Assembly: GCF_002795405.1 (NCBI RefSeq)
Contig: NZ_PHGZ01000007.1
Location: forward strand, 1-64,000
DNA length: 64,000 bases
Origin: Caviibacterium pharyngocola
GTDB lineage: Bacteria > Pseudomonadota > Gammaproteobacteria > Enterobacterales > Pasteurellaceae
Reading direction: 5' to 3'
Below, piece by piece: positions 1-64,000 of this stretch. The first letter of the stretch is position 1. Every line of letters begins with the position of its first letter. Both the position numbers and the translations under genes were made by a program. The notes under the pieces are model-generated. The model made no database searches. It was not told where the DNA came from and saw only the letters and a list, made by a program, of their open reading frames with translations.

Positions 1-43
1 GACGCACCGGATTTTAACTCTCGCAACAGCGCGTCGTTGTGTG

Positions 44-115
44 GTGCGTATTATAGGGATTTCGAAACGCCTTGCAAGTCTTTTTTGCAAAAAAATTTAA
101 TTTTTTTATTACTCG
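44..115 (-). promoter_or_regulatory. rRNA-type P1 promoter reading out of the left edge
   Basis: On the minus strand a -35 TTGCAA (72-77) is followed after 16 bases by a -10 TATAAT (50-55) and then a GC-rich CGCACC-type discriminator. An A/T-rich stretch upstream (about 80-115) resembles an UP element. This arrangement is like E. coli rrn P1 promoters, where murI also lies just upstream of rrnB. I infer that an rRNA operon starts left of position 1; no rRNA sequence is visible inside the window. Confidence 0.7.
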
Positions 116-162
116 ATTATTTTTCAAGCTTTACGCTTTCTTTTTGCTCTATTATCTACGAT

Positions 163-969
163 TTATTCGCCAATTCCCGTTAACACACGCAATTCATTAA
201 ATCCCCATAATGATAATGCTTGTTGGAAAACCAGTTCATATTTAAAATTTTGCGTACAAAAAATCAGATTTTTCGTTTCCTTAATCGGGCGAACTTGCAC
301 ATTTTCCAATAATTTTTTCACCCTTAACGCGATCGCTTTGCCCGGGTCGATGAAATATTTCACTTGCGGTAAACAAATTTGAATTTCATCTTTAATCAGC
401 GGAAAGTGGGTGCAGCCTAAAATAACCGTATCTAAATCATCTATATCGCGCCATACTTTTAGTTCTTCATTTAACGCGAGTAAGTCCACCGAAGATCCGC
501 GCAATTTTTGTTCCGCGATTTCGGCAAGCACCGTACTTCCCAGTTTTTCAACCACGCAATGCGACGCATAATTTTGGATAAGATCATTGACATACTGCCG
601 TTTAACCGTCCCTTTTGTTGCCAATAATCCGATATGTTTCGTTTGTGAAATTTCCGCCGCCGGTTTAATTGCCGGCACGGTGCCGACGATAGGAATATTA
701 AATGCTTCTCTTAACGCAGGCAATACGACCGTACTTGCCGTATTACAGGCTATCACGATTAAATCCAAAGGATAGTCTTTATCGATTTTTCGACAAATCG
801 CCAACGTCCTTTCCGTAATGATTTGCTCGGATTTTTCGGAATAAGGAAAACCACCGTTATCAAAACAATATAGATACTGATTATCCGGTAAAAGCGCTTT
901 CACTTCGCGATAAACGCTAAAGCCTCCGACACCGGAATCAAAAAACAGAATAGTAGGTTTTTGGCACAT
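163..969 (-). CDS. murI: Glutamate racemase MurI
   Basis: This 268-residue protein interconverts L- and D-glutamate in the cytoplasm, supplying D-Glu for peptidoglycan. The N-terminal DSGVGG motif (from residue 11) and the two catalytic-cysteine motifs ACNTAS (Cys75) and GCTHFP (Cys186) are all present, and the length is normal for the family. It is the last gene of the gmk-rpoZ-spoT-recG-murI strand run, 53 bases after recG, and precedes the rRNA-type promoter. The start codon follows directly from the family N-terminus. No truncation or missing residue is seen. Confidence 0.96.
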
Positions 970-1022
970 ATTATCTCAATCTAAAAACATTTTATTTTTA
1001 CACCGCACTTTAACGCAATTTA

Positions 1023-3104
1023 TCAAGCATTTCCGTATATTTCACGATTATTCAACCAACGCCGAATCAAAAGTTCGGCAATTTCCGGATGCGTTGTAAT
1101 CAGATTGCGGGCATAGTGCTGTATTTGCGGGATCATTTTACGATCCCGCATTAAATTTGCAACTTTAAATTCTGCCGCGCCCGTTTGTTTTGTTCCCAAT
1201 ACTTCACCCGGCCCGCGAATTTCCAAATCTTTTTCTGAAATAAAGAAGCCGTCTTGACTTTCACGCATTACTTGTAGCCGTTTTTGCGAGACTTTGCCGA
1301 GCGGCGGTTTATACATTAACACGCAATAAGACGCCGTACTGCCGCGCCCGACGCGTCCGCGTAATTGGTGCAGCTGCGATAAACCCAAACGTTCCGCATT
1401 TTCAATAATCATTAAACTGGCATTTGGTACGTCAACGCCGACTTCAATCACCGTCGTCGCCACCAAAAGATCCAGTTCGGCATTCTTAAAAGCGTCTATC
1501 ACCTGCTGCTTTTCCTGTGCTTTCATTCTACCGTGGACTAATCCGATGCGTAAGTGCGGTAATATTTTACGCAGATCTTCCGCGGTTGCCTCGGCGGCTT
1601 GCGCTTCCAATACTTCGCTTGCATCAATCAAGGTACACACCCAATAAACCTGCCGTTTTTCATTTAAGCACGCGGCGTTGACACGAGAAATAATCTCTCC
1701 GCGTCGTTCTTCCGAAACCGTAACGGTAGTAATCGGCATTCTGCCAGGCGGTAATTCATCAATAATCGAGATATCCAAATCCGCATAAACCGTCATCGCC
1801 AACGTGCGCGGAATCGGCGTGGCGGTCATAATTAATTGATGCGGATAATATCCCGAACGGTTACCTTTTTCACGCAACATTAAACGTTGATGTACGCCGA
1901 AACGATGTTGTTCATCCACAATCACCAGCGCCAGATCGGCGAATTGGACGTCCTCCTGAAACAGCGCGTGCGTGCCCACCACCATTTGCACTTTGCCTTC
2001 ACGGAGTTGCGTCAACGCGTTTTGACGCGCTTTTCCTTTCACTTTGCCCGCAAGCCAACCGACTTCAATACCCAACGGCGTAAACCAACGGCAAAAATTT
2101 TCCGCGTGCTGTTCCGCCAAAATTTCCGTTGGCGCCATTAATGCCGCTTGTTTACCGTTATCAATCGCCACCAACGCCGCCAATGCCGCAACCAAGGTTT
2201 TACCGGATCCGACATCGCCTTGAATCAGACGCATCATCGGGTAAGTTCGCGATAAATCTTGTTCGATTTCTTGCACGACGCGCCGTTGTGCGTTCGTCGG
2301 TTGAAACGGTAATCCTTGCAAAAAGCGGAATTTGATTTCGCTTTGGTGTAGCAAAGGCACGGCGGAAAACTGTTGCGTACTTAACCGCACTTTTTGCATA
2401 GCCAAATTATGTGCCAAGAGTTCTTCGAAAATTAACCGTAGCTGGGCGGGATGTTTGCCTTGTTCCAATAAAACTAAGGCAATATCCGGCGGCGGACGAT
2501 GCAAAATATGCAGCGCCTCTTTTAAATGGAACGGATACGGATTAAACGCTTGCGGTAAAAGTTCCGCAATGTCCATTTGCGCTAATAGCGCCAAAGCTTG
2601 ATCGGTTAACTTGCGTAATGTATTTTGTTTTAATCCTTCCGTAGTGGCATAAATGGGCGTAAGCGTTTCTTCAAGCACGAGCGGCGAATTATCTCGCACG
2701 ATTTGGTATTCGGGATGATGAATTTCCGCCATAAAACGACCGCGCTTTATTTCCCCGAAAGCTTTCACGCGATTGCCGAGTTGAAAACTGTTTTTCATTC
2801 CGGCGTTAAAATTAAAAAAGCGCAACATTATTTTTGATGTGCCGTCGGACAAACTCACCGTAAGCACAGGACGCTTGCCGAATTGCACCTCACAAGTTTG
2901 CACAATGCCTTCAATCGTCGCATATTGTTCCGGACGCAAGTCGATTATCGGCGTAATACGCGTGCGATCTTCATAACGAAGGGGTAAATGAAATAATAGA
3001 TCTTGAAGATTATAAATGCCTAAGCGGGAAAGTTTTTCGGCAATGGCGGCGCCGACGCCGGACAGCGTCGTAAGCGGAATCGCATCTAATACTTGAGTCG
3101 CCAT
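1023..3104 (-). CDS. recG: ATP-dependent DNA helicase RecG
   Basis: This 693-residue superfamily 2 helicase regresses stalled replication forks and branch-migrates Holliday junctions. The N-terminal wedge/OB-fold region (about 1-170) is followed by the helicase core with Walker A GDVGSGKT (296-303) and a DEQH box (397-400). The C-terminal helicase part carries the QLRGRVGRG motif VI typical of RecG and Mfd. Its ATG directly abuts the spoT stop codon with no gap, so the two are almost certainly translationally coupled. Confidence 0.97.
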   Translation of the reverse strand: MATQVLDAIPLTTLSGVGAAIAEKLSRLGIYNLQDLLFHLPLRYEDRTRITPIIDLRPEQYATIEGIVQTCEVQFGKRPVLTVSLSDGTSKIMLRFFNFNAGMKNSFQLGNRVKAFGEIKRGRFMAEIHHPEYQIVRDNSPLVLEETLTPIYATTEGLKQNTLRKLTDQALALLAQMDIAELLPQAFNPYPFHLKEALHILHRPPPDIALVLLEQGKHPAQLRLIFEELLAHNLAMQKVRLSTQQFSAVPLLHQSEIKFRFLQGLPFQPTNAQRRVVQEIEQDLSRTYPMMRLIQGDVGSGKTLVAALAALVAIDNGKQAALMAPTEILAEQHAENFCRWFTPLGIEVGWLAGKVKGKARQNALTQLREGKVQMVVGTHALFQEDVQFADLALVIVDEQHRFGVHQRLMLREKGNRSGYYPHQLIMTATPIPRTLAMTVYADLDISIIDELPPGRMPITTVTVSEERRGEIISRVNAACLNEKRQVYWVCTLIDASEVLEAQAAEATAEDLRKILPHLRIGLVHGRMKAQEKQQVIDAFKNAELDLLVATTVIEVGVDVPNASLMIIENAERLGLSQLHQLRGRVGRGSTASYCVLMYKPPLGKVSQKRLQVMRESQDGFFISEKDLEIRGPGEVLGTKQTGAAEFKVANLMRDRKMIPQIQHYARNLITTHPEIAELLIRRWLNNREIYGNA

Positions 3105-5228
3105 TTAACTGTTGGTGTTACGTTCGATACTGACAAAGCCCGGAATCGTTTTAATTTTACGAATAATGCCGGCTAAATGCTGGGTATCGCGCGCTGTTAA
3201 TAAAACGATAATTTGATATAACCGCCCGTCTTGTTCTTCCGTCCAAATGCTGTGAATATTACTTTCCAGCGACGAAATCGCCGAGGTGAGATTCGGCAAC
3301 GCGCCCTGCTGATTAATTAATTCAATGCGCAGTTCGGCTTCAAATTCCACTTTGTTGTCGCTTTGTTCCCAAGTGACGGCAGTATAATGCTCCGGATTAT
3401 ATTTCCGGCTTTTTAAGTTGGCACAACATTCGTGATGAATGACTAAGCCTTTTCCCGGACTAGCATACGCTACAATCGGATCACCCGGAATCGGATGACA
3501 ACATTGCGCAAAAGATGTCAACAAGCCTTCCGTACTGGTAATAACCAACGGATTTTTCCCGTTATCCGGTTGACCGTCCGTATCGATTTCGATCGTCTCA
3601 CCGAGCAAACGATAAGCGATCACCGCGCTCATTTGATTGCCCAAACCGATTTCCGTTAACAATTCATCAAAATTCGCAAGTTTTAATTCATCTAACAATT
3701 CCGCGATTTTTTCGCTCGGAATGTCATCTAATTTATGCGGCAACAGCGCATTGACCAACTGGCGTTTTCCTAGCAAAAGTGCGGTATCCGCGCGCAAATC
3801 TTTTAACGCGTGACGAATATTAGTGCGCGCTTTCGCCGTTACCACGAAATTCAACCAACCGACATTCGGCTGTGCCGTTGCCGAGGTAATAATTTCAATC
3901 GTTTGACCGGATTGTAACGCTTGAGAAAGCGGATAAGGTTTACGATCTACATTCGCCGCAATACAAGATCGTCCGATGTCGGAATGCACGGCATAGGCGA
4001 AATCCACCGGCGTTGCACCGACCGGCAACTCCACAATGCGCCCTTTCGGCGTGAAAACATAAATTTCTTTCGGGAAAAATTCGGATTTGACGCTTTCGAT
4101 AAATTCAAAAGAATTTCCGACGCTTTGTTGCAACTCAATCAAACTTTGTAACCAGCGTTGCGCACGAATCTGCGCGGTGGTACTGTCGTTTTTACCACCT
4201 TGTTTATACGCCCAATGCGCCGCCACGCCCATTTCCGCCATTTGATCCATTTCTTCAGTGCGGATTTGCACTTCCACCGGCACACCGTGCGGCCCGATCA
4301 TCGACGTATGCAACGATTGATAACCATTCGCCTTCGGCACGGCGATATAATCTTTCACCCGTCCCGGACGTGGTTTATATAAGCCGTGCATTTGCCCCAA
4401 CACGCGATAACAGGTATCAACGTCTTTCACCACGGCGCGAAAGGCATAAATATCCATAATCGAATGAAATTGCTGATCTTTAAGGCGCATTTTCTGATAA
4501 ATCGCATAAAGGTGTTTTTCGCGTCCGAATACACGCGCTTCAATGCCCATATCGTTCAAACGACCTTTAATCTCGTCGGAAATCCGCAAAATCATATCTT
4601 TACGGTTTCCGCGCGCGATTTGAATGACTTTTTGCAACACCGCATAACGCTGCGGATGCATCGCTTCGAAGCCTAAATCTTCCAATTCGTTTTTGATATG
4701 TTCAATGCCCAAACGATGAGCCAAAGGTGCATAAATTTCGAGGGTTTCTTTGGCGATACGCCGGCGCTTATCCGGACGCAATGCGCTTAAAGTGCGCATA
4801 TTGTGCGTTCGGTCGGCGAGTTTGATTAAGACGACGCGAATATCGCGCGTCATTGCGAGAATCATTTTACGGAAGTTTTCCGCTTCCGCTTCTTTGCGTG
4901 TGCGGAATTTTAATTTATCCAGTTTAGACACCCCCTCCACAATTTCGGCAACGCTAGCACCGAATTCGGCTTTCAGCTGTTCTTCTGTATAAGGCGTATC
5001 TTCAATTACATCGTGCAACAGCGCCGCCATTACCGCTTCGTGATCCAAACGCATTTCCGCGATAATGGAAGCCACAGCGACAGGATGCGTAATATAAGGC
5101 TCGCCGCTGGAGCGAGACTGCCCTTCGTGCGCGTCTCTGGCAATCACAAACGCACGTTTTACTAATTCAATTTGTTCGGCGGGCAAATAGCCGCGAATAA
5201 TTCGATCTAAACTTTCAAACAAAAACAA
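3105..5228 (-). CDS. spoT: Bifunctional (p)ppGpp synthetase/hydrolase SpoT
   Basis: This enzyme makes and, mainly, degrades the alarmone (p)ppGpp. Visible parts are the N-terminal HD hydrolase domain with ALLHDVIEDT, the synthetase domain ending in an EVQIRTEEMDQMAEMG-type stretch, a TGS domain (IYVFTPKGRIVELP), and a C-terminal Cys-rich and ACT region. I chose a TTG start at 5228, because the product (707 aa) then begins MFLFESL, matching the E. coli MYLFESL. The frame stays open to another TTG at 5264, which would add 12 residues. It lies between rpoZ and recG, as in E. coli. A second, small RelA/SpoT-domain protein is encoded near 51 kb. Confidence 0.95.
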   Translation of the reverse strand: MFLFESLDRIIRGYLPAEQIELVKRAFVIARDAHEGQSRSSGEPYITHPVAVASIIAEMRLDHEAVMAALLHDVIEDTPYTEEQLKAEFGASVAEIVEGVSKLDKLKFRTRKEAEAENFRKMILAMTRDIRVVLIKLADRTHNMRTLSALRPDKRRRIAKETLEIYAPLAHRLGIEHIKNELEDLGFEAMHPQRYAVLQKVIQIARGNRKDMILRISDEIKGRLNDMGIEARVFGREKHLYAIYQKMRLKDQQFHSIMDIYAFRAVVKDVDTCYRVLGQMHGLYKPRPGRVKDYIAVPKANGYQSLHTSMIGPHGVPVEVQIRTEEMDQMAEMGVAAHWAYKQGGKNDSTTAQIRAQRWLQSLIELQQSVGNSFEFIESVKSEFFPKEIYVFTPKGRIVELPVGATPVDFAYAVHSDIGRSCIAANVDRKPYPLSQALQSGQTIEIITSATAQPNVGWLNFVVTAKARTNIRHALKDLRADTALLLGKRQLVNALLPHKLDDIPSEKIAELLDELKLANFDELLTEIGLGNQMSAVIAYRLLGETIEIDTDGQPDNGKNPLVITSTEGLLTSFAQCCHPIPGDPIVAYASPGKGLVIHHECCANLKSRKYNPEHYTAVTWEQSDNKVEFEAELRIELINQQGALPNLTSAISSLESNIHSIWTEEQDGRLYQIIVLLTARDTQHLAGIIRKIKTIPGFVSIERNTNS

Positions 5229-5298
5229 AGGACACCCGATCTTTCGATTTATATTAAATGCCAACGGATAAATTAATTAAAAAACGACCGCACTCTAA

Positions 5299-5565
5299 TT
5301 AATCGGATAATAACGAAACGGAGTGTGTTTCCGTATTTTCTTGCGCTAAGGCTTCGTGACGATCCTGTGCGTTCATAATTTCGTTATTAATTAATCCTTT
5401 TTCAATTTCACGCAATGCGATTACTGTCGGTTTATCGTTATCTTCCGGTACCAAAGGTTCGCGAACGTGTAATTGTAACTGTCTTGCACGACGCGCTGCG
5501 GTTAAAATTAAATCAAAACGGTTACCGATTTTCTCAACCGCGTCCTGCACTGTTACACGAGCCAT
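5299..5565 (-). CDS. rpoZ: RNA polymerase omega subunit RpoZ
   Basis: This 88-residue protein is the omega subunit, which helps beta-prime fold and join RNA polymerase and contributes to a ppGpp site. The N-terminus [19 protein letters not shown] and the following AARRARQL segment are diagnostic. The omega gene next to spoT and gmk is the classic gamma-proteobacterial order. An acidic tail of about 25 residues follows the conserved core. Confidence 0.96.
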
Positions 5566-5633
5566 AAATTACTCCACCAAGATTAAAATTGTTTAATAAA
5601 TAAAAAAGGGTACTTATGATACTAAAACGCAAC

Positions 5634-6260
5634 TTATTTTGCCAGCAGTTGATTAATTAATACCGCATTTTGTGTACGCTGATAATCCGTCGTTAAGCGC
5701 TCGGCACGTAAAATATGACGTAAATCCGCCAAGGCTTGAGCAAAATCGTCGTTAACGATGACATAATCATATTCGTCATAATGCGACATTTCATCGACTG
5801 CTTTCGACATTCGCTCGGCAATTACTGCTGCGCTATCTTGTCCGCGACCAATCAAACGTTTTTCCAATTCCGCAAGCGACGGCGGCAAAATAAAAATACT
5901 TTTTACCGAAGGTAATTTTGCACGAATTTGTTGTGCGCCTTGCCAGTCGATATCCAAAAATACATCAATGCCTTGCGCCAAATTTTTTTCAATCGCCGGA
6001 AGCGAAGTGCCGTAATAATTTCCGCCGAAAACCTTGGCGTATTCTAAAAATAAATTTTGTTCGATTAATTGTTCGAATTCCGTTTGGGAGACAAAATAAT
6101 AATGAACCCCTTCCGTCTCGCCGGGACGCGGCGAGCGCGTGGTGTGCGACACCGACACCATCATTTTACCTTCGTTATCTTGTTCTAATAATGCACTGAT
6201 CAAAGAGGATTTCCCCGCACCGCTCGGCGCAGAAATAATATAAAGATTGCCTAAAGCCAT
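5634..6260 (-). CDS. gmk: Guanylate kinase Gmk
   Basis: This enzyme phosphorylates GMP to GDP in purine nucleotide synthesis. The P-loop APSGAGKS lies near residue 11 and the GMP-binding segment [11 protein letters not shown] follows. The start at 6260 gives 208 residues and has a GAGG ribosome-binding site eight bases upstream. An earlier in-frame codon at 6278 would add six residues that do not fit the family. It opens the gmk-rpoZ-spoT-recG-murI run; a weak -10 (CATAAT, 6296-6301) on the minus strand is a possible promoter. Confidence 0.96.
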
Positions 6261-6403
6261 TGTGATACCTCGCAGCAAAAAGAATGAATGTTTCCATTAT
6301 GCCGACAAATCAATAAAAAATCAGTAAAAAGTGCGGTGATTTTTGCTAAAAAATCGCGAGATTTCGTTTTTATCACCCGATTGTTCAAAAAATATTTCAA
6401 AAA

Positions 6404-6439
6404 TTTGACATAGATCACAAAAAGTTTATCTGTTATAGT
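6404..6439 (+). promoter_or_regulatory. gapA promoter with CRP/FNR-like site
   Basis: TTTGACATAGATCACA (6404-6419) matches CRP (TGTGA-N6-TCACA) with one mismatch, and its inner part TTGAC-N4-ATCAC matches FNR (TTGAT-N4-ATCAA) at 8 of 10 positions. A -10 TATAGT follows at 6434-6439. The binding site therefore overlaps the -35 region, as for an activator-dependent promoter. Which factor binds cannot be settled by reading. Confidence 0.55.
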
Positions 6440-6541
6440 TTTGCCGATAGTCTGGTTTCATCAAAAAAAGAAACCGTGCTATAATCCGTTCCGACGAAAA
6501 GTGGAACCTCCACTATGACGTACAATTTTTGTTTAACTTAA

Positions 6542-7564
<1,023 letters not shown>

Positions 7565-8622
7565 GTGCGACAAGTGTCGTGCTTACTGGGAATAAGTCCT
7601 TATATATCAAGGACTTATTCTCTGAAAGAGAGCAGTATTCTTATTGCTTTCTTTCGACTATTCAATATCTCACGAGAGATAATTGGGTAGGCAGACTAGA
7701 GACGGAGCGTTGCTCAAGATCTAGTTCTAAGTTGGGGAAGACGATTTCCAACTTTATGCGGTAATAAGGTATGATCTTCACTCTGAGGTACTCAACTACG
7801 TTGTACGAGGGAGTTTGAGGAGAGTAAGAAAGCAAGATCCGTTATCGAAAGATATTACTACCGTTAGTCGCCTGCTTTAAGTAGAGTGGCTTGGGTCAGA
7901 TCCAAAACGTAATATTGTCCATAAAGAATAATCGTGCAACCTACTATAAATAAAGTCCCAAAGGCTTATAGCATTCTGAGAGAAGCCGAAAGTAAGGAAG
8001 TGGAATTTCTTATGATCGAATGTATCCTTTACTACTTATCTTTACTTAGGGATGTTCCTACAAGGAAGTACCCATTGTAGCTTGAAATTGATAGCTACCC
8101 GTAAATGGCTTGCGGTAACAGCACGGCTATTTTTCGGCTCAAATTTACCTAAACTTGTATCCAGTAATCTTACTTATCTATACCTATAAATAGACTGATC
8201 ATCTATCTATTTGCATAGCTATAGGTTCGATCTATCTGATATTAAGTGGTTAATTTACAAAGTAATTTAGTAATAAATTGCAAAAGGTAAGTTTTAAAGC
8301 AACAGCAAGGGCTTATTTATGATAATTAGGTACTCACTTAGATAAGTATGAGTAAGCTGTTATTACTATTGTTACAATCTAGTTAATGGTAGATATACTT
8401 AGTTACCAATAAATAGATGAGTGTAACCTGTTATATGACTAACAGTAACCTAGGGATAGTGCATTACTGGCAACGGCAATGTGCGGAGCTTCCTGACAAT
8501 GTACCCCCTGTACAGGTTATTAACATTGTGAAATGTTAATAAGATACTCGGAACGACCACTGGGTTGAGGGGCTAGGTTGAATAGAAAGATAAACGTAAG
8601 TGAACAGTCGTAATTCTCGTTA

Positions 8623-8694
8623 TGTAGAACAAGCCTACGGTCGCTATCGGCTTGAACCAAAATGGTATGCAGTGGGTTATCTCATTTTAGCCTT
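8623..8694 (+). other. Intron exon-binding sites EBS2 and EBS1
   Basis: EBS2 TGTAG (8623-8627) and EBS1 TTAGCCTT (8687-8694) are complementary to the two adjacent 5' exon segments at the end of gapA. The surrounding domain I sequence (GTAAGTGAA, TAATTCTCGTTATGTAG) resembles the same region of other mobile group II introns. The pairings independently fix the 5' splice site at 7564/7565. Confidence 0.8.
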
Positions 8695-9159
8695 GGGATA
8701 CGTCATCATAACACTGTCGGGAAACAGATTGTATCTTCACTATTCGTGTAGTAATAATGGAACTTGGTAAGCCTATATTCTCGCCTGAAAAGGCAGGCAA
8801 AGCGTAAGCAATGCTGTTGGGAGTGTAGGTAAAAGAGGTTGGAGAAAGCAAATGCCATACTGTAATGGTATGGATAGGGTATGAAATATGACCTAACTCG
8901 AAAGGGTGCAGACTTCCAACTGGTCTTTCATCGCAAGATGTCTGACAAATTCCTTAATGTTTGAATGAGGAATTAAAGAAAGCGAGCGTTGGCTTGCAGA
9001 TTAGAAATAATCAAACAAACCAACGCAAAGCACTCTTTATCCTTAATAATAAACCAAGAGTGTAAGTCTATTGGTAACGATAGCGACTCTTGGAGTATCC
9101 AAACGAAAAGAGGAACTATCTATTTTACCAAGAAAACTTATCTCTTCACGGAGGTAAGT

Positions 9160-10887
9160 ATGAAAGAGCGAACTCATCATACTAAGAAATTAGTCAGTAG
9201 TCCAGCTCCAACGACCTCACACATATCACAATGGCATTATATCGACTGGTATAAGGCAAACCGATATGTGAAAGGAATGCAGGTGCGGATTGCGAAGGCA
9301 ACACAGGAAGGTAACTGGCGTAAGGTTAAAAACTTACAACGAATGCTGACCCGCTCGTTTTATGCAAAAGCGATTGCAGTAAGACGAGTGACTGAAAATA
9401 CAGGCAAAAGAACGGCTGGTATAGACAAACGCATTTGGGATACCCCAAAATCGAAATGGATTGCTATACAAGAACTATCAAGTAAAGGGTACAAACCTAA
9501 ACCATTAAGACGAGTATTCATTCCGAAATCAAACGGAAAGAAACGTCCATTAGGCATACCTACAATGAAAGATAGAGCAATGCAGATGTTATATCTACTG
9601 GCATTGCAACCTGTTGCAGAAACCACAGCAGATAACAACTCATATGGATTTAGATTAAACCGTTCAACGGCAGACGCTATATCACATATACATAGTATAT
9701 TTTCAACAAAAGGGACACATACTCGTCAAATGGCAGAATGGGTTCTGGATGCAGATATACAAGGTTGTTTTGACTACATTAACCACGATTGGTTGTTAAA
9801 GCATATTCCAATGAATAAGCGAATACTCAAGAAATGGTTAAAATCAGGTGTGGTTGAATTTGGACGACTAAAAGCAACAACGGAGGGAACACCTCAAGGC
9901 GGTATTATCTCGCCTACGTTGGCAAATATGGCGTTAGACGGGTTAGAAAAAGAGCTAATCAAGCACTTTGGTGCAAAGAATAGCCCTAAATTAGCAAAAC
10001 ATAGAACATACCTAGTCAGATATGCAGATGACTTTATTATTTCAGGAATATCGAAAGAATTACTGGAAGAAAAAGTGATACCAATAGTCAAAACCTTTCT
10101 TGCTGAAAGGGGGCTTTCTCTATCAGAAAGCAAGACTAAGGTAGTGCATATAGATCAAGGATTTGACTTTTTAGGTTGGACGGTAAGACGTTTCAATAAG
10201 AAATTGATTATTAAACCGAGTAAGAAGAATGTGAAAGCATTTTATGACAAGGTTAAAAAGATCATTTCAATAATGAAAATGGCGAAGCAAGACGATCTTA
10301 TAAAAGTATTAAATCCAATGATCAGGGGTTGGACGAACTACCACAGGCATACTGTCGCAAAAGTGATATTCAACCGAATGGATAGTTTGATATGGAAAGC
10401 TTTATGGCGTTGGTGCAGTCGAAGACACCCAAACAAAGGTAAAGTTTGGATTAAAGAGAAATACTTTTGTTCAACAGCAACTAGAAATTGGGTATTTGGA
10501 ACGGTAACAATGAATAATAAGCAGGAAATAATCCCGATAGATTTAATGTATTGTGGATATGTTACAATCAAACGACACAAGAAAGTGAAATCACAATATA
10601 AGCCATTTTTACCTGAATGGGAATTGTATGGAGAAAAGCTAGCTCAAGAGCGGATGTATGATGAACAATCACACAGACGACAATGGCAGTTTTTATACAA
10701 AGAACAAAAAGGAAAATGTCTATTATGTGGAAATCCAATCACTAAAGAAACAGGCTGGCACGATCATCATATAATTTATAAAATATATGGTGAAACAGAT
10801 GTATTAAAGAATAGATGTTTAGTACATCCAGAATGCCATAGTCAAATACATCGCCTAAATTTAAAAGTAGTGAAGCCGACTGCCTAG
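9160..10887 (+). CDS. Group II intron-encoded reverse transcriptase/maturase (LtrA type, with HNH endonuclease)
   Basis: This 575-residue protein binds the intron RNA, promotes its splicing and copies it into DNA at target sites. Reverse transcriptase blocks run through the first ~370 residues, with the catalytic YADDF at about 288-292 and the preceding [15 protein letters not shown] block. A maturase X domain follows (RGWTNYHR). A C-terminal HNH endonuclease domain shows [13 protein letters not shown] and CHSQIH. I chose the ATG at 9160 because GGAGG lies eight bases upstream; the frame is open to 8989 but those residues do not resemble the family. No frameshift or missing catalytic residue is seen, so the element may be active. 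Confidence 0.94.
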
Positions 10888-10905
10888 CAGTTAATAGAAA
10901 GGCTT

Positions 10906-10980
10906 GAGCTGTATGCAGAGAAATTTGCTTGTACAGTTCTTAGGGGGCTGAGTGGTAGTAATACCACTTGGCTACCCGAT
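10906..10980 (+). other. Intron domains V and VI with 3' splice site
   Basis: Domain V is the 34-base hairpin 10906-10939, beginning GAGCTGTA and closing TACAGTTC, with the catalytic AGC triad near its 5' side. Domain VI follows as an imperfect hairpin (stem GTGGTA/TACCAC) and leaves A10974 as the likely branch point. The intron ends at T10980. Confidence 0.85.
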
Positions 10981-11000
10981 TTAAAACTTTGCAAAAAAGA

Positions 11001-11025
11001 ACCGCTCTTTACGAGCGGTTTTTTT
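11001..11025 (+). terminator. gapA terminator, first copy (3' exon of the intron)
   Basis: ACCGCTC-TTTAC-GAGCGGT is a 7-bp stem followed by seven T. It is the natural gapA terminator, now separated from the gapA stop codon by the intron. The same hairpin recurs at 11247, 11493 and 11739. Confidence 0.9.
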
Positions 11026-11026
11026 G

Positions 11027-11237
11027 TTGACAAAGTGTAAGGTACAACCTGATAACATAGTTTACATCGTAACCCAAAGACATCGTTTACATTCATTTGT
11101 AAACGCTCACCTAAAAAACGATGACAAACCTGATTTAAATCGTATTTTATGTGTAGGATGGGCTTCAGCCCATCAAAAAATATAATTATTTCAATATGAT
11201 GGGCTAAAGCCCATCCTACTTAAGTATACTTTGTCAA
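11027..11237 (+). mobile_element. REP-doublet element, long form, gapA copy 1
   Basis: The ends TTGACAAAGT (11027-11036) and ACTTTGTCAA (11228-11237) are perfect 10-bp inverted repeats. The core holds two facing GTAG-plus-palindrome REP units: GTAGGATGGGCTTCAGCCCA (from 11152) and its inverted partner ending CCATCCTAC, separated by about 23 AT-rich bases. GTAG followed by a palindrome is the hallmark of REPs mobilised by RAYT (IS200-like) transposases. The last 115 bases (11122-11236) match the shorter copies elsewhere in the window. Confidence 0.8.
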
Positions 11238-11272
11238 TAAACTGGAACCGCTCTTTACGAGCGGTTTTTTTG

Positions 11273-11483
11273 TTGACAAAGTGTAAGGTACAACCTGATA
11301 ACATAGTTTACATCGTAATCCAAAGACATCGTTTACATTCATTTGTAAACGCTCACCTAAAAAACGATGACAAACCTGATTTAAATCGTATTTTATGTGT
11401 AGGATGGGCTTCAGCCCATCAAAAAATATAATTATTTCAATATGATGGGCTAAAGCCCATCCTACTTAAGTATACTTTGTCAA
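11273..11483 (+). mobile_element. REP-doublet element, long form, gapA copy 2
   Basis: This is the second copy of the 211-bp element, 246 bases after the first and nearly identical, with the same 10-bp inverted ends and the same facing REP pair. It lies between terminator copies 2 and 3. Confidence 0.8.
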
Positions 11484-11518
11484 TAAACTGGAACCGCTCT
11501 TTACGAGCGGTTTTTTTG

Positions 11519-11729
11519 TTGACAAAGTGTAAGGTACAACCTGATAACATAGTTTACATCGTAACCCAAAGACATCGTTTACATTCATTTGTAAACGCTC
11601 ACCTAAAAAGCGATGACAAACCTGATTTAAATCGTATTTTATGTGTAGGATGGGCTTCAGCCCATCAAAAAATATAATTATTTCAATATGATGGGCTAAA
11701 GCCCATCCTACTTAAGTATACTTTGTCAA
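11519..11729 (+). mobile_element. REP-doublet element, long form, gapA copy 3
   Basis: This is the third copy of the 211-bp element, again with TTGACAAAGT/ACTTTGTCAA ends. It lies between terminator copies 3 and 4 and differs from copy 1 by about one base near 11611. Confidence 0.8.
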
Positions 11730-11738
11730 TAAACTGGA

Positions 11739-11763
11739 ACCGCTCTTTACGAGCGGTTTTTTA
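11739..11763 (+). terminator. Fourth copy of the gapA terminator
   Basis: The same ACCGCTC/GAGCGGT hairpin is followed by six T. This copy joins the unique sequence upstream of the acyl-CoA ligase gene, so it is probably the original right flank of the gapA terminator. Confidence 0.85.
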
Positions 11764-11802
11764 TTTCTCCTCACTTTTCCCTCGAAGGCGTTTAAAAAAG
11801 AT

Positions 11803-11928
11803 AAGCGAACAAATGTTTTTCTTTAAACTGTTATTTCCCTCACAAAATCCATAATTTCTTTAGATTTTCTGATTTTTTACTGGTATTTTCTCTCATTACT
11901 CTTTATATTAGCGCACAAGTGTTCGCTT
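11803..11928. promoter_or_regulatory. Upstream region of the acyl-CoA ligase gene with a 9-bp inverted repeat
   Basis: AAGCGAACA (11803-11811) and TGTTCGCTT (11920-11928) are exact inverted copies 108 bases apart. The second lies just past a possible -10 (TATATT, near 11904) of the downstream gene. Two copies of one site flanking a promoter could be operators, but no known regulator motif is recognised. Confidence 0.3.
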
Positions 11929-11986
11929 AAATAAATTTCATATTGAACACGGTTTATCTGATTTCATAAAGGGAAATAAACAAGCT

Positions 11987-13792
11987 ATGAATCCACTCGA
12001 TTTTCATTTTATCAACCGTATTCATCATCGTTCGGAAACGTTGGCAAATCAAACCGCACTTCGTTACCACGAAAACGATCGCTGGCAAGATATTTCTTGG
12101 GCTGAATTTCAGCGTCAAATTGATGAAGTCTCACGCGCACTCTTAGCTAATCATATCGACGTGCAAGATAAAATCGGGATTTTTGCGCATAATATGCCGC
12201 GTTGGACAATCACCGACATCGGCGCGTTACAAATTCGTGCGGTCACCGTGCCGATTTATGCCACCAACACCGCACAACAAGCGGAATTTATTCTCAATGA
12301 TGCGGATATCAAAATTTTATTCGTCGGCGATCAAGAACAATTCGATCACGCAATGGAAATTGCCGCGCAATGTCCGCAATTACAAAAAATTGTGGCGATG
12401 AAAGAATCGATCGATTTAAAAGATCACAACATCGCTTATTATTGGCAAGACTTTGTTGCTACCGGTTCCTCGGCGCAACAAACAGAATTGAATCAACGTC
12501 TTGCAGACAAACGACTTGGCGATCTTTTCACTCTGATTTATACCTCCGGCACAACCGGCGAACCGAAAGGCGTAATGTTGGATTATGCAAATTTAGCACA
12601 CCAGCTTAACGCGCACGATCTGTCGTTAAAACCTATCGATCACAATGATATTTCCCTGTCATTTTTACCTTTTTCTCATATTTTCGAACGTGCTTGGGTC
12701 GCCTATGTGTTACATCGCGGCGCGATAAATTGTTATATTGAAGACACCAACCAAGTGCGGTCGGCATTAAGCGAGATTCGCCCGACATTAATGTGCGCCG
12801 TGCCACGTTTTTATGAAAAAATTTACACCGCGATTCACGATAAAGTCCAACAAGCGCCCTTTTTCAGACGCGCGATTTTTAATTGGGCGATGAATGTCGG
12901 ACATCGATATTTCGATCTGAAAAGCCAAAAACGTCCAGTTCCTTTTTTATTGCAAAAACAATATGTTTTAGCGAATAAATTAGTGCTGGGCAAATTGCGT
13001 AATCTGCTCGGCGGACGTATTCGAATGATGCCGTGCGGCGGCGCAAAATTAGAATCCTCCATCGGCTTATTTTTCCAAAGTATCGGCATTAATATCAAAT
13101 TAGGCTACGGAATGACGGAAACCACCGCCACGGTGTCGTGCTGGAAAGATGATCATTTCGAACCGAATTCAATCGGCGAAGTAATGCCGGGCGCAGAAGT
13201 GAAAATCGGCGAAAACAATGAAATTTTAGTACGCGGCGGAATGGTAATGCGCGGTTATTACAAAAAACCGGAAGAAACGGCGCAAGCCTTCACGGAAGAC
13301 GGTTTTCTGAAAACCGGTGACGCCGGCGAATTTGATGCGCAAGGCAATTTATACATCACCGATCGGATTAAAGAATTAATGAAAACCTCCACTGGAAAAT
13401 ATATCGCGCCGCAATATATCGAAGGCAAAATCGGTAAAGACAAATTTATCGAGCAAATCGCCATTATCGCCGATGCGAAAAAATATGTTTCCGCGTTGAT
13501 CGTGCCTTGTTTCACCTCTTTGGAAGAATACGCCAAACAACTAAACATCAAATATCAGGATCGAATGGAATTGGTCAAACATTCCGAGATCATCAAAATG
13601 TTTGAAAAACGTATTGCCGAATTGCAAAAAGAATTGCCGAATTTCGAGCAAATTAAAAAATTCACCTTACTTCCGCAAGCATTCAGCACTGCGATGAATG
13701 AAATCACCCCGACCTTAAAACTGCGTCGTAAAGTGATTTTACAGCGCTATAAAGAGCAAATCGAAGCAATGTATAAAAAGCAGTCGAAATAA
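11987..13792 (+). CDS. Long-chain acyl-CoA synthetase family protein (AMP-forming)
   Basis: This 601-residue cytoplasmic or membrane-associated enzyme activates fatty acids as acyl-adenylates and then CoA thioesters. The AMP-binding P-loop [11 protein letters not shown] lies at about 184-194, GYGMTET follows near 370, and the DGFLKTGD motif of the C-terminal part is present. It resembles the Haemophilus HI0002-type ligase (Faa1-like) more than E. coli FadD, so I give no symbol. It has its own upstream region and ends in an uptake-sequence hairpin terminator. The substrate chain length is not shown by the sequence. Confidence 0.88.
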
Positions 13793-13798
13793 TCCCTC

Positions 13799-13828
13799 AA
13801 AGTGCGGTCAAAACGACTGCACTTTTTT
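13799..13828 (+). terminator. Terminator made from two facing uptake sequences
   Basis: AAAGTGCGGTC, a short loop, then GACTGCACTTTTTT forms a hairpin followed by a T run, directly after the ligase stop codon. The left arm is a perfect uptake core; the right arm is a near-match. Confidence 0.8.
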
Positions 13829-13862
13829 CATCTGTATAACCTCTCGACAATTAAATAAATAA

Positions 13863-13878
13863 CGTGATCCATATCACA
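13863..13878. promoter_or_regulatory. CRP/FNR-like site upstream of nrdD
   Basis: CGTGA-TCCATA-TCACA fits CRP with one mismatch; GTGAT-CCAT-ATCAC fits FNR at 8 of 10 positions. For an anaerobic ribonucleotide reductase operon, FNR is the more likely ligand by analogy with E. coli nrdDG. Confidence 0.55.
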
Positions 13879-13895
13879 AAATAACATTTTTTATT

Positions 13896-13910
13896 TGAGA
13901 ATAATTCTCA
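13896..13910. promoter_or_regulatory. Fur box upstream of nrdD
   Basis: TGAGAATAATTCTCA is a perfect 7-1-7 palindrome that differs from the Fur consensus TGATAATNATTATCA by one symmetrical change per arm. It lies 18 bases downstream of the CRP/FNR-like site. Confidence 0.6.
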
Positions 13911-14011
13911 TAAACAACGATGATTTTTTCTAATAAAACCAATTAGTAACCTCTCATTTGCACAAAAATACAGCCGAAATCGGCAAATTTTGCCGGTTGA
14001 AATTTGAAGAA

Positions 14012-14059
14012 TATCTATATATAGTGTGCCTCATTATTTTAAAACACAACATATGGTCA
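14012..14059. promoter_or_regulatory. Pair of NrdR boxes before nrdD
   Basis: TATCTATATATAGTGT (14012-14027) and ACACAACATATGGTCA (14044-14059) resemble the NrdR box ACACNATATATWGTGT, the first strongly in its right half and the second in its left half. Their centres are 32 bases apart, the helical spacing usual for NrdR pairs. They lie immediately upstream of the nrdD start. Confidence 0.55.
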
Positions 14060-14067
14060 TACATAAA

Positions 14068-16194
14068 ATGGGTACTTTCTTTGTTATCAAACGCGACGGT
14101 TCGCGCATTGTTTTTGAAATTCAACGTATTATCAACGCCATTAAAAAAGCGGCGTTGGCGGTCGGTATCAACGATGATCGTTATTGCTACAGTATCGGTC
14201 AACAAGTTTGCGACGAAATCTTTACGCATCATCAGCAAGAAATCGACATTAGCCGTATTCAGCAAATCGTTGAAAATCATTTAATGTCAAGCCAATATCC
14301 GCAAATCGCCCGCGCATATATCGAATATCGCCACGACAGAGATTTGGCGCGCGAAAAACGTAGCAATTTAACCAAAGAAATCGAAGGTTTGATTGAGCAA
14401 AGCAATGTGGAATTGTTGAATGAAAACGCTAATAAAGACGCGAAAGTGATTCCGACCCAACGGGATTTGCTCGCCGGTATCGTGGCGAAACATTATGCCA
14501 AACGCCATATTTTGCCGCGTGATGTAGTCGAGGCACACGAAAAAGGCGAAATTCATTATCACGATTTGGATTATGCGCCGTTTTTCCCAATGTTTAACTG
14601 TATGTTGGTCGATTTAAAAGGAATGCTCACCAGCGGATTTAAAATGGGCAATGCCGAAATCGAACCGCCGAAATCCATCGGCACGGCAACCGCCGTCACC
14701 GCACAAATTATCGCGCAAGTCGCCAGCCATATTTACGGCGGCACAACCATAAACCGCATTGACGAAGTATTGGCGCCTTATGTGCAATTAAGCTATGAAA
14801 AGCATTTGAAAACCGCCGAACAATGGCACATTCCCGATGCGAAAGCCTATGCCGACGCGTTAATCGAAAAAGAATGTTTCGACGCTTTTCAATCCTTAGA
14901 ATATGAAGTCAACACGCTACATACGTCAAACGGACAAACTCCTTTCGTCACTTTCGGATTCGGTTTGGGCACTACTTGGCAACAACGTTTGATTCAACAA
15001 TCCATTTTACGCAATCGTATTCGCGGCTTAGGGCGCAATCATAAAACGCCGGTTTTCCCGAAATTAGTGTTCACCATTAAAAAAGGCGTCAACCAAAGCA
15101 AAACGGATCCGAATTACGATATTAAACAACTCGCCTTGGAATGCGCGTCGAAACGGATGTATCCGGATATTTTAAATTATGATCAAGTGGTGAAAGTCAC
15201 CGGTTCCTTTAAAGCGCCGATGGGTTGCCGCAGCTTTTTGGGCGCTTACCAAGAAAACGAGGAATTCGTTCACGACGGGCGCAATAACTTAGGCGTCGTC
15301 AGCGTGAATTTACCGCGTATCGCCTTGGAGGCCAAAGGCGACGAAGCGACATTCTATGCGTTGCTCGATCAACGTTTAGCGATTGCGAAAAAAGCCTTGA
15401 TGACACGCATTGCCCGCTTGGAAAATACCAAAGCGCGCGTGGCACCGATTTTATATATGGAAGGAGCGTGCGGCGTGCGTTTGAAAGCGGACGATAATAT
15501 CGCGCAAATCTTCAAAAACGGACGCGCCTCCATTTCCTTGGGTTATATCGGTATTCACGAAACAATTAACGCGCTTTATGGCAATCGCCATATTTACGAC
15601 GATGAATTACTACGTCAAAAAGGAGTGGAAATCGTCAAATATCTCAGCGACGCCACAATTCGCTGGAAACAAGAAACCAGCTATGCTTTCAGTTTATATT
15701 CCACACCGAGCGAAAATCTCTGTGATCGTTTCTGCCGTTTGGATACCAAAACATTCGGTGTAATCGACGGCGTCACCGATAAAGGTTACTACACCAACAG
15801 CTATCATTTGGACGTTGAGAAAAAAGTCAATCCTTACGATAAACTGGATTTCGAGATGCCTTATCCGCCGCTTGCCAGCGGAGGATTCATCTGTTACGGC
15901 GAATACCCGAATATTCAACATAACTTAAAAGCCTTAGAGGACGTTTGGGATTACAGCTATGATCGCGTACCTTATTACGGCACTAACACGCCGATCGACG
16001 AATGCTACGAATGCGGCTATACCGGCGAATTTGAGTGTACAAGCAAAGGCTTTACCTGCCCGAAATGCGGCAATCACGACAGTGAAAAAGTCTCGGTGAC
16101 ACGTCGTGTCTGCGGTTATTTAGGCAGTCCGGATGCACGTCCGTTCAACGCCGGCAAACAGGAAGAAGTTAAACGCCGTGTGAAACATATGTAA
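14068..16194 (+). CDS. nrdD: Anaerobic ribonucleoside-triphosphate reductase NrdD
   Basis: This class III reductase makes dNTPs from NTPs without oxygen, using a glycyl radical. An N-terminal ATP-cone (about 1-95) precedes the catalytic barrel. The zinc site CYECGYTGEFEC...CPKCG and the glycyl-radical motif RVCGYLGS (Gly at about 683) are at the C-terminus. The ATG at 14068 gives 708 residues and the family N-terminus (GTFFVIKRDG). An in-frame start at 14026 would overlap the NrdR boxes and is unlikely. It is followed by its activase gene nrdG. Fur-, FNR/CRP- and NrdR-like sites lie upstream. Confidence 0.96.
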   Translation: MGTFFVIKRDGSRIVFEIQRIINAIKKAALAVGINDDRYCYSIGQQVCDEIFTHHQQEIDISRIQQIVENHLMSSQYPQIARAYIEYRHDRDLAREKRSNLTKEIEGLIEQSNVELLNENANKDAKVIPTQRDLLAGIVAKHYAKRHILPRDVVEAHEKGEIHYHDLDYAPFFPMFNCMLVDLKGMLTSGFKMGNAEIEPPKSIGTATAVTAQIIAQVASHIYGGTTINRIDEVLAPYVQLSYEKHLKTAEQWHIPDAKAYADALIEKECFDAFQSLEYEVNTLHTSNGQTPFVTFGFGLGTTWQQRLIQQSILRNRIRGLGRNHKTPVFPKLVFTIKKGVNQSKTDPNYDIKQLALECASKRMYPDILNYDQVVKVTGSFKAPMGCRSFLGAYQENEEFVHDGRNNLGVVSVNLPRIALEAKGDEATFYALLDQRLAIAKKALMTRIARLENTKARVAPILYMEGACGVRLKADDNIAQIFKNGRASISLGYIGIHETINALYGNRHIYDDELLRQKGVEIVKYLSDATIRWKQETSYAFSLYSTPSENLCDRFCRLDTKTFGVIDGVTDKGYYTNSYHLDVEKKVNPYDKLDFEMPYPPLASGGFICYGEYPNIQHNLKALEDVWDYSYDRVPYYGTNTPIDECYECGYTGEFECTSKGFTCPKCGNHDSEKVSVTRRVCGYLGSPDARPFNAGKQEEVKRRVKHM

Positions 16195-16209
16195 TACGAG
16201 GCGACACAG

Positions 16210-16237
16210 TTTCGCGCGCTCATTAGGGCGTGCGAAA
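16210..16237 (+). other. Stem-loop between nrdD and nrdG
   Basis: TTTCGCGCGC and GCGTGCGAAA form a GC-rich hairpin with one mismatch and no T run. It may stabilise or process the nrdD part of the transcript rather than end it. Confidence 0.45.
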
Positions 16238-16278
16238 TCGTTACAATAAAAATGTTTCAACCATAAGGTAGATATTTG

Positions 16279-16752
16279 ATGAATTATCTGCAATATTATC
16301 CCGTGGACATCGTCAACGGCGAAGGTACGCGCTGCACCTTATTCGTCAGCGGTTGCACTCACGCCTGCAAAGGTTGTTACAATCAAAAAAGCTGGTCTTT
16401 TTCCGCCGGCGTACCTTTCAATCACGCTATGGAAGAACAAATTCTCAAGGATCTTAAAGATACGCGCATAAAACGGCAAGGATTGAGTTTATCCGGCGGC
16501 GATCCCTTACATCCGCAAAATATCACCGCACTTTTACCGCTGGTACAACGCATTAAACGCGAATGCCCTGACAAAGATATTTGGGTGTGGACGGGCTATC
16601 GGTTGGAAGAACTCGATGAAACGCAACAACAAATGCTGCCTTATATCGATGTATTAATTGATGGAAAATTTATTCAAGAACAAGCGGATCCTGCGCTTGT
16701 TTGGCGCGGCTCGGCAAATCAGGTAATTCATCGTTTTACTCATATCGACTAA
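16279..16752 (+). CDS. nrdG: Anaerobic ribonucleotide reductase activase NrdG
   Basis: This 157-residue radical-SAM enzyme installs the glycyl radical on NrdD. The CxxxCxxC cluster motif is at Cys26, Cys30 and Cys33 (SGCTHACKGCYN), and LSGGDPLHPQN is the SAM-binding segment. I chose the ATG at 16279, with AAGG 11 bases upstream; the preceding TTG adds only one residue. It is the second gene of the nrdDG operon, 84 bases after nrdD. Confidence 0.95.
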   Translation: MNYLQYYPVDIVNGEGTRCTLFVSGCTHACKGCYNQKSWSFSAGVPFNHAMEEQILKDLKDTRIKRQGLSLSGGDPLHPQNITALLPLVQRIKRECPDKDIWVWTGYRLEELDETQQQMLPYIDVLIDGKFIQEQADPALVWRGSANQVIHRFTHID

Positions 16753-16763
16753 ATGCATCTAGA

Positions 16764-17015
16764 TTAAGGAAAATGCTGCTTGATCTGCGCTAACACTGCA
16801 AGCGGATCAAGCTCTAATCCTTCACAATAAGCAATAAACTCAAAAATATCCAAACGTCTCTCACCCGTTTCCACTTTTCCGATAAAAGAATGCACAACGC
16901 CCATTTTCTCACCTAATGCGCGCTGACTTAGTCCAAGCTCGATTCGTCGTTTAAGGAATAAATCCCTTAGCCAACTGTGCTCAATGGAATGAATTGATAA
17001 TCTGATATTTCCCAT
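16764..17015 (-). CDS. Small XRE-family DNA-binding regulator
   Basis: This 83-residue protein is mostly a lambda-Cro/C1-type helix-turn-helix (about 17-75), with LSQRALGEKMGVVHSFIGKVETGERR covering the two helices and turn. The ATG directly abuts a palindromic operator whose AGGTG serves as its ribosome-binding site, so self-repression is likely. It faces away from the membrane-protein gene at 17076. The pair could be a regulator and its target; the ligand or signal is unknown. Confidence 0.85.
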   Translation of the reverse strand: MGNIRLSIHSIEHSWLRDLFLKRRIELGLSQRALGEKMGVVHSFIGKVETGERRLDIFEFIAYCEGLELDPLAVLAQIKQHFP

Positions 17016-17060
17016 TGCACCTATTTTAGGTGCAAGTTATAACGTACCCATTTCAGGTAC
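17015..17060. promoter_or_regulatory. Divergent promoters with two palindromic operators
   Basis: Operator 1 is TGCACCTA-TTT-TAGGTGCA (17016-17034), a perfect 8-bp inverted repeat. Operator 2 is GTACC-CATTTCA-GGTAC (17044-17060). On the plus strand TTGCAC (17015-17020), 17 bases, then TATAAC (17038-17043) makes a good promoter for the membrane gene. The shared GTTATAAC (17036-17043) is itself palindromic and can serve as the -10 for the regulator too, with TTGTAC as -35. Both operators share a (T/C)ACC...GGT(G/A) core. Confidence 0.65.
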
Positions 17061-17075
17061 AAAAAGGAGTAAATA

Positions 17076-17462
17076 ATGACATTTTGGCAGAAAACACTAG
17101 GTGGATTAAATTTTCCCTATTACATCAGACATTTTCTATTCGGATTGATCTTTTTCGCAGTGCTCTTTGGCGGAATGGTATGGAATAACGAATTTGCCTC
17201 AACACAGAATAAAATCTTTACCACCATTATTTTAGTTATCTTACAGATTTTATATCCTTATTCCCGTTTCGTTTATGAAAGCGTAATGAATTATATTTTT
17301 GGTGATAATGTATTCTTTGTAAATGCATTACTTATGCTATCTACCAAGCTCATTACAATGATGCTTTGTTGGTGTTTCGCGATTTTTATTGCGCCTATCG
17401 GGTTAGCTTATCTTTATTTTCATTATACGAAACAAGAAAAAATCTCAGATAATCCACAATAA
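17076..17462 (+). CDS. Unrecognised small membrane protein
   Basis: I do not recognise this 128-residue protein. It shows about three hydrophobic segments (roughly 18-38, 46-66 and 83-113) and a short charged C-terminus, so it is probably an inner-membrane protein. AAGGAG lies seven bases before the ATG. It is transcribed divergently from a small XRE regulator through shared operators, which suggests tight control. A REP-doublet element and two similar hairpins follow it. No catalytic motif or known toxin/immunity signature is seen. Confidence 0.75.
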   Translation: MTFWQKTLGGLNFPYYIRHFLFGLIFFAVLFGGMVWNNEFASTQNKIFTTIILVILQILYPYSRFVYESVMNYIFGDNVFFVNALLMLSTKLITMMLCWCFAIFIAPIGLAYLYFHYTKQEKISDNPQ

Positions 17463-17481
17463 ATCCTCGGCATAAAAAAAG

Positions 17482-17502
17482 AGTGTGTTTTTTATATACT
17501 CA
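17482..17502. terminator. Hairpin, left copy, flanking the REP-doublet element
   Basis: GAGTGTG...TATACTC forms an imperfect stem. Read on the minus strand it is followed by seven T. It matches the right-flank hairpin (17633-17653) at 18 of 21 positions. Confidence 0.6.
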
Positions 17503-17509
17503 GGTTGAT

Positions 17510-17625
17510 GACAAACCTGATTTAAATCGTATTTTATGGGTAGGATGGGCTTCAGTCCATCAAAAAAAATATAATTATTTCAATATGATGGGCTAAAGCC
17601 CATCCTACTTAAATATACTTTGTTA
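17510..17625 (+). mobile_element. REP-doublet element, short form
   Basis: The element is bounded by TGACAAA (17510-17516) and TTTGTTA (17619-17625). It contains facing REP units GTAGGATGGGCTTCAGTCCA and GGGCTAAAGCCCATCCTAC, with the same AT-rich spacer as the gapA copies. It lies between the convergent membrane-protein and yjjV genes and between two related hairpins. Confidence 0.8.
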
Positions 17626-17632
17626 ATAAACT

Positions 17633-17653
17633 GAGTGTATTTCTTATACACTC
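17633..17653. terminator. Hairpin, right copy, flanking the REP-doublet element
   Basis: GAGTGTAT-TTCTT-ATACACTC is a perfect 8-bp stem with a five-base loop, directly before the yjjV stop codon. It duplicates the hairpin at 17482-17502. Confidence 0.6.
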
Positions 17654-17659
17654 TTTATA

Positions 17660-18448
17660 CTAACCGAACAACGCCACGCTATTTTGCCAAATCGTATTTT
17701 CGATCTGTTCCGGCGGTTCGTTTCTTAAACTGCAAAGTGCCTTAAATACCTCAAGGATACGTTCCGGACGATTCGGTTGACCTTGGAAACCGAAAACCGG
17801 CATATCCGGACTGTCGGTTTCCAGCAGCAACGCGTCTAACGGCAATTTAGCCACGGCATTGCGGGTTTTATTCGCCCGCACATAGGTGATCGTGCCGCCG
17901 ACGCCGATTTTATAGCCCAAATCCACAAAACGTTTGGCTTGTTCGTAGCTGCCGGAAAAACCGTGAATAACACCGCACTTTGTTAACCGAATCCGTTTTA
18001 AAAACGGCAATAACTGATCTTGCGACTTACGGCCGTGCAAATTCACCGGCAAATCGAATTGTTTTGCCAGTTGCAGTTGCGCCTCAAAAAACTCGCATTG
18101 TTTTCGCCACAATTCATCCGTGAGTAATGCCGGAATCGCACGTTCCAAACCGATTTCCGCCACCGCCGTACAAGCGGGATCGCGCGTCGCTAAACGGTGT
18201 TCCAGCTCCGTTAAATCATCCGTTTGATGTCGTTCGATATAAAGCGGATGTAAACCTAAACCGCAATAAAGTCGTTGCGGAAAAAGTGCGGTCATTTTTT
18301 CGATCGAATCGAAATCTTCACGCATTACCGCCACCAGCAAAATTTTATCAACGCGCTGATCGGCGGCGTTTTGCATTAATTGCGCCAACGGCTCGCCGCT
18401 GAATCGTTGCAGATAATCAATGTGTGTATGGGTGTCAAAAAATGCCAT
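17660..18448 (-). CDS. TatD-family metal-dependent hydrolase (YjjV type)
   Basis: This 262-residue TIM-barrel protein belongs to the TatD/YjjV family of metal-dependent deoxyribonuclease-like hydrolases. The metal-binding HTH (His7, His9), GLGLHP, AEIGL, NLHGR, IHGFSG and LLETDSP motifs are present in order. The LHPLYIERH variant fits YjjV rather than TatD itself. It is two bases downstream of the Nudix gene, so the two are cotranscribed. The physiological substrate is not shown by the sequence. Confidence 0.88.
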   Translation of the reverse strand: MAFFDTHTHIDYLQRFSGEPLAQLMQNAADQRVDKILLVAVMREDFDSIEKMTALFPQRLYCGLGLHPLYIERHQTDDLTELEHRLATRDPACTAVAEIGLERAIPALLTDELWRKQCEFFEAQLQLAKQFDLPVNLHGRKSQDQLLPFLKRIRLTKCGVIHGFSGSYEQAKRFVDLGYKIGVGGTITYVRANKTRNAVAKLPLDALLLETDSPDMPVFGFQGQPNRPERILEVFKALCSLRNEPPEQIENTIWQNSVALFG

Positions 18449-18450
18449 AA

Positions 18451-19074
18451 CTAATCAAATAATGTTTCCCACGTTGCCGCCGCATAATGTGCGTCGAAAC
18501 ACATTCTTATTTGGCTTTCGGTATTTTTTTCGGTTGAAAGCGGCGGTAATTCGTTCAGCGGAAAATAATCACTGGCGAGGGTTTCCGAGTTTTCCGTAAA
18601 TTCGCCGCCCAACGCCGTGCAATACACGAAGGTTTTACACACTTTATGTGCCATTTTCGGTAAATTATGTTTATCCCGATCCAAAATCGCGATAACAAAC
18701 TCGGCTTGTACATCTAAACCGGCTTCTTCCTTCGCTTCTTTGACGGTATTTTCTTTAATGGATAAATCCACGTCCACCCAACCGCCGGGTAAAGACCAAC
18801 GACCGTCGTTTTCTTGCACCAGCAAAATACGATCTTGTTTAAAAATTGCCGCTCGCGTGTCTAATTTCGGCGTTTGGAATCCTGTTTCATTGCAAAAAAG
18901 TGCGGTCACTTTTTCAACCGGAATATCGGATCGCTCACTCAGTATTGCCGCCGCGATTTCCCTGACGCGCTGAAAACGTTCCTTATCGAACGGATCTTTG
19001 CTATAAAACAGTCCGGCTTGCGCCAAACTTTGTAATTCCACCGCCCAATCCAGCCATTGCTCCTGATTACTCAT
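18451..19074 (-). CDS. Nudix hydrolase with N-terminal helical domain
   Basis: This 207-residue protein has a helical N-terminal region (about 1-60) of the kind found in ADP-ribose/nucleoside-diphosphate-linked hydrolases. A Nudix domain follows, with the box GGWVDVDLSIKENTVKEAKE continuing EEAGL. The chosen ATG at 19074 lies four bases after the ppiA stop (TAG-CGCG-ATG), implying translational coupling; an upstream in-frame codon at 19089 would overlap ppiA. It is one of a ppiA-Nudix-yjjV run. The substrate is unknown. Confidence 0.85.
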   Translation of the reverse strand: MSNQEQWLDWAVELQSLAQAGLFYSKDPFDKERFQRVREIAAAILSERSDIPVEKVTALFCNETGFQTPKLDTRAAIFKQDRILLVQENDGRWSLPGGWVDVDLSIKENTVKEAKEEAGLDVQAEFVIAILDRDKHNLPKMAHKVCKTFVYCTALGGEFTENSETLASDYFPLNELPPLSTEKNTESQIRMCFDAHYAAATWETLFD

Positions 19075-19078
19075 CGCG

Positions 19079-19636
19079 CTATTCCACACTCACGGATTGA
19101 ATCACCACATCCTCTTGCGGTACATCGCGATGAAAGCCGGAACGACCGGTTTTCACCTGCGTAATGCGATCCACTACATCCATTCCTTGCGTCACTTGAC
19201 CGAATACGGCATAGCCCCAGCCTTGCGCACTTTTTTCTTTGAAATTGAGGAAATCATTATTCGCCACGTTGATAAAAAATTGCGCGGTCGCCGAATGCGG
19301 ATCCGAAGTGCGCGCCATTGCAATGCTGCCACGCTCATTTTTCAAGCCGTTATCCGCTTCATTTTTAATCGGCGCGTCGGTTTGTTTTTGTTTCATTCCC
19401 GATTCGAAGCCGCCGCCTTGAATCATAAATCCGTCAATCACACGATGAAAAATCGTGCCGTTATAAAAGCCGTTTTGCGCATAATGCAAGAAATTTTGCA
19501 CCGTCACGGGCGCATTTTTATCGTCCAAAGCAAGATGAATGTCGCCTTGATTGGTATGCAACACCACATTGGTCGCGCCGGCGAACGAAGCGCAAGCAAT
19601 GCCGAGAACAAGGGTACAAAGTGCAGTAATTTTCAT
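19079..19636 (-). CDS. ppiA: Periplasmic peptidyl-prolyl cis-trans isomerase A
   Basis: This 185-residue cyclophilin speeds proline isomerisation in exported proteins. A signal peptide ends near residue 21 (CASFAGA). The cyclophilin core has [31 protein letters not shown] and YAVFGQV. It is close to the cytoplasmic paralogue ppiB directly upstream (about 70% alike by eye), indicating an old tandem duplication in which one copy gained or kept a signal peptide. Confidence 0.93.
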
Positions 19637-19702
19637 TGTCGTTCCTTCTATTACGGATAAATTTCAGGACGCCCGAAAGCGTCCTGCATATAAATCAGCG
19701 AA

Positions 19703-20212
19703 TTATTCCACGCTGACGGAAGTGATGATCACTTCTTCTTTCGGTACGTCTTGGTGAAATCCTTTGTTGCCGGTTTTCACGCCTTTGATTTTATCCACGA
19801 CGTCCATTCCTTCCACCACTTCGCCGAATACCGCGTAGCCCCATTCTTGCACCACGGTTTTTCCGAACATTTCTTTCGCACGATAATCTAAAAACGTATT
19901 ATCCGCTACATTAATAAAAAATTGTGCCGTTGCAGAATGCGGATCGGAGGTGCGTGCCATTGCGATCGTGCCGCGCTTGTTGCTTAATCCGTTGGAAGCT
20001 TCGTTTTGAATCGGTGCGTTGGTATTTTTTTCGCGCATTCCCGCTTCCATTCCGCCGCCTTGAATCATAAATCCGTCGATAACACGATGAAAAATTGTGT
20101 TATCATAGAAACCGTTTTTACAGTAATTTAGGAAGTTTTCCGCCGTAATCGGTGCTTTTTCATTGTTTAATGCAATTTTAATATCGCCGAAATTCGTGTG
20201 TAATGTAACCAT
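19703..20212 (-). CDS. ppiB: Cytoplasmic peptidyl-prolyl cis-trans isomerase B
   Basis: This 169-residue cyclophilin lacks a signal peptide. [31 protein letters not shown] and WGYAVFGEV are conserved. I chose the ATG at 20212 ([11 protein letters not shown]) because AGGAAAAA lies upstream and it matches the family start; the frame is open for 31 further codons that overlap the cysS leader. It faces cysS divergently, with an uptake sequence in between. Confidence 0.93.
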
Positions 20213-20320
20213 TTGATTTTTCCTATTGAATTGAAAAAAGTTATTATTCCATAAATCCGCCGGAAGTGCTATAAAAGTGCGGTGAGTTTTCAGATCAAAT
20301 TTCAAAAGATTGAGAAGATT

Positions 20321-21700
20321 ATGTTAAAAATATTTAATACCCTGAGCAGAGAAAAAGAAGTTTTTAAACCGATTCACGCCAATAAAGTGGGAATGTATGT
20401 GTGCGGCGTCACCGTTTATGATTTATGTCATATCGGCCACGGCAGAACTTTCGTGTGTTTTGATGTGATCGCACGCTATTTGCGTTATTTAGGCTACCAA
20501 CTTACCTATGTGCGCAACATTACCGATGTGGATGACAAAATCATTAAACGCGCATTAGAAAATAAAGAAAGCTGCGAGCAATTAGTGGATCGAATGGTCG
20601 GGGAAATGCATAAGGATTTTGACGCATTGAACGTATTGCGCCCCGATTTCGAGCCGCGCGCGACGCATCATATCGCCGAAATCATTGAAATCGTGGAAAA
20701 ATTATTACAACGCGGACACGCTTATGTGGCGGAAAACGGCGATGTAATGTTTGATGTGGAAAGTTTTCAGCAATACGGCAAATTATCACGCCAAGATTTA
20801 AGTCAACTTCAAGCGGGTGCGCGAGTAGAAATTTCCGAAATTAAGAAAAATCCGATGGATTTCGTACTGTGGAAAATGTCTAAAGCAAACGAACCGAGCT
20901 GGGCATCGCCTTGGGGCGCCGGTCGTCCGGGTTGGCATATCGAATGCTCGGCAATGAATTGCAAACAACTGGGCGAGCATTTTGATATTCACGGTGGCGG
21001 CTCCGATTTAATGTTCCCGCACCACGAAAACGAAATCGCCCAATCTTGCTGCGCGCACGGCGGCGAATATGTCAATTATTGGATCCATTCCGGAATGATT
21101 ATGGTGGATAAAGAAAAAATGTCGAAATCCCTCGGCAACTTTTTCACGATTCGCGACGTATTAAATCATTATGATGCCGAAAGCGTGCGCTATTTCTTAC
21201 TGACCGCTCATTATCGCAGTCAATTAAATTACAGCGAAGAAAATCTCAATTTGGCGCACGGTGCATTAGAACGCCTTTACACCGCATTGCGCGGCACGGA
21301 TCCGAATGCGGAAGCCGCGGGCGGAGAAAACTTTATCGCCGACTTTACCGAAGCGATGAACGACGATTTCAACACGCCGAATGCAATGTCCGTTTTATTC
21401 GAAATGGCGCGTGAAATTAATAAATTAAAAGCGGAAAATTCTGCCCAAGCCGACGGACTTGCCGCGCGTTTACGCGAGCTGGCGAAAATTCTCGGTTTAT
21501 TGGAACAAGATCCGGAAACCTTCTTGCAAGCAGGTTCGGACAATGATGAAGTGCAAAAAATCGAAGGATTGATCAAACAACGCAACGAAGCCCGCGCTGC
21601 CAAAGATTGGACAACAGCGGATGCCGCACGCAATGAATTAAGTGCAATGGGCATTGTGTTGGAGGATGGCCCGAACGGCACGACTTGGCGTAAGCAATAA
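20321..21700 (+). CDS. cysS: Cysteinyl-tRNA synthetase
   Basis: This 459-residue class I synthetase charges tRNA-Cys. The zinc-binding Cys28 (YVCGVTVYD), the HIGH-like HIGHGR motif (about 37-42), HHENE zinc ligands and KMSKS (KMSKSLGN) are all present. The ATG at 20321 gives the family N-terminus [13 protein letters not shown]; an upstream in-frame codon at 20282 is disfavoured. It is transcribed alone and ends in a strong terminator shared with convergent recC. Confidence 0.96.
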
Positions 21701-21726
21701 AACGCTACACATATAACTTTGATCGA

Positions 21727-21770
21727 TTCGCCTCTTTCAAACCTTTCGGTTTAAAGAGGCGAATTTTTAT
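21727..21770. terminator. Bidirectional terminator between cysS and recC
   Basis: TTCGCCTCTTT and AAAGAGGCGAA are 11-bp complementary arms with an inner AAACC/GGTTT stem and a T run on the plus side. It lies between convergent stop codons. Confidence 0.88.
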
Positions 21771-21782
21771 ATCACAACGAGC

Positions 21783-24700
21783 TTAATTTTCCTCGTATTC
21801 GACGCAATCCAGCATTAAATCAAACCAATCCTGCATACGTTGATTAATTTCCGTCAGAACGGAAGCAAACACCTGAGGCGGGAGCTGAACCAATAAACGG
21901 CGCCAATACACATCACCGGCGGTATAATCCGTACCTTGCGCCAATTCCGTGAATTTCTCGAAATAGCTGTCAAAATCCACCGCACTTTCGGCTAAATCCA
22001 CCTTCAATGTCTGCAAATAATCGGCAATGCCACGCGTGACCGTCGGCAGCATTATCGATTGTCCTTGCGCATAAGCGTTCACATAAGTTTGCAGCTGCTT
22101 AAGTGCGGTCTTTTTATCAAGCGTTTTGAAAGTCAGGGTATTTTTCTTGGCATAAAACATCGGCGTAACGACATTTTCCGACGTCGCGCATTGCACCAAA
22201 TAATAAATCCAACTTTCGATTAATTCATTATCCCGTACATCGCTGCCGACGCGCCAAGCCACGCGTTGTAATGCGCCGTTTGCCGTTGTATATAATTGAT
22301 TTATATCACCCTGCAAACGAATGGGTTTGCCCGCCGTTTCAAACGAAATTTCCGCATATTCCGTTTTTGCCTCACGCGATAAATAATCGGCAAGTTTCGT
22401 TTTCAATTCATTAATATCTTCTTGAATCAAACGTGCATAAACTTGGGCAAAACTGCCGCGCGGCATTACACCGCGTTGATTTAAACGGGCGAAAAATTCG
22501 TCGGTTTGTTGCGCGGAATAATGAATCAATTCGTTATTAATAAAATAAAAATCCAATTTATTCAGGGAGAAATTTTCGCTTTCTTCAATGCTGTCAATAT
22601 ACTGTTTCAAATAAACGCCCAAACGTCGCTCAAAGAAAAATTTGATCGGATGCTGTACGAATTCGATCAAACGTGCCAATTCAATCTCATCGAGCTGAGG
22701 CGCGGTCAACGGTTGAATAAAGGAAGGCAATCCGCCGTCCGAATTCGGCTCTTCTTTTTTATTCGAACCTTGCGCCAATGGCAGCCAGTTTTTGGCAAAA
22801 GTGCGGTCATTTCCGACAAAGTTTTTCGGGCTGAATACCGTCATCGAATGTTGTTTTACCAATTTGTCGCGCAAGGAAAGTCGATCGTCGTTATCATCTT
22901 CATTCGGCGCGATATTTTCGTTTAAATAATCCAATAATTGACTCACCAATACGGACGGCTGGCAGGCTTGATCGTCCACGACGGAACGCCCGACATAGCT
23001 GATATAAAAATAATCTTGCGCGGACAACAAGGCTTCTAAGAACAAATAACGATCGTCATCGCGGCGGAAACGATCACCTTTGCGATGATGATATTGCATT
23101 AAATCAAAGCTGTTCGGTATATGTTGACGCGGATAGTCATTTTCGTTCATTCCCAGCAAGCAAACCGCTTTAAAAGGAATGGAACGCATTGGTAATAATG
23201 TACAAAAGTTCACCTTGCCGGCAAGGAATTTCAAGCTGTTGGTGTCGTTTTGCAGCGCTTCCGTCATCACATCGCAAATCACTTCGATCGTCAATAATTC
23301 GTCAAAATGTACGTTTACCGCTTGTTCGAGCACCGATTGAATACGATCTTTTAAATACCATAGGGTTTCGCGATTTTGTTCGTCATCGGCAAAGAAATTG
23401 TCTAATAACAAGGAAAGCTGCTGCGTCCATTGTTGAACGGAACGAGGGCTTAATAAAATTTGTCGCCATTGATATAAATGTTCAATGAAATCCGCCAAGC
23501 AGCCAACCGATTGACCTTGCAAACCGTGGCTGTCATCAAATCCCAAACTGTCTTGCCAAATGCCGTTTTCTTCGCGCATTGCATATCCGAGCAACATTCT
23601 TTCCAAACCGGCTTGCCACGCGTTATAGTTATGTTCCGCATTTTGTTGGTATTTTTCCAATCCGAAACGGATGCCGGACTGTGCCACCCAATGATGAATA
23701 TACGCCAGATCCTTGTGTTCGATTTGAAACCTTGCGCGAACGGCGGGAATATCCAAAAATGCCAACACCTCCTCGGCGGTGAACAAACTTTCTTTTAAAT
23801 TCAATAAGGTAAGAAAGGCGGAAATCACCACATCGCTTTCCGACAGTTTATTATCGGAAATGGAATAAGGAATATAAGGCTCGCTTTGATTAAACACGGC
23901 GCGAATGTAAGGCGTGTAGCTGTCGATATCCGCCACCATTATCACCACATCTTTCGGATCCAATGTTTTATCTTGGTTAAACAGATGCAATAAATAATCG
24001 CGCAATACTTCCACTTCGCGCATTGCGCTGTAGCACGAATGCACGCTTAAAGAGCGGTCGTTTTTTTGCAAATTTAGCGGCTTGGCGCCGTTCGGCACTA
24101 AATCTAAAATTCGTCCTTGCAGTTGGGCTAATAAATGCCGCTCGCTCGGTTGCGTATAGGCGGAAATTTCTTTAGCTTGCAGATCAGTGAGCAAATACAG
24201 AAAATCCCGCCCCAATTTTCCCCAAGAAGCCAAAAGCGGATGGCCGATTTGCAACAATTCGTCATCATAAGTACGCTCCGTCTCTTGGCGTGCCAAACTT
24301 GCGCTTTTTTCGGTGGAAAACAACGGGCTGTCGATTTGGGTAAAATAATCGCGACGAGATCGAATTTGCAACGTTTGCCAATAGGATTGATCAATAATAT
24401 CGCCCCAATATTCACGGCAACCGTTGTTAAAAAATAAATGAACGTCACAATAACGGCTTAGCGCCTGAAAGGTGTCTAAATACACTTTCGGCAATGCCGA
24501 AATCCCGAAAATAAATAGCCTTTTCGGGATCGCTTTCGGCGCTTCGCGTTCAAGTTGTCGTAAGAATTGTTGATGCAAATACGCGCGATGCCACACTTGT
24601 CCGCTTTGGCTTTCTTGCCGAATTTCGTTGACTAAACCTTGCCACAGGGCACCTTGCCAGCGAATATGAGTGCAAATTTGTTCGAAAGGTTGATCCTTAT

Positions 24701-25208
24701 CTTGCGATATTTGTGCGCCGATTTGTCTTTCGATTTCAATGTCTTGCCGATTTTCCCAATGCATAATCCATTCAGGACGATACACAAGATATTGATCGAA
24801 TAAATCCGCAATTTTGCGCGCCAGTTGATACAATTTTTGTTGTTCCGATTGGGTGGAGGACGCCAAATAGCGGCGCAGCGGCAAAAACGCTTCTTGCGAT
24901 AAATAGGCGGGAATCAAGCGCATTAATCGCCAAGTGATTTCCGCTTTGTCAAAGTAATGTTGCTGCGTCGCATTCGGTAGATTTTCCGCATAAACTTGCC
25001 AGATAAAACTCGCCGGCATCGGAAAATTTAAATTGGCGGCAATGCCTTTCGTTTCGGCGATCTGCCATTGCAACCATTGCGCCATTCCCGGGCTTTGCAC
25101 CAAAATGGTTTCCGCTTGAAACGGATCACTTAACGGCTCGCTCTCCATTAAATGAATTAAAATATCTTTCTGAACTTCCAGCTGATTAGAATAGTAAACG
25201 GTAAACAC
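21783..25208 (-). CDS. recC: Exodeoxyribonuclease V gamma subunit RecC
   Basis: This 1141-residue subunit of RecBCD recognises Chi and splits the DNA strands during double-strand-break repair. Family blocks are visible: ILVQSPGMAQWLQW near the N-terminus, PLLASWGKLGRDFLYLL, VMVADIDSYTPYI, and the central CTLLPMRSIPFKAVCLLGMN. I chose a GTG start at 25208, preceded by AAGGAAC, which gives MFTVYYSNQ like E. coli RecC; an earlier codon at 25238 runs into comQ. It directly follows the comNOPQ-type genes and may share their competence-induced transcript, as in H. influenzae HI0938-HI0942. Confidence 0.95.
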   Translation of the reverse strand: MFTVYYSNQLEVQKDILIHLMESEPLSDPFQAETILVQSPGMAQWLQWQIAETKGIAANLNFPMPASFIWQVYAENLPNATQQHYFDKAEITWRLMRLIPAYLSQEAFLPLRRYLASSTQSEQQKLYQLARKIADLFDQYLVYRPEWIMHWENRQDIEIERQIGAQISQDKDQPFEQICTHIRWQGALWQGLVNEIRQESQSGQVWHRAYLHQQFLRQLEREAPKAIPKRLFIFGISALPKVYLDTFQALSRYCDVHLFFNNGCREYWGDIIDQSYWQTLQIRSRRDYFTQIDSPLFSTEKSASLARQETERTYDDELLQIGHPLLASWGKLGRDFLYLLTDLQAKEISAYTQPSERHLLAQLQGRILDLVPNGAKPLNLQKNDRSLSVHSCYSAMREVEVLRDYLLHLFNQDKTLDPKDVVIMVADIDSYTPYIRAVFNQSEPYIPYSISDNKLSESDVVISAFLTLLNLKESLFTAEEVLAFLDIPAVRARFQIEHKDLAYIHHWVAQSGIRFGLEKYQQNAEHNYNAWQAGLERMLLGYAMREENGIWQDSLGFDDSHGLQGQSVGCLADFIEHLYQWRQILLSPRSVQQWTQQLSLLLDNFFADDEQNRETLWYLKDRIQSVLEQAVNVHFDELLTIEVICDVMTEALQNDTNSLKFLAGKVNFCTLLPMRSIPFKAVCLLGMNENDYPRQHIPNSFDLMQYHHRKGDRFRRDDDRYLFLEALLSAQDYFYISYVGRSVVDDQACQPSVLVSQLLDYLNENIAPNEDDNDDRLSLRDKLVKQHSMTVFSPKNFVGNDRTFAKNWLPLAQGSNKKEEPNSDGGLPSFIQPLTAPQLDEIELARLIEFVQHPIKFFFERRLGVYLKQYIDSIEESENFSLNKLDFYFINNELIHYSAQQTDEFFARLNQRGVMPRGSFAQVYARLIQEDINELKTKLADYLSREAKTEYAEISFETAGKPIRLQGDINQLYTTANGALQRVAWRVGSDVRDNELIESWIYYLVQCATSENVVTPMFYAKKNTLTFKTLDKKTALKQLQTYVNAYAQGQSIMLPTVTRGIADYLQTLKVDLAESAVDFDSYFEKFTELAQGTDYTAGDVYWRRLLVQLPPQVFASVLTEINQRMQDWFDLMLDCVEYEEN

Positions 25209-25221
25209 GTTCGTTCCTTTT

Positions 25222-25527
25222 TTATAACACCACTTCACCCGTCGGGTAGCTTACGGTCACTTTATCTGCGGCGCACCGAACACGAAAGCGTAAGCCGTTT
25301 AATTCCACCGTCGATTGGCAATTTAGTCCTAAAAATACGCGCTGATGTTGATTTTCGGCAATTTGCAGCGCTTGATAATATTGGTAAATTTCCACCGCAC
25401 TTTTGCGTTGATAAGTCGCCCATTGATTAACGGATAAAAAAATACCACTAAATAAGGTTAAAGTCATCAATAAGGAAACCAAATGCATTCCTTTATATCG
25501 CGTCGGACTATAAGGGATTGAAATCAT
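25222..25527 (-). CDS. comQ: Competence prepilin-type protein, ComQ-like
   Basis: This protein of about 101 residues has a short basic leader ending in YKG, then a hydrophobic segment MHLVSLLMTLTLFSGIFLS, like type IV prepilins but without the usual Glu5. The ATG at 25527 overlaps the end of comP by 20 bases; the frame is open further upstream into comP. By position it corresponds to the fourth gene (HI0941) of the H. influenzae comNOPQ set. A role in the DNA-uptake pseudopilus is inferred from context only. Confidence 0.72.
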   Translation of the reverse strand: MISIPYSPTRYKGMHLVSLLMTLTLFSGIFLSVNQWATYQRKSAVEIYQYYQALQIAENQHQRVFLGLNCQSTVELNGLRFRVRCAADKVTVSYPTGEVVL

Positions 25528-26185
25528 ACCAACTTTTCTCCGCAAGCTGCCAATAGGAAAACGCACGCCACATTTCGCTGACCGTCGCTTTTCGGTAAAC
25601 CAGCTGAACGGCATCGGCTTTTTTCAACACGCCTTTGGTAATCACCGCGCCGCTGATTTTGCCTTTTCCACTCAAAGTTAGATCCCCTTGCGCCACCACA
25701 ACGGCGTTAATGTTGCCGTTAATTTCCCATTCGCTTTGTTCGGCGTCAAACCAATAAAAATGATCATTACGATCCGTCGCCGCATTTGACGCGGGAAATT
25801 CCAATTTCGCACGCAACGCGGGCAATGCTCGTTCGTCAATATAAAGATCAAATTCGCCTTCATATAAGGCTTTTTTCGGTGTACTTTTCAATAAAAAGAT
25901 GCGTTTACACCAAAGAAAATCCGAAGTGCGGTCGTTTTCTTCGCCGTTTTCAAAGATCATTCGTTCGCTTTTGTTATCATTATCCAGCCCCAAAGTTTGG
26001 CAGATGGTCTTTTTCTGCTCGTAGCTAATGCGCTGCAAAGGCAAATTATGCGCCAAATAACTTTTGCGTTGTGCCGTAATGCCGAGGTGCAACCGAAGCA
26101 CATCGTCAAAAAAGAGTAAGGATAGCAAAACAAAGCTGCTTAAAAGCAGCAATAGGGTTAAGGTGATCATTCCTCGGTAGTGCAT
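25508..26185 (-). CDS. comP: Competence prepilin-type protein, ComP-like
   Basis: This 225-residue protein begins MHYRG followed by MITLTLLLLLSSFVLLSLL, a prepilin-like leader and transmembrane helix lacking Glu5. The rest is a globular domain with no known catalytic motif. Its ATG overlaps the comO stop (TAATG), so it is translationally coupled. It corresponds in order to HI0940. The assignment rests on order, leader and operon rather than on clear sequence signatures. Confidence 0.75.
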   Translation of the reverse strand: MHYRGMITLTLLLLLSSFVLLSLLFFDDVLRLHLGITAQRKSYLAHNLPLQRISYEQKKTICQTLGLDNDNKSERMIFENGEENDRTSDFLWCKRIFLLKSTPKKALYEGEFDLYIDERALPALRAKLEFPASNAATDRNDHFYWFDAEQSEWEINGNINAVVVAQGDLTLSGKGKISGAVITKGVLKKADAVQLVYRKATVSEMWRAFSYWQLAEKSWYDFNPL

Positions 26186-26922
26186 TATTTTTCATCCCGA
26201 TTCATTAAGGGCACAATGATTTCCGTTTCGTATCGAATATCCGCCCGTTTTTTCAAATTGCCGGCAAGTTTCACTTCAACGCCTTGCAGATCTTGAATTG
26301 AAATAAATTCCAGCCGAGTAATTTCAATCTCATTTTCATCAAATAAATCCACCCAACCGCCGCTATTGCAAGCGGGTTGTTGTAAATAACTACGGCATTG
26401 CGCCTGCGTACAACTTGCATTCACCGAATTTTTATAGGTTAATCGAGTTTCCAGCATTTTTTTATTCAGGCGATAACCGAAAAGCTCACGTTCGATTTCT
26501 TTGGCGTTATTTTGCCCGTCGGCATCTACGCAAATACCGCCTTTGTACGTCGTTCCGATACAGCCCGTTCCGTCCAGATCGTAAAAAAATAATACGCAGC
26601 TGTTTTTCGCTTCCGCGTCCGCTTGTGCGATCACCAATGCCGCACCGTTTTCTTGCTCAAAAAGCGCCAGATTATCAAGATTCAATTTATCGGACACACC
26701 GCGAAATCCCGCGCGCCGTAAATCTTTACCGATAAGCTGAACGGCGCGTTGCAATTCGTTTTGCAAATGCAAACGTAACATCAGGTTATCGTTTTGACGA
26801 ATACTCTGCCCATAAAAAGTAATAATGATCCATAACAAAAAAGCAGACAAGGAAACGGACAACATTAATGCCAACAATGTCTGCCCGCGATACATTACTC
26901 GAATCATCTTAGGCGCCGTCAT
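26185..26922 (-). CDS. comO: Competence prepilin-type protein, ComO-like
   Basis: This 245-residue protein carries a prepilin-like leader YRG then QTLLALMLSVSLSAFLLWII, followed by a long soluble part with several cysteines (about eight). It overlaps the end of comN by 14 bases. A second ATG at 26907, just after the comN stop, is an equally plausible start. In order and type it matches HI0939 (PpdB/PulJ-like minor pilin). Confidence 0.75.
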   Translation of the reverse strand: MTAPKMIRVMYRGQTLLALMLSVSLSAFLLWIIITFYGQSIRQNDNLMLRLHLQNELQRAVQLIGKDLRRAGFRGVSDKLNLDNLALFEQENGAALVIAQADAEAKNSCVLFFYDLDGTGCIGTTYKGGICVDADGQNNAKEIERELFGYRLNKKMLETRLTYKNSVNASCTQAQCRSYLQQPACNSGGWVDLFDENEIEITRLEFISIQDLQGVEVKLAGNLKKRADIRYETEIIVPLMNRDEK

Positions 26923-27430
26923 TCACACAGGCACTAAGAGATTGATAATCTTTCACTTTTAAGCTGCCCACATTAAAAAACGAAAATAAGGTACGGTTTT
27001 GTTCCGCTTGCAACACAAAACAAACGGTCGATGCCGTATTACGAATGCCGCTTAATCGGGTGATTTCCTTCGGATAATAGGATTTGCTGACCAGCATTGT
27101 TTTTTCCGGAAAATAGGGATAATAGAATTGTGCCGCGATTTCTTGCGGGCAATGGTGCGGAGAAAGGCAGTCGCATAAATAATCATTTTTAATCTGCGCG
27201 CCGAGGCACCATTTGTTTTGTTCCATATCGCGATTTGCCAATAACAACCAAACGTCATTAGAGTTTTCGACCCGCGCTTGAATTTGGCGTAAAAATAAAT
27301 AGAGTTTTTGCTGTTCTTTGGTTAACAACATTTGCGTATTCGTTTGCTGCCAAAGGGGTAAACTTAACATAGAAAGAAGACTGATGATCAGTAGCACGAT
27401 CAACATTTCCGTTAAAGTAAATCCTTTCAT
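26909..27430 (-). CDS. comN: Competence prepilin-type protein, ComN-like
   Basis: This 173-residue protein has a canonical type IV prepilin leader: MKG, cleavage, then FTLTEMLIVLLIISLLSMLS with the Glu5. It is the first gene of the comNOPQ-recC run and lies behind a CRP-S site, so expression should rise in the competent state with Sxy. It is probably a minor pseudopilin of the uptake machine. A Cys-rich middle (CDCLSPHHC) may form disulphides. Confidence 0.82.
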   Translation of the reverse strand: MKGFTLTEMLIVLLIISLLSMLSLPLWQQTNTQMLLTKEQQKLYLFLRQIQARVENSNDVWLLLANRDMEQNKWCLGAQIKNDYLCDCLSPHHCPQEIAAQFYYPYFPEKTMLVSKSYYPKEITRLSGIRNTASTVCFVLQAEQNRTLFSFFNVGSLKVKDYQSLSACVNDGA

Positions 27431-27514
27431 TACATCACTTTTTAAAAATTTAGGAAATTATGACCGCACTTTAAAAAAGAAATACGACGGCACAAAGCAA
27501 AACGCCTTGTTTTT

Positions 27515-27530
27515 GCGTAGCGGATCGCAA
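27515..27530 (-). promoter_or_regulatory. CRP-S (Sxy-dependent) competence site
   Basis: TGCGT-AGCGGA-TCGCA matches the CRP-S form TGCGA-N6-TCGCA with one mismatch. It is 85 bases upstream of comN, with a possible -10 GTATTT on the minus strand near 27481-27486. CRP-S sites define the Pasteurellaceae competence regulon. Confidence 0.72.
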
Positions 27531-27606
27531 AAATAAATAAAATTGCCGCAAAAATCTTTAATAGGAATGAATCAATAAATAAAAGAGAAATTTAAGAGGA
27601 AATCAT

Positions 27607-27681
27607 TGGTGGGTCGTGAGAGATTCGAACTCTCGACCAACGGATTAAGAGTCCGCTGCTCTACCACTAAGCTAACGACCC
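27607..27681 (-). tRNA. tRNA-Lys (anticodon CTT)
   Basis: A full cloverleaf folds from the minus strand: acceptor GGGTCGT/ACGACCC, anticodon loop CTCTTAA and T loop TTCGAAT, with encoded CCA. The D loop is one base shorter than in the three neighbours, and the T stem is GAGAG instead of GAAGG. Confidence 0.93.
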
Positions 27682-27705
27682 GCAAAAGGGAATGTTACAA
27701 TTAAG

Positions 27706-27781
27706 TGGTGGGTCGTGAAGGATTCGAACCTTCGACCAACGGATTAAAAGTCCGCTGCTCTACCGACTGAGCTAACGACCC
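27706..27781 (-). tRNA. tRNA-Lys (anticodon TTT), copy 1
   Basis: A 76-base tRNA with anticodon loop CTTTTAA, D arm AGCTCAGTCGGTAGAGC, T arm GAAGGTTCGAATCCTTC and encoded CCA. It is identical to the next two genes. Confidence 0.96.
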
Positions 27782-27803
27782 ATAAGGGAATATTTCGATT
27801 AAG

Positions 27804-27879
27804 TGGTGGGTCGTGAAGGATTCGAACCTTCGACCAACGGATTAAAAGTCCGCTGCTCTACCGACTGAGCTAACGACCC
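27804..27879 (-). tRNA. tRNA-Lys (anticodon TTT), copy 2
   Basis: Identical in sequence to the flanking tRNA-Lys(TTT) copies and separated from them by similar 22-24-base spacers (AAGGGAAT...TTAAG), which points to tandem duplication. Confidence 0.96.
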
Positions 27880-27901
27880 AAAAGGGAATGTTACGATTAA
27901 G

Positions 27902-27977
27902 TGGTGGGTCGTGAAGGATTCGAACCTTCGACCAACGGATTAAAAGTCCGCTGCTCTACCGACTGAGCTAACGACCC
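27902..27977 (-). tRNA. tRNA-Lys (anticodon TTT), copy 3
   Basis: The promoter-proximal gene of the four-gene array; identical to copies 1 and 2, with encoded CCA. Confidence 0.96.
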
Positions 27978-28006
27978 GCAAACATATTGCTTCGTAACGG
28001 AGGCTT

Positions 28007-28034
28007 ATAATACTGGTTTTATTTTAATAATCAA
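28007..28034 (-). promoter_or_regulatory. Promoter of the tRNA-Lys array
   Basis: On the minus strand -35 TTGATT (28029-28034), 16 bases and -10 TATTAT (28007-28012) lead into a G/C-rich start region, about 25 bases before the first tRNA. Confidence 0.6.
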
Positions 28035-28109
28035 TAAAAATTTTCACTTTTTTGTCTATTTGACTGAATCCTCACCAAATCATCAGATTCCTCTGATGAG
28101 AATTTGATG

Positions 28110-28147
28110 AGAAAAAACAAAAACCGGGCTTTCCAACCCGGTTTTTA
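28110..28147 (-). terminator. Terminator downstream of pal
   Basis: AACCGGG/CCCGGTT stem (28122-28142), followed on the minus strand by TTTTTGTTTTTTC. A second perfect small hairpin, CATCAGA-TTCC-TCTGATG, lies just beyond at 28081-28098. Confidence 0.88.
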
Positions 28148-28173
28148 ACACATACTACGTTAAAATCGTTAAA

Positions 28174-28638
28174 TTAGTATGCTAACACTGCACGACGGTT
28201 TTTCGCGTATGCCGCTTCATCGTGACCTAATTCAGCCGGTTTTTCTTCACCGTAAGAAACGGTTGAAACTTGACCTGCTTGAACGCCTTTAGCAGCTAAG
28301 AAGTTTTTAACTGCATCTGCACGACGTTGACCTAATGCGATGTTATATTCAGGTGTACCGCGTTCGTCGGTGTTACCTTCAACAACTACTTTAGATGCCG
28401 GAGTTGCATTTAAGTATGCTGCGTGTGCATCTAAGATTTGTTCATATTCGCCTTCGATGTTGTATTTATCGAAACCGAAATAAACGGTGTTATAACGTTG
28501 TTGTAAATCTTGAACGGAATAACCGCCGAATGTTTGACCGTTTGCTGCGTCAGCGCTTGAATCGGTTTTTGATGAACCACAAGCTGCTAATACTGCTACT
28601 GAGCCAGCTACTACTAATAATTTTGCAAAGTTTTTCAT
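28174..28638 (-). CDS. pal: Peptidoglycan-associated lipoprotein Pal
   Basis: This 154-residue outer-membrane lipoprotein (the P6 antigen of Haemophilus) ties the outer membrane to peptidoglycan and works with TolB. The signal peptide ends in the lipobox LAAC (Cys20). The C-terminal OmpA-like peptidoglycan-binding domain contains [20 protein letters not shown]. It closes the tolQRAB-pal run. The gene that usually follows, cpoB (ybgF), is missing; a terminator and tRNA genes are there instead. Confidence 0.97.
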
Positions 28639-28651
28639 TTAACTTTTTCTC

Positions 28652-29959
28652 CTAGTTTTTACTCAAATATGGTGACCAAGCTGGAAATTTAACTTGTCCA
28701 TCACTTCCTGGAAGACGCGCTTTAAAACGACCGTCCGCGGAAACTAATTGTAGCACCTTTCCTAAGCCTTGTGTAGAGCTATAAATAATCATAATTCCGT
28801 TCGGTGAAATACTCGGACTTTCATCAAGGAAAGTCGAACTTAGCATCTCGGTCGAACCGGTCGCCAAATCTTTTTTCACAATATGATCACCTGAAATCAT
28901 AACCAACGTACTACCGTCAGCCGAAATTTGCCCACTATAACTGCGACCGCCGCCGCTTACTAATGACGCGCCGCCACCGGAGGCACTCATACGATAAACT
29001 TGCGGCGAACCGCCTCTATCGGATGTGAACACGATTGATTGACCATCCGGAGACCACGCAGGTTCAGTATTGTTACCCGCTCCGCTAGTCAACTGAGAAA
29101 CTTGCCCACTACCCAAATTCATTACATAAATATTTAACACGCCGTCTTTAGAAGAGGCGAATGCAAGGCGCGAACCGTCCGGTGAAAACGCCGGAGCACC
29201 GTTATGTCCGTCAAAAGACGCCGCAACTTTGCGCGCACCGGAACGAAGATCGTGCACAATTAATTGCGCCTTTCTCTTTTCAAAGGACACATAAGCCAAT
29301 TTTCCGCCGTCCGGAGACCAAGCCGGCGACATTAAAGGTTGCGAACTTTGCGTAACGATAAATTGATTGTGACCGTCATAATCGGCAACGCGCACTTGAT
29401 AAGGTTTTGAACCGCCGTTTTTCTGCACGATATAGGCGATCTTCGTTCTGAACGCCCCGCGAATTGCGGTTAATTTTTCAAACACTTCGTCACTGACGGT
29501 ATGCGCACCTAAACGAATCGCATTACCCGGTACGGCATATTGATTTTGGCTTAGCACCGCACCGGCGGAGCCTGACGCACCGATAGTATCCACTAATTGA
29601 TATGCAATGCTATATCCGTTGCCGTTCGGTGTTACTTGTCCGACCACAATGGCATCCACGCCTAATGCAGACCACGCGTCAGGGCTAACTTCCGCTGCGG
29701 AAGTCGGCTGTTGCGGCATTTTATTCACCGCAATCGGATTAAATTTTCCGCTGTTGCGCAAGTCTGCAGAAATAATATCCGCCACATCCGCCGGTGCGGA
29801 ACCGGCACCGTTCCATTTAAAAGGCACGACGGCAATCGGGCGCGCGCCGTCCACACCTTCATCAATTACAATTCGCACTTCATCATCGGCAAATGCAGGC
29901 TTTGCCAATAAGAGCAACGCCATTGCGATAACACTGGTTATACGAAAAAATATTTTCAT
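28652..29959 (-). CDS. tolB: Tol-Pal system protein TolB
   Basis: This 435-residue periplasmic protein links TolA and Pal during outer-membrane constriction. A signal peptide ends at KPAFA (residue 24). An N-terminal alpha/beta domain precedes a six-bladed beta-propeller recognisable by repeated SPDG and WSPDG motifs ([17 protein letters not shown] and similar). It lies 13 bases before pal on the same strand. Confidence 0.96.
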
Positions 29960-30002
29960 TTAATTCACCCTAGGTTAAGTTTACTTTCCTAAAAACACCG
30001 CA

Positions 30003-31223
30003 CTATTTGATATCAAAATCAATAATAGGTGCTTTATATTTATTATAAATCGCGTCGGACGGTGCCGCAGGCACTTTTTTCGTTCTGGCGACCGCACTTA
30101 ATGCCGCGGTACAAATATCATCCGGCCCTGAAATTTTTTGATAACCGGAGATGGTGCCGTCACGTTCCAACTGAATTTTAATACTACAGACTTTACCGGC
30201 AAAGCTCGGATCTTTAATAAAGCGACGTTTGATCTCTTTTTTAATGACTCCGGCATATTGATCGCCGACTTTGCCGCCGTCACCGGCGCCTAAACCCGCG
30301 CCGCTACCTTGGCTGCCTTGTTTGTTGGCATTACCGCCTTTTTGCGCGCTTCCGCCGCCGATGTCGCCACCGTTTAAGAAATCATCCAATGCAGCTTGTT
30401 CGGATTTACGTTTCGCCGCATCCGCCTTGGCTTTTGCATCGGCTTTGGCTTTAGCTTCCGCGTCCGCTTTTGCCTTCGCTTCCGCTTTCGCTTTAGCTTC
30501 CGCATCAGCTTTTGCCTTAGCATCTGCCTTCGCTTTGGCTTCTGCATCGGCTTTCGCCTTGGCATCCGCTTTGGCTTTTGCCTCCGCTTCCGCTTTAGCT
30601 TTTGCCTCCGCTTCGGCTTTTTCTTTCGCTTCTTTTGCCTTTTGCGCCGCTGCCTCCGCCGCTTTAGCCTTGGCTTCTTCTTCCGCTTGTTTCGCCGCAG
30701 CCGCTAAACGTTTCGCTTCGGCATCCGCTTTTAATTTCGCGGCTTCCGCTGCTTGTTTTGCTTTGGCTTCTTCGGCTTGTTTTTGTTTCTCTAAGGCTTC
30801 TAAGCGCGCTTTTTCTTCTTGTTGCTTTTGCTGTTCAAGTTGTTTTTGACGCTCTTGCTCTTTACGGCGTTCTTGCTCTTTTTGCCGTTCTAATTGCTTT
30901 TGGCGTTCCAGTTCTTGTTGGCGTTTTTGTTCTTCGATTTGCGCTTGTTGCTCGTCTTGCTGAGTTTGTTTTTCAACGGGTTCCGGCTGTTTTTGTTTAT
31001 CCGCTTGACCTTTTTTTTGCTGCTGCAAGCGTCCCCATTCCTGAGCCGCCGCCCCCGTATCCACCATTACGGCACCGATGACATCGCCGTCACCTTCGCC
31101 ACCGCCCATCATTTCGACATTATGATAGAAAGAACCCAATATCAACAAACCAAACAAGATAATGTGCAATACGAACGAAATAATGATCGCATCGATACCT
31201 TTCTTTTGTCGATTATTCTGCAC
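30003..31223 (-). CDS. tolA: Tol-Pal system protein TolA
   Basis: This 406-residue protein spans the periplasm and transmits energy from TolQR. One membrane helix lies near the N-terminus (about 11-31). A long charged helical domain II follows: Gln/Arg-rich, then Ala/Lys-rich with AKADAEAK repeats (about 70-280). The C-terminal domain III (about 305-406) contacts TolB. Low-complexity DNA in the repeat section is codon-sized and in frame. An Ala-rich open frame on the opposite strand is only a mirror of this repeat. Confidence 0.95.
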   Translation of the reverse strand: MQNNRQKKGIDAIIISFVLHIILFGLLILGSFYHNVEMMGGGEGDGDVIGAVMVDTGAAAQEWGRLQQQKKGQADKQKQPEPVEKQTQQDEQQAQIEEQKRQQELERQKQLERQKEQERRKEQERQKQLEQQKQQEEKARLEALEKQKQAEEAKAKQAAEAAKLKADAEAKRLAAAAKQAEEEAKAKAAEAAAQKAKEAKEKAEAEAKAKAEAEAKAKADAKAKADAEAKAKADAKAKADAEAKAKAEAKAKADAEAKAKADAKAKADAAKRKSEQAALDDFLNGGDIGGGSAQKGGNANKQGSQGSGAGLGAGDGGKVGDQYAGVIKKEIKRRFIKDPSFAGKVCSIKIQLERDGTISGYQKISGPDDICTAALSAVARTKKVPAAPSDAIYNKYKAPIIDFDIK

Positions 31224-31242
31224 AATAATACCTACTTATTCT

Positions 31243-31665
31243 TTAAATCGGGTTAGTCATTAATCCGACTGATTTTATGCCTGCCAAATGGAGTAAATTT
31301 AACGCCTTAATCACTTCTTCGTAAGGAACATCTTTTGCTCCGCCGACTAAGAACAATGTATTGTTATCTTTATCATACTCTTGTTTAGACATTTGCGTTA
31401 CCATTTCTTCGGTCAAACCTTCGGAGCGTTCGCCACCGATAGAAATCGCATATTCTCCGATTCCGGACACTTCCAAAATAACCGGAACTTTATCTTCATT
31501 CGATACGCTTTGGCTATCCACCGCATCCGGCAGTTCCACTTGTACGCTTTGGCTGATAATCGGCGCGGTCGCCATAAAAATCAGCACCAACACCAATAAC
31601 ACATCTAAAAAAGGAACGATATTAATTTCGGATTTAATATCGCGACGTTTACGACGATAAGACAT
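31243..31665 (-). CDS. tolR: Tol-Pal system protein TolR
   Basis: This 140-residue inner-membrane protein forms the proton-driven motor with TolQ. One membrane helix (about 18-36, INIVPFLDVLLVLVLIFM) carries the conserved Asp21 thought to take up protons. The rest is a periplasmic ExbD/TolR domain. It lies between tolQ and tolA on the same strand. Confidence 0.96.
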   Translation of the reverse strand: MSYRRKRRDIKSEINIVPFLDVLLVLVLIFMATAPIISQSVQVELPDAVDSQSVSNEDKVPVILEVSGIGEYAISIGGERSEGLTEEMVTQMSKQEYDKDNNTLFLVGGAKDVPYEEVIKALNLLHLAGIKSVGLMTNPI

Positions 31666-31693
31666 AGTTGCCTCTAAAATTTGTTTAAAACCA

Positions 31694-31716
31694 ACCGCAC
31701 TTTTTCAAAGTGCGGT
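31694..31716. other. Perfect uptake-sequence palindrome between tolQ and tolR
   Basis: ACCGCACTTT-TTC-AAAGTGCGGT is a complete inverted uptake pair that can fold into a 10-bp hairpin. It lies in the tolQ-tolR gap and could weaken transcription between the two genes. Confidence 0.7.
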
Positions 31717-31727
31717 CAAAATTTATC

Positions 31728-32417
31728 TTAATTATGGTGACTGCGACCGAATACTTGACGGTGTAAAATCGTGGTAAATTCATCGATGAAGTTACCGTAA
31801 TTTTGTTCCAATTTATTCACGCGTAAGCTTAAACGGTTATATGCCATTACCGCCGGAATTGCCGCAAACAAACCGATCGCCGTAGCGATCAAGGCTTCCG
31901 CGATCCCCGGAGCAACCATTTGTAACGTAGCTTGTTTGGCACCGCTTAATGCCATAAAGGCGTGCATAATTCCCCAAACCGTACCGAACAAACCGATATA
32001 AGGGCTGATCGACGCTACGGTTGCCAAAAACGGTACGCGAGTTTCGAGATCTTCCACTTCGCGATTCATCGCTAAGTTCATTGCGCGCGAAGTCCCTTGA
32101 ATAATAGCTTCCGGCGCATCGGGATTGGCTTGTTTTAAACGAGAAAATTCTTTGAAACCAACGAAAAAGATTTGTTCGCTGCCGGTTAAAATATCGCGAC
32201 GATTAGATAAACCGTCGTATAATTTATTTAAATCTTCGCCCGACCAAAAACGATCTTCGAACGCGGAAGATTCTTTTAATGCGCGAGTCAAAATTCGGCT
32301 GCGTTGAATAATAATCGCCCAAGAAATAATCGAGAACGAGATGAGGATTAAAATAACAATTTGAACGACGATACTTGCTTTTAGAAATAAATCTAAAAAG
32401 TTCAATTCACTGGTCAT
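31728..32417 (-). CDS. tolQ: Tol-Pal system protein TolQ
   Basis: This 229-residue inner-membrane protein is the scaffold of the TolQR motor. Three membrane helices are visible (about 15-37, 135-160 and 168-195), and the last two hold the [17 protein letters not shown] and [20 protein letters not shown] motor motifs. It follows ybgC by 33 bases. Confidence 0.97.
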
Positions 32418-32450
32418 TAGATAACTCCGAGAAATTAATATACCTATAAT

Positions 32451-32852
32451 TTAGTTTGCTTGAAACGCCGCTTTGATGTCCGCAGGTATCGCAACAGGTT
32501 TCATTTTATTTAGGTTCACGCAAGCCACTTTTACCACAGCTTCGCATAAAACCGTTTCATTCCTTTTTAATGTTTGCGTAAACAGGACGGTCGCGCCTTT
32601 TAATTCGCTTAACGCCGTTTCCACAATCAATAAATCGTCCAGTTTTGCCGGAAAGCGATAATCGATTTGCATAGATTTGACAACAAATGCCAGATTATGT
32701 TCCGCCAGCAAGGTTTGTTGAGAAAAAGATAAATTGCGTAGATATTCCGTTCTTGCTCGTTCGAAAAAATGCAAATAGCGTGCGTGATAAACCACGCCGC
32801 CGGCATCCGTGTCTTCATAATACACGCGAATCGGAAAGGAAAAATTTATCAT
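32451..32852 (-). CDS. ybgC: Acyl-CoA thioesterase YbgC
   Basis: This 133-residue hot-dog-fold thioesterase hydrolyses acyl-CoA or acyl-ACP and associates with the Tol-Pal region. The signature YEDTDAGGVVYHARYLHFFE with the catalytic Asp lies at residues 12-31. The length is typical. It starts the ybgC-tolQRAB-pal block in the usual order. An intergenic gap with a hairpin separates it from ybgE. Confidence 0.95.
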   Translation of the reverse strand: MINFSFPIRVYYEDTDAGGVVYHARYLHFFERARTEYLRNLSFSQQTLLAEHNLAFVVKSMQIDYRFPAKLDDLLIVETALSELKGATVLFTQTLKRNETVLCEAVVKVACVNLNKMKPVAIPADIKAAFQAN

Positions 32853-32983
32853 TTTTTAGCCAAACCTTCGAAAATTATTACCACCCTTTTTTATCAAGGG
32901 AAAATTGGCGTATTTTAGAGCGACTAAACGGGATAAGCAAGCGTAAAGTGCGGTCGGAATTAAAAATATTTCCGTTGGAAAGT

Positions 32984-33022
32984 CAGGAATTGTTCTTGTG
33001 AGAAAAACAATTCCTGTTTTTT
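32984..33022 (+). terminator. Strong hairpin between ybgE and ybgC, T run on the plus side
   Basis: CAGGAATTGTT and AACAATTCCTG are perfect 11-bp arms followed by six T on the plus strand; the T run overlaps the ybgE stop codon. The genes on both sides are on the minus strand, where the T run is missing. It may partly separate the cyd and tol transcripts, or end an antisense transcript; neither is shown. Confidence 0.6.
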
Positions 33023-33308
33023 AACTGATTAAGTTGTGTGCTAATGCAATAATCGCAACAAGGTAACCGACTATTGGGGAAAAGACGGTTTTCCATAAGA
33101 TTTTGCGAATTTCCAAGCCGATACCGTGGATCCATAAAATTACGGTCGCCCAAAGAATCAATAAGATCCAATAGACCGGTGCGGTTCTAAGCTGTAAAGA
33201 AAATTCGTTAATATTAAAGAAAAAGAATAAGGTTAAGATTATTGCAAAAATAAGTGAAAGGGCTCGCCACGAGCCCTTATTGACTAATTGATACAGTGAA
33301 TCAATCAT
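33021..33308 (-). CDS. ybgE: cyd operon protein YbgE
   Basis: This 95-residue membrane protein of the cytochrome bd operon has an unclear function. Three hydrophobic segments are visible. The ATG at 33308 lies four bases after the cydX stop; the longer frame to 33341 would overlap cydX. The GIGLEIRKILWK-type segment resembles E. coli YbgE. Confidence 0.85.
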   Translation of the reverse strand: MIDSLYQLVNKGSWRALSLIFAIILTLFFFFNINEFSLQLRTAPVYWILLILWATVILWIHGIGLEIRKILWKTVFSPIVGYLVAIIALAHNLIS

Positions 33309-33312
33309 TAAC

Positions 33313-33411
33313 TTACTCGTCAAATTTACCTGTTTTTTCAATACCGATCGTAATCACGGCACTCACCATCACGGCGAACAAAACACCCACTACCCATAGT
33401 ACATAAAACAT
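33313..33411 (-). CDS. cydX: Cytochrome bd oxidase small subunit CydX
   Basis: A 32-codon gene between cydB and ybgE encodes a single membrane helix, starting MFYVLWVVGVLFAVMV and ending GKFDE. The W, the GVxFA run and a Glu-containing tail match CydX, which stabilises the heme site of cytochrome bd. It starts 11 bases after the cydB stop, with GGAG upstream. Confidence 0.93.
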   Translation of the reverse strand: MFYVLWVVGVLFAVMVSAVITIGIEKTGKFDE

Positions 33412-33422
33412 AGTTGATCTCC

Positions 33423-34559
33423 TTAGTATAATGAGTTTTTGTTTTCTTCAATGAAGTCGCTATCCAATCGACCGAACATTTTCGCGTATGACCAAATGGT
33501 GTAAGCCAAGAGGATGACTACGAATACCAATGCTAAACCGAGCATTAAGGTTAATGTCCATTCGCTGGATGTGGAATCCCACATTAACAAGCTCATATCA
33601 GGGTGTGTGATTGAAGGCATAACGAATGGGAACATCGCGATACCGCAAGTTAAAATCACACCAGCCATTGTTAATGATGAGAACAAGAAGGCAAAACCGC
33701 AACGATTCGCTTTAGACGCAAGAATGTTGAGTAATGCACCGCCCACCGCTAACGCAGGGAAAATGAACAATACAGGTGCGGCTTTGTAGTTATCGAACCA
33801 CGCACCTACTTGGATCGCCACTTCTTTACCGATCGGAGAAGAAGGTGCATTGTGATCCACCACGCTAGTTAATACGAAACCGTCTTTGAAGTATAGCCAT
33901 ACACCTGCCAATACGAAGGTGATCAAGGTTGCAAATGCACCGACTTGAGTAATCACACGAGCGCGCTCACGCAATTCCGCCGTGGTTTTCATTTGTAACC
34001 AAGCCGCACCTTGGGTGGTCAACATAGATAAGCTGATCAAACCGCAAAGTAATGCGAACGGATTCAATAATTCAAAGAATGAACCGGTATATTTCACTTG
34101 CATTAAGTCGTTGAATTCAAACGGCACGCCTTGTAATAAGTTACCGAATGCCACACCGAACACTAATGAAGGTACGAAACCGCCGATGAATAAACCCCAG
34201 TCCCAAGCAGTACGCCAAGCCGGATTGTCGATTTTGGCGCGATATTCCAAGCCCACCGGACGGAAGAATAAGGCGGCTAAAACCAAGATCATTGCGATAT
34301 AGAAACCGGAGAACGAAGTTGCATAAACCAACGGCCACGCAGCAAACATTGCACCGCCCGCAGTTAACAACCACACTTGGTTTCCGTCCCAGTGAGGCGC
34401 GATCGAGTTGATCATAATGCGTTTTTCCACTTCTTTTTTACCGGCAAACGGTAACAAAGTTAACACGCCCATATCAAATCCATCAGTTACTGCAAACCCG
34501 ATAAGCAATACACCGACTAAGATCCACCAAACAAAACGTAGAAATTCATAATCAATCAT
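33423..34559 (-). CDS. cydB: Cytochrome bd ubiquinol oxidase subunit II (CydB)
   Basis: This 378-residue polytopic protein pairs with CydA to oxidise ubiquinol and reduce oxygen at low oxygen tension. About eight membrane helices are visible, and the N-terminus FVWWILVGVLLIGFAVTDGFDMG is characteristic. It is 14 bases downstream of cydA and is followed by cydX and ybgE. Confidence 0.97.
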   Translation of the reverse strand: MIDYEFLRFVWWILVGVLLIGFAVTDGFDMGVLTLLPFAGKKEVEKRIMINSIAPHWDGNQVWLLTAGGAMFAAWPLVYATSFSGFYIAMILVLAALFFRPVGLEYRAKIDNPAWRTAWDWGLFIGGFVPSLVFGVAFGNLLQGVPFEFNDLMQVKYTGSFFELLNPFALLCGLISLSMLTTQGAAWLQMKTTAELRERARVITQVGAFATLITFVLAGVWLYFKDGFVLTSVVDHNAPSSPIGKEVAIQVGAWFDNYKAAPVLFIFPALAVGGALLNILASKANRCGFAFLFSSLTMAGVILTCGIAMFPFVMPSITHPDMSLLMWDSTSSEWTLTLMLGLALVFVVILLAYTIWSYAKMFGRLDSDFIEENKNSLY

Positions 34560-34573
34560 AGTTAGGCTCCTGC

Positions 34574-36139
34574 TTATTTAGATGATTGTTCGAAATAGTA
34601 GCGACCGGTTTTTAATGAACTCGGACCCAAACGACCGTATTTGAACATTAAGTACATTTCCGCTACAAGGAAAACAGTATATAACGCACAAATTAAGCCG
34701 ATAGATAACCAAAGATCACCGACGCCTAAATCGGATGCAGCCACGCCCACCGGCAATACATCGTAGATCGCCCAAGGTTGACGTCCGTATTCCGCCAAGA
34801 ACCAACCGCTTTCGATTGCGATCCAAGGTAGAGGAATACCCCATAATAACGCTTTAAGCAATAACGGGCTGCGTCCCACGGTTTTACGCACGTTTTGTAC
34901 GAATGCCGCAGTGATAAGAAGAAGCACCAATCCGCCGACAAGCATCATCACACGGAAAGACCAGAAAGTCGGACCGACGTTAGGAATGGTATCCGCCGCC
35001 GCTTGTTTGATTTGATCTTCCGTCGCATCAACCACTTTGTCCGTATAACGTTTTAACAATAAACCGAAACCGAGATCCGTTTTAATCGCATTAAATTGCG
35101 CTTTTGTCATTTCGTTCACTTGACCGAATTCTTTTTTCTCGGCTTTTAATTGTTGTAATAATGCATAAGCGACAATACCGTTGCGCACGCGACCTTCATT
35201 GATTTGTTGTAAATCGTTGACGCCCGGGAAGGTTTTATCCAATGAACGTGTCACGATAATACCTGCAGCATAAGGGATTTGGAACGCAAAATCATTACGT
35301 TTTTCCGCTTCATTGGTCACGACGATAGCATTCCAACTTGCCGGAGCCGGTTGAGTATGCCACTCACCTTCCATCGCAGCTAATTTAACCGGTTGAGTTT
35401 GACCGATTTCATAACCGGATTCGTCACCCATAATTAATACGGAAACGATCGCAATCATACCGAATACGGAAGCGACGGAGAAAGAACGTTTTGCAAAACC
35501 GATATCGCGACCTTTTAAGATATAGTACGCACTAATACCGAGAACAAAACACGCACCGCTGACATAGCCTGCGGAGAGAGTGTGTAAGAATTTACTTTGT
35601 GCGACCGGATTTAACCAAAGCTCCATAAAGCTGGTCATTTCCATACGCATTGTTTCAAAGTTAAATTCGGAACCTGCAGGATATTGCATCCAACCGTTTG
35701 CAACCAAAATCCACATTGCGGATAAGTTTGAACCGAAAGCCACACAATAAGTGGTTAATAAATGTTTGCCTTTCGATAAACGATCCCATCCGAAGAAGAA
35801 CAACCCAACGAAAGTTGACTCAAGGAAGAATGCTAATAATGCTTCGATAGCAAGCGGCGCACCGAAAATATCGCCTACATAATGAGAATAATATGACCAG
35901 TTAGTACCGAACTGGAATTCCATAGTAATACCGGTAGTTACCCCTAAAGCGAAGTTAATACCAAACAATTTACCCCAGAATTTTGTCATATCCTTATACA
36001 CTTCTTTGCCGGTTGCCACATAAAGGGTTTCCATCACTACCAAAAGGAAGGACAGACCCAATGTCAACGGCACAAACAAAAAGTGATACAACGCAGTTAA
36101 TGCAAACTGCAATCTAGAGAGTTCAACAACGTCTAACAT
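34574..36139 (-). CDS. cydA: Cytochrome bd ubiquinol oxidase subunit I (CydA)
   Basis: This 521-residue membrane subunit binds hemes b558, b595 and d and the quinol. The N-terminal [16 protein letters not shown] with His19, [13 protein letters not shown] in the Q-loop, and a C-terminal [10 protein letters not shown]-type segment are conserved. The length matches E. coli CydA (522 aa). It is the first gene of cydABX-ybgE. A probable -10 TATAAT on the minus strand lies at 36299-36304 with a poor -35, as for an activated promoter. Confidence 0.97.
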
Positions 36140-36602
36140 CTCGACTCCTTGTAAATGCTACAAGTCTTTCACAAATGATTACTAAGTAACCACCCCATAC
36201 ACTTAAAGATAACCTCTTTAAGCTAACTATATTGAATTACCTTCACAATTATCACTACAACATAAAATTCACACAAAATTTACAGCTTGCAGTGGACCAT
36301 TATATAGGTAACCCAAGATCGGTATGTATTCTACTACTAATCATAAGGATTAAAAATAGTAAAAATGTAATACCGATCACATTTTTAGATTTAAATCAAA
36401 AATAACAATAAATAAACATATATTGATTCATTGACTTGTGTCAAATTATAAATTTTATTAACATTTTTACAACATTTATTATGCACGAGATCGCAATACG
36501 GAATAAAAAATCAACGAATAACTAGACATTTTCTCCGTATTCTGATAATTTCCTCTGCGTTTGTTGATTATTTTAATTTTAATAAAGGGAAAAGAGGTTT
36601 TA
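36140..36602. promoter_or_regulatory. 460-bp AT-rich region between cydA and a small exported-protein gene
   Basis: The region serves two divergent genes. Minus-strand -10 TATAAT (36299-36304) suits cydA. TTGACTTGTGTCAA (36431-36444) is a palindrome fitting FNR (TTGAT-N4-ATCAA) at 8 of 10 positions, and on the minus strand its TTGACA could also serve as a -35 with TATATG. No ORF is credible. ArcA control is expected for cyd, but I could not point to a clear ArcA box. Confidence 0.4.
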
Positions 36603-36905
36603 ATGAGAATAAATACAAAATTACTGCTGACGGCCGTATTTGCCGTAAGCGCATTAAGCGCCTTACCTACCACAGCCAAAGAAGCACAAACCGCAATGCC
36701 GCAGCAATGCGAAAAACTATTTAAGCAAACGGAAAATCTCATTGCCGAAGCGGAAAAACAACCGGGCACGCACACCCAGTTAAACAAAATCAAAAGTAAA
36801 CTGAAACAAAGTAAACAGCAAATTCTTGAAATGGAATTGGCTACACAGATTAAAAGTTGCGACGTGGGCTTAGCCAGATTAAGCTCCAAACAACAAGAAA
36901 ATTAA
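36603..36905 (+). CDS. Small exported protein of unknown function
   Basis: This 100-residue protein has a signal peptide (MRINTKLLLTAVFAVSALSA, cleaved near TTAKEA) and a mature helical, charged domain with two cysteines, in PQQCEKLFK and IKSCDVG. The shape resembles small periplasmic Pasteurellaceae proteins of the DUF5339 kind, but I am not certain. GAGG lies upstream of the ATG. It stands alone between the cyd promoter region and a REP-doublet element. Confidence 0.72.
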   Translation: MRINTKLLLTAVFAVSALSALPTTAKEAQTAMPQQCEKLFKQTENLIAEAEKQPGTHTQLNKIKSKLKQSKQQILEMELATQIKSCDVGLARLSSKQQEN

Positions 36906-36912
36906 AACGTAA

Positions 36913-36938
36913 AAAGGCTTGTATAAACACAAGCCTTT
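36913..36938. terminator. Hairpin, left copy, flanking the REP-doublet element
   Basis: AAAGGCTTGT-ATAAAC-ACAAGCCTTTT forms a strong stem with T run on the plus strand, downstream of the small exported-protein gene. The arms recur at 37071-37095. Confidence 0.8.
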
Positions 36939-36946
36939 TAGTTTAT

Positions 36947-37061
36947 TGACAAAGTATACTTAAGTAGGATGGGCTTTAGCCCATCATATTGAAATAATTA
37001 TATTTTTTGATGGGCTGAAGCCCATCCTACACATAAAATACGATTTAAATCAGGTTTGTCA
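36947..37061 (-). mobile_element. REP-doublet element, short form, reversed
   Basis: The element is bounded by TGACAAA and TTTGTCA and carries the facing GTAGGATGGGCTTTAGCCCA and CAGCCCATCCTAC-type REP units. It is inverted relative to the other copies. The edge ATAAACT next to the right-hand end of the element is shared with the gapA and 17.5-kb copies. Confidence 0.8.
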
Positions 37062-37070
37062 TCAGTCTGA

Positions 37071-37095
37071 AAGGCTGTAGTAATACAAGCCTTTT
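37071..37095. terminator. Hairpin, right copy, flanking the REP-doublet element
   Basis: AAGGCTGTA-GTAA-TACAAGCCTTTTT repeats the arms of the left hairpin (36913-36938) with a slightly different loop. Read on the minus strand it can terminate hpt. Confidence 0.75.
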
Positions 37096-37124
37096 TCCTT
37101 TCTCATTCGCGCCGTCCTGACGGA

Positions 37125-37664
37125 TTATTCTTCCAAAATAACTTTACCGATATAGCCTAAATTACGGTGTCTTTGCGCATAATCAATACCGTATCCCACT
37201 ACAAATTCGTCCGGAATAGTAAAACCGACCCAATCCACCGGCACTTCCACCTCACGGCGGGAAGGCTTATCCAATAAAGTACAAATTGCCAACGACGCCG
37301 GATCGCGCAATTTCAAAATTTCACGCACTTTTTGCAACGTATAACCCGTATCAATAATATCCTCGACGATTAACACGTGTTCGTCTTTAATATCACCATC
37401 AAGATCTTTGCTGATTTTGACATCGTGGTTGGTCGTCATACCGCTGCCGTAACTTGCCGTCGTCATAAATTCAATTTCAACGGGCAAACGAATCTCGCGC
37501 ACCAAATCCGCCATAAACATAAACGAACCGCGTAGCAACCCGACGACGATTAATTTTTCAATTTGTTTATGTTGATAAAACTGAGTGATTTCCTGCCCTA
37601 ATTCTTGAATACGGGAACGTGTATCTTGTTCGGAAATCAAAATTTCAACGTGATGTTTTTTCAT
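37125..37664 (-). CDS. hpt: Hypoxanthine phosphoribosyltransferase
   Basis: This 179-residue enzyme salvages hypoxanthine (and guanine less well) to IMP/GMP using PRPP. The PRPP-binding motif [16 protein letters not shown] and the C-terminal [21 protein letters not shown] base-binding segment are typical of bacterial Hpt. It is transcribed alone, downstream of the putative sRNA terminator. Confidence 0.95.
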
Positions 37665-37707
37665 TTAACTAAACCTTTTAGGTGATTGAGATTTTACTTA
37701 TTGTAAC

Positions 37708-37866
37708 AAAAAAAAGGCTGAAGTTTAAACCTCAGCCTTTTAAATACCCTAACGAATTTACTTTCTACTCTACTTGTTCGGAGTACCAAAAATGTTTCGA
37801 TATACATAGCCTACTGCAGGCAGGCGTTGTGAAATCAATTCATTTCCACTGCAATACTGCACAAAC
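37708..37866 (-). ncRNA. Putative Fur-controlled small RNA (RyhB/HrrF-like class)
   Basis: About 159 bases run from the predicted start near 37866 to the T8 end of a strong terminator (GGCTGAGG...TTCAGCC stem, 37716-37737). Upstream lie a near-consensus promoter and an overlapping Fur box. The transcript has no credible ORF. It can fold a 5' hairpin (GCGTT/AACGC arms enclosing GTGGAAAT/ATTTCAC) and GCCT-GCAGT-AGGC, leaving a linear middle. Fur-box-driven, terminator-ended, noncoding RNAs of this size are typical of RyhB-class iron-sparing regulators; identity with Haemophilus HrrF was not checked. Confidence 0.68.
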
Positions 37867-37872
37867 GCGCTC

Positions 37873-37915
37873 ATTTTAGCAAAATACGAATTATTGTCAA
37901 TAAGAATTATTCTCA
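37873..37915 (-). promoter_or_regulatory. Promoter and Fur box of the putative sRNA
   Basis: On the minus strand -35 TTGACA (37895-37900), a 16-base spacer and -10 TAAAAT (37873-37878) form a strong promoter. Abutting the -35, TGAGAATAATTCTTA (37901-37915) fits the 7-1-7 Fur consensus at 11 of 14 defined positions. Fur bound there would block RNA polymerase. Confidence 0.72.
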
Positions 37916-37923
37916 TTTAAAAA

Positions 37924-39279
37924 CTAATTACCGGAAATCTTCATTTTCTCCAATAAAATCGAACCGGTTTGAATATTAGAGCGGGTTTCCACATCATCGG
38001 CAACGGCAACAATATTACCCAACATTGTTTTAAGCTGACCGGCAATGGTAATTTCCGCTACTGGATATTGAATTTCACCGTTTTCCACCCAAAATCCCGC
38101 CGCGCCGCGCGAATAATCGCCGGTGACTAAATTCACGCCTTGGCCCAAGAGATCCGTCACCAACAATCCCGTTCCCATTTCACGCAAAAGTGCGGTCAAT
38201 CCGCCGGAAAAATTCGCTTTTACCAACCAATTATGAATCCCGCCGGCGTGACCGGTGCTCTGCATTCCCAATTTTTTTCCGCTATAAGAAGTCAACAAAT
38301 AGGTTTGTAACACACCTTGTTCAATAATATCGCGCGAAACCGTTCGCACGCCTTCGCTATCAAAAGGCGAAGACGCCAACTGCCCGATCAAATGCGGTCG
38401 TTCACTGATATGAAACCAATCCGGCAATACTTGTTTACCCAAATGATCCAATAAAAAACTGGATTTTCGATATAAACTGCCGCCGCTCACCGCCGCCGCC
38501 AAATGCCCGATTAATCCCGTCGCCACATCGTTAAGAAAAATCACCGGCACTTCTTGCGTCGCAATTTTTTGCGGTTGCAAACGCGCCAAGGTTTTTTGCG
38601 CACTGTTTTCGCCGACCCATTTCGGCGCGGAAAGCTTGTCAAAACGACGCGAAATCGTATATTCATAATCGCGTTCCAACTGTTCATCCGCCCCGCCGAT
38701 GACCGAACAAGATAACGAATATCGACTGGATAAATAACTCTGCAACATCCCGTAAGTGTTTCCATACACCCGCACACCGGTATGGGAATTAAACGCCGCC
38801 CCTTCGCTATTCACGATGCGTTTATCATAATCCAAGGCATAGCGTTCCGTTTCCAATGCCAAATCCACCGCCTGATCCACATCGATTTCCGCCGCGTGAT
38901 ACAAATCCAAATCTGGCGCCTCAAACGCCATTAATTCCCGCTCCGCCAATCCCGCACATTCATCGGGCGAACTATATTGCGCAATCGCCAACGCCGCTTC
39001 CACCGCACTTTTCACCGCCTCGCGACTTAAATCCGACGTGGACGCATTACCTTTACGCCGATTGGAATAAACCGAAATACCTAACGCGCCGTCATTATTA
39101 AATTCAATGTTTTCCACTTCTTGCAAACGCGTCGAAACCGATAAACCGCTCACTTTCGTCACCGCCACTTCCGCTTCCGCACCGGCTTTCTGCGCGATCT
39201 CCACCGCATAAGCCACCGCTTCACGCAGTTCTTGTTCTTGTTGTTTTAAAAGTGCGGTCGGATTTTGTTGATTTTTCAT
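37924..39279 (-). CDS. pmbA: Metalloprotease PmbA (TldE)
   Basis: This 451-residue protein is the TldE partner of the TldD/TldE protease that degrades unstructured peptides. The family fold is evident: N-terminal GAEAEVAV and [16 protein letters not shown], the later PFDSEGVRT, and [16 protein letters not shown] near the C-terminus. PmbA itself lacks the TldD zinc motif, as expected. The ATG at 39279 has AAGGA upstream; an earlier codon at 39297 is disfavoured. It is divergent from yjgA, the same neighbour as in E. coli. Confidence 0.95.
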
Positions 39280-39428
39280 TGTCGTCCTTTTGGTCAAATA
39301 TAAATTCTTTGATATTTTAGCCTATTTTCAAATCGCCCGCTAATACCAATGGTGTCACGTTTCGGCAAACATTGAATTTTATGATAAACTAGTCGGTAAT
39401 TTGATTCGGATAGCAACAGGATAAAACA

Positions 39429-39962
39429 ATGGCAAAACGTAAAAAAGAAGTGTTTGATTGGGAAACAGAAGAACAAGAAGAAATTATTTGGGTCAGTAAA
39501 AGCGAAATCAAACGCGATGCCGAAGCCTTAAAACGTCTCGGCGAAAAATTAGTGAATTTAACCAAAACCAATTTGGATAAAATTCCATTGGACGAAACGC
39601 TACTGGATGCCATCGCGCTCGCCCAACGGGTACAAAAAGAAGCAAGACGCCGCCAGTTGCAATATATCGGCAAATTATTGCGCAATACGGATGTCGAACC
39701 GATTCAAGAAGCCTTGGATAAAATCGAAAACAAACATAATCAACAGCAGGCAATGCTGCATAAATTGGAATTGCTGCGTGACGAATTAATTACAAAAGGC
39801 GACGACGCTCTTGCAGATTTATTGACTGACTACCCGCAAATCGAACGCCAACATCTGCGCAATTTAATCCGCGCCGCGCAAAAAGAAAAAGAACAAAACA
39901 AACCGCCGAAAGCTTATCGGGAAATTTACCAATATTTAAAAGAAACGATATTGGAAGAATAA
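39429..39962 (+). CDS. yjgA: Ribosome-associated protein YjgA (DarP)
   Basis: This 177-residue, highly charged helical protein binds late 50S assembly intermediates. The YjgA signatures [30 protein letters not shown] and [15 protein letters not shown] are clear. It is divergent from pmbA and ends in an uptake-sequence hairpin that recurs exactly 620 bases further on. Confidence 0.94.
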
Positions 39963-40008
39963 CAAAAAGTGCGGTCGAAAATTTTTTATTTTCCGACCGC
40001 ACTTTTTT
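39961..40008. terminator. Uptake-sequence hairpin terminator, left copy
   Basis: AAAAAGTGCGGTCG, an AT-rich loop and CGACCGCACTTTTTT (with one extra base in the stem) form a long hairpin with T runs on both strands. The whole 48 bases are repeated identically at 40583-40630. Confidence 0.9.
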
Positions 40009-40012
40009 ACAA

Positions 40013-40312
40013 TTAAGGATAATTTCTACGACTATGTATCACAGTTAAAATCCTAACTTGCAGCTCCGTTTCTTTATAAACAATGCGATAGCTACGACAA
40101 AATAACTCTCTTGTTCCTTCAACGATACCATTTCTACCTGATTTGGGAATAAATCCTAACATCAAGATTTTATGTTTCAACTCATTTGCAAGCGTTTCGC
40201 CACTAGAATAGTGTGAGGTGTAATCTACTACATTGCGGATAATTTCTTGAATATCCCTTTTGGCTTTTTGCGTTAACACAACTTGCTTGGGTGCATTAGG
40301 CATAAACTGCAT
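40013..40312 (-). CDS. RelE/ParE-type toxin of a toxin-antitoxin pair
   Basis: This 99-residue protein has the RelE/ParE superfamily pattern: VVLTQKAKRDIQEIIRNV helices, a central GTRELFCRSYRIVYK strand region, and a C-terminal VRILTVIHSRRNYP. The ATG at 40312 lies within the end of the antitoxin gene, giving a 17-base overlap; the open frame further upstream would cover more of the antitoxin. Whether it cleaves mRNA (RelE) or poisons gyrase (ParE) cannot be read from the sequence, although the overall length and RNYP end fit ParE best. Confidence 0.85.
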   Translation of the reverse strand: MQFMPNAPKQVVLTQKAKRDIQEIIRNVVDYTSHYSSGETLANELKHKILMLGFIPKSGRNGIVEGTRELFCRSYRIVYKETELQVRILTVIHSRRNYP

Positions 40313-40460
40313 CCTGACTATCCGAGAGCGTTTTATAGATAATTTCTTCACACTCGGCAAAACAGTCTTCTACGGAAACGAAGTTGCCGTTTTGTTCATC
40401 TTCTAATCCTAATCGCACCTGTTGTTTTAGATATTCATCATAATTTTTCTCTTTAATCAT
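40296..40460 (-). CDS. Probable antitoxin
   Basis: A 54-codon gene, starting MIKEKNYDEYLKQQVRLGLE and ending SDSQDAVYA, overlaps the toxin start. AAGGAAT lies six bases before its ATG. The product is acidic, small and has the antitoxin-first order expected of type II modules. It lacks a recognisable ribbon-helix-helix N-terminus, so its DNA-binding class is unclear. Confidence 0.75.
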   Translation of the reverse strand: MIKEKNYDEYLKQQVRLGLEDEQNGNFVSVEDCFAECEEIIYKTLSDSQDAVYA

Positions 40461-40582
40461 AATTATTCCTTATAGCGATGTTCCATTTGAACAAATTCTA
40501 GCACCTGAATATTTCAACAGCAATCATTATTACCTTTCTTTGTTAAACCTATCTACGCCTCTATTCCAGAACGGATAAAAGA

Positions 40583-40630
40583 AACAAAAAGTGCGGTCGA
40601 AAATTTTTTATTTTCCGACCGCACTTTTTT
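40583..40630. terminator. Uptake-sequence hairpin terminator, right copy
   Basis: This is identical over 48 bases to 39961-40008. It lies just after hflC (minus strand) and upstream of the antitoxin, so the two copies bracket the toxin-antitoxin module. Confidence 0.9.
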
Positions 40631-40647
40631 TGTGAGGATACGTTCGA

Positions 40648-41535
40648 TTATTTCTTCGGCACTTGCATAAAGCGGAAGAATTCGCTGTCCGGTTTTAGGA
40701 TCATCATATTATCCGAGCCTGCGAAGCTGTTTTCGTAAGCTTTTAAACTACGCACGAAACTGTAAAATTCCGGTTCGTTGCTGAAAGCCTCGGTATATAA
40801 TTTTGCCGCCGTCGCATCGCCGCTACCGCGTAATTCTTGCGCTGTTTTATTGGCGGTGGCTAAAATCACCGTCACTTTACGATCCACATCGGCTTGAATA
40901 AACGCCGCTTTTTCTTTACCTTGCGAACGATGTTCCCGCGCCACTGCATCACGTTCGGCGCGCATACGTTGATAAATGGAAGAAGACACTTCGTCCGGCA
41001 AGTTAATTTGTTTTACGCGCACGTCGATCACTTCGATACCCAATTCCGCCGTACTGTCTTGTCCGGTATTTAAGGCTTTTTTCGCGCCCGCCATTAATTC
41101 GCCGCGCGTACCGGAAACAATGTCTTTAATCGTTCTGGAACCGATTTCGGAACGTAAACGGTCATTGACTTTACGACGCAACAAATTCGCCGCTTGGGTA
41201 TAATCGCCGCCGCCGGTCGCGGTAAAGAAACGACCGAAATCGCTCACGCGCCATTTAACATAGGAATCGACTAACAAGTCTTTTTTCTCTACGGTGACGA
41301 AACGATCCGCTTGACCGTCTAAGGTGCGAATACGCGCATCCAAGACTTTGATGTTATCAATAAACGGAATTTTAAAATGCAATCCCGGGTTATACACCAC
41401 CACTTTGTTATCCGCGTCGCGATGAACCTTGCCGAAACGCAACATAATGCCGCGCGTGCCTTCGTCAACAATCACAACGCTCGAATAAATCACCGCGATT
41501 AATACGATAATGACAGGGGTTAAAAATCTACGCAT
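40648..41535 (-). CDS. hflC: HflC, modulator of FtsH protease
   Basis: This 295-residue SPFH-domain protein has one N-terminal membrane helix (about 4-22) and a large periplasmic part. With HflK it forms a cage around FtsH and limits its access to membrane substrates. The VIVDEGTRGIMLRFGKV start and the EVSSSIYQRMRAERDAVAREHRSQG segment are typical. Its ATG overlaps the hflK stop by one base. Confidence 0.96.
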   Translation of the reverse strand: MRRFLTPVIIVLIAVIYSSVVIVDEGTRGIMLRFGKVHRDADNKVVVYNPGLHFKIPFIDNIKVLDARIRTLDGQADRFVTVEKKDLLVDSYVKWRVSDFGRFFTATGGGDYTQAANLLRRKVNDRLRSEIGSRTIKDIVSGTRGELMAGAKKALNTGQDSTAELGIEVIDVRVKQINLPDEVSSSIYQRMRAERDAVAREHRSQGKEKAAFIQADVDRKVTVILATANKTAQELRGSGDATAAKLYTEAFSNEPEFYSFVRSLKAYENSFAGSDNMMILKPDSEFFRFMQVPKK

Positions 41536-42767
41536 TAATTAAATCTCCCTTGGCGGTTTTCAACATTTTGCGGAGCTACCGTCGGTGACGACGAAGTTGT
41601 CGGTTCGCTCGATCCTGCTTTAAAATTCACCGCACTTTGCGCGCTATCGCTTTTCGGTTGTTGAGGATTAGTCGCATTCTTCGTTGCCAAAATTTGTTCT
41701 AACGGCAACACGGTCAAATTATTACCGCCGTTTGCATCCAACATCACCTTCGGCGTATTCGCCATCACTTTTTCCATCGATTGAATATATAAACGCTCGC
41801 GTAATAATTGCGGTGAGGCTTTAAATTCCGGCAATAAACGTTGCAAACGTTCCACTTCACCTTGCGCACTTAATACGATTTGATCTTTATAAGCAGTCGC
41901 TTCTTCAATAATGCGTTGCGCATTACCACGCGCGATCGGCTCTTGCTCGCGAGCATAAGCTTCCGCTTCACGAATATAACGTTGTTCGTCTTCTTGCGCT
42001 TTAATCGCATCGTCAAACGCCGCTTTCACTTCTTCCGGCGGACGCGCGGATTGGAAGTTCACATCCAACACTTCCAAGCCCATATCATAAGAATGAATAA
42101 TATCGTTCAAGGCTTTCCACGTATTTTCACGCACGATCGAACGTCCGGTGGTTAAAATATCATCCATCGACATATGCCCGATAACATAACGCAGCGCACT
42201 ATCCGTCGCTTGGTTCAAACTGTCGTCGGCGTTAGTCACGCTAAATAAATACTTCGCCGGATCTTGCACGCGATATTGCACGGTCATTTCGACTTTGACC
42301 ATATTTTCATCTTGCGTCAACATCGAACCTTGGGTTTTTAACTCTTTCACTTGCTCGACATTCACCGGAATCACGGAATCGATAAAGGTCGGTTTCCAGT
42401 TCAAACCGGGCTGCACGATAGAATTCAATTCACCGAAACGCAACACCACGCCGCGTTCCGCCTCTTTCACCGTATAAAGCCCGCTAATCCCCCAAAACAA
42501 CACACCTGCGGTAACGGCGATCGGCAACAATCTGCCCGCATTAAAACTCGGTGCGTTACCACGCTGTTTACCACCGTTTCCGCCACCTAATTTTTTCAGT
42601 AAATTACTGAAAACTTCTTCAATATCCGGCGGTGATTGTTCTTTATTTTGAGAATTATCGTTCCAATTCGGCTTTTGTTCGCCGCCATTCGGTTGATTAT
42701 TCTCCGGCTTTTGCCCGCTGCTCCCCGGCTTACCCCAAGGATCTTGATCTGAACCGTTCAAGGACAT
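41535..42767 (-). CDS. hflK: HflK, modulator of FtsH protease
   Basis: This 410-residue SPFH protein partners HflC. A Gly/Asn/Pro-rich cytoplasmic N-terminus (about 1-75) precedes a membrane helix (about 80-100) and the SPFH domain (VKEAERGVVLRFGE, then TVQYRVQDPAKYLF). A Ser/Thr-rich tail of about 50 residues follows. GGAGAA precedes its ATG. In E. coli hfq-hflX precede it; they are not in this window. Confidence 0.96.
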   Translation of the reverse strand: MSLNGSDQDPWGKPGSSGQKPENNQPNGGEQKPNWNDNSQNKEQSPPDIEEVFSNLLKKLGGGNGGKQRGNAPSFNAGRLLPIAVTAGVLFWGISGLYTVKEAERGVVLRFGELNSIVQPGLNWKPTFIDSVIPVNVEQVKELKTQGSMLTQDENMVKVEMTVQYRVQDPAKYLFSVTNADDSLNQATDSALRYVIGHMSMDDILTTGRSIVRENTWKALNDIIHSYDMGLEVLDVNFQSARPPEEVKAAFDDAIKAQEDEQRYIREAEAYAREQEPIARGNAQRIIEEATAYKDQIVLSAQGEVERLQRLLPEFKASPQLLRERLYIQSMEKVMANTPKVMLDANGGNNLTVLPLEQILATKNATNPQQPKSDSAQSAVNFKAGSSEPTTSSSPTVAPQNVENRQGRFN

Positions 42768-42846
42768 TCATTTTCTCCGTTTGTCAAAAAATTGTTACAA
42801 GTCTAAACAAAATATTCGCGCAAGTCTAATCTATTTAAGGCTAATT

Positions 42847-43569
42847 TTACGATTTTAAAGGGTTGACTTGATATTTTATCGCCTGCGCCAAAGATTGCGC
42901 GCTCAACACTCCCGCTCGCCAAGCAAAATATTGTGTCGAATCAAGGGATTGATTAGCAAACAAAGCAAAATAAAACGGTAATTCCGCGCTAAAAATCAAC
43001 TCGCCGCGCGGGCAATGTTGTGAATAAAGCGTTAAATTTTGCGGATAATGTTGCACTTCGGATAACTTCGCGATGCCCGCACCTTGCGATTTTAATAACG
43101 CCTCGCGCCCGCACCAAATGCGATAAAAATTTTCCTCGGAAGGCAAATCGGCAAACCAGTTTAATTCTTGCGGTGCGGCGAAATGTTGTAAAAGTGCGGT
43201 GAAATTTCGCGATTTTTCGGCAAATTCGATGTCAATTCCCACCGCACTTTTTTGTCCTTGCGGCAAAACTTGCAACACCACCGCCACCCAATCGCCGGAA
43301 TGACTGATATTAAAATCAATATGTTGCACGGGAAAATACGGTCGCCCCGAATCCGTTTGTTCAATCCGAGCCAACAAAGCCGGATCGACGCCGGCTTTTT
43401 GCGATAATTGCCACAATAAAAAATGTGCCGCCCGCCGACAGCGATAACGCCGCTGTAACCGAATATGCTCTTTCGGTGCCGCCAATATTTTTTCCGACCA
43501 TAACGCCTGCGGAATTTGCGCTAACGGGTACTCATCCTTACTGTTTCCCCACGCCACGAAAATGCTCAT
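42847..43569 (-). CDS. 4'-phosphopantetheinyl transferase (Sfp/AcpT family)
   Basis: This 240-residue enzyme attaches the phosphopantetheine arm to carrier proteins. The magnesium-binding GIDIE (111-115) and WCGREALLK (152-160) motifs are present, the latter having Arg where many members have Lys-Glu (W..KEA..K). FNISHSGDWVA near 86 is also conserved. It resembles H. influenzae HI0152. The target carrier protein is not encoded nearby. Confidence 0.87.
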   Translation of the reverse strand: MSIFVAWGNSKDEYPLAQIPQALWSEKILAAPKEHIRLQRRYRCRRAAHFLLWQLSQKAGVDPALLARIEQTDSGRPYFPVQHIDFNISHSGDWVAVVLQVLPQGQKSAVGIDIEFAEKSRNFTALLQHFAAPQELNWFADLPSEENFYRIWCGREALLKSQGAGIAKLSEVQHYPQNLTLYSQHCPRGELIFSAELPFYFALFANQSLDSTQYFAWRAGVLSAQSLAQAIKYQVNPLKS

Positions 43570-43586
43570 TTTGTTACCTAAATAAT

Positions 43587-43607
43587 AAGCCGGAACAATG
43601 CCGGCTT
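43587..43607 (-). terminator. Hairpin downstream of the small lipoprotein gene
   Basis: AAGCCGG-AACAATG-CCGGCTT is a perfect 7-bp stem directly after the lipoprotein stop codon. The T-rich tail is weak on the minus strand (TATTATTT). Confidence 0.55.
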
Positions 43608-43612
43608 ACTGA

Positions 43613-43882
43613 TTATTTTTTTGACTGTTGTTTTAACAAGGCTAGCCTCGTTTGACAAATTTTATCTTGCTGTTGAACCGATAATGCACGGAGTTTCGTT
43701 TTGCTGCCGTCGAAACCCTGTTTTACGCTGTTTCGCGTTTCCGCCGGCAAGCCGGATTTCGCCAAATTCGTATCAATGCAAGTAAAATAAGCTTGGCAAC
43801 TTGCGGATAGCTTTTCTGTCGTAGGGTTAAGCATTGTACAGGCGGACAGTAACAATGGCGCTATTAACAGAAGTTTTTTCAT
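43613..43882 (-). CDS. Small lipoprotein of unknown function
   Basis: This 89-residue protein has a lipoprotein signal MKKLLLIAPLLLSAC with the acylated Cys at residue 15. The mature part has three further cysteines (SASCQAYFTC and DKICQTR) and is basic at its C-terminus. The ATG at 43882 has GGATC upstream; the frame is open further but those residues are not exported-protein-like. I do not recognise the family. Confidence 0.78.
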   Translation of the reverse strand: MKKLLLIAPLLLSACTMLNPTTEKLSASCQAYFTCIDTNLAKSGLPAETRNSVKQGFDGSKTKLRALSVQQQDKICQTRLALLKQQSKK

Positions 43883-43953
43883 AATCGATCCTTTATTTAC
43901 GTCGAACATTTCGGTGCGGCGAAGTTGCCGCACCTCTATTCTAACGAAATTTA

Positions 43954-45834
43954 TCAAGATAACAACTGATTTACACGTTTAATAAACGCCGTCGGATTTT
44001 CCAACGAACCGCGTTCGGCAAGCATTGCTTGTTCCAGCAACAATTCGATCCAGTTCGCAAAGGCGTCTTCGTCCGCAGTGTTGGCGGCTTTTTGCACCAA
44101 CGGGTGTTCCGGATTGAGTTCGAACGTGTATTTCACTTCCGGCACAGGTTGACCGGCGGCGGCAAATAGTTTCGCCATTTGCGTGGTCATTTGATCGTTA
44201 TCGGTGGAAACCACTGCCGGCGTATCCGTTAAGCGATGAGTTAAACGCACCGCTTTCACGCGTTCGCCCAGTAAGGTTTTAACCCGTTCGATAAAGGAAC
44301 CGAAGGCTTTATCTTGCTCTTTTTGTTCTTCCGCTTCTTTATCCGCCAAATCACCCAAATCCAAATCCGCTTTAGTAATAGTTTGTAGCGGTTTGCCGTC
44401 GAATTCGGTTAAATAACTGAGCATCCATTCGTCGATACGATCGGAAAGCAATAACACTTCAATATCTTTTTTGTTGAACAATTCCAAGTGCGGTGAGTTT
44501 TTCGCCGCAATATAGCTGTCCGCCGTGATGTAATAAATGGCTTTTTGCCCTTCTTTCATTCGCGCCACATAATCTTCCAACGAAACGGTTTGTTCCGCAC
44601 CGTCGTTTTTCGTCGAAGCGAAACGCAACAATTTCGCGATAGTTTCTTTATTGGCGAAATCTTCCGCCGGCCCTTCTTTCAACACCAAGCCGAATTCTTT
44701 CCAGAATTGCAGATATTTTTCCGCATCGTCTTTCGCCAATTTTTCCAACATTTGCAAAGAACGTTTGGTTAAGGCTTTGCGTAACGCGGCGGTGACTTTA
44801 TTGTCTTGCAAAATTTCGCGCGAAACGTTTAACGGCAAATCGTTGCTGTCGATAAGACCGCGCATAAAACGCAAATAATTCGGCATAAATTGTTCCGCGT
44901 CGTCCATAATAAATACGCGCTGCACATAAAGTTTTAAGCCGTGTTTATGTTCGCGGTTAAACAAATCCCAAGGCGCTTTCGACGGCACATAAAGCAGACT
45001 GGTGTATTCTTGATTACCTTCCACACGATTATGCGCCCACAATAACGGATCGGCGAAATCGTGGCTTAAATGTTTATAGAATTCTTTGTATTCGTCATCG
45101 CTGATTTCACCTTTCGAACGCGTCCAAAGGGCTTGGGCTTTGTTGATTTTTTCCCATTTAATGCCGGTTTCTTTGCCTTCTTCGTCGTATTCTTTGGTCA
45201 AAATTTCCACCGGCAAGCCGATATGATCGGAATATTTACCGATAATTTCGCGCAAACGCCACTCGTTAGCGAATTCTTTTTCTTCCGCACGCAAATGCAA
45301 GGTGATTTCGGTGCCGCGGGATTTTTTCTCAATATCCGCCACGGAATATTCGCCTTCGCCGGCGGATTCCCACAACACGCCTTTTTCTGCACTTTCGCCC
45401 GCCGCACGGGTTTTTACCGTGACTTTATCGGCAACAATAAAGGCGGAATAAAAACCCACGCCGAATTGCCCGATAAGTTGGCTGTCTTTGGCTTGTTCTT
45501 GCCCAAGTGCGGTCAAAAATTCTTTTGTTCCGGATTTTGCGATCGTGCCCAAATGGTCAACCGCTTGTTCGCGCGTCATCCCGATACCGTTATCGCTGAT
45601 AGTAATGGTGCCTTTTTCCGCATCAAAGCTAATGCGTACTTTGAGTTCGCCGTCGCCCTCGTACAATTCCGGTGCGGAAAGGGCTTTAAAACGCAGTTTA
45701 TCTGCCGCGTCGGAGGCGTTGGAAATTAATTCGCGTAAGAAAATTTCTTTGTTAGAATAAAGCGAATGAATCATTAATTGCAGAAGTTGTTTCACTTCCG
45801 ATTGAAAACCACGAGTTTCTTGATTTTGTGCCAT
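43954..45834 (-). CDS. htpG: Molecular chaperone HtpG (Hsp90)
   Basis: This 626-residue ATP-dependent chaperone helps late folding of client proteins. The N-terminal ATPase domain has [21 protein letters not shown] and [11 protein letters not shown]; middle and C-terminal dimerisation domains follow. I chose the ATG at 45834 ([11 protein letters not shown]), with AAGGATAAG upstream; a codon at 45855 would add seven residues. A long open frame on the opposite strand is a shadow. An uptake sequence lies upstream. Confidence 0.97.
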
Positions 45835-45964
45835 AAACTTATCCTTGATTATCATTAAAATAAATGCGGATTAAATATAGGTCTGAAAACAAAAATTTCA
45901 AGCGGGAAACAACGGGCACAAAAAATGCGGCCGATTTTGACCGCACTTTACGCAAAAATTAAGG

Positions 45965-46561
45965 CTAGAATTCGTAACGAAGACCGACTTTCGCGCCGTA
46001 TTGATTAAATTTCACGTCCTCAATTTTGCCTAAACGGTTATATTCTAAGGCGCCGTTTAATGACCAATTCGGTGCAAATTCATATGTTGCACCGGCAAAT
46101 ACGCCGTAGCCGAATTTGGTGGAACTCTCGCTATTAGAGGTTGAAGTCTTAACGGAGGAAGTTGTTTCTGTTGAATTTTCCGTCCATTTTAGGTTGTTTA
46201 GTCCTAAACGCGCACCGACATAAGGTTTAATCGGCGTATCCAAGCTAATATCATAAATTGCCGATAACCCGAAAGAATGGGTTTTCAATTCACCCGAACC
46301 GCTGATAGAATCACCCAACTCGTCCACATCCGTATAAGATTTTTTTACATTTCCGTAATGGGTGTAATCCAAGGCTAAACGCCAATCGACAAATTTATAC
46401 CCGACGGCTAGGCTCGGTGAGAATGCACTCTTATTAAAATTAAGCTCCCCGCCCGAACTTTTGATTTTTGAATAACCTAAATCGCCCTGAACATAAACAT
46501 TCGCATTTGCAGCGGATACCAACGCAAAAGCACCGAGGGCTACGACAAAAATTTTTTTCAT
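45965..46561 (-). CDS. Opa/OmpA-like outer-membrane beta-barrel protein
   Basis: This 198-residue protein has a signal peptide (MKKIFVVALGAFALVSAANA) and an eight-stranded barrel pattern ending in the outer-membrane signature LRYEF. A Ser/Thr-rich stretch around 128-150 (TENSTETTSSVKTSTSNS) would be an exposed loop. It fits the opacity-family porins of Pasteurellaceae and Neisseriaceae. The ligand or channel role is unknown. A -10 TATATT lies upstream on the minus strand. Confidence 0.82.
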   Translation of the reverse strand: MKKIFVVALGAFALVSAANANVYVQGDLGYSKIKSSGGELNFNKSAFSPSLAVGYKFVDWRLALDYTHYGNVKKSYTDVDELGDSISGSGELKTHSFGLSAIYDISLDTPIKPYVGARLGLNNLKWTENSTETTSSVKTSTSNSESSTKFGYGVFAGATYEFAPNWSLNGALEYNRLGKIEDVKFNQYGAKVGLRYEF

Positions 46562-46621
46562 TTTGTTTTCTCCTTTTGATTAAAAAAATCGGTGCTAATA
46601 TAGCATATTTTAAAAAAATCA

Positions 46622-47149
46622 TTAGGTTTGTCTTTCATTTGGATCAAAATTTTTAACAAAATTGAGAGGTGTCCGACATTTTTTACAAAAATACACCGCA
46701 CTTTCGCGTTGCACTTTTTGATGACGGCGCGCAGTCAGCTGGTGAATTTGACATTGACAAGCATAAGGAAAAGTTTGTCCTTGCACGTTATCAAGGGCAA
46801 ATCGGTGATAAGTTTCCGCCGGCAGTCGAAACACTTCGCGCATTACTGTTTGCCATTGCACACCGTGCGGCTTAACGCGCCCGAACAGTTGATACACGAT
46901 CAAATGCGCCAATTCGTGCGGCACCACTTGGCGTATAAATTCCGTCGGGTTTTCTTGCAGCAAAGTGCGGTTCAATTTAATCAGATTTTTTTGCAAATAC
47001 GCCGTACCGGCTTTAACCCCGCGTAGATCATAGCTCACCGTCGGCATTGGGAAATTTTGGTTAAAATGTTGATTCGCTTGCAATAAACAAGCAGCAAGTC
47101 GGCGTTGAACCTGCATTTTTAAAAGACGAAATTCATCGGGATGTGGCAT
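46622..47149 (-). CDS. sprT: SprT-family zinc protein
   Basis: This 175-residue protein has a gluzincin-type HELAH motif ([15 protein letters not shown], about 77-91) and a C-terminal zinc-ribbon ([10 protein letters not shown]...CKKC). These are the features of SprT proteins, which relate to the protease domain of eukaryotic Spartan. The cellular substrate in bacteria is unsettled. It lies downstream of metK, separated by a REP-doublet element, and in E. coli sprT is also near metK. Confidence 0.92.
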
Positions 47150-47216
47150 AAAAATTTAGTGGAAGAATAAACAAGGGATCTTTGAATTTGGACACACGTA
47201 GTACGTCCTAGGTTAG

Positions 47217-47326
47217 TGATAAACCTGATTTAAGTCGTATTTAATATGTAGGATGGGCTTTAGTCCATCAAGAAATATAACTATTTCAATATGATGGGCT
47301 AAAGCCCATCCTACTTAAATTTATCA
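47217..47326 (+). mobile_element. REP-doublet element, short form, diverged copy
   Basis: The ends TGATAAA and TTTATCA are a paired C-to-T variant of the TGACAAA/TTTGTCA ends. Inside are GTAGGATGGGCTTTAGTCCA and GGGCTAAAGCCCATCCTAC. It lies between sprT and metK. Unlike the other loci, I see no matching hairpins on both sides. Confidence 0.75.
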
Positions 47327-47341
47327 CTCGAATTGCAAAAA

Positions 47342-48493
47342 TTACAATCCTGCCGCGGCTTTTAATTCGGCTGCGCGATCGGTTTTTTCCCAAGGGAATT
47401 GTTCGCGCCCGAAATGTCCGTAAGCAGCGGTTTGGCGGTAGATCGGTTGAATCAAATCCAACATTTTGATCAAGCCGTAAGGGCGTAAATCGAAATGTTC
47501 GCGCACCAGCGCAACCAATAATTCGTTCGCCACTTTCGCCGTACCGAAGGTTTCCACCATTACGGAAGTCGGCTCGGCGACGCCGATTGCATAAGACAGT
47601 TGAATTTCACAGCGATCCGCCAAGCCCGCCGCGACGATATTTTTCGCCACATAACGCGCTGCATATGCCGCCGAGCGATCCACTTTAGAGGGATCTTTAC
47701 CGGAAAATGCACCGCCGCCGTGACGCGCCGCACCGCCGTAAGTATCGACGATGATTTTACGACCGGTTAAGCCGCAATCGCCCATCGGTCCGCCGATAAC
47801 GAAGCGACCGGTCGGGTTGATAAAATATTTGGTGTCTTTCGATAACCATTCGCTCGGCAACACCGGCTTAATAATTTCTTCCATTACGCCTTCGTGCACG
47901 GTTTTTTGATCCACGTTGTCGCTGTGTTGGGTGGAAAGCACCACGGCATCCACGCCGACGATTTTGTTATTTTCGTATTTTAGCGTTACTTGGCTTTTCG
48001 CGTCCGGACGTAACCAATCCAACACGCCGCTTTTACGCACTTGCGCTTGGCGTTCCATTAAACGGTGCGCATAAGTGATCGCCGCCGGCATTAACACGTC
48101 GGTTTCGTTAGTGGCATAGCCGAACATAATACCTTGGTCGCCCGCGCCTTGATCCAACGGATTTTCACGATCCACGCCTTGATTAATATCGGCGGATTGT
48201 TTGCCGATCGCGTTTAATACGGCGCAAGAATGTCCGTCGAATCCCATATCGGAATGTTCGTAACCGATTTCGCAAATTACTTGGCGGGTTAAATTTTCAA
48301 TATCCACCCAAGCCGATGTGGTGATTTCGCCGCCGACCAGCGCCATACCGGTTTTGACGTAAGTTTCGCACGCCACGCGCGCTTTCGGGTCTTGTTTTAA
48401 AATTTCATCCAACACCGCATCGGAAATTTGATCGGCGATTTTATCCGGATGTCCTTCCGATACGGATTCGGAGGTAAATAAATATGATGACAT
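47342..48493 (-). CDS. metK: S-adenosylmethionine synthetase
   Basis: This 383-residue enzyme makes SAM from methionine and [18 protein letters not shown] near the N-terminus, the [15 protein letters not shown]-binding motif and the [20 protein letters not shown] phosphate-binding loop are all conserved. I chose the ATG at 48493 (MSSYLFTSE), with AAAAGGAA upstream; the frame is open for 23 more codons. I see no SAM riboswitch or MetJ box array in the short upstream gap. Confidence 0.96.
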
Positions 48494-48619
48494 AACGTTC
48501 CTTTTAATTGTTAGTTTAGATGTTTTTCCGTCTGGACGGCTATAATACGCTTTTTTGTTCAAAAGGCAAGCATTAATTCGTTCATTTCACTGTATATTTA
48601 TATAGCCAGAAAAGAAATC

Positions 48620-48650
48620 GCCCGCCGCGCGATAAAATCACGCAACGGGC
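48620..48650 (-). terminator. Terminator downstream of ndk
   Basis: GCCCG...CGGGC arms with an inner GCG/CGC stem; on the minus strand the hairpin is followed by GATTTCTTTT. Confidence 0.7.
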
Positions 48651-48672
48651 ATCGAAGCTTGCTTTACGCCGA

Positions 48673-49098
48673 TTAGCGCGGGCAGAGTTCCGAATCGGCA
48701 AAGAAATAGGCAATTTCGCGCGCCGCACTTTCCGCACTGTCGGAACCGTGCACGGAATTTTGCCGTTTGCTTAAAGCAAATTCATAGCGCAACGTGCCGA
48801 TTTCGGCAGCGGCAGGATCGGTGGCGCCCATAAAAGTGCGGTAGTTTTTTATCGCGTTTTCGTTTTCTAACACGGACACCACCACCGGCGCGGAGATCAT
48901 ATAATTCACCAAATCGGCAAAAAATTCTTTGCCTTGATGTTCGGCATAAAATCCTTCCGCTTGTTCTTTTGTTAAATGCAGCATTTTTATCGCGACGAGA
49001 CGGAATTTTTGTTGTTCCAAACGCGCAAAAATCGCGCCGACCAAATTGCGTTCGACCGCATCGGGTTTAATAATCGACAGGGTTCTTTCCAATGTCAT
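48673..49098 (-). CDS. ndk: Nucleoside diphosphate kinase
   Basis: This 141-residue enzyme equilibrates nucleoside di- and triphosphates. The catalytic histidine motif [10 protein letters not shown] places the phosphorylated His at residue 117, and [10 protein letters not shown] near the N-terminus is typical. It lies nine bases after the pepB stop, the same pairing seen in other gammaproteobacteria. Confidence 0.96.
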
Positions 49099-49107
49099 AC
49101 ATTCTCC

Positions 49108-50400
49108 TTATAGTTCCGCTTTGTTTAACAAAAGATTCGCTAAGGTTTGCACGCCGATGCCCGTCGCGCCCACCGCCCATAAATCGGACGCCGATTTGCG
49201 ATACGTCGCCGAGCAATCGATATGCAACCAATGTTGTTGATAATTTTTCACAAAATAGGATAAAAACGCGGTCGCCGTACTCGCGCCTGCGCCCACCGGC
49301 ACTGTGCCGATATTGGCGATTTCCGCAAAAGATGAGCCGATTTGCCCGCGATGAAATTCCTCGAAAGGTAAACGCCAGAAAGGTTCTTGCGACTGTTTTG
49401 CCGCAGCGAATAAATCAGCAACCAGTTGATCATCCATTGAAAGCACAGAATGATAGTCGTTACCCACCGCCACTTTCGCCGCGCCGGTTAAGGTGGCGCA
49501 GTCAATCATAAATTGCGGGTTTTGCTTATCCGCTTCAATCAAACCATCCGCAAGCACTAAGCGTCCTTCGGCGTCGGTATTCAGAATTTCCGCCGTTACG
49601 CCGTTGGCATAGGTGATAATATCACCTAATTTTAAAGCGCTGCCGCTCACCATATTTTCCGCACAGCACAAATACAATTTCACCCGTCGATTTAATCCGC
49701 CGGCGATCGCCATTGCCAAGGCGCCGACTAATAACGCCGCGCCGCCCATATCGGTGCGCATTGTGCTCATTGAATCGCTCGGTTTAATGCTATAACCGCC
49801 GCTATCAAACGTAATGCCTTTGCCCACTAAACACGCTAATACCGGACTATTCGGATCATTGCTCGGATTAAAATCCAACTGCAACATCGCCGGCGGGTTA
49901 TCGGAGCCTTTGCCCACTTGCCAAATACCTTGATAACCTTGTTCAACAAGCGATTCCCCCGAAACAATACGAAAAGACACCGCACTTTCCTCGGCATATT
50001 CCGCCGCAAATTCGCGAATAAATTCCGCCGACCGCTGCGCCAACACCTGCGGCGTAATCACGGATGCGGGTAAGTTAATGATTTCTCGCACAAAATCACC
50101 GCATTGAATACGCGCGAACAATTCCGCTTGCGGTTCATCCGCTAAATGCGGGAATTCAATGACATAATCTTGCTTCGCGGTATAAAACCCTTGATAAAAC
50201 GCCCAGCAATTTTCTAAATCCCATTCTTCACCGACTAATTCGACTTCTTTAATCCCCTGCCCACGCAACTTCCGCGCCGCTTTTTGCACCAAAGTGCGGT
50301 CAAAATTCTCCCGCAAATGAATTACCGCTTGATTATTTTCAAAGGTGAGGAGGGAGGGTTGAGGCTCAGATGTTAAATGTAAAGAAAGAGAGACGTTCAT
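49108..50400 (-). CDS. pepB: Peptidase B (leucyl aminopeptidase family)
   Basis: This 430-residue M17 metallo-aminopeptidase cleaves N-terminal residues from peptides, with a preference for acidic ones in E. coli PepB. Metal-binding motifs [17 protein letters not shown] and [14 protein letters not shown] are intact. The C-terminus [22 protein letters not shown] fits PepB rather than PepA. It is translated just upstream of ndk. Confidence 0.93.
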
Positions 50401-50414
50401 AAAAAATCCGTATA

Positions 50415-50449
50415 AAAAAACTGATATAGCAGAACTATACCAGTTTTTT
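50415..50449. terminator. Terminator between the polysaccharide locus and pepB
   Basis: AAAAAACTG-A-TATAG and CTATA-C-CAGTTTTTT form a long, nearly perfect hairpin with T runs in both directions, just after the rfbC stop codon. Confidence 0.88.
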
Positions 50450-50463
50450 CTTTATTTTGTAGC

Positions 50464-51009
50464 TTAATTGTTAAAAAAAATCGCTTCGGCAAAATGTTTA
50501 CCGGCTAAATCTTTTGCCGATAAACTCGGTTCTCCCTCCAGCGGCCATTCAACATTGACCGTAGCATCATTCCAAAGTAGAGAATGTTCAGCTTTCGGAT
50601 TGTAATAGTCCGTACATTTGTAAACAAATTCCGCTTCATCACTGATAACATAGAATCCGTGTGCAAATCCTTCCGGCACCCATAACTGGCGCTTATTTTC
50701 CGCCGATAAAATTTCACCGACCCATTGTCCGAATGTCGGCGAATTTCGACGCATATCCACCGCCACATCAAAAACAGCCCCGCGAATAACGCGGACTAAT
50801 TTTCCTTGCGTGTTTTCAGTTTGATAATGTAATCCTCTTAACACGCCTTTTATGGATTTAGAATGATTTTCTTGCACAAATGTGCGCTCCGCTACATTTT
50901 CCTTAAACCATTGATCACGAAAGGTTTCCATAAAAAAACCGCGGTCATCGCCAAATACGGTCGGTTCAAGTAGTTTTACATCAGGGATTTTTGTATCGAT
51001 AATTTTCAT
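50464..51009 (-). CDS. rfbC: dTDP-4-dehydrorhamnose 3,5-epimerase (RmlC)
   Basis: This 181-residue cupin enzyme catalyses the third step of dTDP-L-rhamnose synthesis. DDRGFFMETF, the catalytic-histidine LRGLHYQ and PEGFAHGFYVISD motifs are conserved. It is the last gene of the polysaccharide operon and is separated from rfbD by a small RelA/SpoT-domain gene. Confidence 0.96.
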   Translation of the reverse strand: MKIIDTKIPDVKLLEPTVFGDDRGFFMETFRDQWFKENVAERTFVQENHSKSIKGVLRGLHYQTENTQGKLVRVIRGAVFDVAVDMRRNSPTFGQWVGEILSAENKRQLWVPEGFAHGFYVISDEAEFVYKCTDYYNPKAEHSLLWNDATVNVEWPLEGEPSLSAKDLAGKHFAEAIFFNN

Positions 51010-51018
51010 AAGTATCCT

Positions 51019-51579
51019 TTATTTCACGAAATTTCGTTTATATTTAATATGGCTTTGAATGTTTTTTTCCGCATCTTTTCTATCCCAAATTTGTAATTCC
51101 CAAGGATAGTAAAAGTTATTGGAATTTTTAAAATAAATATGAATACCAACGTACTCGTCTTTATCGTGCAAATACCAATTTTTTAGCCCGAATTTCTCTT
51201 TCCACTCATCCAATTTATCCATTATTTGAGTAATATCTTCGGTTTCAACAATAATTCTCGCGCCAAAAATATCATTCATAATGCTATTGACAGGATAACC
51301 GTCCGAACGCTCTTTAAAACGTTCGATTTTATCTAAAATAGACTCGGAAGTTTTTACACGATAAAAATAGGGAACATCATATAAATCCGCACGAAAAAGG
51401 TAATCATTAATTGATTCGTGTAAATTTAAACGATAAGACAAAATATGTTCAGTCGGTACTTTTGCAAAAGTATGCTTTAAATTTACTTTCTCAATTTTTC
51501 CCGTTTCGAAGTAATCTTGTGAAAATGCAAGATGCAACTTGTTAATTTCATCAATTAAACGTTCAACTTTACTTAACAT
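51019..51579 (-). CDS. Small RelA/SpoT-domain protein (alarmone-synthetase-like)
   Basis: This 186-residue protein consists mainly of a RelA/SpoT nucleotidyltransferase domain: R.K...S...K at about 74-84 (FYRVKTSESILDKIERF), D..G.R at 103-108 (NDIFGARII), then YVGIHI, WELQIWDRK and a final HIKYKR. The residues typical of (p)ppGpp synthesis are present, and no HD hydrolase, TGS or ACT domain is. It is thus like a small alarmone synthetase or a ToxSAS-type toxin. The ATG at 51579 has AAAGAG upstream; a GTG at 51588 is possible. It lies between rfbD and rfbC with small gaps (about 9-17 bases), in line with cotranscription. Confidence 0.75.
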   Translation of the reverse strand: MLSKVERLIDEINKLHLAFSQDYFETGKIEKVNLKHTFAKVPTEHILSYRLNLHESINDYLFRADLYDVPYFYRVKTSESILDKIERFKERSDGYPVNSIMNDIFGARIIVETEDITQIMDKLDEWKEKFGLKNWYLHDKDEYVGIHIYFKNSNNFYYPWELQIWDRKDAEKNIQSHIKYKRNFVK

Positions 51580-51595
51580 ATTTTGCACTCTTTCA

Positions 51596-52471
51596 TTATG
51601 CGTAAGCCTTAATGTTCTTTAACGCCTTTTGCCAATCGCTCGGTTCAATGCCAAATGTCGTTTTTATTTTGCTTAAATCTAAACGTGAATTTGCCGGGCG
51701 TTTAGCAGGTGTCGGGTAATCGCTTGTTGCAATACCATTTACCAGCGGTGCTTTTTCTAACACATTTTGCGAGATGGCCTCGGCAAAAATAGCTTGTGCA
51801 AATTCACACCAGCTGACATAAGGTTTGCCTGTGAAATGATAAACACCGAATACGTCCTTTCTGCCTCGAATAATTTCATCGGCAATATAAATCAACGCGG
51901 CGGCAATATCTCCGGCATAAGTCGGTCCGCCGAATTGATCGGCAACTACCCCTAATGTATCACGCTCTTTACCTAAACGAAGCATTGTTTTGACGAAATT
52001 ATGTCCGTGTTCACCAAACACCCACGCAGTGCGTAATATGATTGAGCGAGGATTTGCATTTTGTACCGCAATTTCACCGGCTAATTTAGTTTTACCATAC
52101 ACACCTTGAGGACCGGTAGCATCATCTTCTTTATATTCTTGAGTGCCTTCACCGTTAAATACATAGTCTGTTGAAATATGCAAAATAGCGGCATTGATTT
52201 CCTTGGCAGCAAGGGCAAGATATTCAGGACCTTTTACATTGATTGCTTCGGAAAGTTCTATTTCCGTTTCCGCACGATCCACGGCGGTATGTGCCGCAGC
52301 ATTAATAATAACATCGGGCTGAAAATCTTTTACGACTTTAAATACGGCATCACGATCCGTAATATCCAATTCATCGCGATCAATCGCTAAGATTTCCGCT
52401 TTGTCTTGTAATTGTTGAACAAGACAATGCCCAACTTGCCCTTTTGCGCCTGTAATTAAAAATCTTGCCAT
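51596..52471 (-). CDS. rfbD: dTDP-4-dehydrorhamnose reductase (RmlD)
   Basis: This 291-residue short-chain dehydrogenase performs the last step to dTDP-L-rhamnose. GAKGQVGHCLVQQL is the Rossmann motif and STDYVFNGEG with YGKTKLAGE supplies the catalytic Tyr-Lys. Its ATG overlaps the rfbA stop (TAATG). Confidence 0.96.
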   Translation of the reverse strand: MARFLITGAKGQVGHCLVQQLQDKAEILAIDRDELDITDRDAVFKVVKDFQPDVIINAAAHTAVDRAETEIELSEAINVKGPEYLALAAKEINAAILHISTDYVFNGEGTQEYKEDDATGPQGVYGKTKLAGEIAVQNANPRSIILRTAWVFGEHGHNFVKTMLRLGKERDTLGVVADQFGGPTYAGDIAAALIYIADEIIRGRKDVFGVYHFTGKPYVSWCEFAQAIFAEAISQNVLEKAPLVNGIATSDYPTPAKRPANSRLDLSKIKTTFGIEPSDWQKALKNIKAYA

Positions 52472-53349
52472 TATTTGCCGCCTTTTACTAAACGTAATAA
52501 ATACTGACCGTATTCATTTTTTGCCATTGGTTTCGCTAAAGTTTCAATTTGCGTCGCACTTAACCAACCATTGGCATAAGCAATTTCTTCCAAACAAGCC
52601 ACTTGTAAGTTTTGTAAGCTTTGAACTGTTTTCACAAACGCGGCGGCATCGTGAAGACTGTCGTGCGTACCTGTATCTAACCACGCAAAACCACGCCCCA
52701 ATAATTGCACATTTAACGATCCGTCATTAAGGTACATTTCATTAAGGGTGGTAATTTCAAGTTCGCCACGCGCAGAAGGTTTTACTTGTTTTGCGAATTC
52801 AACCACTCGATTATCGTAGAAATATAAACCGGTGACCGCCCAATTTGATTTCGGTTGCGCCGGTTTTTCTTCAATAGAAAGTGCGGTGTAATTTTCATTA
52901 AATTCTACCACGCCGAAACGTTCGGGATCTTTTACTTGATAGCCGAATACCGTCGCCCCCTTAATTTGTACCGAGGCTGCGGCTTCTTTTAAGGATTGAG
53001 AAAAATGCTGACCGTAGAAAATATTATCGCCAAGCACCAAACAAACCGGCTCATTCGCAATAAATTCTTCACCGATTAAAAAAGCTTGCGCTAAACCGTC
53101 CGGACTCTGCTGAATGGCATAACTTAAATTGATGCCGAAGTCAGAACCGTCGCCAAGCAAGCGTTTAAAACTCGCGTTGTCTTCGGGAGTAGTAATAATA
53201 AGTACGTCACGAATACCCGCCAACATTAAAACTGACAGCGGATAATAGATCATAGGTTTGTCATAAACCGGCAGTAGCTGCTTAGAGGTACCGCGTGTAA
53301 TCGGGTAAAGGCGGGTGCCTGAACCGCCTGCGAGAATAATGCCTTTCAT
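52471..53349 (-). CDS. rfbA: Glucose-1-phosphate thymidylyltransferase (RmlA)
   Basis: This 292-residue enzyme makes dTDP-glucose, the first step of the rhamnose pathway. The nucleotidyltransferase signature [20 protein letters not shown] and the [19 protein letters not shown] sugar-binding segment are typical. It lies between the first AlbA_2 gene and rfbD. An uptake sequence occurs inside the gene (near 52870). Confidence 0.96.
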
Positions 53350-53359
53350 TAAGTTTTTC

Positions 53360-54940
53360 CTATTTATTAGTTTTTCTATAACGTTGCTTGGAGCTCGTAG
53401 GTTTATTCGGAATAGTCATTTCAAGTAAACCTAATTCCATTAAAGGTTGGATATATTGTTTTCTAAATTTTGTTCTGTTTGTTCTTCCGACTAAATTCAT
53501 TAGTTCTTGAATAGAAAGTTCATCTTCAATCTGTTGTAATAATGCTAATAGCTCCGAATTTATATTGATTTGTGACGAACTTAGTCCCGACTTAGTCCCG
53601 GCTTGGTCCCGACTTGGTCCCGACTTAGTCCCGGCTTGGTCCCGACTTGATTCCGATACACTATCAGATTGGCTATAATTCAACTGTGTATCTTTGATAC
53701 TAGGCTCAAATATCAGCGTAGTATATTGCGGTTGGTCTAATTTTTCCTCAAGAATAGGTTTTCTCCAGTGTGCAATATCACAACCTTTTAAGATTTTAGG
53801 CACACCGGAACCGGCTCGTTCTCCCAAACCGATTAATAAGAACATTTGGTGTAATAAACTGTTTCGGCAATCGTGCACACCGCCACTAAAAAATTCATCT
53901 CGCGTGATGCGTAAAATACCCGGATTTCTAAAACGGAATGAACTACCTGATTTTTCAATCAAAACAGGGGTTTTCTCCGCATAATTAGCGTGCACTAAAG
54001 TATTAACTAAAGCTTCGCGAAGAGCCTCGTGCACCGGCGTTTCATCAATCCGTTGATCACCTTGTAAATTAAAAGGAATTTTTATTTCCGAAACAAGTTT
54101 TTGATAAACTTTTCGATAAAAATCAAATAAATTTCCTGACCAAGTCCCATCAGGAAAAATACGTTCATCCCAACGATTTTCAGAAAGCTCTCTATAATCT
54201 ATAAAATAATGTGGAAAATGATCTTGTATAGCTTCAAATTTGCCAAACATCAAAAGACCTGCAAGGGTTATCCCTTCTTTTCCCGAAAATCGATCTTTTC
54301 TCCAACCGCCAATCTTTTTGAAAAACTCAAAAGGTTCAAAATCTAAGAATGGGTGATCCGGCTTATGTGCTGATAATCTGTTACGATAGGTATTTAATGT
54401 TGAATGCTCAATATCTTCTGTAAAAGAAAAGTGCGGTGATAAAATCTCATTATCTAAACTATCATTTAGTTGCTCAGAGAGCATTCTTTTTACTTGTTCA
54501 TCGCTACATAATCGATCGCCATCATACAAGCGAATGTAAGTATTCCCAAAGGGATTTTTAGTTAAAAAAACCGGCTTTTCTTTACGCGATGCCTGCTTAA
54601 TTTTTATTGCAAGCACTTTCTTATCTTCAATGATATGCGTTACCACATCCGTATCAGAAATTAAATTCGCACTAATATGATCACGATTATTTAGTAAACT
54701 AAATAATTCTCTTTGTAACTTATCAATATCACTGATACCCGCAACGGAAAACGTATTATTCTTTTCTTTAATACCTAAAATAATCCAACCGCCATAAGCA
54801 TTTGCCATCGCTGAATAACTTCGCCAAAAATCTTTGGGGAGCTCTCCTTTTCCTTCTCGACCTAAAGCCAATTTAAACTCCACTTGGCTAGATTCGCCAA
54901 GTGAAAGTAAATGTTTTAGCGATGCAGTTGAAATATCCAT
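53360..54940 (-). CDS. Schlafen/AlbA_2-domain ATP-binding regulator, first copy
   Basis: This 526-residue protein has an N-terminal AlbA_2 (Schlafen-type) domain (about 10-140; [20 protein letters not shown]), a central region, a GHKL-ATPase-like part ([18 protein letters not shown] near 305, [11 protein letters not shown] near 385) and a C-terminal winged helix (about 460-520). Between the ATPase part and the winged helix a Ser/Arg/Asp/Gln/Gly linker (about 428-453) is encoded by 11-bp tandem repeats. It sits co-directionally between rfbB and rfbA (gaps of about 10 bases). Such proteins are called COG2865 regulators and some belong to defence systems; the role here is unknown. Confidence 0.82.
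53581..53657 (-). repeat. 11-bp tandem repeat in the AlbA_2 gene, potentially phase-variable
   Basis: Six consecutive 11-base units of the form TT(A/G)GTCCCG(A/G)C on the plus strand (53581-53646) are followed by a degenerate seventh. Three units equal 11 codons, so the peptide repeats every 11 residues. Gain or loss of one unit would shift the reading frame and remove the C-terminal winged helix. Confidence 0.85.
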
Positions 54941-54949
54941 TGCTATATT

Positions 54950-56014
54950 TTATTTTTGGCTACCCAAACGCTCACGGTTATAAGAACCATCTAACACACG
55001 GCTCCACCATTTTTTGTTATTAAGATACCATTCGACAGTTTTCCGAATACCGGTCTCGAAGGTTTCTTGCGGTTTCCAACCGAGTTCTTTGCCGATTTTG
55101 GTTGCATCAATCGCATAACGAACATCGTGTCCCGGACGGTCGGTTACATAAGTAATAAGATCTTCATATTTAACCACACCGGCGGGTTTATTCGGCACTA
55201 ATTCTTCTAATAAACCACAGATTGTACGAACCACTTCAATATTGGCTTTTTCATTGTGTCCGCCAATATTATAGGTTTCACCAATTTCGCCTTCTGTTAC
55301 CACTTTATATAATGCGCGAGCGTGATCTTCTACAAATAACCAGTCACGGATCTGCATACCATTACCATAAACAGGTAATTTTTTACCTTCTAAGGCATTT
55401 AAGATCATCAATGGGATCAACTTCTCAGGGAAATGGAAAGGGCCATAGTTATTGGAACAGTTGGTGACAATCGTCGGTAAACCATAAGTACGCAACCAAG
55501 CTCGCACCAAATGATCACTTGATGCTTTTGAAGCAGAATATGGACTACTTGGTGCATAAGGCGTCGTTTCGGTAAAAAGATCATCCGTTCCTTCCAAATC
55601 ACCATAGACTTCATCAGTGGAAATATGATGGAAACGGAATGTCACTTTTTTATCTTCAGGTAAACCATTCCAATAGCTACGCGCCGCTTCAAGTAACGTA
55701 TAAGTCCCGACAATGTTAGTTTCAATAAAAGCCGCCGGCCCATCAATCGAACGATCGACGTGACTTTCTGCAGCTAAGTGCATTACAGCATCCGGTTGGT
55801 GCGTATTAAAGACACGTTCTAATTCTGCTTTATCACAAATATCCACTTGCTCAAAAGCGTAACGCGGATTAGTTTCAACAGACTCAAGAGATTCCAAATT
55901 GCCAGCATAGGTTAATTTATCTACATTGATAACCGAATCTTGTGTGTCGTTAATAATATGGCGAACGACCGCTGAACCGATAAAACCGGCACCGCCGGTG
56001 ACTAGAATTTTCAT
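54950..56014 (-). CDS. rfbB: dTDP-glucose 4,6-dehydratase (RmlB)
   Basis: This 354-residue extended SDR enzyme converts dTDP-glucose to the 4-keto-6-deoxy sugar. [13 protein letters not shown] is the NAD motif, STDEVYGDL and [15 protein letters not shown] hold the catalytic residues. It is flanked on both sides by AlbA_2-domain genes, an unusual break in the rml cluster. Confidence 0.97.
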
Positions 56015-56069
56015 ATCAATTTCCTCTTGAAGTAAGTTCTTCTAATATCTTAATGAGTATATACAAATT

Positions 56070-57410
56070 TTATTGGTTAATTATCCATTGACCTTGAATA
56101 TCACTGCCAACCCGAGTAATTTTATTTACTAACTTTAATTGTTCTATATCCCGTTCTATTGTTCGTTGAGAAACCGATAGTAACAAAGCTAGCTCTGCTG
56201 CAGTAATTCTAGGATTACTTAACATTGCTGATATAATATTTTCGCGTCGAGTTAATTTCTTATTAGTGGATAAATTATCAGTGGCATTTTCTCCGACATT
56301 TTCTCCGACATTTTCTCCGACATTTTCTCCGACATTATAATTTCGGTTAAACAATGTCACAATCACTCCATTATCTGAAATATGATAATACGGCTGTTTT
56401 GCAAACCCTTGATATTCAGAAAAAATACGTCGAACACCTGATGCATAATTCTCAATATAGTCCGCTTTATCAAGTGCGGTGACTAAAATTTGATTTCTTT
56501 TAGCCGTCATTCCTTGCTTAATATTTTCCAGAGTTAAACCATTTGGCAATGATCCCGGAGAAAATATCATTACGCGATCGTCATAGAATTCCAACTTTAT
56601 GTCGCCACTTAGTGTCCAATCTCGATGACAATAGCAATTTACGATAGCCTCTCTTAATGCCCGCTCAGGAATATCTAAATATTCCTTACGCTGCGGACTA
56701 CCATCAAACGTGATTTTCTTTTTATTAGATAAATAAGCAAAATACAACACATCATCAATTTGCTTCATAATTGAGCCTGAAAATTCTTTTTTATCTAAAA
56801 ATATCGAAACATCAGTCCCTTGAAATACTGCGAATTTTGTAATTGTCGGATTTTGATCGCTTAACAACAATGCTGCATTATTATAATCACCGTTTGACAA
56901 GCGTAGCGCCAAGCCATAAGCATCAAATTCAATATTCTGATCAGCAAATTTTTGTTCTACATAATGAAAAGTTAAATCCGAACGTTCACAAGAGCGGGTT
57001 TCATATTCGTGTGCCTTGCTTGCTGTAATCATTCGATGAATTTCATCAAAGCTTGCCACGCGCTTGGAACTACCTACTCGCACAAAAACGCCTTTTGCGT
57101 TAAAACCTTCACCATCTTTATAAAAATAAGGCTTATTTAAGCCTTTTTTAATGATGATGCGAAAAGGTATCGAAGTATCAAACCGAATAAAATCCACAAC
57201 TGCAGGATAAAAAGCATTAAAAATCCAATTATTTAGTTTTTCTTCCCATTCCTTATATTTAGAAATTTTCTCGGGCAATACGTTTCCATCATCATCGACA
57301 CCAAGTAAAATTTCTCCACCGTCAGAATTCAAAAAAGAAACAATTTCGGCTTTTAAACGGTTCTCTTTTTCTGGAATATCAGATTTATATTCCAAATTTC
57401 TGCTTTCCAT
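56070..57410 (-). CDS. Schlafen/AlbA_2-domain ATP-binding regulator, second copy
   Basis: This 446-residue protein has the same plan as the one at 53.4 kb but is clearly diverged: an AlbA_2 domain at the N-terminus (ESRNLEYKSDIPEKENRLKA, SDGGEILLGVDDDG), an ATPase-like part (PERALREAIVNCYCHRDW), YASGVRRIF, and a C-terminal DeoR/HTH-like winged helix (AELALLLSVSQRTIERDIEQL). The linker has VGEN repeats (about 358-373) from a 12-bp tandem repeat. It lies between the WbaP-type gene and rfbB. An uptake sequence in the gene (near 56475) indicates long residence in a Hin-type genome. Confidence 0.82.
   Translation of the reverse strand: MESRNLEYKSDIPEKENRLKAEIVSFLNSDGGEILLGVDDDGNVLPEKISKYKEWEEKLNNWIFNAFYPAVVDFIRFDTSIPFRIIIKKGLNKPYFYKDGEGFNAKGVFVRVGSSKRVASFDEIHRMITASKAHEYETRSCERSDLTFHYVEQKFADQNIEFDAYGLALRLSNGDYNNAALLLSDQNPTITKFAVFQGTDVSIFLDKKEFSGSIMKQIDDVLYFAYLSNKKKITFDGSPQRKEYLDIPERALREAIVNCYCHRDWTLSGDIKLEFYDDRVMIFSPGSLPNGLTLENIKQGMTAKRNQILVTALDKADYIENYASGVRRIFSEYQGFAKQPYYHISDNGVIVTLFNRNYNVGENVGENVGENVGENATDNLSTNKKLTRRENIISAMLSNPRITAAELALLLSVSQRTIERDIEQLKLVNKITRVGSDIQGQWIINQ
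56285..56332 (-). repeat. 12-bp tandem repeat in the second AlbA_2 gene
   Basis: Four perfect copies of CATTTTCTCCGA (plus strand) and a degenerate fifth encode VGEN repeats on the minus strand. The unit is a multiple of three, so changes in copy number alter linker length without shifting frame. Confidence 0.9.
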
Positions 57411-57460
57411 ATTATTTTGTTACTTTTTAAATTCTAGGCTGAATTATGATTTCACACTCA

Positions 57461-58771
57461 TTAATAAGCACCATTGCGTCCTAACACAGTCGCTATAGTT
57501 TTTAATAAAATGACAATATCATTCCATAATGACCAGTTTTTCATATACCAGACATCAATATCCACTCGACTATCAAAATCAACTTCACTGCGTCCGCTTA
57601 CTTGCCAAAGGCCAGTTATTCCCGGTTTAACCGCCAGAACTAAAGAAGATTTCGAACCTATATCATCTTTTTCACTCACCATATAAGGGCGAGGACCTAC
57701 TATACTCATCTCACCCTTTAAGACATTCAGCAACTGCGGGATTTCATCTAAAGAGGTTTTACGCAAGAATGAGCCTGATCTCGTTACCCTAGGATCATTA
57801 ATATACTTATGATATTTATCATAATAAGCTTTTTCATCAGGATTATCTTTCAGCCATTGCTCCATAAAAGATTGATCAGAATACATAGAACGAAACTTAT
57901 AACACATAAATTCCTTCCCATCTAATCCTAATCGTTTTTGTTTAAAGAAAACTTTTCCTTTAGGATCATCTAACTTAATCCAAATAGCTATAACAACAAG
58001 CAAAGGAATCCATAATATAGAAGATAATAAAGTTAAAGAATAATCTAATACGGATTTTATAAATTTGTTATATTTACTTAATAACTCATTCTCTAATGTA
58101 AATATATTAGTTCTAGAATTGAACATATTATAAATATAAGAATGTGAAAAATCATATCCACTTAACACAGGTGTAAAAATTATTTTTCTACTATTTTTTA
58201 TATTTTTTTCAATAATTCTATTTAATTTCTCCTTGTCTATTGATTGACCATCAATAAATATTGTTCCACGTTCAAGCCCTTGTACTTTAACATATCCTAA
58301 ATAACGATCTTCAAATAACTGATTTTTAAACTCCTCATTGTTACTAATCACTTTCGCCGGTTTCTGCCAGAAACCTAACTTGAATAAAAATTTTTTTACA
58401 AATAATTTTGAGAGAGGGATCGTAATAGATGAAAAGATAAATATTAATATTAACGTACTTCTGGAATAGAACTCGGCATACTGTCCTAATGCCAATCCGG
58501 CAAAAAGCATTACAAACGAGAGAAAGCAAGATTTCAAAATAATTCGACTCTCGTGCCAAAAATCAAAACGTTTAGTATATACACCGAAATAAATCAACAT
58601 TAAGATTAATGTCACATAAACCCCGCCGAAGGTAATATATGAATAGCCAATAACCGGAACATCAAAAAATAAATTCAATGACTTTCTAACTGATACAGCT
58701 AACATAATAGCTAAGCAAATAGCTAAAAGATCAAAAATAATCAAAAATATAACTGAAACAATTCGATTCAC
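57461..58771 (-). CDS. Undecaprenyl-phosphate sugar phosphotransferase (WbaP family)
   Basis: This 436-residue inner-membrane enzyme starts repeat-unit assembly by moving a hexose-1-phosphate (often galactose or glucose) to undecaprenyl phosphate. Four N-terminal helices (about 5-130) precede a central soluble part. The C-terminal bacterial sugar-transferase domain has KVFFKQKRLGLDGKEFMCYK, RKTSLDEIPQLLNVLKGEMS and GPRPYMVSE, followed by PGITGLWQVSGRS. The sugar specificity is not readable. Confidence 0.9.
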   Translation of the reverse strand: MNRIVSVIFLIIFDLLAICLAIMLAVSVRKSLNLFFDVPVIGYSYITFGGVYVTLILMLIYFGVYTKRFDFWHESRIILKSCFLSFVMLFAGLALGQYAEFYSRSTLILIFIFSSITIPLSKLFVKKFLFKLGFWQKPAKVISNNEEFKNQLFEDRYLGYVKVQGLERGTIFIDGQSIDKEKLNRIIEKNIKNSRKIIFTPVLSGYDFSHSYIYNMFNSRTNIFTLENELLSKYNKFIKSVLDYSLTLLSSILWIPLLVVIAIWIKLDDPKGKVFFKQKRLGLDGKEFMCYKFRSMYSDQSFMEQWLKDNPDEKAYYDKYHKYINDPRVTRSGSFLRKTSLDEIPQLLNVLKGEMSIVGPRPYMVSEKDDIGSKSSLVLAVKPGITGLWQVSGRSEVDFDSRVDIDVWYMKNWSLWNDIVILLKTIATVLGRNGAY

Positions 58772-58870
58772 AATATTACCCCATTATACACAATAACTAT
58801 TTAAAATATTTTCTATATACACATTTAATTTTGATTAAGATATTCAACCCCGTTAATTAAAAGTTAATTA

Positions 58871-59896
58871 TTACTTTATCAGTTGTGGCTCAATTTCTTT
58901 TAAATACTCAACTGCTTCTTTAACTTTCTGAGAAGATCCTTTTTTAGCAATCAATAATGCATCTTCCGTATCAACAACAATCAAATCATCAATATCAATC
59001 GTTACAACTCTTTTGTTGCTCCATATAAAATTGTTATTACTATTAATAGCAACATAACATTCCGTATCAGTATTACTATTTTCATCCTTAGCAAATTCCT
59101 TTTCTAAAGAATCAAAGCTACCGACATCAGACCAACCCAGATCACCGCATACCACTTTAATTTTTGTAGATTTCTCCATTACCGCATAATCAATACTATC
59201 CGATGGTATATTCAGCATATCATCCATATTAATAGATTCGACGTTATTTTGTGCCATTCTATTTGCATAAGCCGCTTTGGCACCTTTATAAACATCCGGC
59301 GAGTATTTTTCTAATTCCGATAATAAGACGCCGGCTTTAAAACAGAAAATACCACAATTCCAAAAATACCTTCCGCTTTCTACATATTGTTTAGCGGTTT
59401 CAAAATTCGGTTTTTCTCTAAAACTAAGTACATTCTCTTCATCTAATGTCTCTATATAACCAAATCCAGTTTCAGGATATTTAGGCTTTAAGCCGAATGT
59501 GACTAAGAATCCATTTTCAGCAAATTTCTTTGCTTTCTTAACCATATCAAGATAATTCTTTTCATTTTTTATTAATTGATCCGATGAAGTCACTAAAACA
59601 ATATCATCCGGATTTAATCCTAAACACGCTAATGCGATAGCCGGCGCAGTATTTCTACCGATAGGTTCTTTAAGATAAGATATATTATTCACTTCGGATG
59701 ATTGTTCTTCAATCAAAGAAAACTGATCATTATTAACTACCGAAATGACAGAATCACAACATTGGATATTACGAGACAACGTTAATTGATAAAGCGACTT
59801 ACCATGAAATAATTTGATAAATTGTTTTGGAACCTGTGTTCTACTTAATGGCCATAATCTAGTTCCGGAACCACCGCATAAAATAATATTAATCAT
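58871..59896 (-). CDS. manC: Mannose-1-phosphate guanylyltransferase
   Basis: This 341-residue enzyme makes GDP-mannose. The pyrophosphorylase motif GGSGTRLWPLSRTQVPKQF and the FREKP and GDLGWSDVGSFDSL motifs are present. The phosphomannose-isomerase domain found in longer ManC/AlgA proteins is missing, so this is the short form; manB and manA are not in the window. It is two bases downstream of a GT4 glycosyltransferase gene. Confidence 0.92.
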   Translation of the reverse strand: MINIILCGGSGTRLWPLSRTQVPKQFIKLFHGKSLYQLTLSRNIQCCDSVISVVNNDQFSLIEEQSSEVNNISYLKEPIGRNTAPAIALACLGLNPDDIVLVTSSDQLIKNEKNYLDMVKKAKKFAENGFLVTFGLKPKYPETGFGYIETLDEENVLSFREKPNFETAKQYVESGRYFWNCGIFCFKAGVLLSELEKYSPDVYKGAKAAYANRMAQNNVESINMDDMLNIPSDSIDYAVMEKSTKIKVVCGDLGWSDVGSFDSLEKEFAKDENSNTDTECYVAINSNNNFIWSNKRVVTIDIDDLIVVDTEDALLIAKKGSSQKVKEAVEYLKEIEPQLIK

Positions 59897-59898
59897 TG

Positions 59899-61011
59899 TT
59901 ACCCTCTAAATAATTCATATTTTTTTTCAATATATTGCTTAATTTCGGTTTCAAATCTTTCGACTGAAAATCTTAGTGCATTTTCTCGCACAATCTGCGG
60001 CTCAAAACCATCTTGGTTTTGATTAAATTTATTAAGTGCGGTCAATAAACTCTCAACATTTTGTTCATTAAAATAAACGCCGGTTACATTATTTATAACT
60101 GTTTCTCTTGTTCCACCTTTATTAAAACAAATAACAGGAGTTCCACAAGCTTGCGCCTCAACAGGAATAATACCGAAATCTTCTTCCGCCGCAAAAACAA
60201 AAGCTTTTGCTCGGCGCATTAAATCAATTAAAACCGAATCTTCTTGATAACCCATAATTTCAATATTCTTACCGGCTTTAGATTTAACTTTTTCCATATC
60301 AGGACCAGAACCGATAACGACTAATTTCTTATCCGTTTGTGAAAAAGCCTCAACGATTAAGTCGATTTTTTTGTAAGGAACCAGTCTAGATGCCGTTAAA
60401 TAAAAATCTTCTTTCTGCTCGCATAATTGAAATTTATTCACATCAACCGGCGGATAAATAACATCGGATTCTTTCCCATAAACTTTCTTTATACGATTTG
60501 CAATATATTGAGAATTAGCAACATAATGATCGACTCGATTTACCGTTGAAAGATCCCACATTCTTATTTTATGTAAGAAATATTTTGCTAAAATTCCTTT
60601 TAGTCCTTTATTTAAACCGCTTTCTTCTAAATAACGAAAGTACAAATCCCAAGCATATCTGACCGGAGTATGAACATAGCTGATGTGTAATTGATTTGAA
60701 TGAGTTAATACACCTTTAGCTACGCAATGTGAAGAAGATAAAACTAAGTCATAGTCCGTTAAATCAAATTGTTCAATAGCAAAAGGAAAGAGCGGTAGAT
60801 AATTACGATATTTTTCTTTTGCCTTCGGTAGTTTTTGAATAAAGCTAGTATGCGCCGTTTTCCCTTTTAAAATTAATTCTCTATTTTTATCATCCAAAAA
60901 GTCAATTAAGCTATAAACTTCAAAGTCATCCCAAATATTGGTAAAACTACTGATACATTTTTCAGCGCCCGCATAGACTGAAAACCAATCGTGAATTAGT
61001 GCTTTTTTCAT
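59899..61011 (-). CDS. GT4-type glycosyltransferase (WbaZ-like)
   Basis: This 370-residue GT-B transferase has an N-terminal acceptor domain (HDWFSVYAGAEKCI) and a C-terminal donor domain with SRLVPYKKIDLIVEAF and the EX7E-like AEEDFGIIPVEAQACGTPVI. The presence of manC next door makes GDP-mannose a reasonable donor guess, but that is inference. It overlaps the upstream transferase gene by four bases. One uptake sequence lies inside (near 60042). Confidence 0.88.
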   Translation of the reverse strand: MKKALIHDWFSVYAGAEKCISSFTNIWDDFEVYSLIDFLDDKNRELILKGKTAHTSFIQKLPKAKEKYRNYLPLFPFAIEQFDLTDYDLVLSSSHCVAKGVLTHSNQLHISYVHTPVRYAWDLYFRYLEESGLNKGLKGILAKYFLHKIRMWDLSTVNRVDHYVANSQYIANRIKKVYGKESDVIYPPVDVNKFQLCEQKEDFYLTASRLVPYKKIDLIVEAFSQTDKKLVVIGSGPDMEKVKSKAGKNIEIMGYQEDSVLIDLMRRAKAFVFAAEEDFGIIPVEAQACGTPVICFNKGGTRETVINNVTGVYFNEQNVESLLTALNKFNQNQDGFEPQIVRENALRFSVERFETEIKQYIEKKYELFRG

Positions 61012-62186
61012 TTTAAAATCTCTCTAAGGTTATTGACTTGATTATAGTTATTTCTAATAAAACCCTGTGCACTATTAGTTAATGCTGCTCTTGAATCTTC
61101 ATCATCTAACAACCTACAAACATTCTGAAAAAATAACTCAGGTACATCAGAGACCAAAATATCTTTCTCAGGCTTTAAACCTGTACCTTCATTGCCTACT
61201 GAAGTCGAAACAACCGGAAGCCCGTTCTGGATAGCATTAATTGTTTTCAATTTAACTCCTGCTCCCGATAACATCGGATTTATAAAAACACACGATTTTG
61301 CATATAAATCAGATAGTTCTTTAGGCGAATCTACAAATTTTATATTATCAAAATTTGATAATTTATTATTTAAATGAAATAAGTTAACTCCTTTTGTATT
61401 ACCGGCTATTATCAAATTATAATCAGTATATTTCTCACAAAGCCTTTTATGTATATTATTTAAGTACCAAAATACCCCTTCTATATTGTTTGGCATAAAT
61501 AAAGAACCAAGAAACAAAACTGTTTTATTATTCTTTACAGAATATGGTAATATGTAGCTTATATCAATCGAAGCAGGAAGAAAAACATTCTTTCCAATAT
61601 TTCTATCCATATAAGAGTCTAGTTCCTTGCTTGATATATGTAAGTTTAAACTTATATCTTTTCTTTTTTTTAACTTATTATCATATATCCTAAACTTAAT
61701 AAATTCAAAATAAAAAAATAATTTCTTAAATATATTTTTAGTTGACAGCGCCAATTCTTTGAAGTAAACACTTTCATCATTATGAACACGCAAGACAACT
61801 TTTTTTATAGTAAGTTTACTCTTTAATAAATCATACAAACCAAAACAATAATGCCCTTCAATTAAGCAATAATCAAAGCTGATACTTTTTATATTTATAA
61901 TTTCCTTACCTATTTTCAGATTATCAACTTTTCTACTTTGAATCTGAAATGGATTTATAGAAAATAAGCTTAAAAGACTTCTATTTCTTAATAAAATTAT
62001 ATTTTCAGATACAACATTATTCATAAAATCAATATCAGTTTCTTTTACTGCTTCTCTTACTGTTGATATAAGATAAATATTAAAACCTATTAATTTAAGA
62101 TTTTTTATTTTTTCAAAAATATCAACTCGCCCCCCATGATTAGGTGGATACGGATAATCACTTGCCAATATTAATATATTTTTCAC
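61008..62186 (-). CDS. GT4-type glycosyltransferase
   Basis: This 392-residue protein resembles GT-B family 4 transferases: the N-terminus ILILASDYPYPPNHGGRVDI and the C-terminal LSGAGVKLKTINAIQNGLPVVSTSVGNEGTG correspond to the acceptor and nucleotide-sugar sites. It starts at a GTG (62186) and overlaps wzy by 29 bases. The coding region is very AT-rich and has no uptake sequence, like the next two genes. Confidence 0.85.
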   Translation of the reverse strand: MKNILILASDYPYPPNHGGRVDIFEKIKNLKLIGFNIYLISTVREAVKETDIDFMNNVVSENIILLRNRSLLSLFSINPFQIQSRKVDNLKIGKEIINIKSISFDYCLIEGHYCFGLYDLLKSKLTIKKVVLRVHNDESVYFKELALSTKNIFKKLFFYFEFIKFRIYDNKLKKRKDISLNLHISSKELDSYMDRNIGKNVFLPASIDISYILPYSVKNNKTVLFLGSLFMPNNIEGVFWYLNNIHKRLCEKYTDYNLIIAGNTKGVNLFHLNNKLSNFDNIKFVDSPKELSDLYAKSCVFINPMLSGAGVKLKTINAIQNGLPVVSTSVGNEGTGLKPEKDILVSDVPELFFQNVCRLLDDEDSRAALTNSAQGFIRNNYNQVNNLREILK

Positions 62187-63438
62187 TACTCAACCTCCAA
62201 TAATTATATATAAATGCGAATCCAAACCAGAAATTATATAAGTATACACTATCAACAAAAAAAGTATGGTTCAAAGTTAAAAAAATAAAGAAAAATAAAA
62301 TAATATTATTATTTATATTATTATAAATAGTTTTATGAAACTTATAGAAAAACAACAATCCAAAAACACCAAAATACATTATAAAATCAAAAAAAAGCGA
62401 CTTAGTGGAGTAGTTATTAGCTTCAATTAGATATGTTTCTACTTCGGAAAAATTCGGAATAAGACCTATGATTATGAATATAGAATTCATTAATTCCATT
62501 GAATTTTGAATACTATTATCAAATAAAGAAATATAAGCGCCAAACCCCGTACCTAGAGGATAAATGAACAGAGATAAAATTCCAGCTAATATCAAAGTGG
62601 TTCGTGTTGTAAAAGATGTATATTCTTCAAATCCTAATAAAATATTATTAAAATAAAGCGAAAAATTCTCTTGCATATATTGGTAAAACAAAATTGACAT
62701 GAATAAGACTAAGATTAGTTTTACCTGAAATTTCAGCTTATTAAAAAGAAAGATAGAAATTATAAAAAATAGTAAGATTCCACTTTTAGATTGAAGTAAG
62801 AAAATCCCAAGGCATAACATAATATATATGACTATTCTATAAATTTTACTCTCCGAACCAAGCAATGAGATCATTCCAAAGGTAATAAAAACTGTCACCG
62901 CATGCGAGCTTTCCATTGAAAACAATCTAGGTCTCATATTATGGTTAGGAATTCCATTGAAGATGGCGATATCATCTAAATTTAAAATATTTAATTTAGT
63001 TAAAATCAGAATAGATAACAAGAATATAAAAATAAAAAAACAAACCTTTATTGAAATAAGAATATACTCTCTTTCTTTAAAAAATTTATTAAATATATAA
63101 AATACAATAAAAGGCTGTGAATAAATAAGCATATTGTTTATAGCTTTTATAACTAAGTTAACCCCTTTTACTTGAAAATCAGAGAATAAAAGAAATAGTA
63201 GAGTTATTAATAATATATATCCTATAAAAAAGACTTGACTTTTATTTACCTTTAATTTTTTTATATTTTTTATCGTATAGTAAGAAAACAATAAATAAAA
63301 AATAGGCATAGACAAATTCGTACCAAAGATACCTAAACTACTTTGATTTAATATAAAATTCTGAAATGGGATACATGAAATAAGAATAAATAATATCAGA
63401 CTTCTTAAATCTAATTTAATAGACTTAATTGCTACCAC
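62158..63438 (-). CDS. O-antigen polymerase Wzy-like protein
   Basis: This 426-residue protein has about eleven hydrophobic helices and a large loop in the C-terminal half (about 290-345), the profile of Wzy polymerases that join repeat units in the periplasm. Primary sequence is poorly conserved in this family, so the call rests on topology and neighbours. It starts with GTG and overlaps the upstream transferase gene by 14 bases. Base composition is strongly AT-rich. Confidence 0.78.
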   Translation of the reverse strand: MVAIKSIKLDLRSLILFILISCIPFQNFILNQSSLGIFGTNLSMPIFYLLFSYYTIKNIKKLKVNKSQVFFIGYILLITLLFLLFSDFQVKGVNLVIKAINNMLIYSQPFIVFYIFNKFFKEREYILISIKVCFFIFIFLLSILILTKLNILNLDDIAIFNGIPNHNMRPRLFSMESSHAVTVFITFGMISLLGSESKIYRIVIYIMLCLGIFLLQSKSGILLFFIISIFLFNKLKFQVKLILVLFMSILFYQYMQENFSLYFNNILLGFEEYTSFTTRTTLILAGILSLFIYPLGTGFGAYISLFDNSIQNSMELMNSIFIIIGLIPNFSEVETYLIEANNYSTKSLFFDFIMYFGVFGLLFFYKFHKTIYNNINNNIILFFFIFLTLNHTFFVDSVYLYNFWFGFAFIYNYWRLSSEKYINIGK

Positions 63439-64000
63439 GGATAATACTCCTTAGCATCAGATATGCTCTTTTAAATTGACTCCGTCTGAATCTATTAAAA
63501 ATAGTGATTGCACTCCCTATCCATAGACCTACTCCGCCACCTAGGTATTTCTTATGGAATTTAACTCTATTTCTAAAAGTTAAAATATCACTAAATTCAC
63601 TTTTTTCATTTGGGTTTTGGCTAGCCCCTGTTGTTCCCCCTTCTTTATGATAAACAGTACTATTTAATGCAATGCCTAATTTAAAATCATGCTTCTTAGC
63701 ATTAAAACAATAGTCTGTTTCTTCATAATATAAAAAATAATCTTCCGGTAATAGTCCGATAGAATTAATAACATCTTTCGATATTAAGAAGGAGGCTCCT
63801 ACGATGTAATCTAATTCCTGTTCGATAAGATTTCTATCCAAAATATGAGACGACGTACCGAAAAATTTATTTACCGTTCCTCCGTATGCTTGAACTTTTT
63901 CAGGAGCATGGTAATACATTAAACTTGATCCACATATGCCAATATTATGGCAATCTGCATAAGAAACCAAATTTGATAATGAATCAAATTTTATAACAGT
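63425..64000 (-). CDS. GT2-type glycosyltransferase, partial (5' part beyond the window)
   Basis: The visible C-terminal 191 residues have the GT2 / rhamnosyltransferase-like signature FLISKDVINSIGLLPEDYFLYYEETDYCFN, with the EETDYC metal-binding and acceptor segment, followed by a membrane-proximal hydrophobic stretch. The frame continues without a stop to position 64000, so the true start lies further right. The dTDP-rhamnose genes in the cluster suggest a rhamnose donor, but the specificity is not shown. Confidence 0.85.
   Translation of the reverse strand, partial: TVIKFDSLSNLVSYADCHNIGICGSSLMYYHAPEKVQAYGGTVNKFFGTSSHILDRNLIEQELDYIVGASFLISKDVINSIGLLPEDYFLYYEETDYCFNAKKHDFKLGIALNSTVYHKEGGTTGASQNPNEKSEFSDILTFRNRVKFHKKYLGGGVGLWIGSAITIFNRFRRSQFKRAYLMLRSIIRGSN

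Follow-up and report, generated by a model that had tools for sequence, protein, structure and literature searches.

An hrrF orthologue with a long 5' domain between pmbA-like and hpt-like genes of a Pasteurellaceae bacterium

The small RNA HrrF is known from nontypeable Haemophilus influenzae (strain 86-028NP), where, according to the accessible part of the report (PMC4144887), its gene lies between pmbA and hpt and is transcribed from a start 63-65 bp after the pmbA stop codon. The same text describes Fur boxes just upstream of the gene, the first of which is needed for Fur control, and bases this control on Fur pull-down, Fur-box scrambling and Northern blots with a chelator and a fur mutant. 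HrrF rises on iron chelation, is stable independently of Hfq, lowers modABC and raises asnA, asnC and nrdB; it is given as ~97 nt long in most organisms and ~126 nt in more distant Pasteurellaceae, and as having no sequence similarity to RyhB (PMC4144887, same portions). A read-through form of ~260 nt, hrrFL, exists in some H. influenzae strains. In Aggregatibacter actinomycetemcomitans, the available portion of a second study (PMC5156373) reports a homologue that goes up in iron restriction and whose promoter is bound by Fur, with asparagine synthesis as a predicted target. The name 'HrrF' was not found by text search in studies of Hfq in Histophilus somni and Actinobacillus pleuropneumoniae.

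Here, we analysed a window of 64,000 nucleotides from another member of the family, whose genome was the sole representative of its genus label in the set of 140 family genomes searched. On the minus strand, a pmbA-like gene (37924-39297, an ORF of 457 aa) is followed by an hpt-like (hypoxanthine phosphoribosyltransferase-like) gene (37125-37664, 179 aa), the names being taken from the original prediction and from the synteny described in PMC4144887 rather than from a family search. The hpt-like ORF is 73-90% identical to those of 40 records named Pasteurellaceae (loci L024-L063). The original prediction had placed a Fur-repressed small RNA between these genes and proposed comparing it with Rfam and HrrF; that comparison returned RF02728 (HrrF) at 37710-37868 on the minus strand, covering the full model (1-116) with an E-value of 5.9e-12 in the window and 2.8e-14 in a short stretch (37650-37960). 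The score of 77.8 bits barely exceeds the cut-off of 77, probably because the 5' domain is longer and different. In addition to this match, the element lies on the same strand as the two genes, has a Fur box and contains the core unbroken, corresponding to positions 29-64 of H. influenzae HrrF; its predicted start is the 57th base past the pmbA-like stop. Judged from these sequence features, we are nearly certain that the element is a Pasteurellaceae hrrF gene, predicted to be Fur-controlled and to yield an RNA of ~160 nt in iron starvation, which upholds the proposal of a Fur-repressed small RNA at this place.

The HrrF family and its locus have already been described, and the window copy is an orthologue in another Pasteurellaceae member. 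The analysis adds to this the length of the 5' domain, the covariation support for its basal helix and a possible overlap of terminator and promoter; the window contributes one more HrrF lineage, whose 5' domain exceeds in length all others read. The sequence data show family membership, synteny, the conserved Fur box and promoter, the covarying helix and the conserved core, from which we infer both expression and Fur control of hrrF for this strain and a pairing role for the core. The element shares with H. influenzae HrrF the pmbA-hpt locus, a Fur box by the promoter, the core and the terminator, but differs from it in length (~160 nt against ~97 or ~126 nt) and in the sequence of the 5' domain. 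Three A. actinomycetemcomitans loci (L029, L033 and L034) have the same layout as the window, but their predicted RNAs are 134 nt long and their 5' hairpin is shorter. To RyhB of Escherichia coli the likeness is one of outline, both being of the Fur-repressed kind made in iron starvation, and the label 'RyhB-class' used in the original prediction holds only for this regulatory logic: RyhB was absent from the six Rfam matches at E <= 1 in 37650-37960, and homology with it was rejected.

Among the 140 family genomes, 109 had an RF02728 match at E <= 0.01, an upper figure, since the weak ones include opposite-strand matches to the terminator palindrome and matches at other places, and 62 passed the cut-off; none of 14 control genomes matched. 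The core 15-mer AGTAAATTCGTTAGG was found in 79 of the 140 genomes, once in each, and a believable core was seen in none of 40 hpt loci taken from non-Pasteurellaceae records (L064-L103), which yielded a single match with seven errors (L071). With 159 bases, the window match was the longest of 75 RF02728 matches of at least 50 bits, the next being 152. An opposite-strand HrrF match of 23.8 bits was dropped as the terminator palindrome, and two weak hits, one from another family of the order (L021) and one a second hit in a genome already represented (L023, G016), were not counted as HrrF as they have no core. A phage origin was also set aside, the hpt-pmbA region being without a match in phage records by megablast. 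Neither a plasmid search with positions 27500-28500 of the window nor a viral-contig scan with hpt, which gave one hit at 63% identity, produced anything useful.

The Fur-box-like 7-1-7 palindrome TGAGAATAATTCTTA (37901-37915, minus strand) stands directly next to the hrrF promoter (37873-37900), which consists of TTGACA (37900-37895), a spacer of 16 bases and TAAAAT (37878-37873) and has 11 of 12 promoter matches, as had been noted originally. The promoter scan alone was unexceptional, with 3 found against 2.9 expected in a 1.4-kb region, and the palindrome has three mismatches to the 7-1-7 consensus, a quality reached by 14 sites in the window against 7.4 expected, so that the box taken by itself is weak and would not stand out in the window. 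What raises it above chance is conservation of the box positions across relatives, together with the Rfam match of the transcript as a whole. Among 41 distinct promoter regions from the fetched loci, full invariance (2.0 bits each) was seen at box positions -15, -11 to -9, -7 to -5 and -1. Positions -18 to -16, into which a longer box would reach, carried 1.16-1.62 bits, and positions -45 to -19 carried 0.03-1.14 bits. TTGACA occurred at this place in 39 of the 41 regions, the other two having TTTACA and TTGACG. The same layout of Fur-like box and promoter, 5' hairpin, core and terminator was present in 49 of 62 loci, several of which come from the same species and are not independent (L001-L063 minus L022, which repeats the place of L001; by the search used, 13 were without it). 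The window's genome has one Fur-family gene (PF01475, E 1.1e-47).

A second Fur-like palindrome, TGAGAATAATTCTCA (13896-13910), has two mismatches, one fewer than the hrrF box. It precedes a long ORF (14026-16194) whose translation, as read, resembles the anaerobic ribonucleotide reductase nrdD; the palindrome could also be the site of another regulator.

By analogy with the H. influenzae experiments, and given the conserved site, we propose that in the presence of iron Fur-Fe(II) would occupy the box adjoining the -35 element and block the promoter, and that when iron is low Fur would leave and an RNA of ~160 nt would be made that stops at the intrinsic terminator before hpt. This RNA would comprise a 5' hairpin of varying length on a covarying helix, an almost invariant core of 28 nt as the most likely site of pairing with target mRNAs and, at its end, the terminator hairpin. 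Its predicted extent, 37708-37867 on the minus strand, was taken from the -10 element at the start and the terminator at the end. The terminator (37708-37741) has a stem of 13 pairs (37741-37712) and a run of eight T (37715-37708), confirming the strong terminator first described, and a terminator-like stem with a T run is also found in the aligned relatives. The hpt-like ORF begins at 37664, well past this point, as stated originally.

The core GTAGAGTAGAAAGTAAATTCGTTAGGGT (37746-37773, minus strand) was nearly invariant in the alignment of 40 distinct predicted RNAs from the 49 loci (L036 was cut short), and it is this near invariance that makes it the obvious candidate for the pairing region. 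Against this, the unpaired fraction predicted for the core is only ~57% on average in the window RNA, and 54-79% in the other RNAs. In four Rodentibacter loci (L044, L046, L049 and L051), the 3' part of the core is altered and promoter and terminator are kept, which may reflect a shift of HrrF targets or decay.

With 160 nt, the window RNA is the longest of the 40, the others having 93-151 nt, and its distance from start to core is 103 bases, which is 28 longer than the 75 of a Necropsobacter locus (L027), the next longest being 94. Insertion of a mobile or repeated element as the source of the additional bases was considered and rejected: the 68-base stretch that contains them is single-copy in the genome, where the only other match was one of 14 bases (E 1.78). 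The 5' hairpin domain (37774-37866, minus strand), for which the evidence is covariation, lengths and folds, is closed by a helix, P1, between the 5' end of the RNA (37866-37861) and a segment that leads into the core (37777-37772); the final two bases of this segment also belong to the core. Across the relatives this basal helix covaries. Its positions pair in 93.0% of 273 cells, against 25-48% for slid versions, four of seven pairs change on both sides, most clearly one that is C-G in 23 RNAs and U-A in 11, and the covariation score is 0.309 against 0.234 in shuffles. None of 500 shuffles reached the percentage, the number of cells changed on both sides or the score; by contrast, the count of both-side pairs (reached by 30 of 500) and the count of pair types (184 of 500) add little or nothing to the case for P1. 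In its upper part, the 5' hairpin varies freely among the RNAs. Together with its terminator, the window RNA folds at -43.1 kcal/mol (z -2.79), and 3 of 200 shuffles folded as well. With Fur box, basal helix, core and terminator constrained and the upper 5' hairpin variable, the comparison can guide which part to mutate first. At two loci (L014, at about 1513-1521, and L016), the HrrF 5' hairpin contains the 9-mer AAGTGCGGT, presumably the DNA uptake sequence of the Haemophilus type.

The unusual length of the window copy could be read as a sign that the hairpin belongs to a decaying, non-functional HrrF, all the more as P1 has one mismatch at its inner end, G37860 with A37778. We consider this very unlikely, since core, Fur box, promoter and terminator are intact in the window, and the changed cores are instead those of some Rodentibacter loci. 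A transcript on the same strand between two genes might also be a terminated by-product of the pmbA-hpt region that has no role in trans, a view that would agree with the absence of a general pairing signal at the starts of three known targets; the element's own conserved promoter and Fur box, the nearly invariant core of 40 distinct RNAs, the covarying helix and the altered target mRNA levels of an H. influenzae hrrF deletion, as given in the accessible text of PMC4144887, make it highly improbable.

That the transcript encodes a small protein has the least probability of these readings and is close to negligible. The original prediction had found no ORF between promoter and terminator, which is not literally so: there are two short minus-strand frames, one of 37 aa that starts with ATG and runs through the core of the window copy (37807-37694) and one of 48 aa (37916-37770). 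Neither looks conserved; in other respects the original coordinates and description hold. From one of the 40 RNAs to another, the longest frame shifts in position, length and start codon. At least ten of them contain none over 12 aa, and single-base indels in the core alignment disrupt any common frame.

The original prediction held that hpt is expressed independently of hrrF. A possible hpt promoter (37700-37729, minus strand; 9 of 12 matches) is made up of TTTAAA in the terminator loop, a spacer of 18 bases and TACAAT after the T run. A TANNAT hexamer within a few bases of the T run was seen by eye in 29 of 41 loci, and a hexamer scan placed 25 and 21 of the 41 in the two scan windows at this place, against 0-5 in 19 windows further on, related loci being counted apart. 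This sequence pattern suggests that an hpt promoter overlaps the hrrF terminator and speaks for independence. Against it, the -10-like hexamer after the T run is missing in 12 of the 41 loci, and the portions of PMC4144887 available report the hrrF start as the only one in the pmbA-hpt interval of H. influenzae. That the terminator doubles as part of the hpt promoter, so that transcription of hrrF couples iron to purine salvage in cis, strikes us as unlikely. If true, hrrF transcription in iron starvation would run across the hpt promoter, an effect additional to what HrrF does in trans.

From the genes that respond to HrrF in H. influenzae, the analysis took modA, asnA and a nrdB-type gene, all three of which are present in the window's genome. 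For each ORF, pairing of the core with the region between -100 and +60 relative to the first ATG was compared with that of 300 single-base shuffles. This was done at 27 of 30 fetched loci for modA (L189, which gave no ORF, L193 and L194 were out), at 15 of 30 for nrdB, where two loci (L200 and L208) have a shorter gene type that may be nrdF, and at 17 of 28 for asnA. In the HrrF genomes, pairing at these starts was no better than that of shuffled cores, except at asnA in one genome (G019), with mean z values of +0.50 for modA (10 genomes), +0.68 for nrdB (9) and -0.93 for asnA (10), the last driven by G019. In the genomes counted as being without HrrF, which include two with weak HrrF-like matches (G004 and G010) and one with a nrdB z of -3.7 (G008), the means were -0.21, -1.25 and -0.36, so that pairing at modA and nrdB was on average better there. 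In the window's genome, the core pairs at modA with -14.7 kcal/mol, which is not significant (p 0.217). The asnA leader of G019 (L240, about 2253-2284) holds an extended stretch complementary to the core (-28.1 kcal/mol, z -8.0) that was not found at asnA in the nine other HrrF genomes tested; it is a lead because, in the accessible parts of the two reports, asnA responds in H. influenzae (PMC4144887) and asparagine synthesis is a predicted target in Aggregatibacter (PMC5156373).

A wobble-tolerant antisense 17-mer had 34 hits besides the gene itself in 10 HrrF genomes, against 19 for the reversed pattern; in the 13 family genomes scored as lacking HrrF the figures were 19 and 36. Within the family, such a difference is what an excess of targets would produce, but we draw nothing from it because 14 genomes outside the family also exceed their own control (44 against 30). 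A second antisense pattern had 39 hits in the window's genome, the gene itself included, against 28. Among eight 17-mer sites inspected, no two were at the same gene, and two had no nearby ORF on that strand. As a single case, a 17-base wobble complement to the core in G007 (L314, about 1554-1570) stops immediately ahead of an ORF whose translation, as read, resembles exonuclease III.

Elsewhere in the window, the plus strand has two group II intron matches, RF02012 at 8427-8572 and RF00029 at 10904-10980, and four tRNA genes lie in a row on the minus strand (27610-27977), three of which score identically and show a 98-base spacing.
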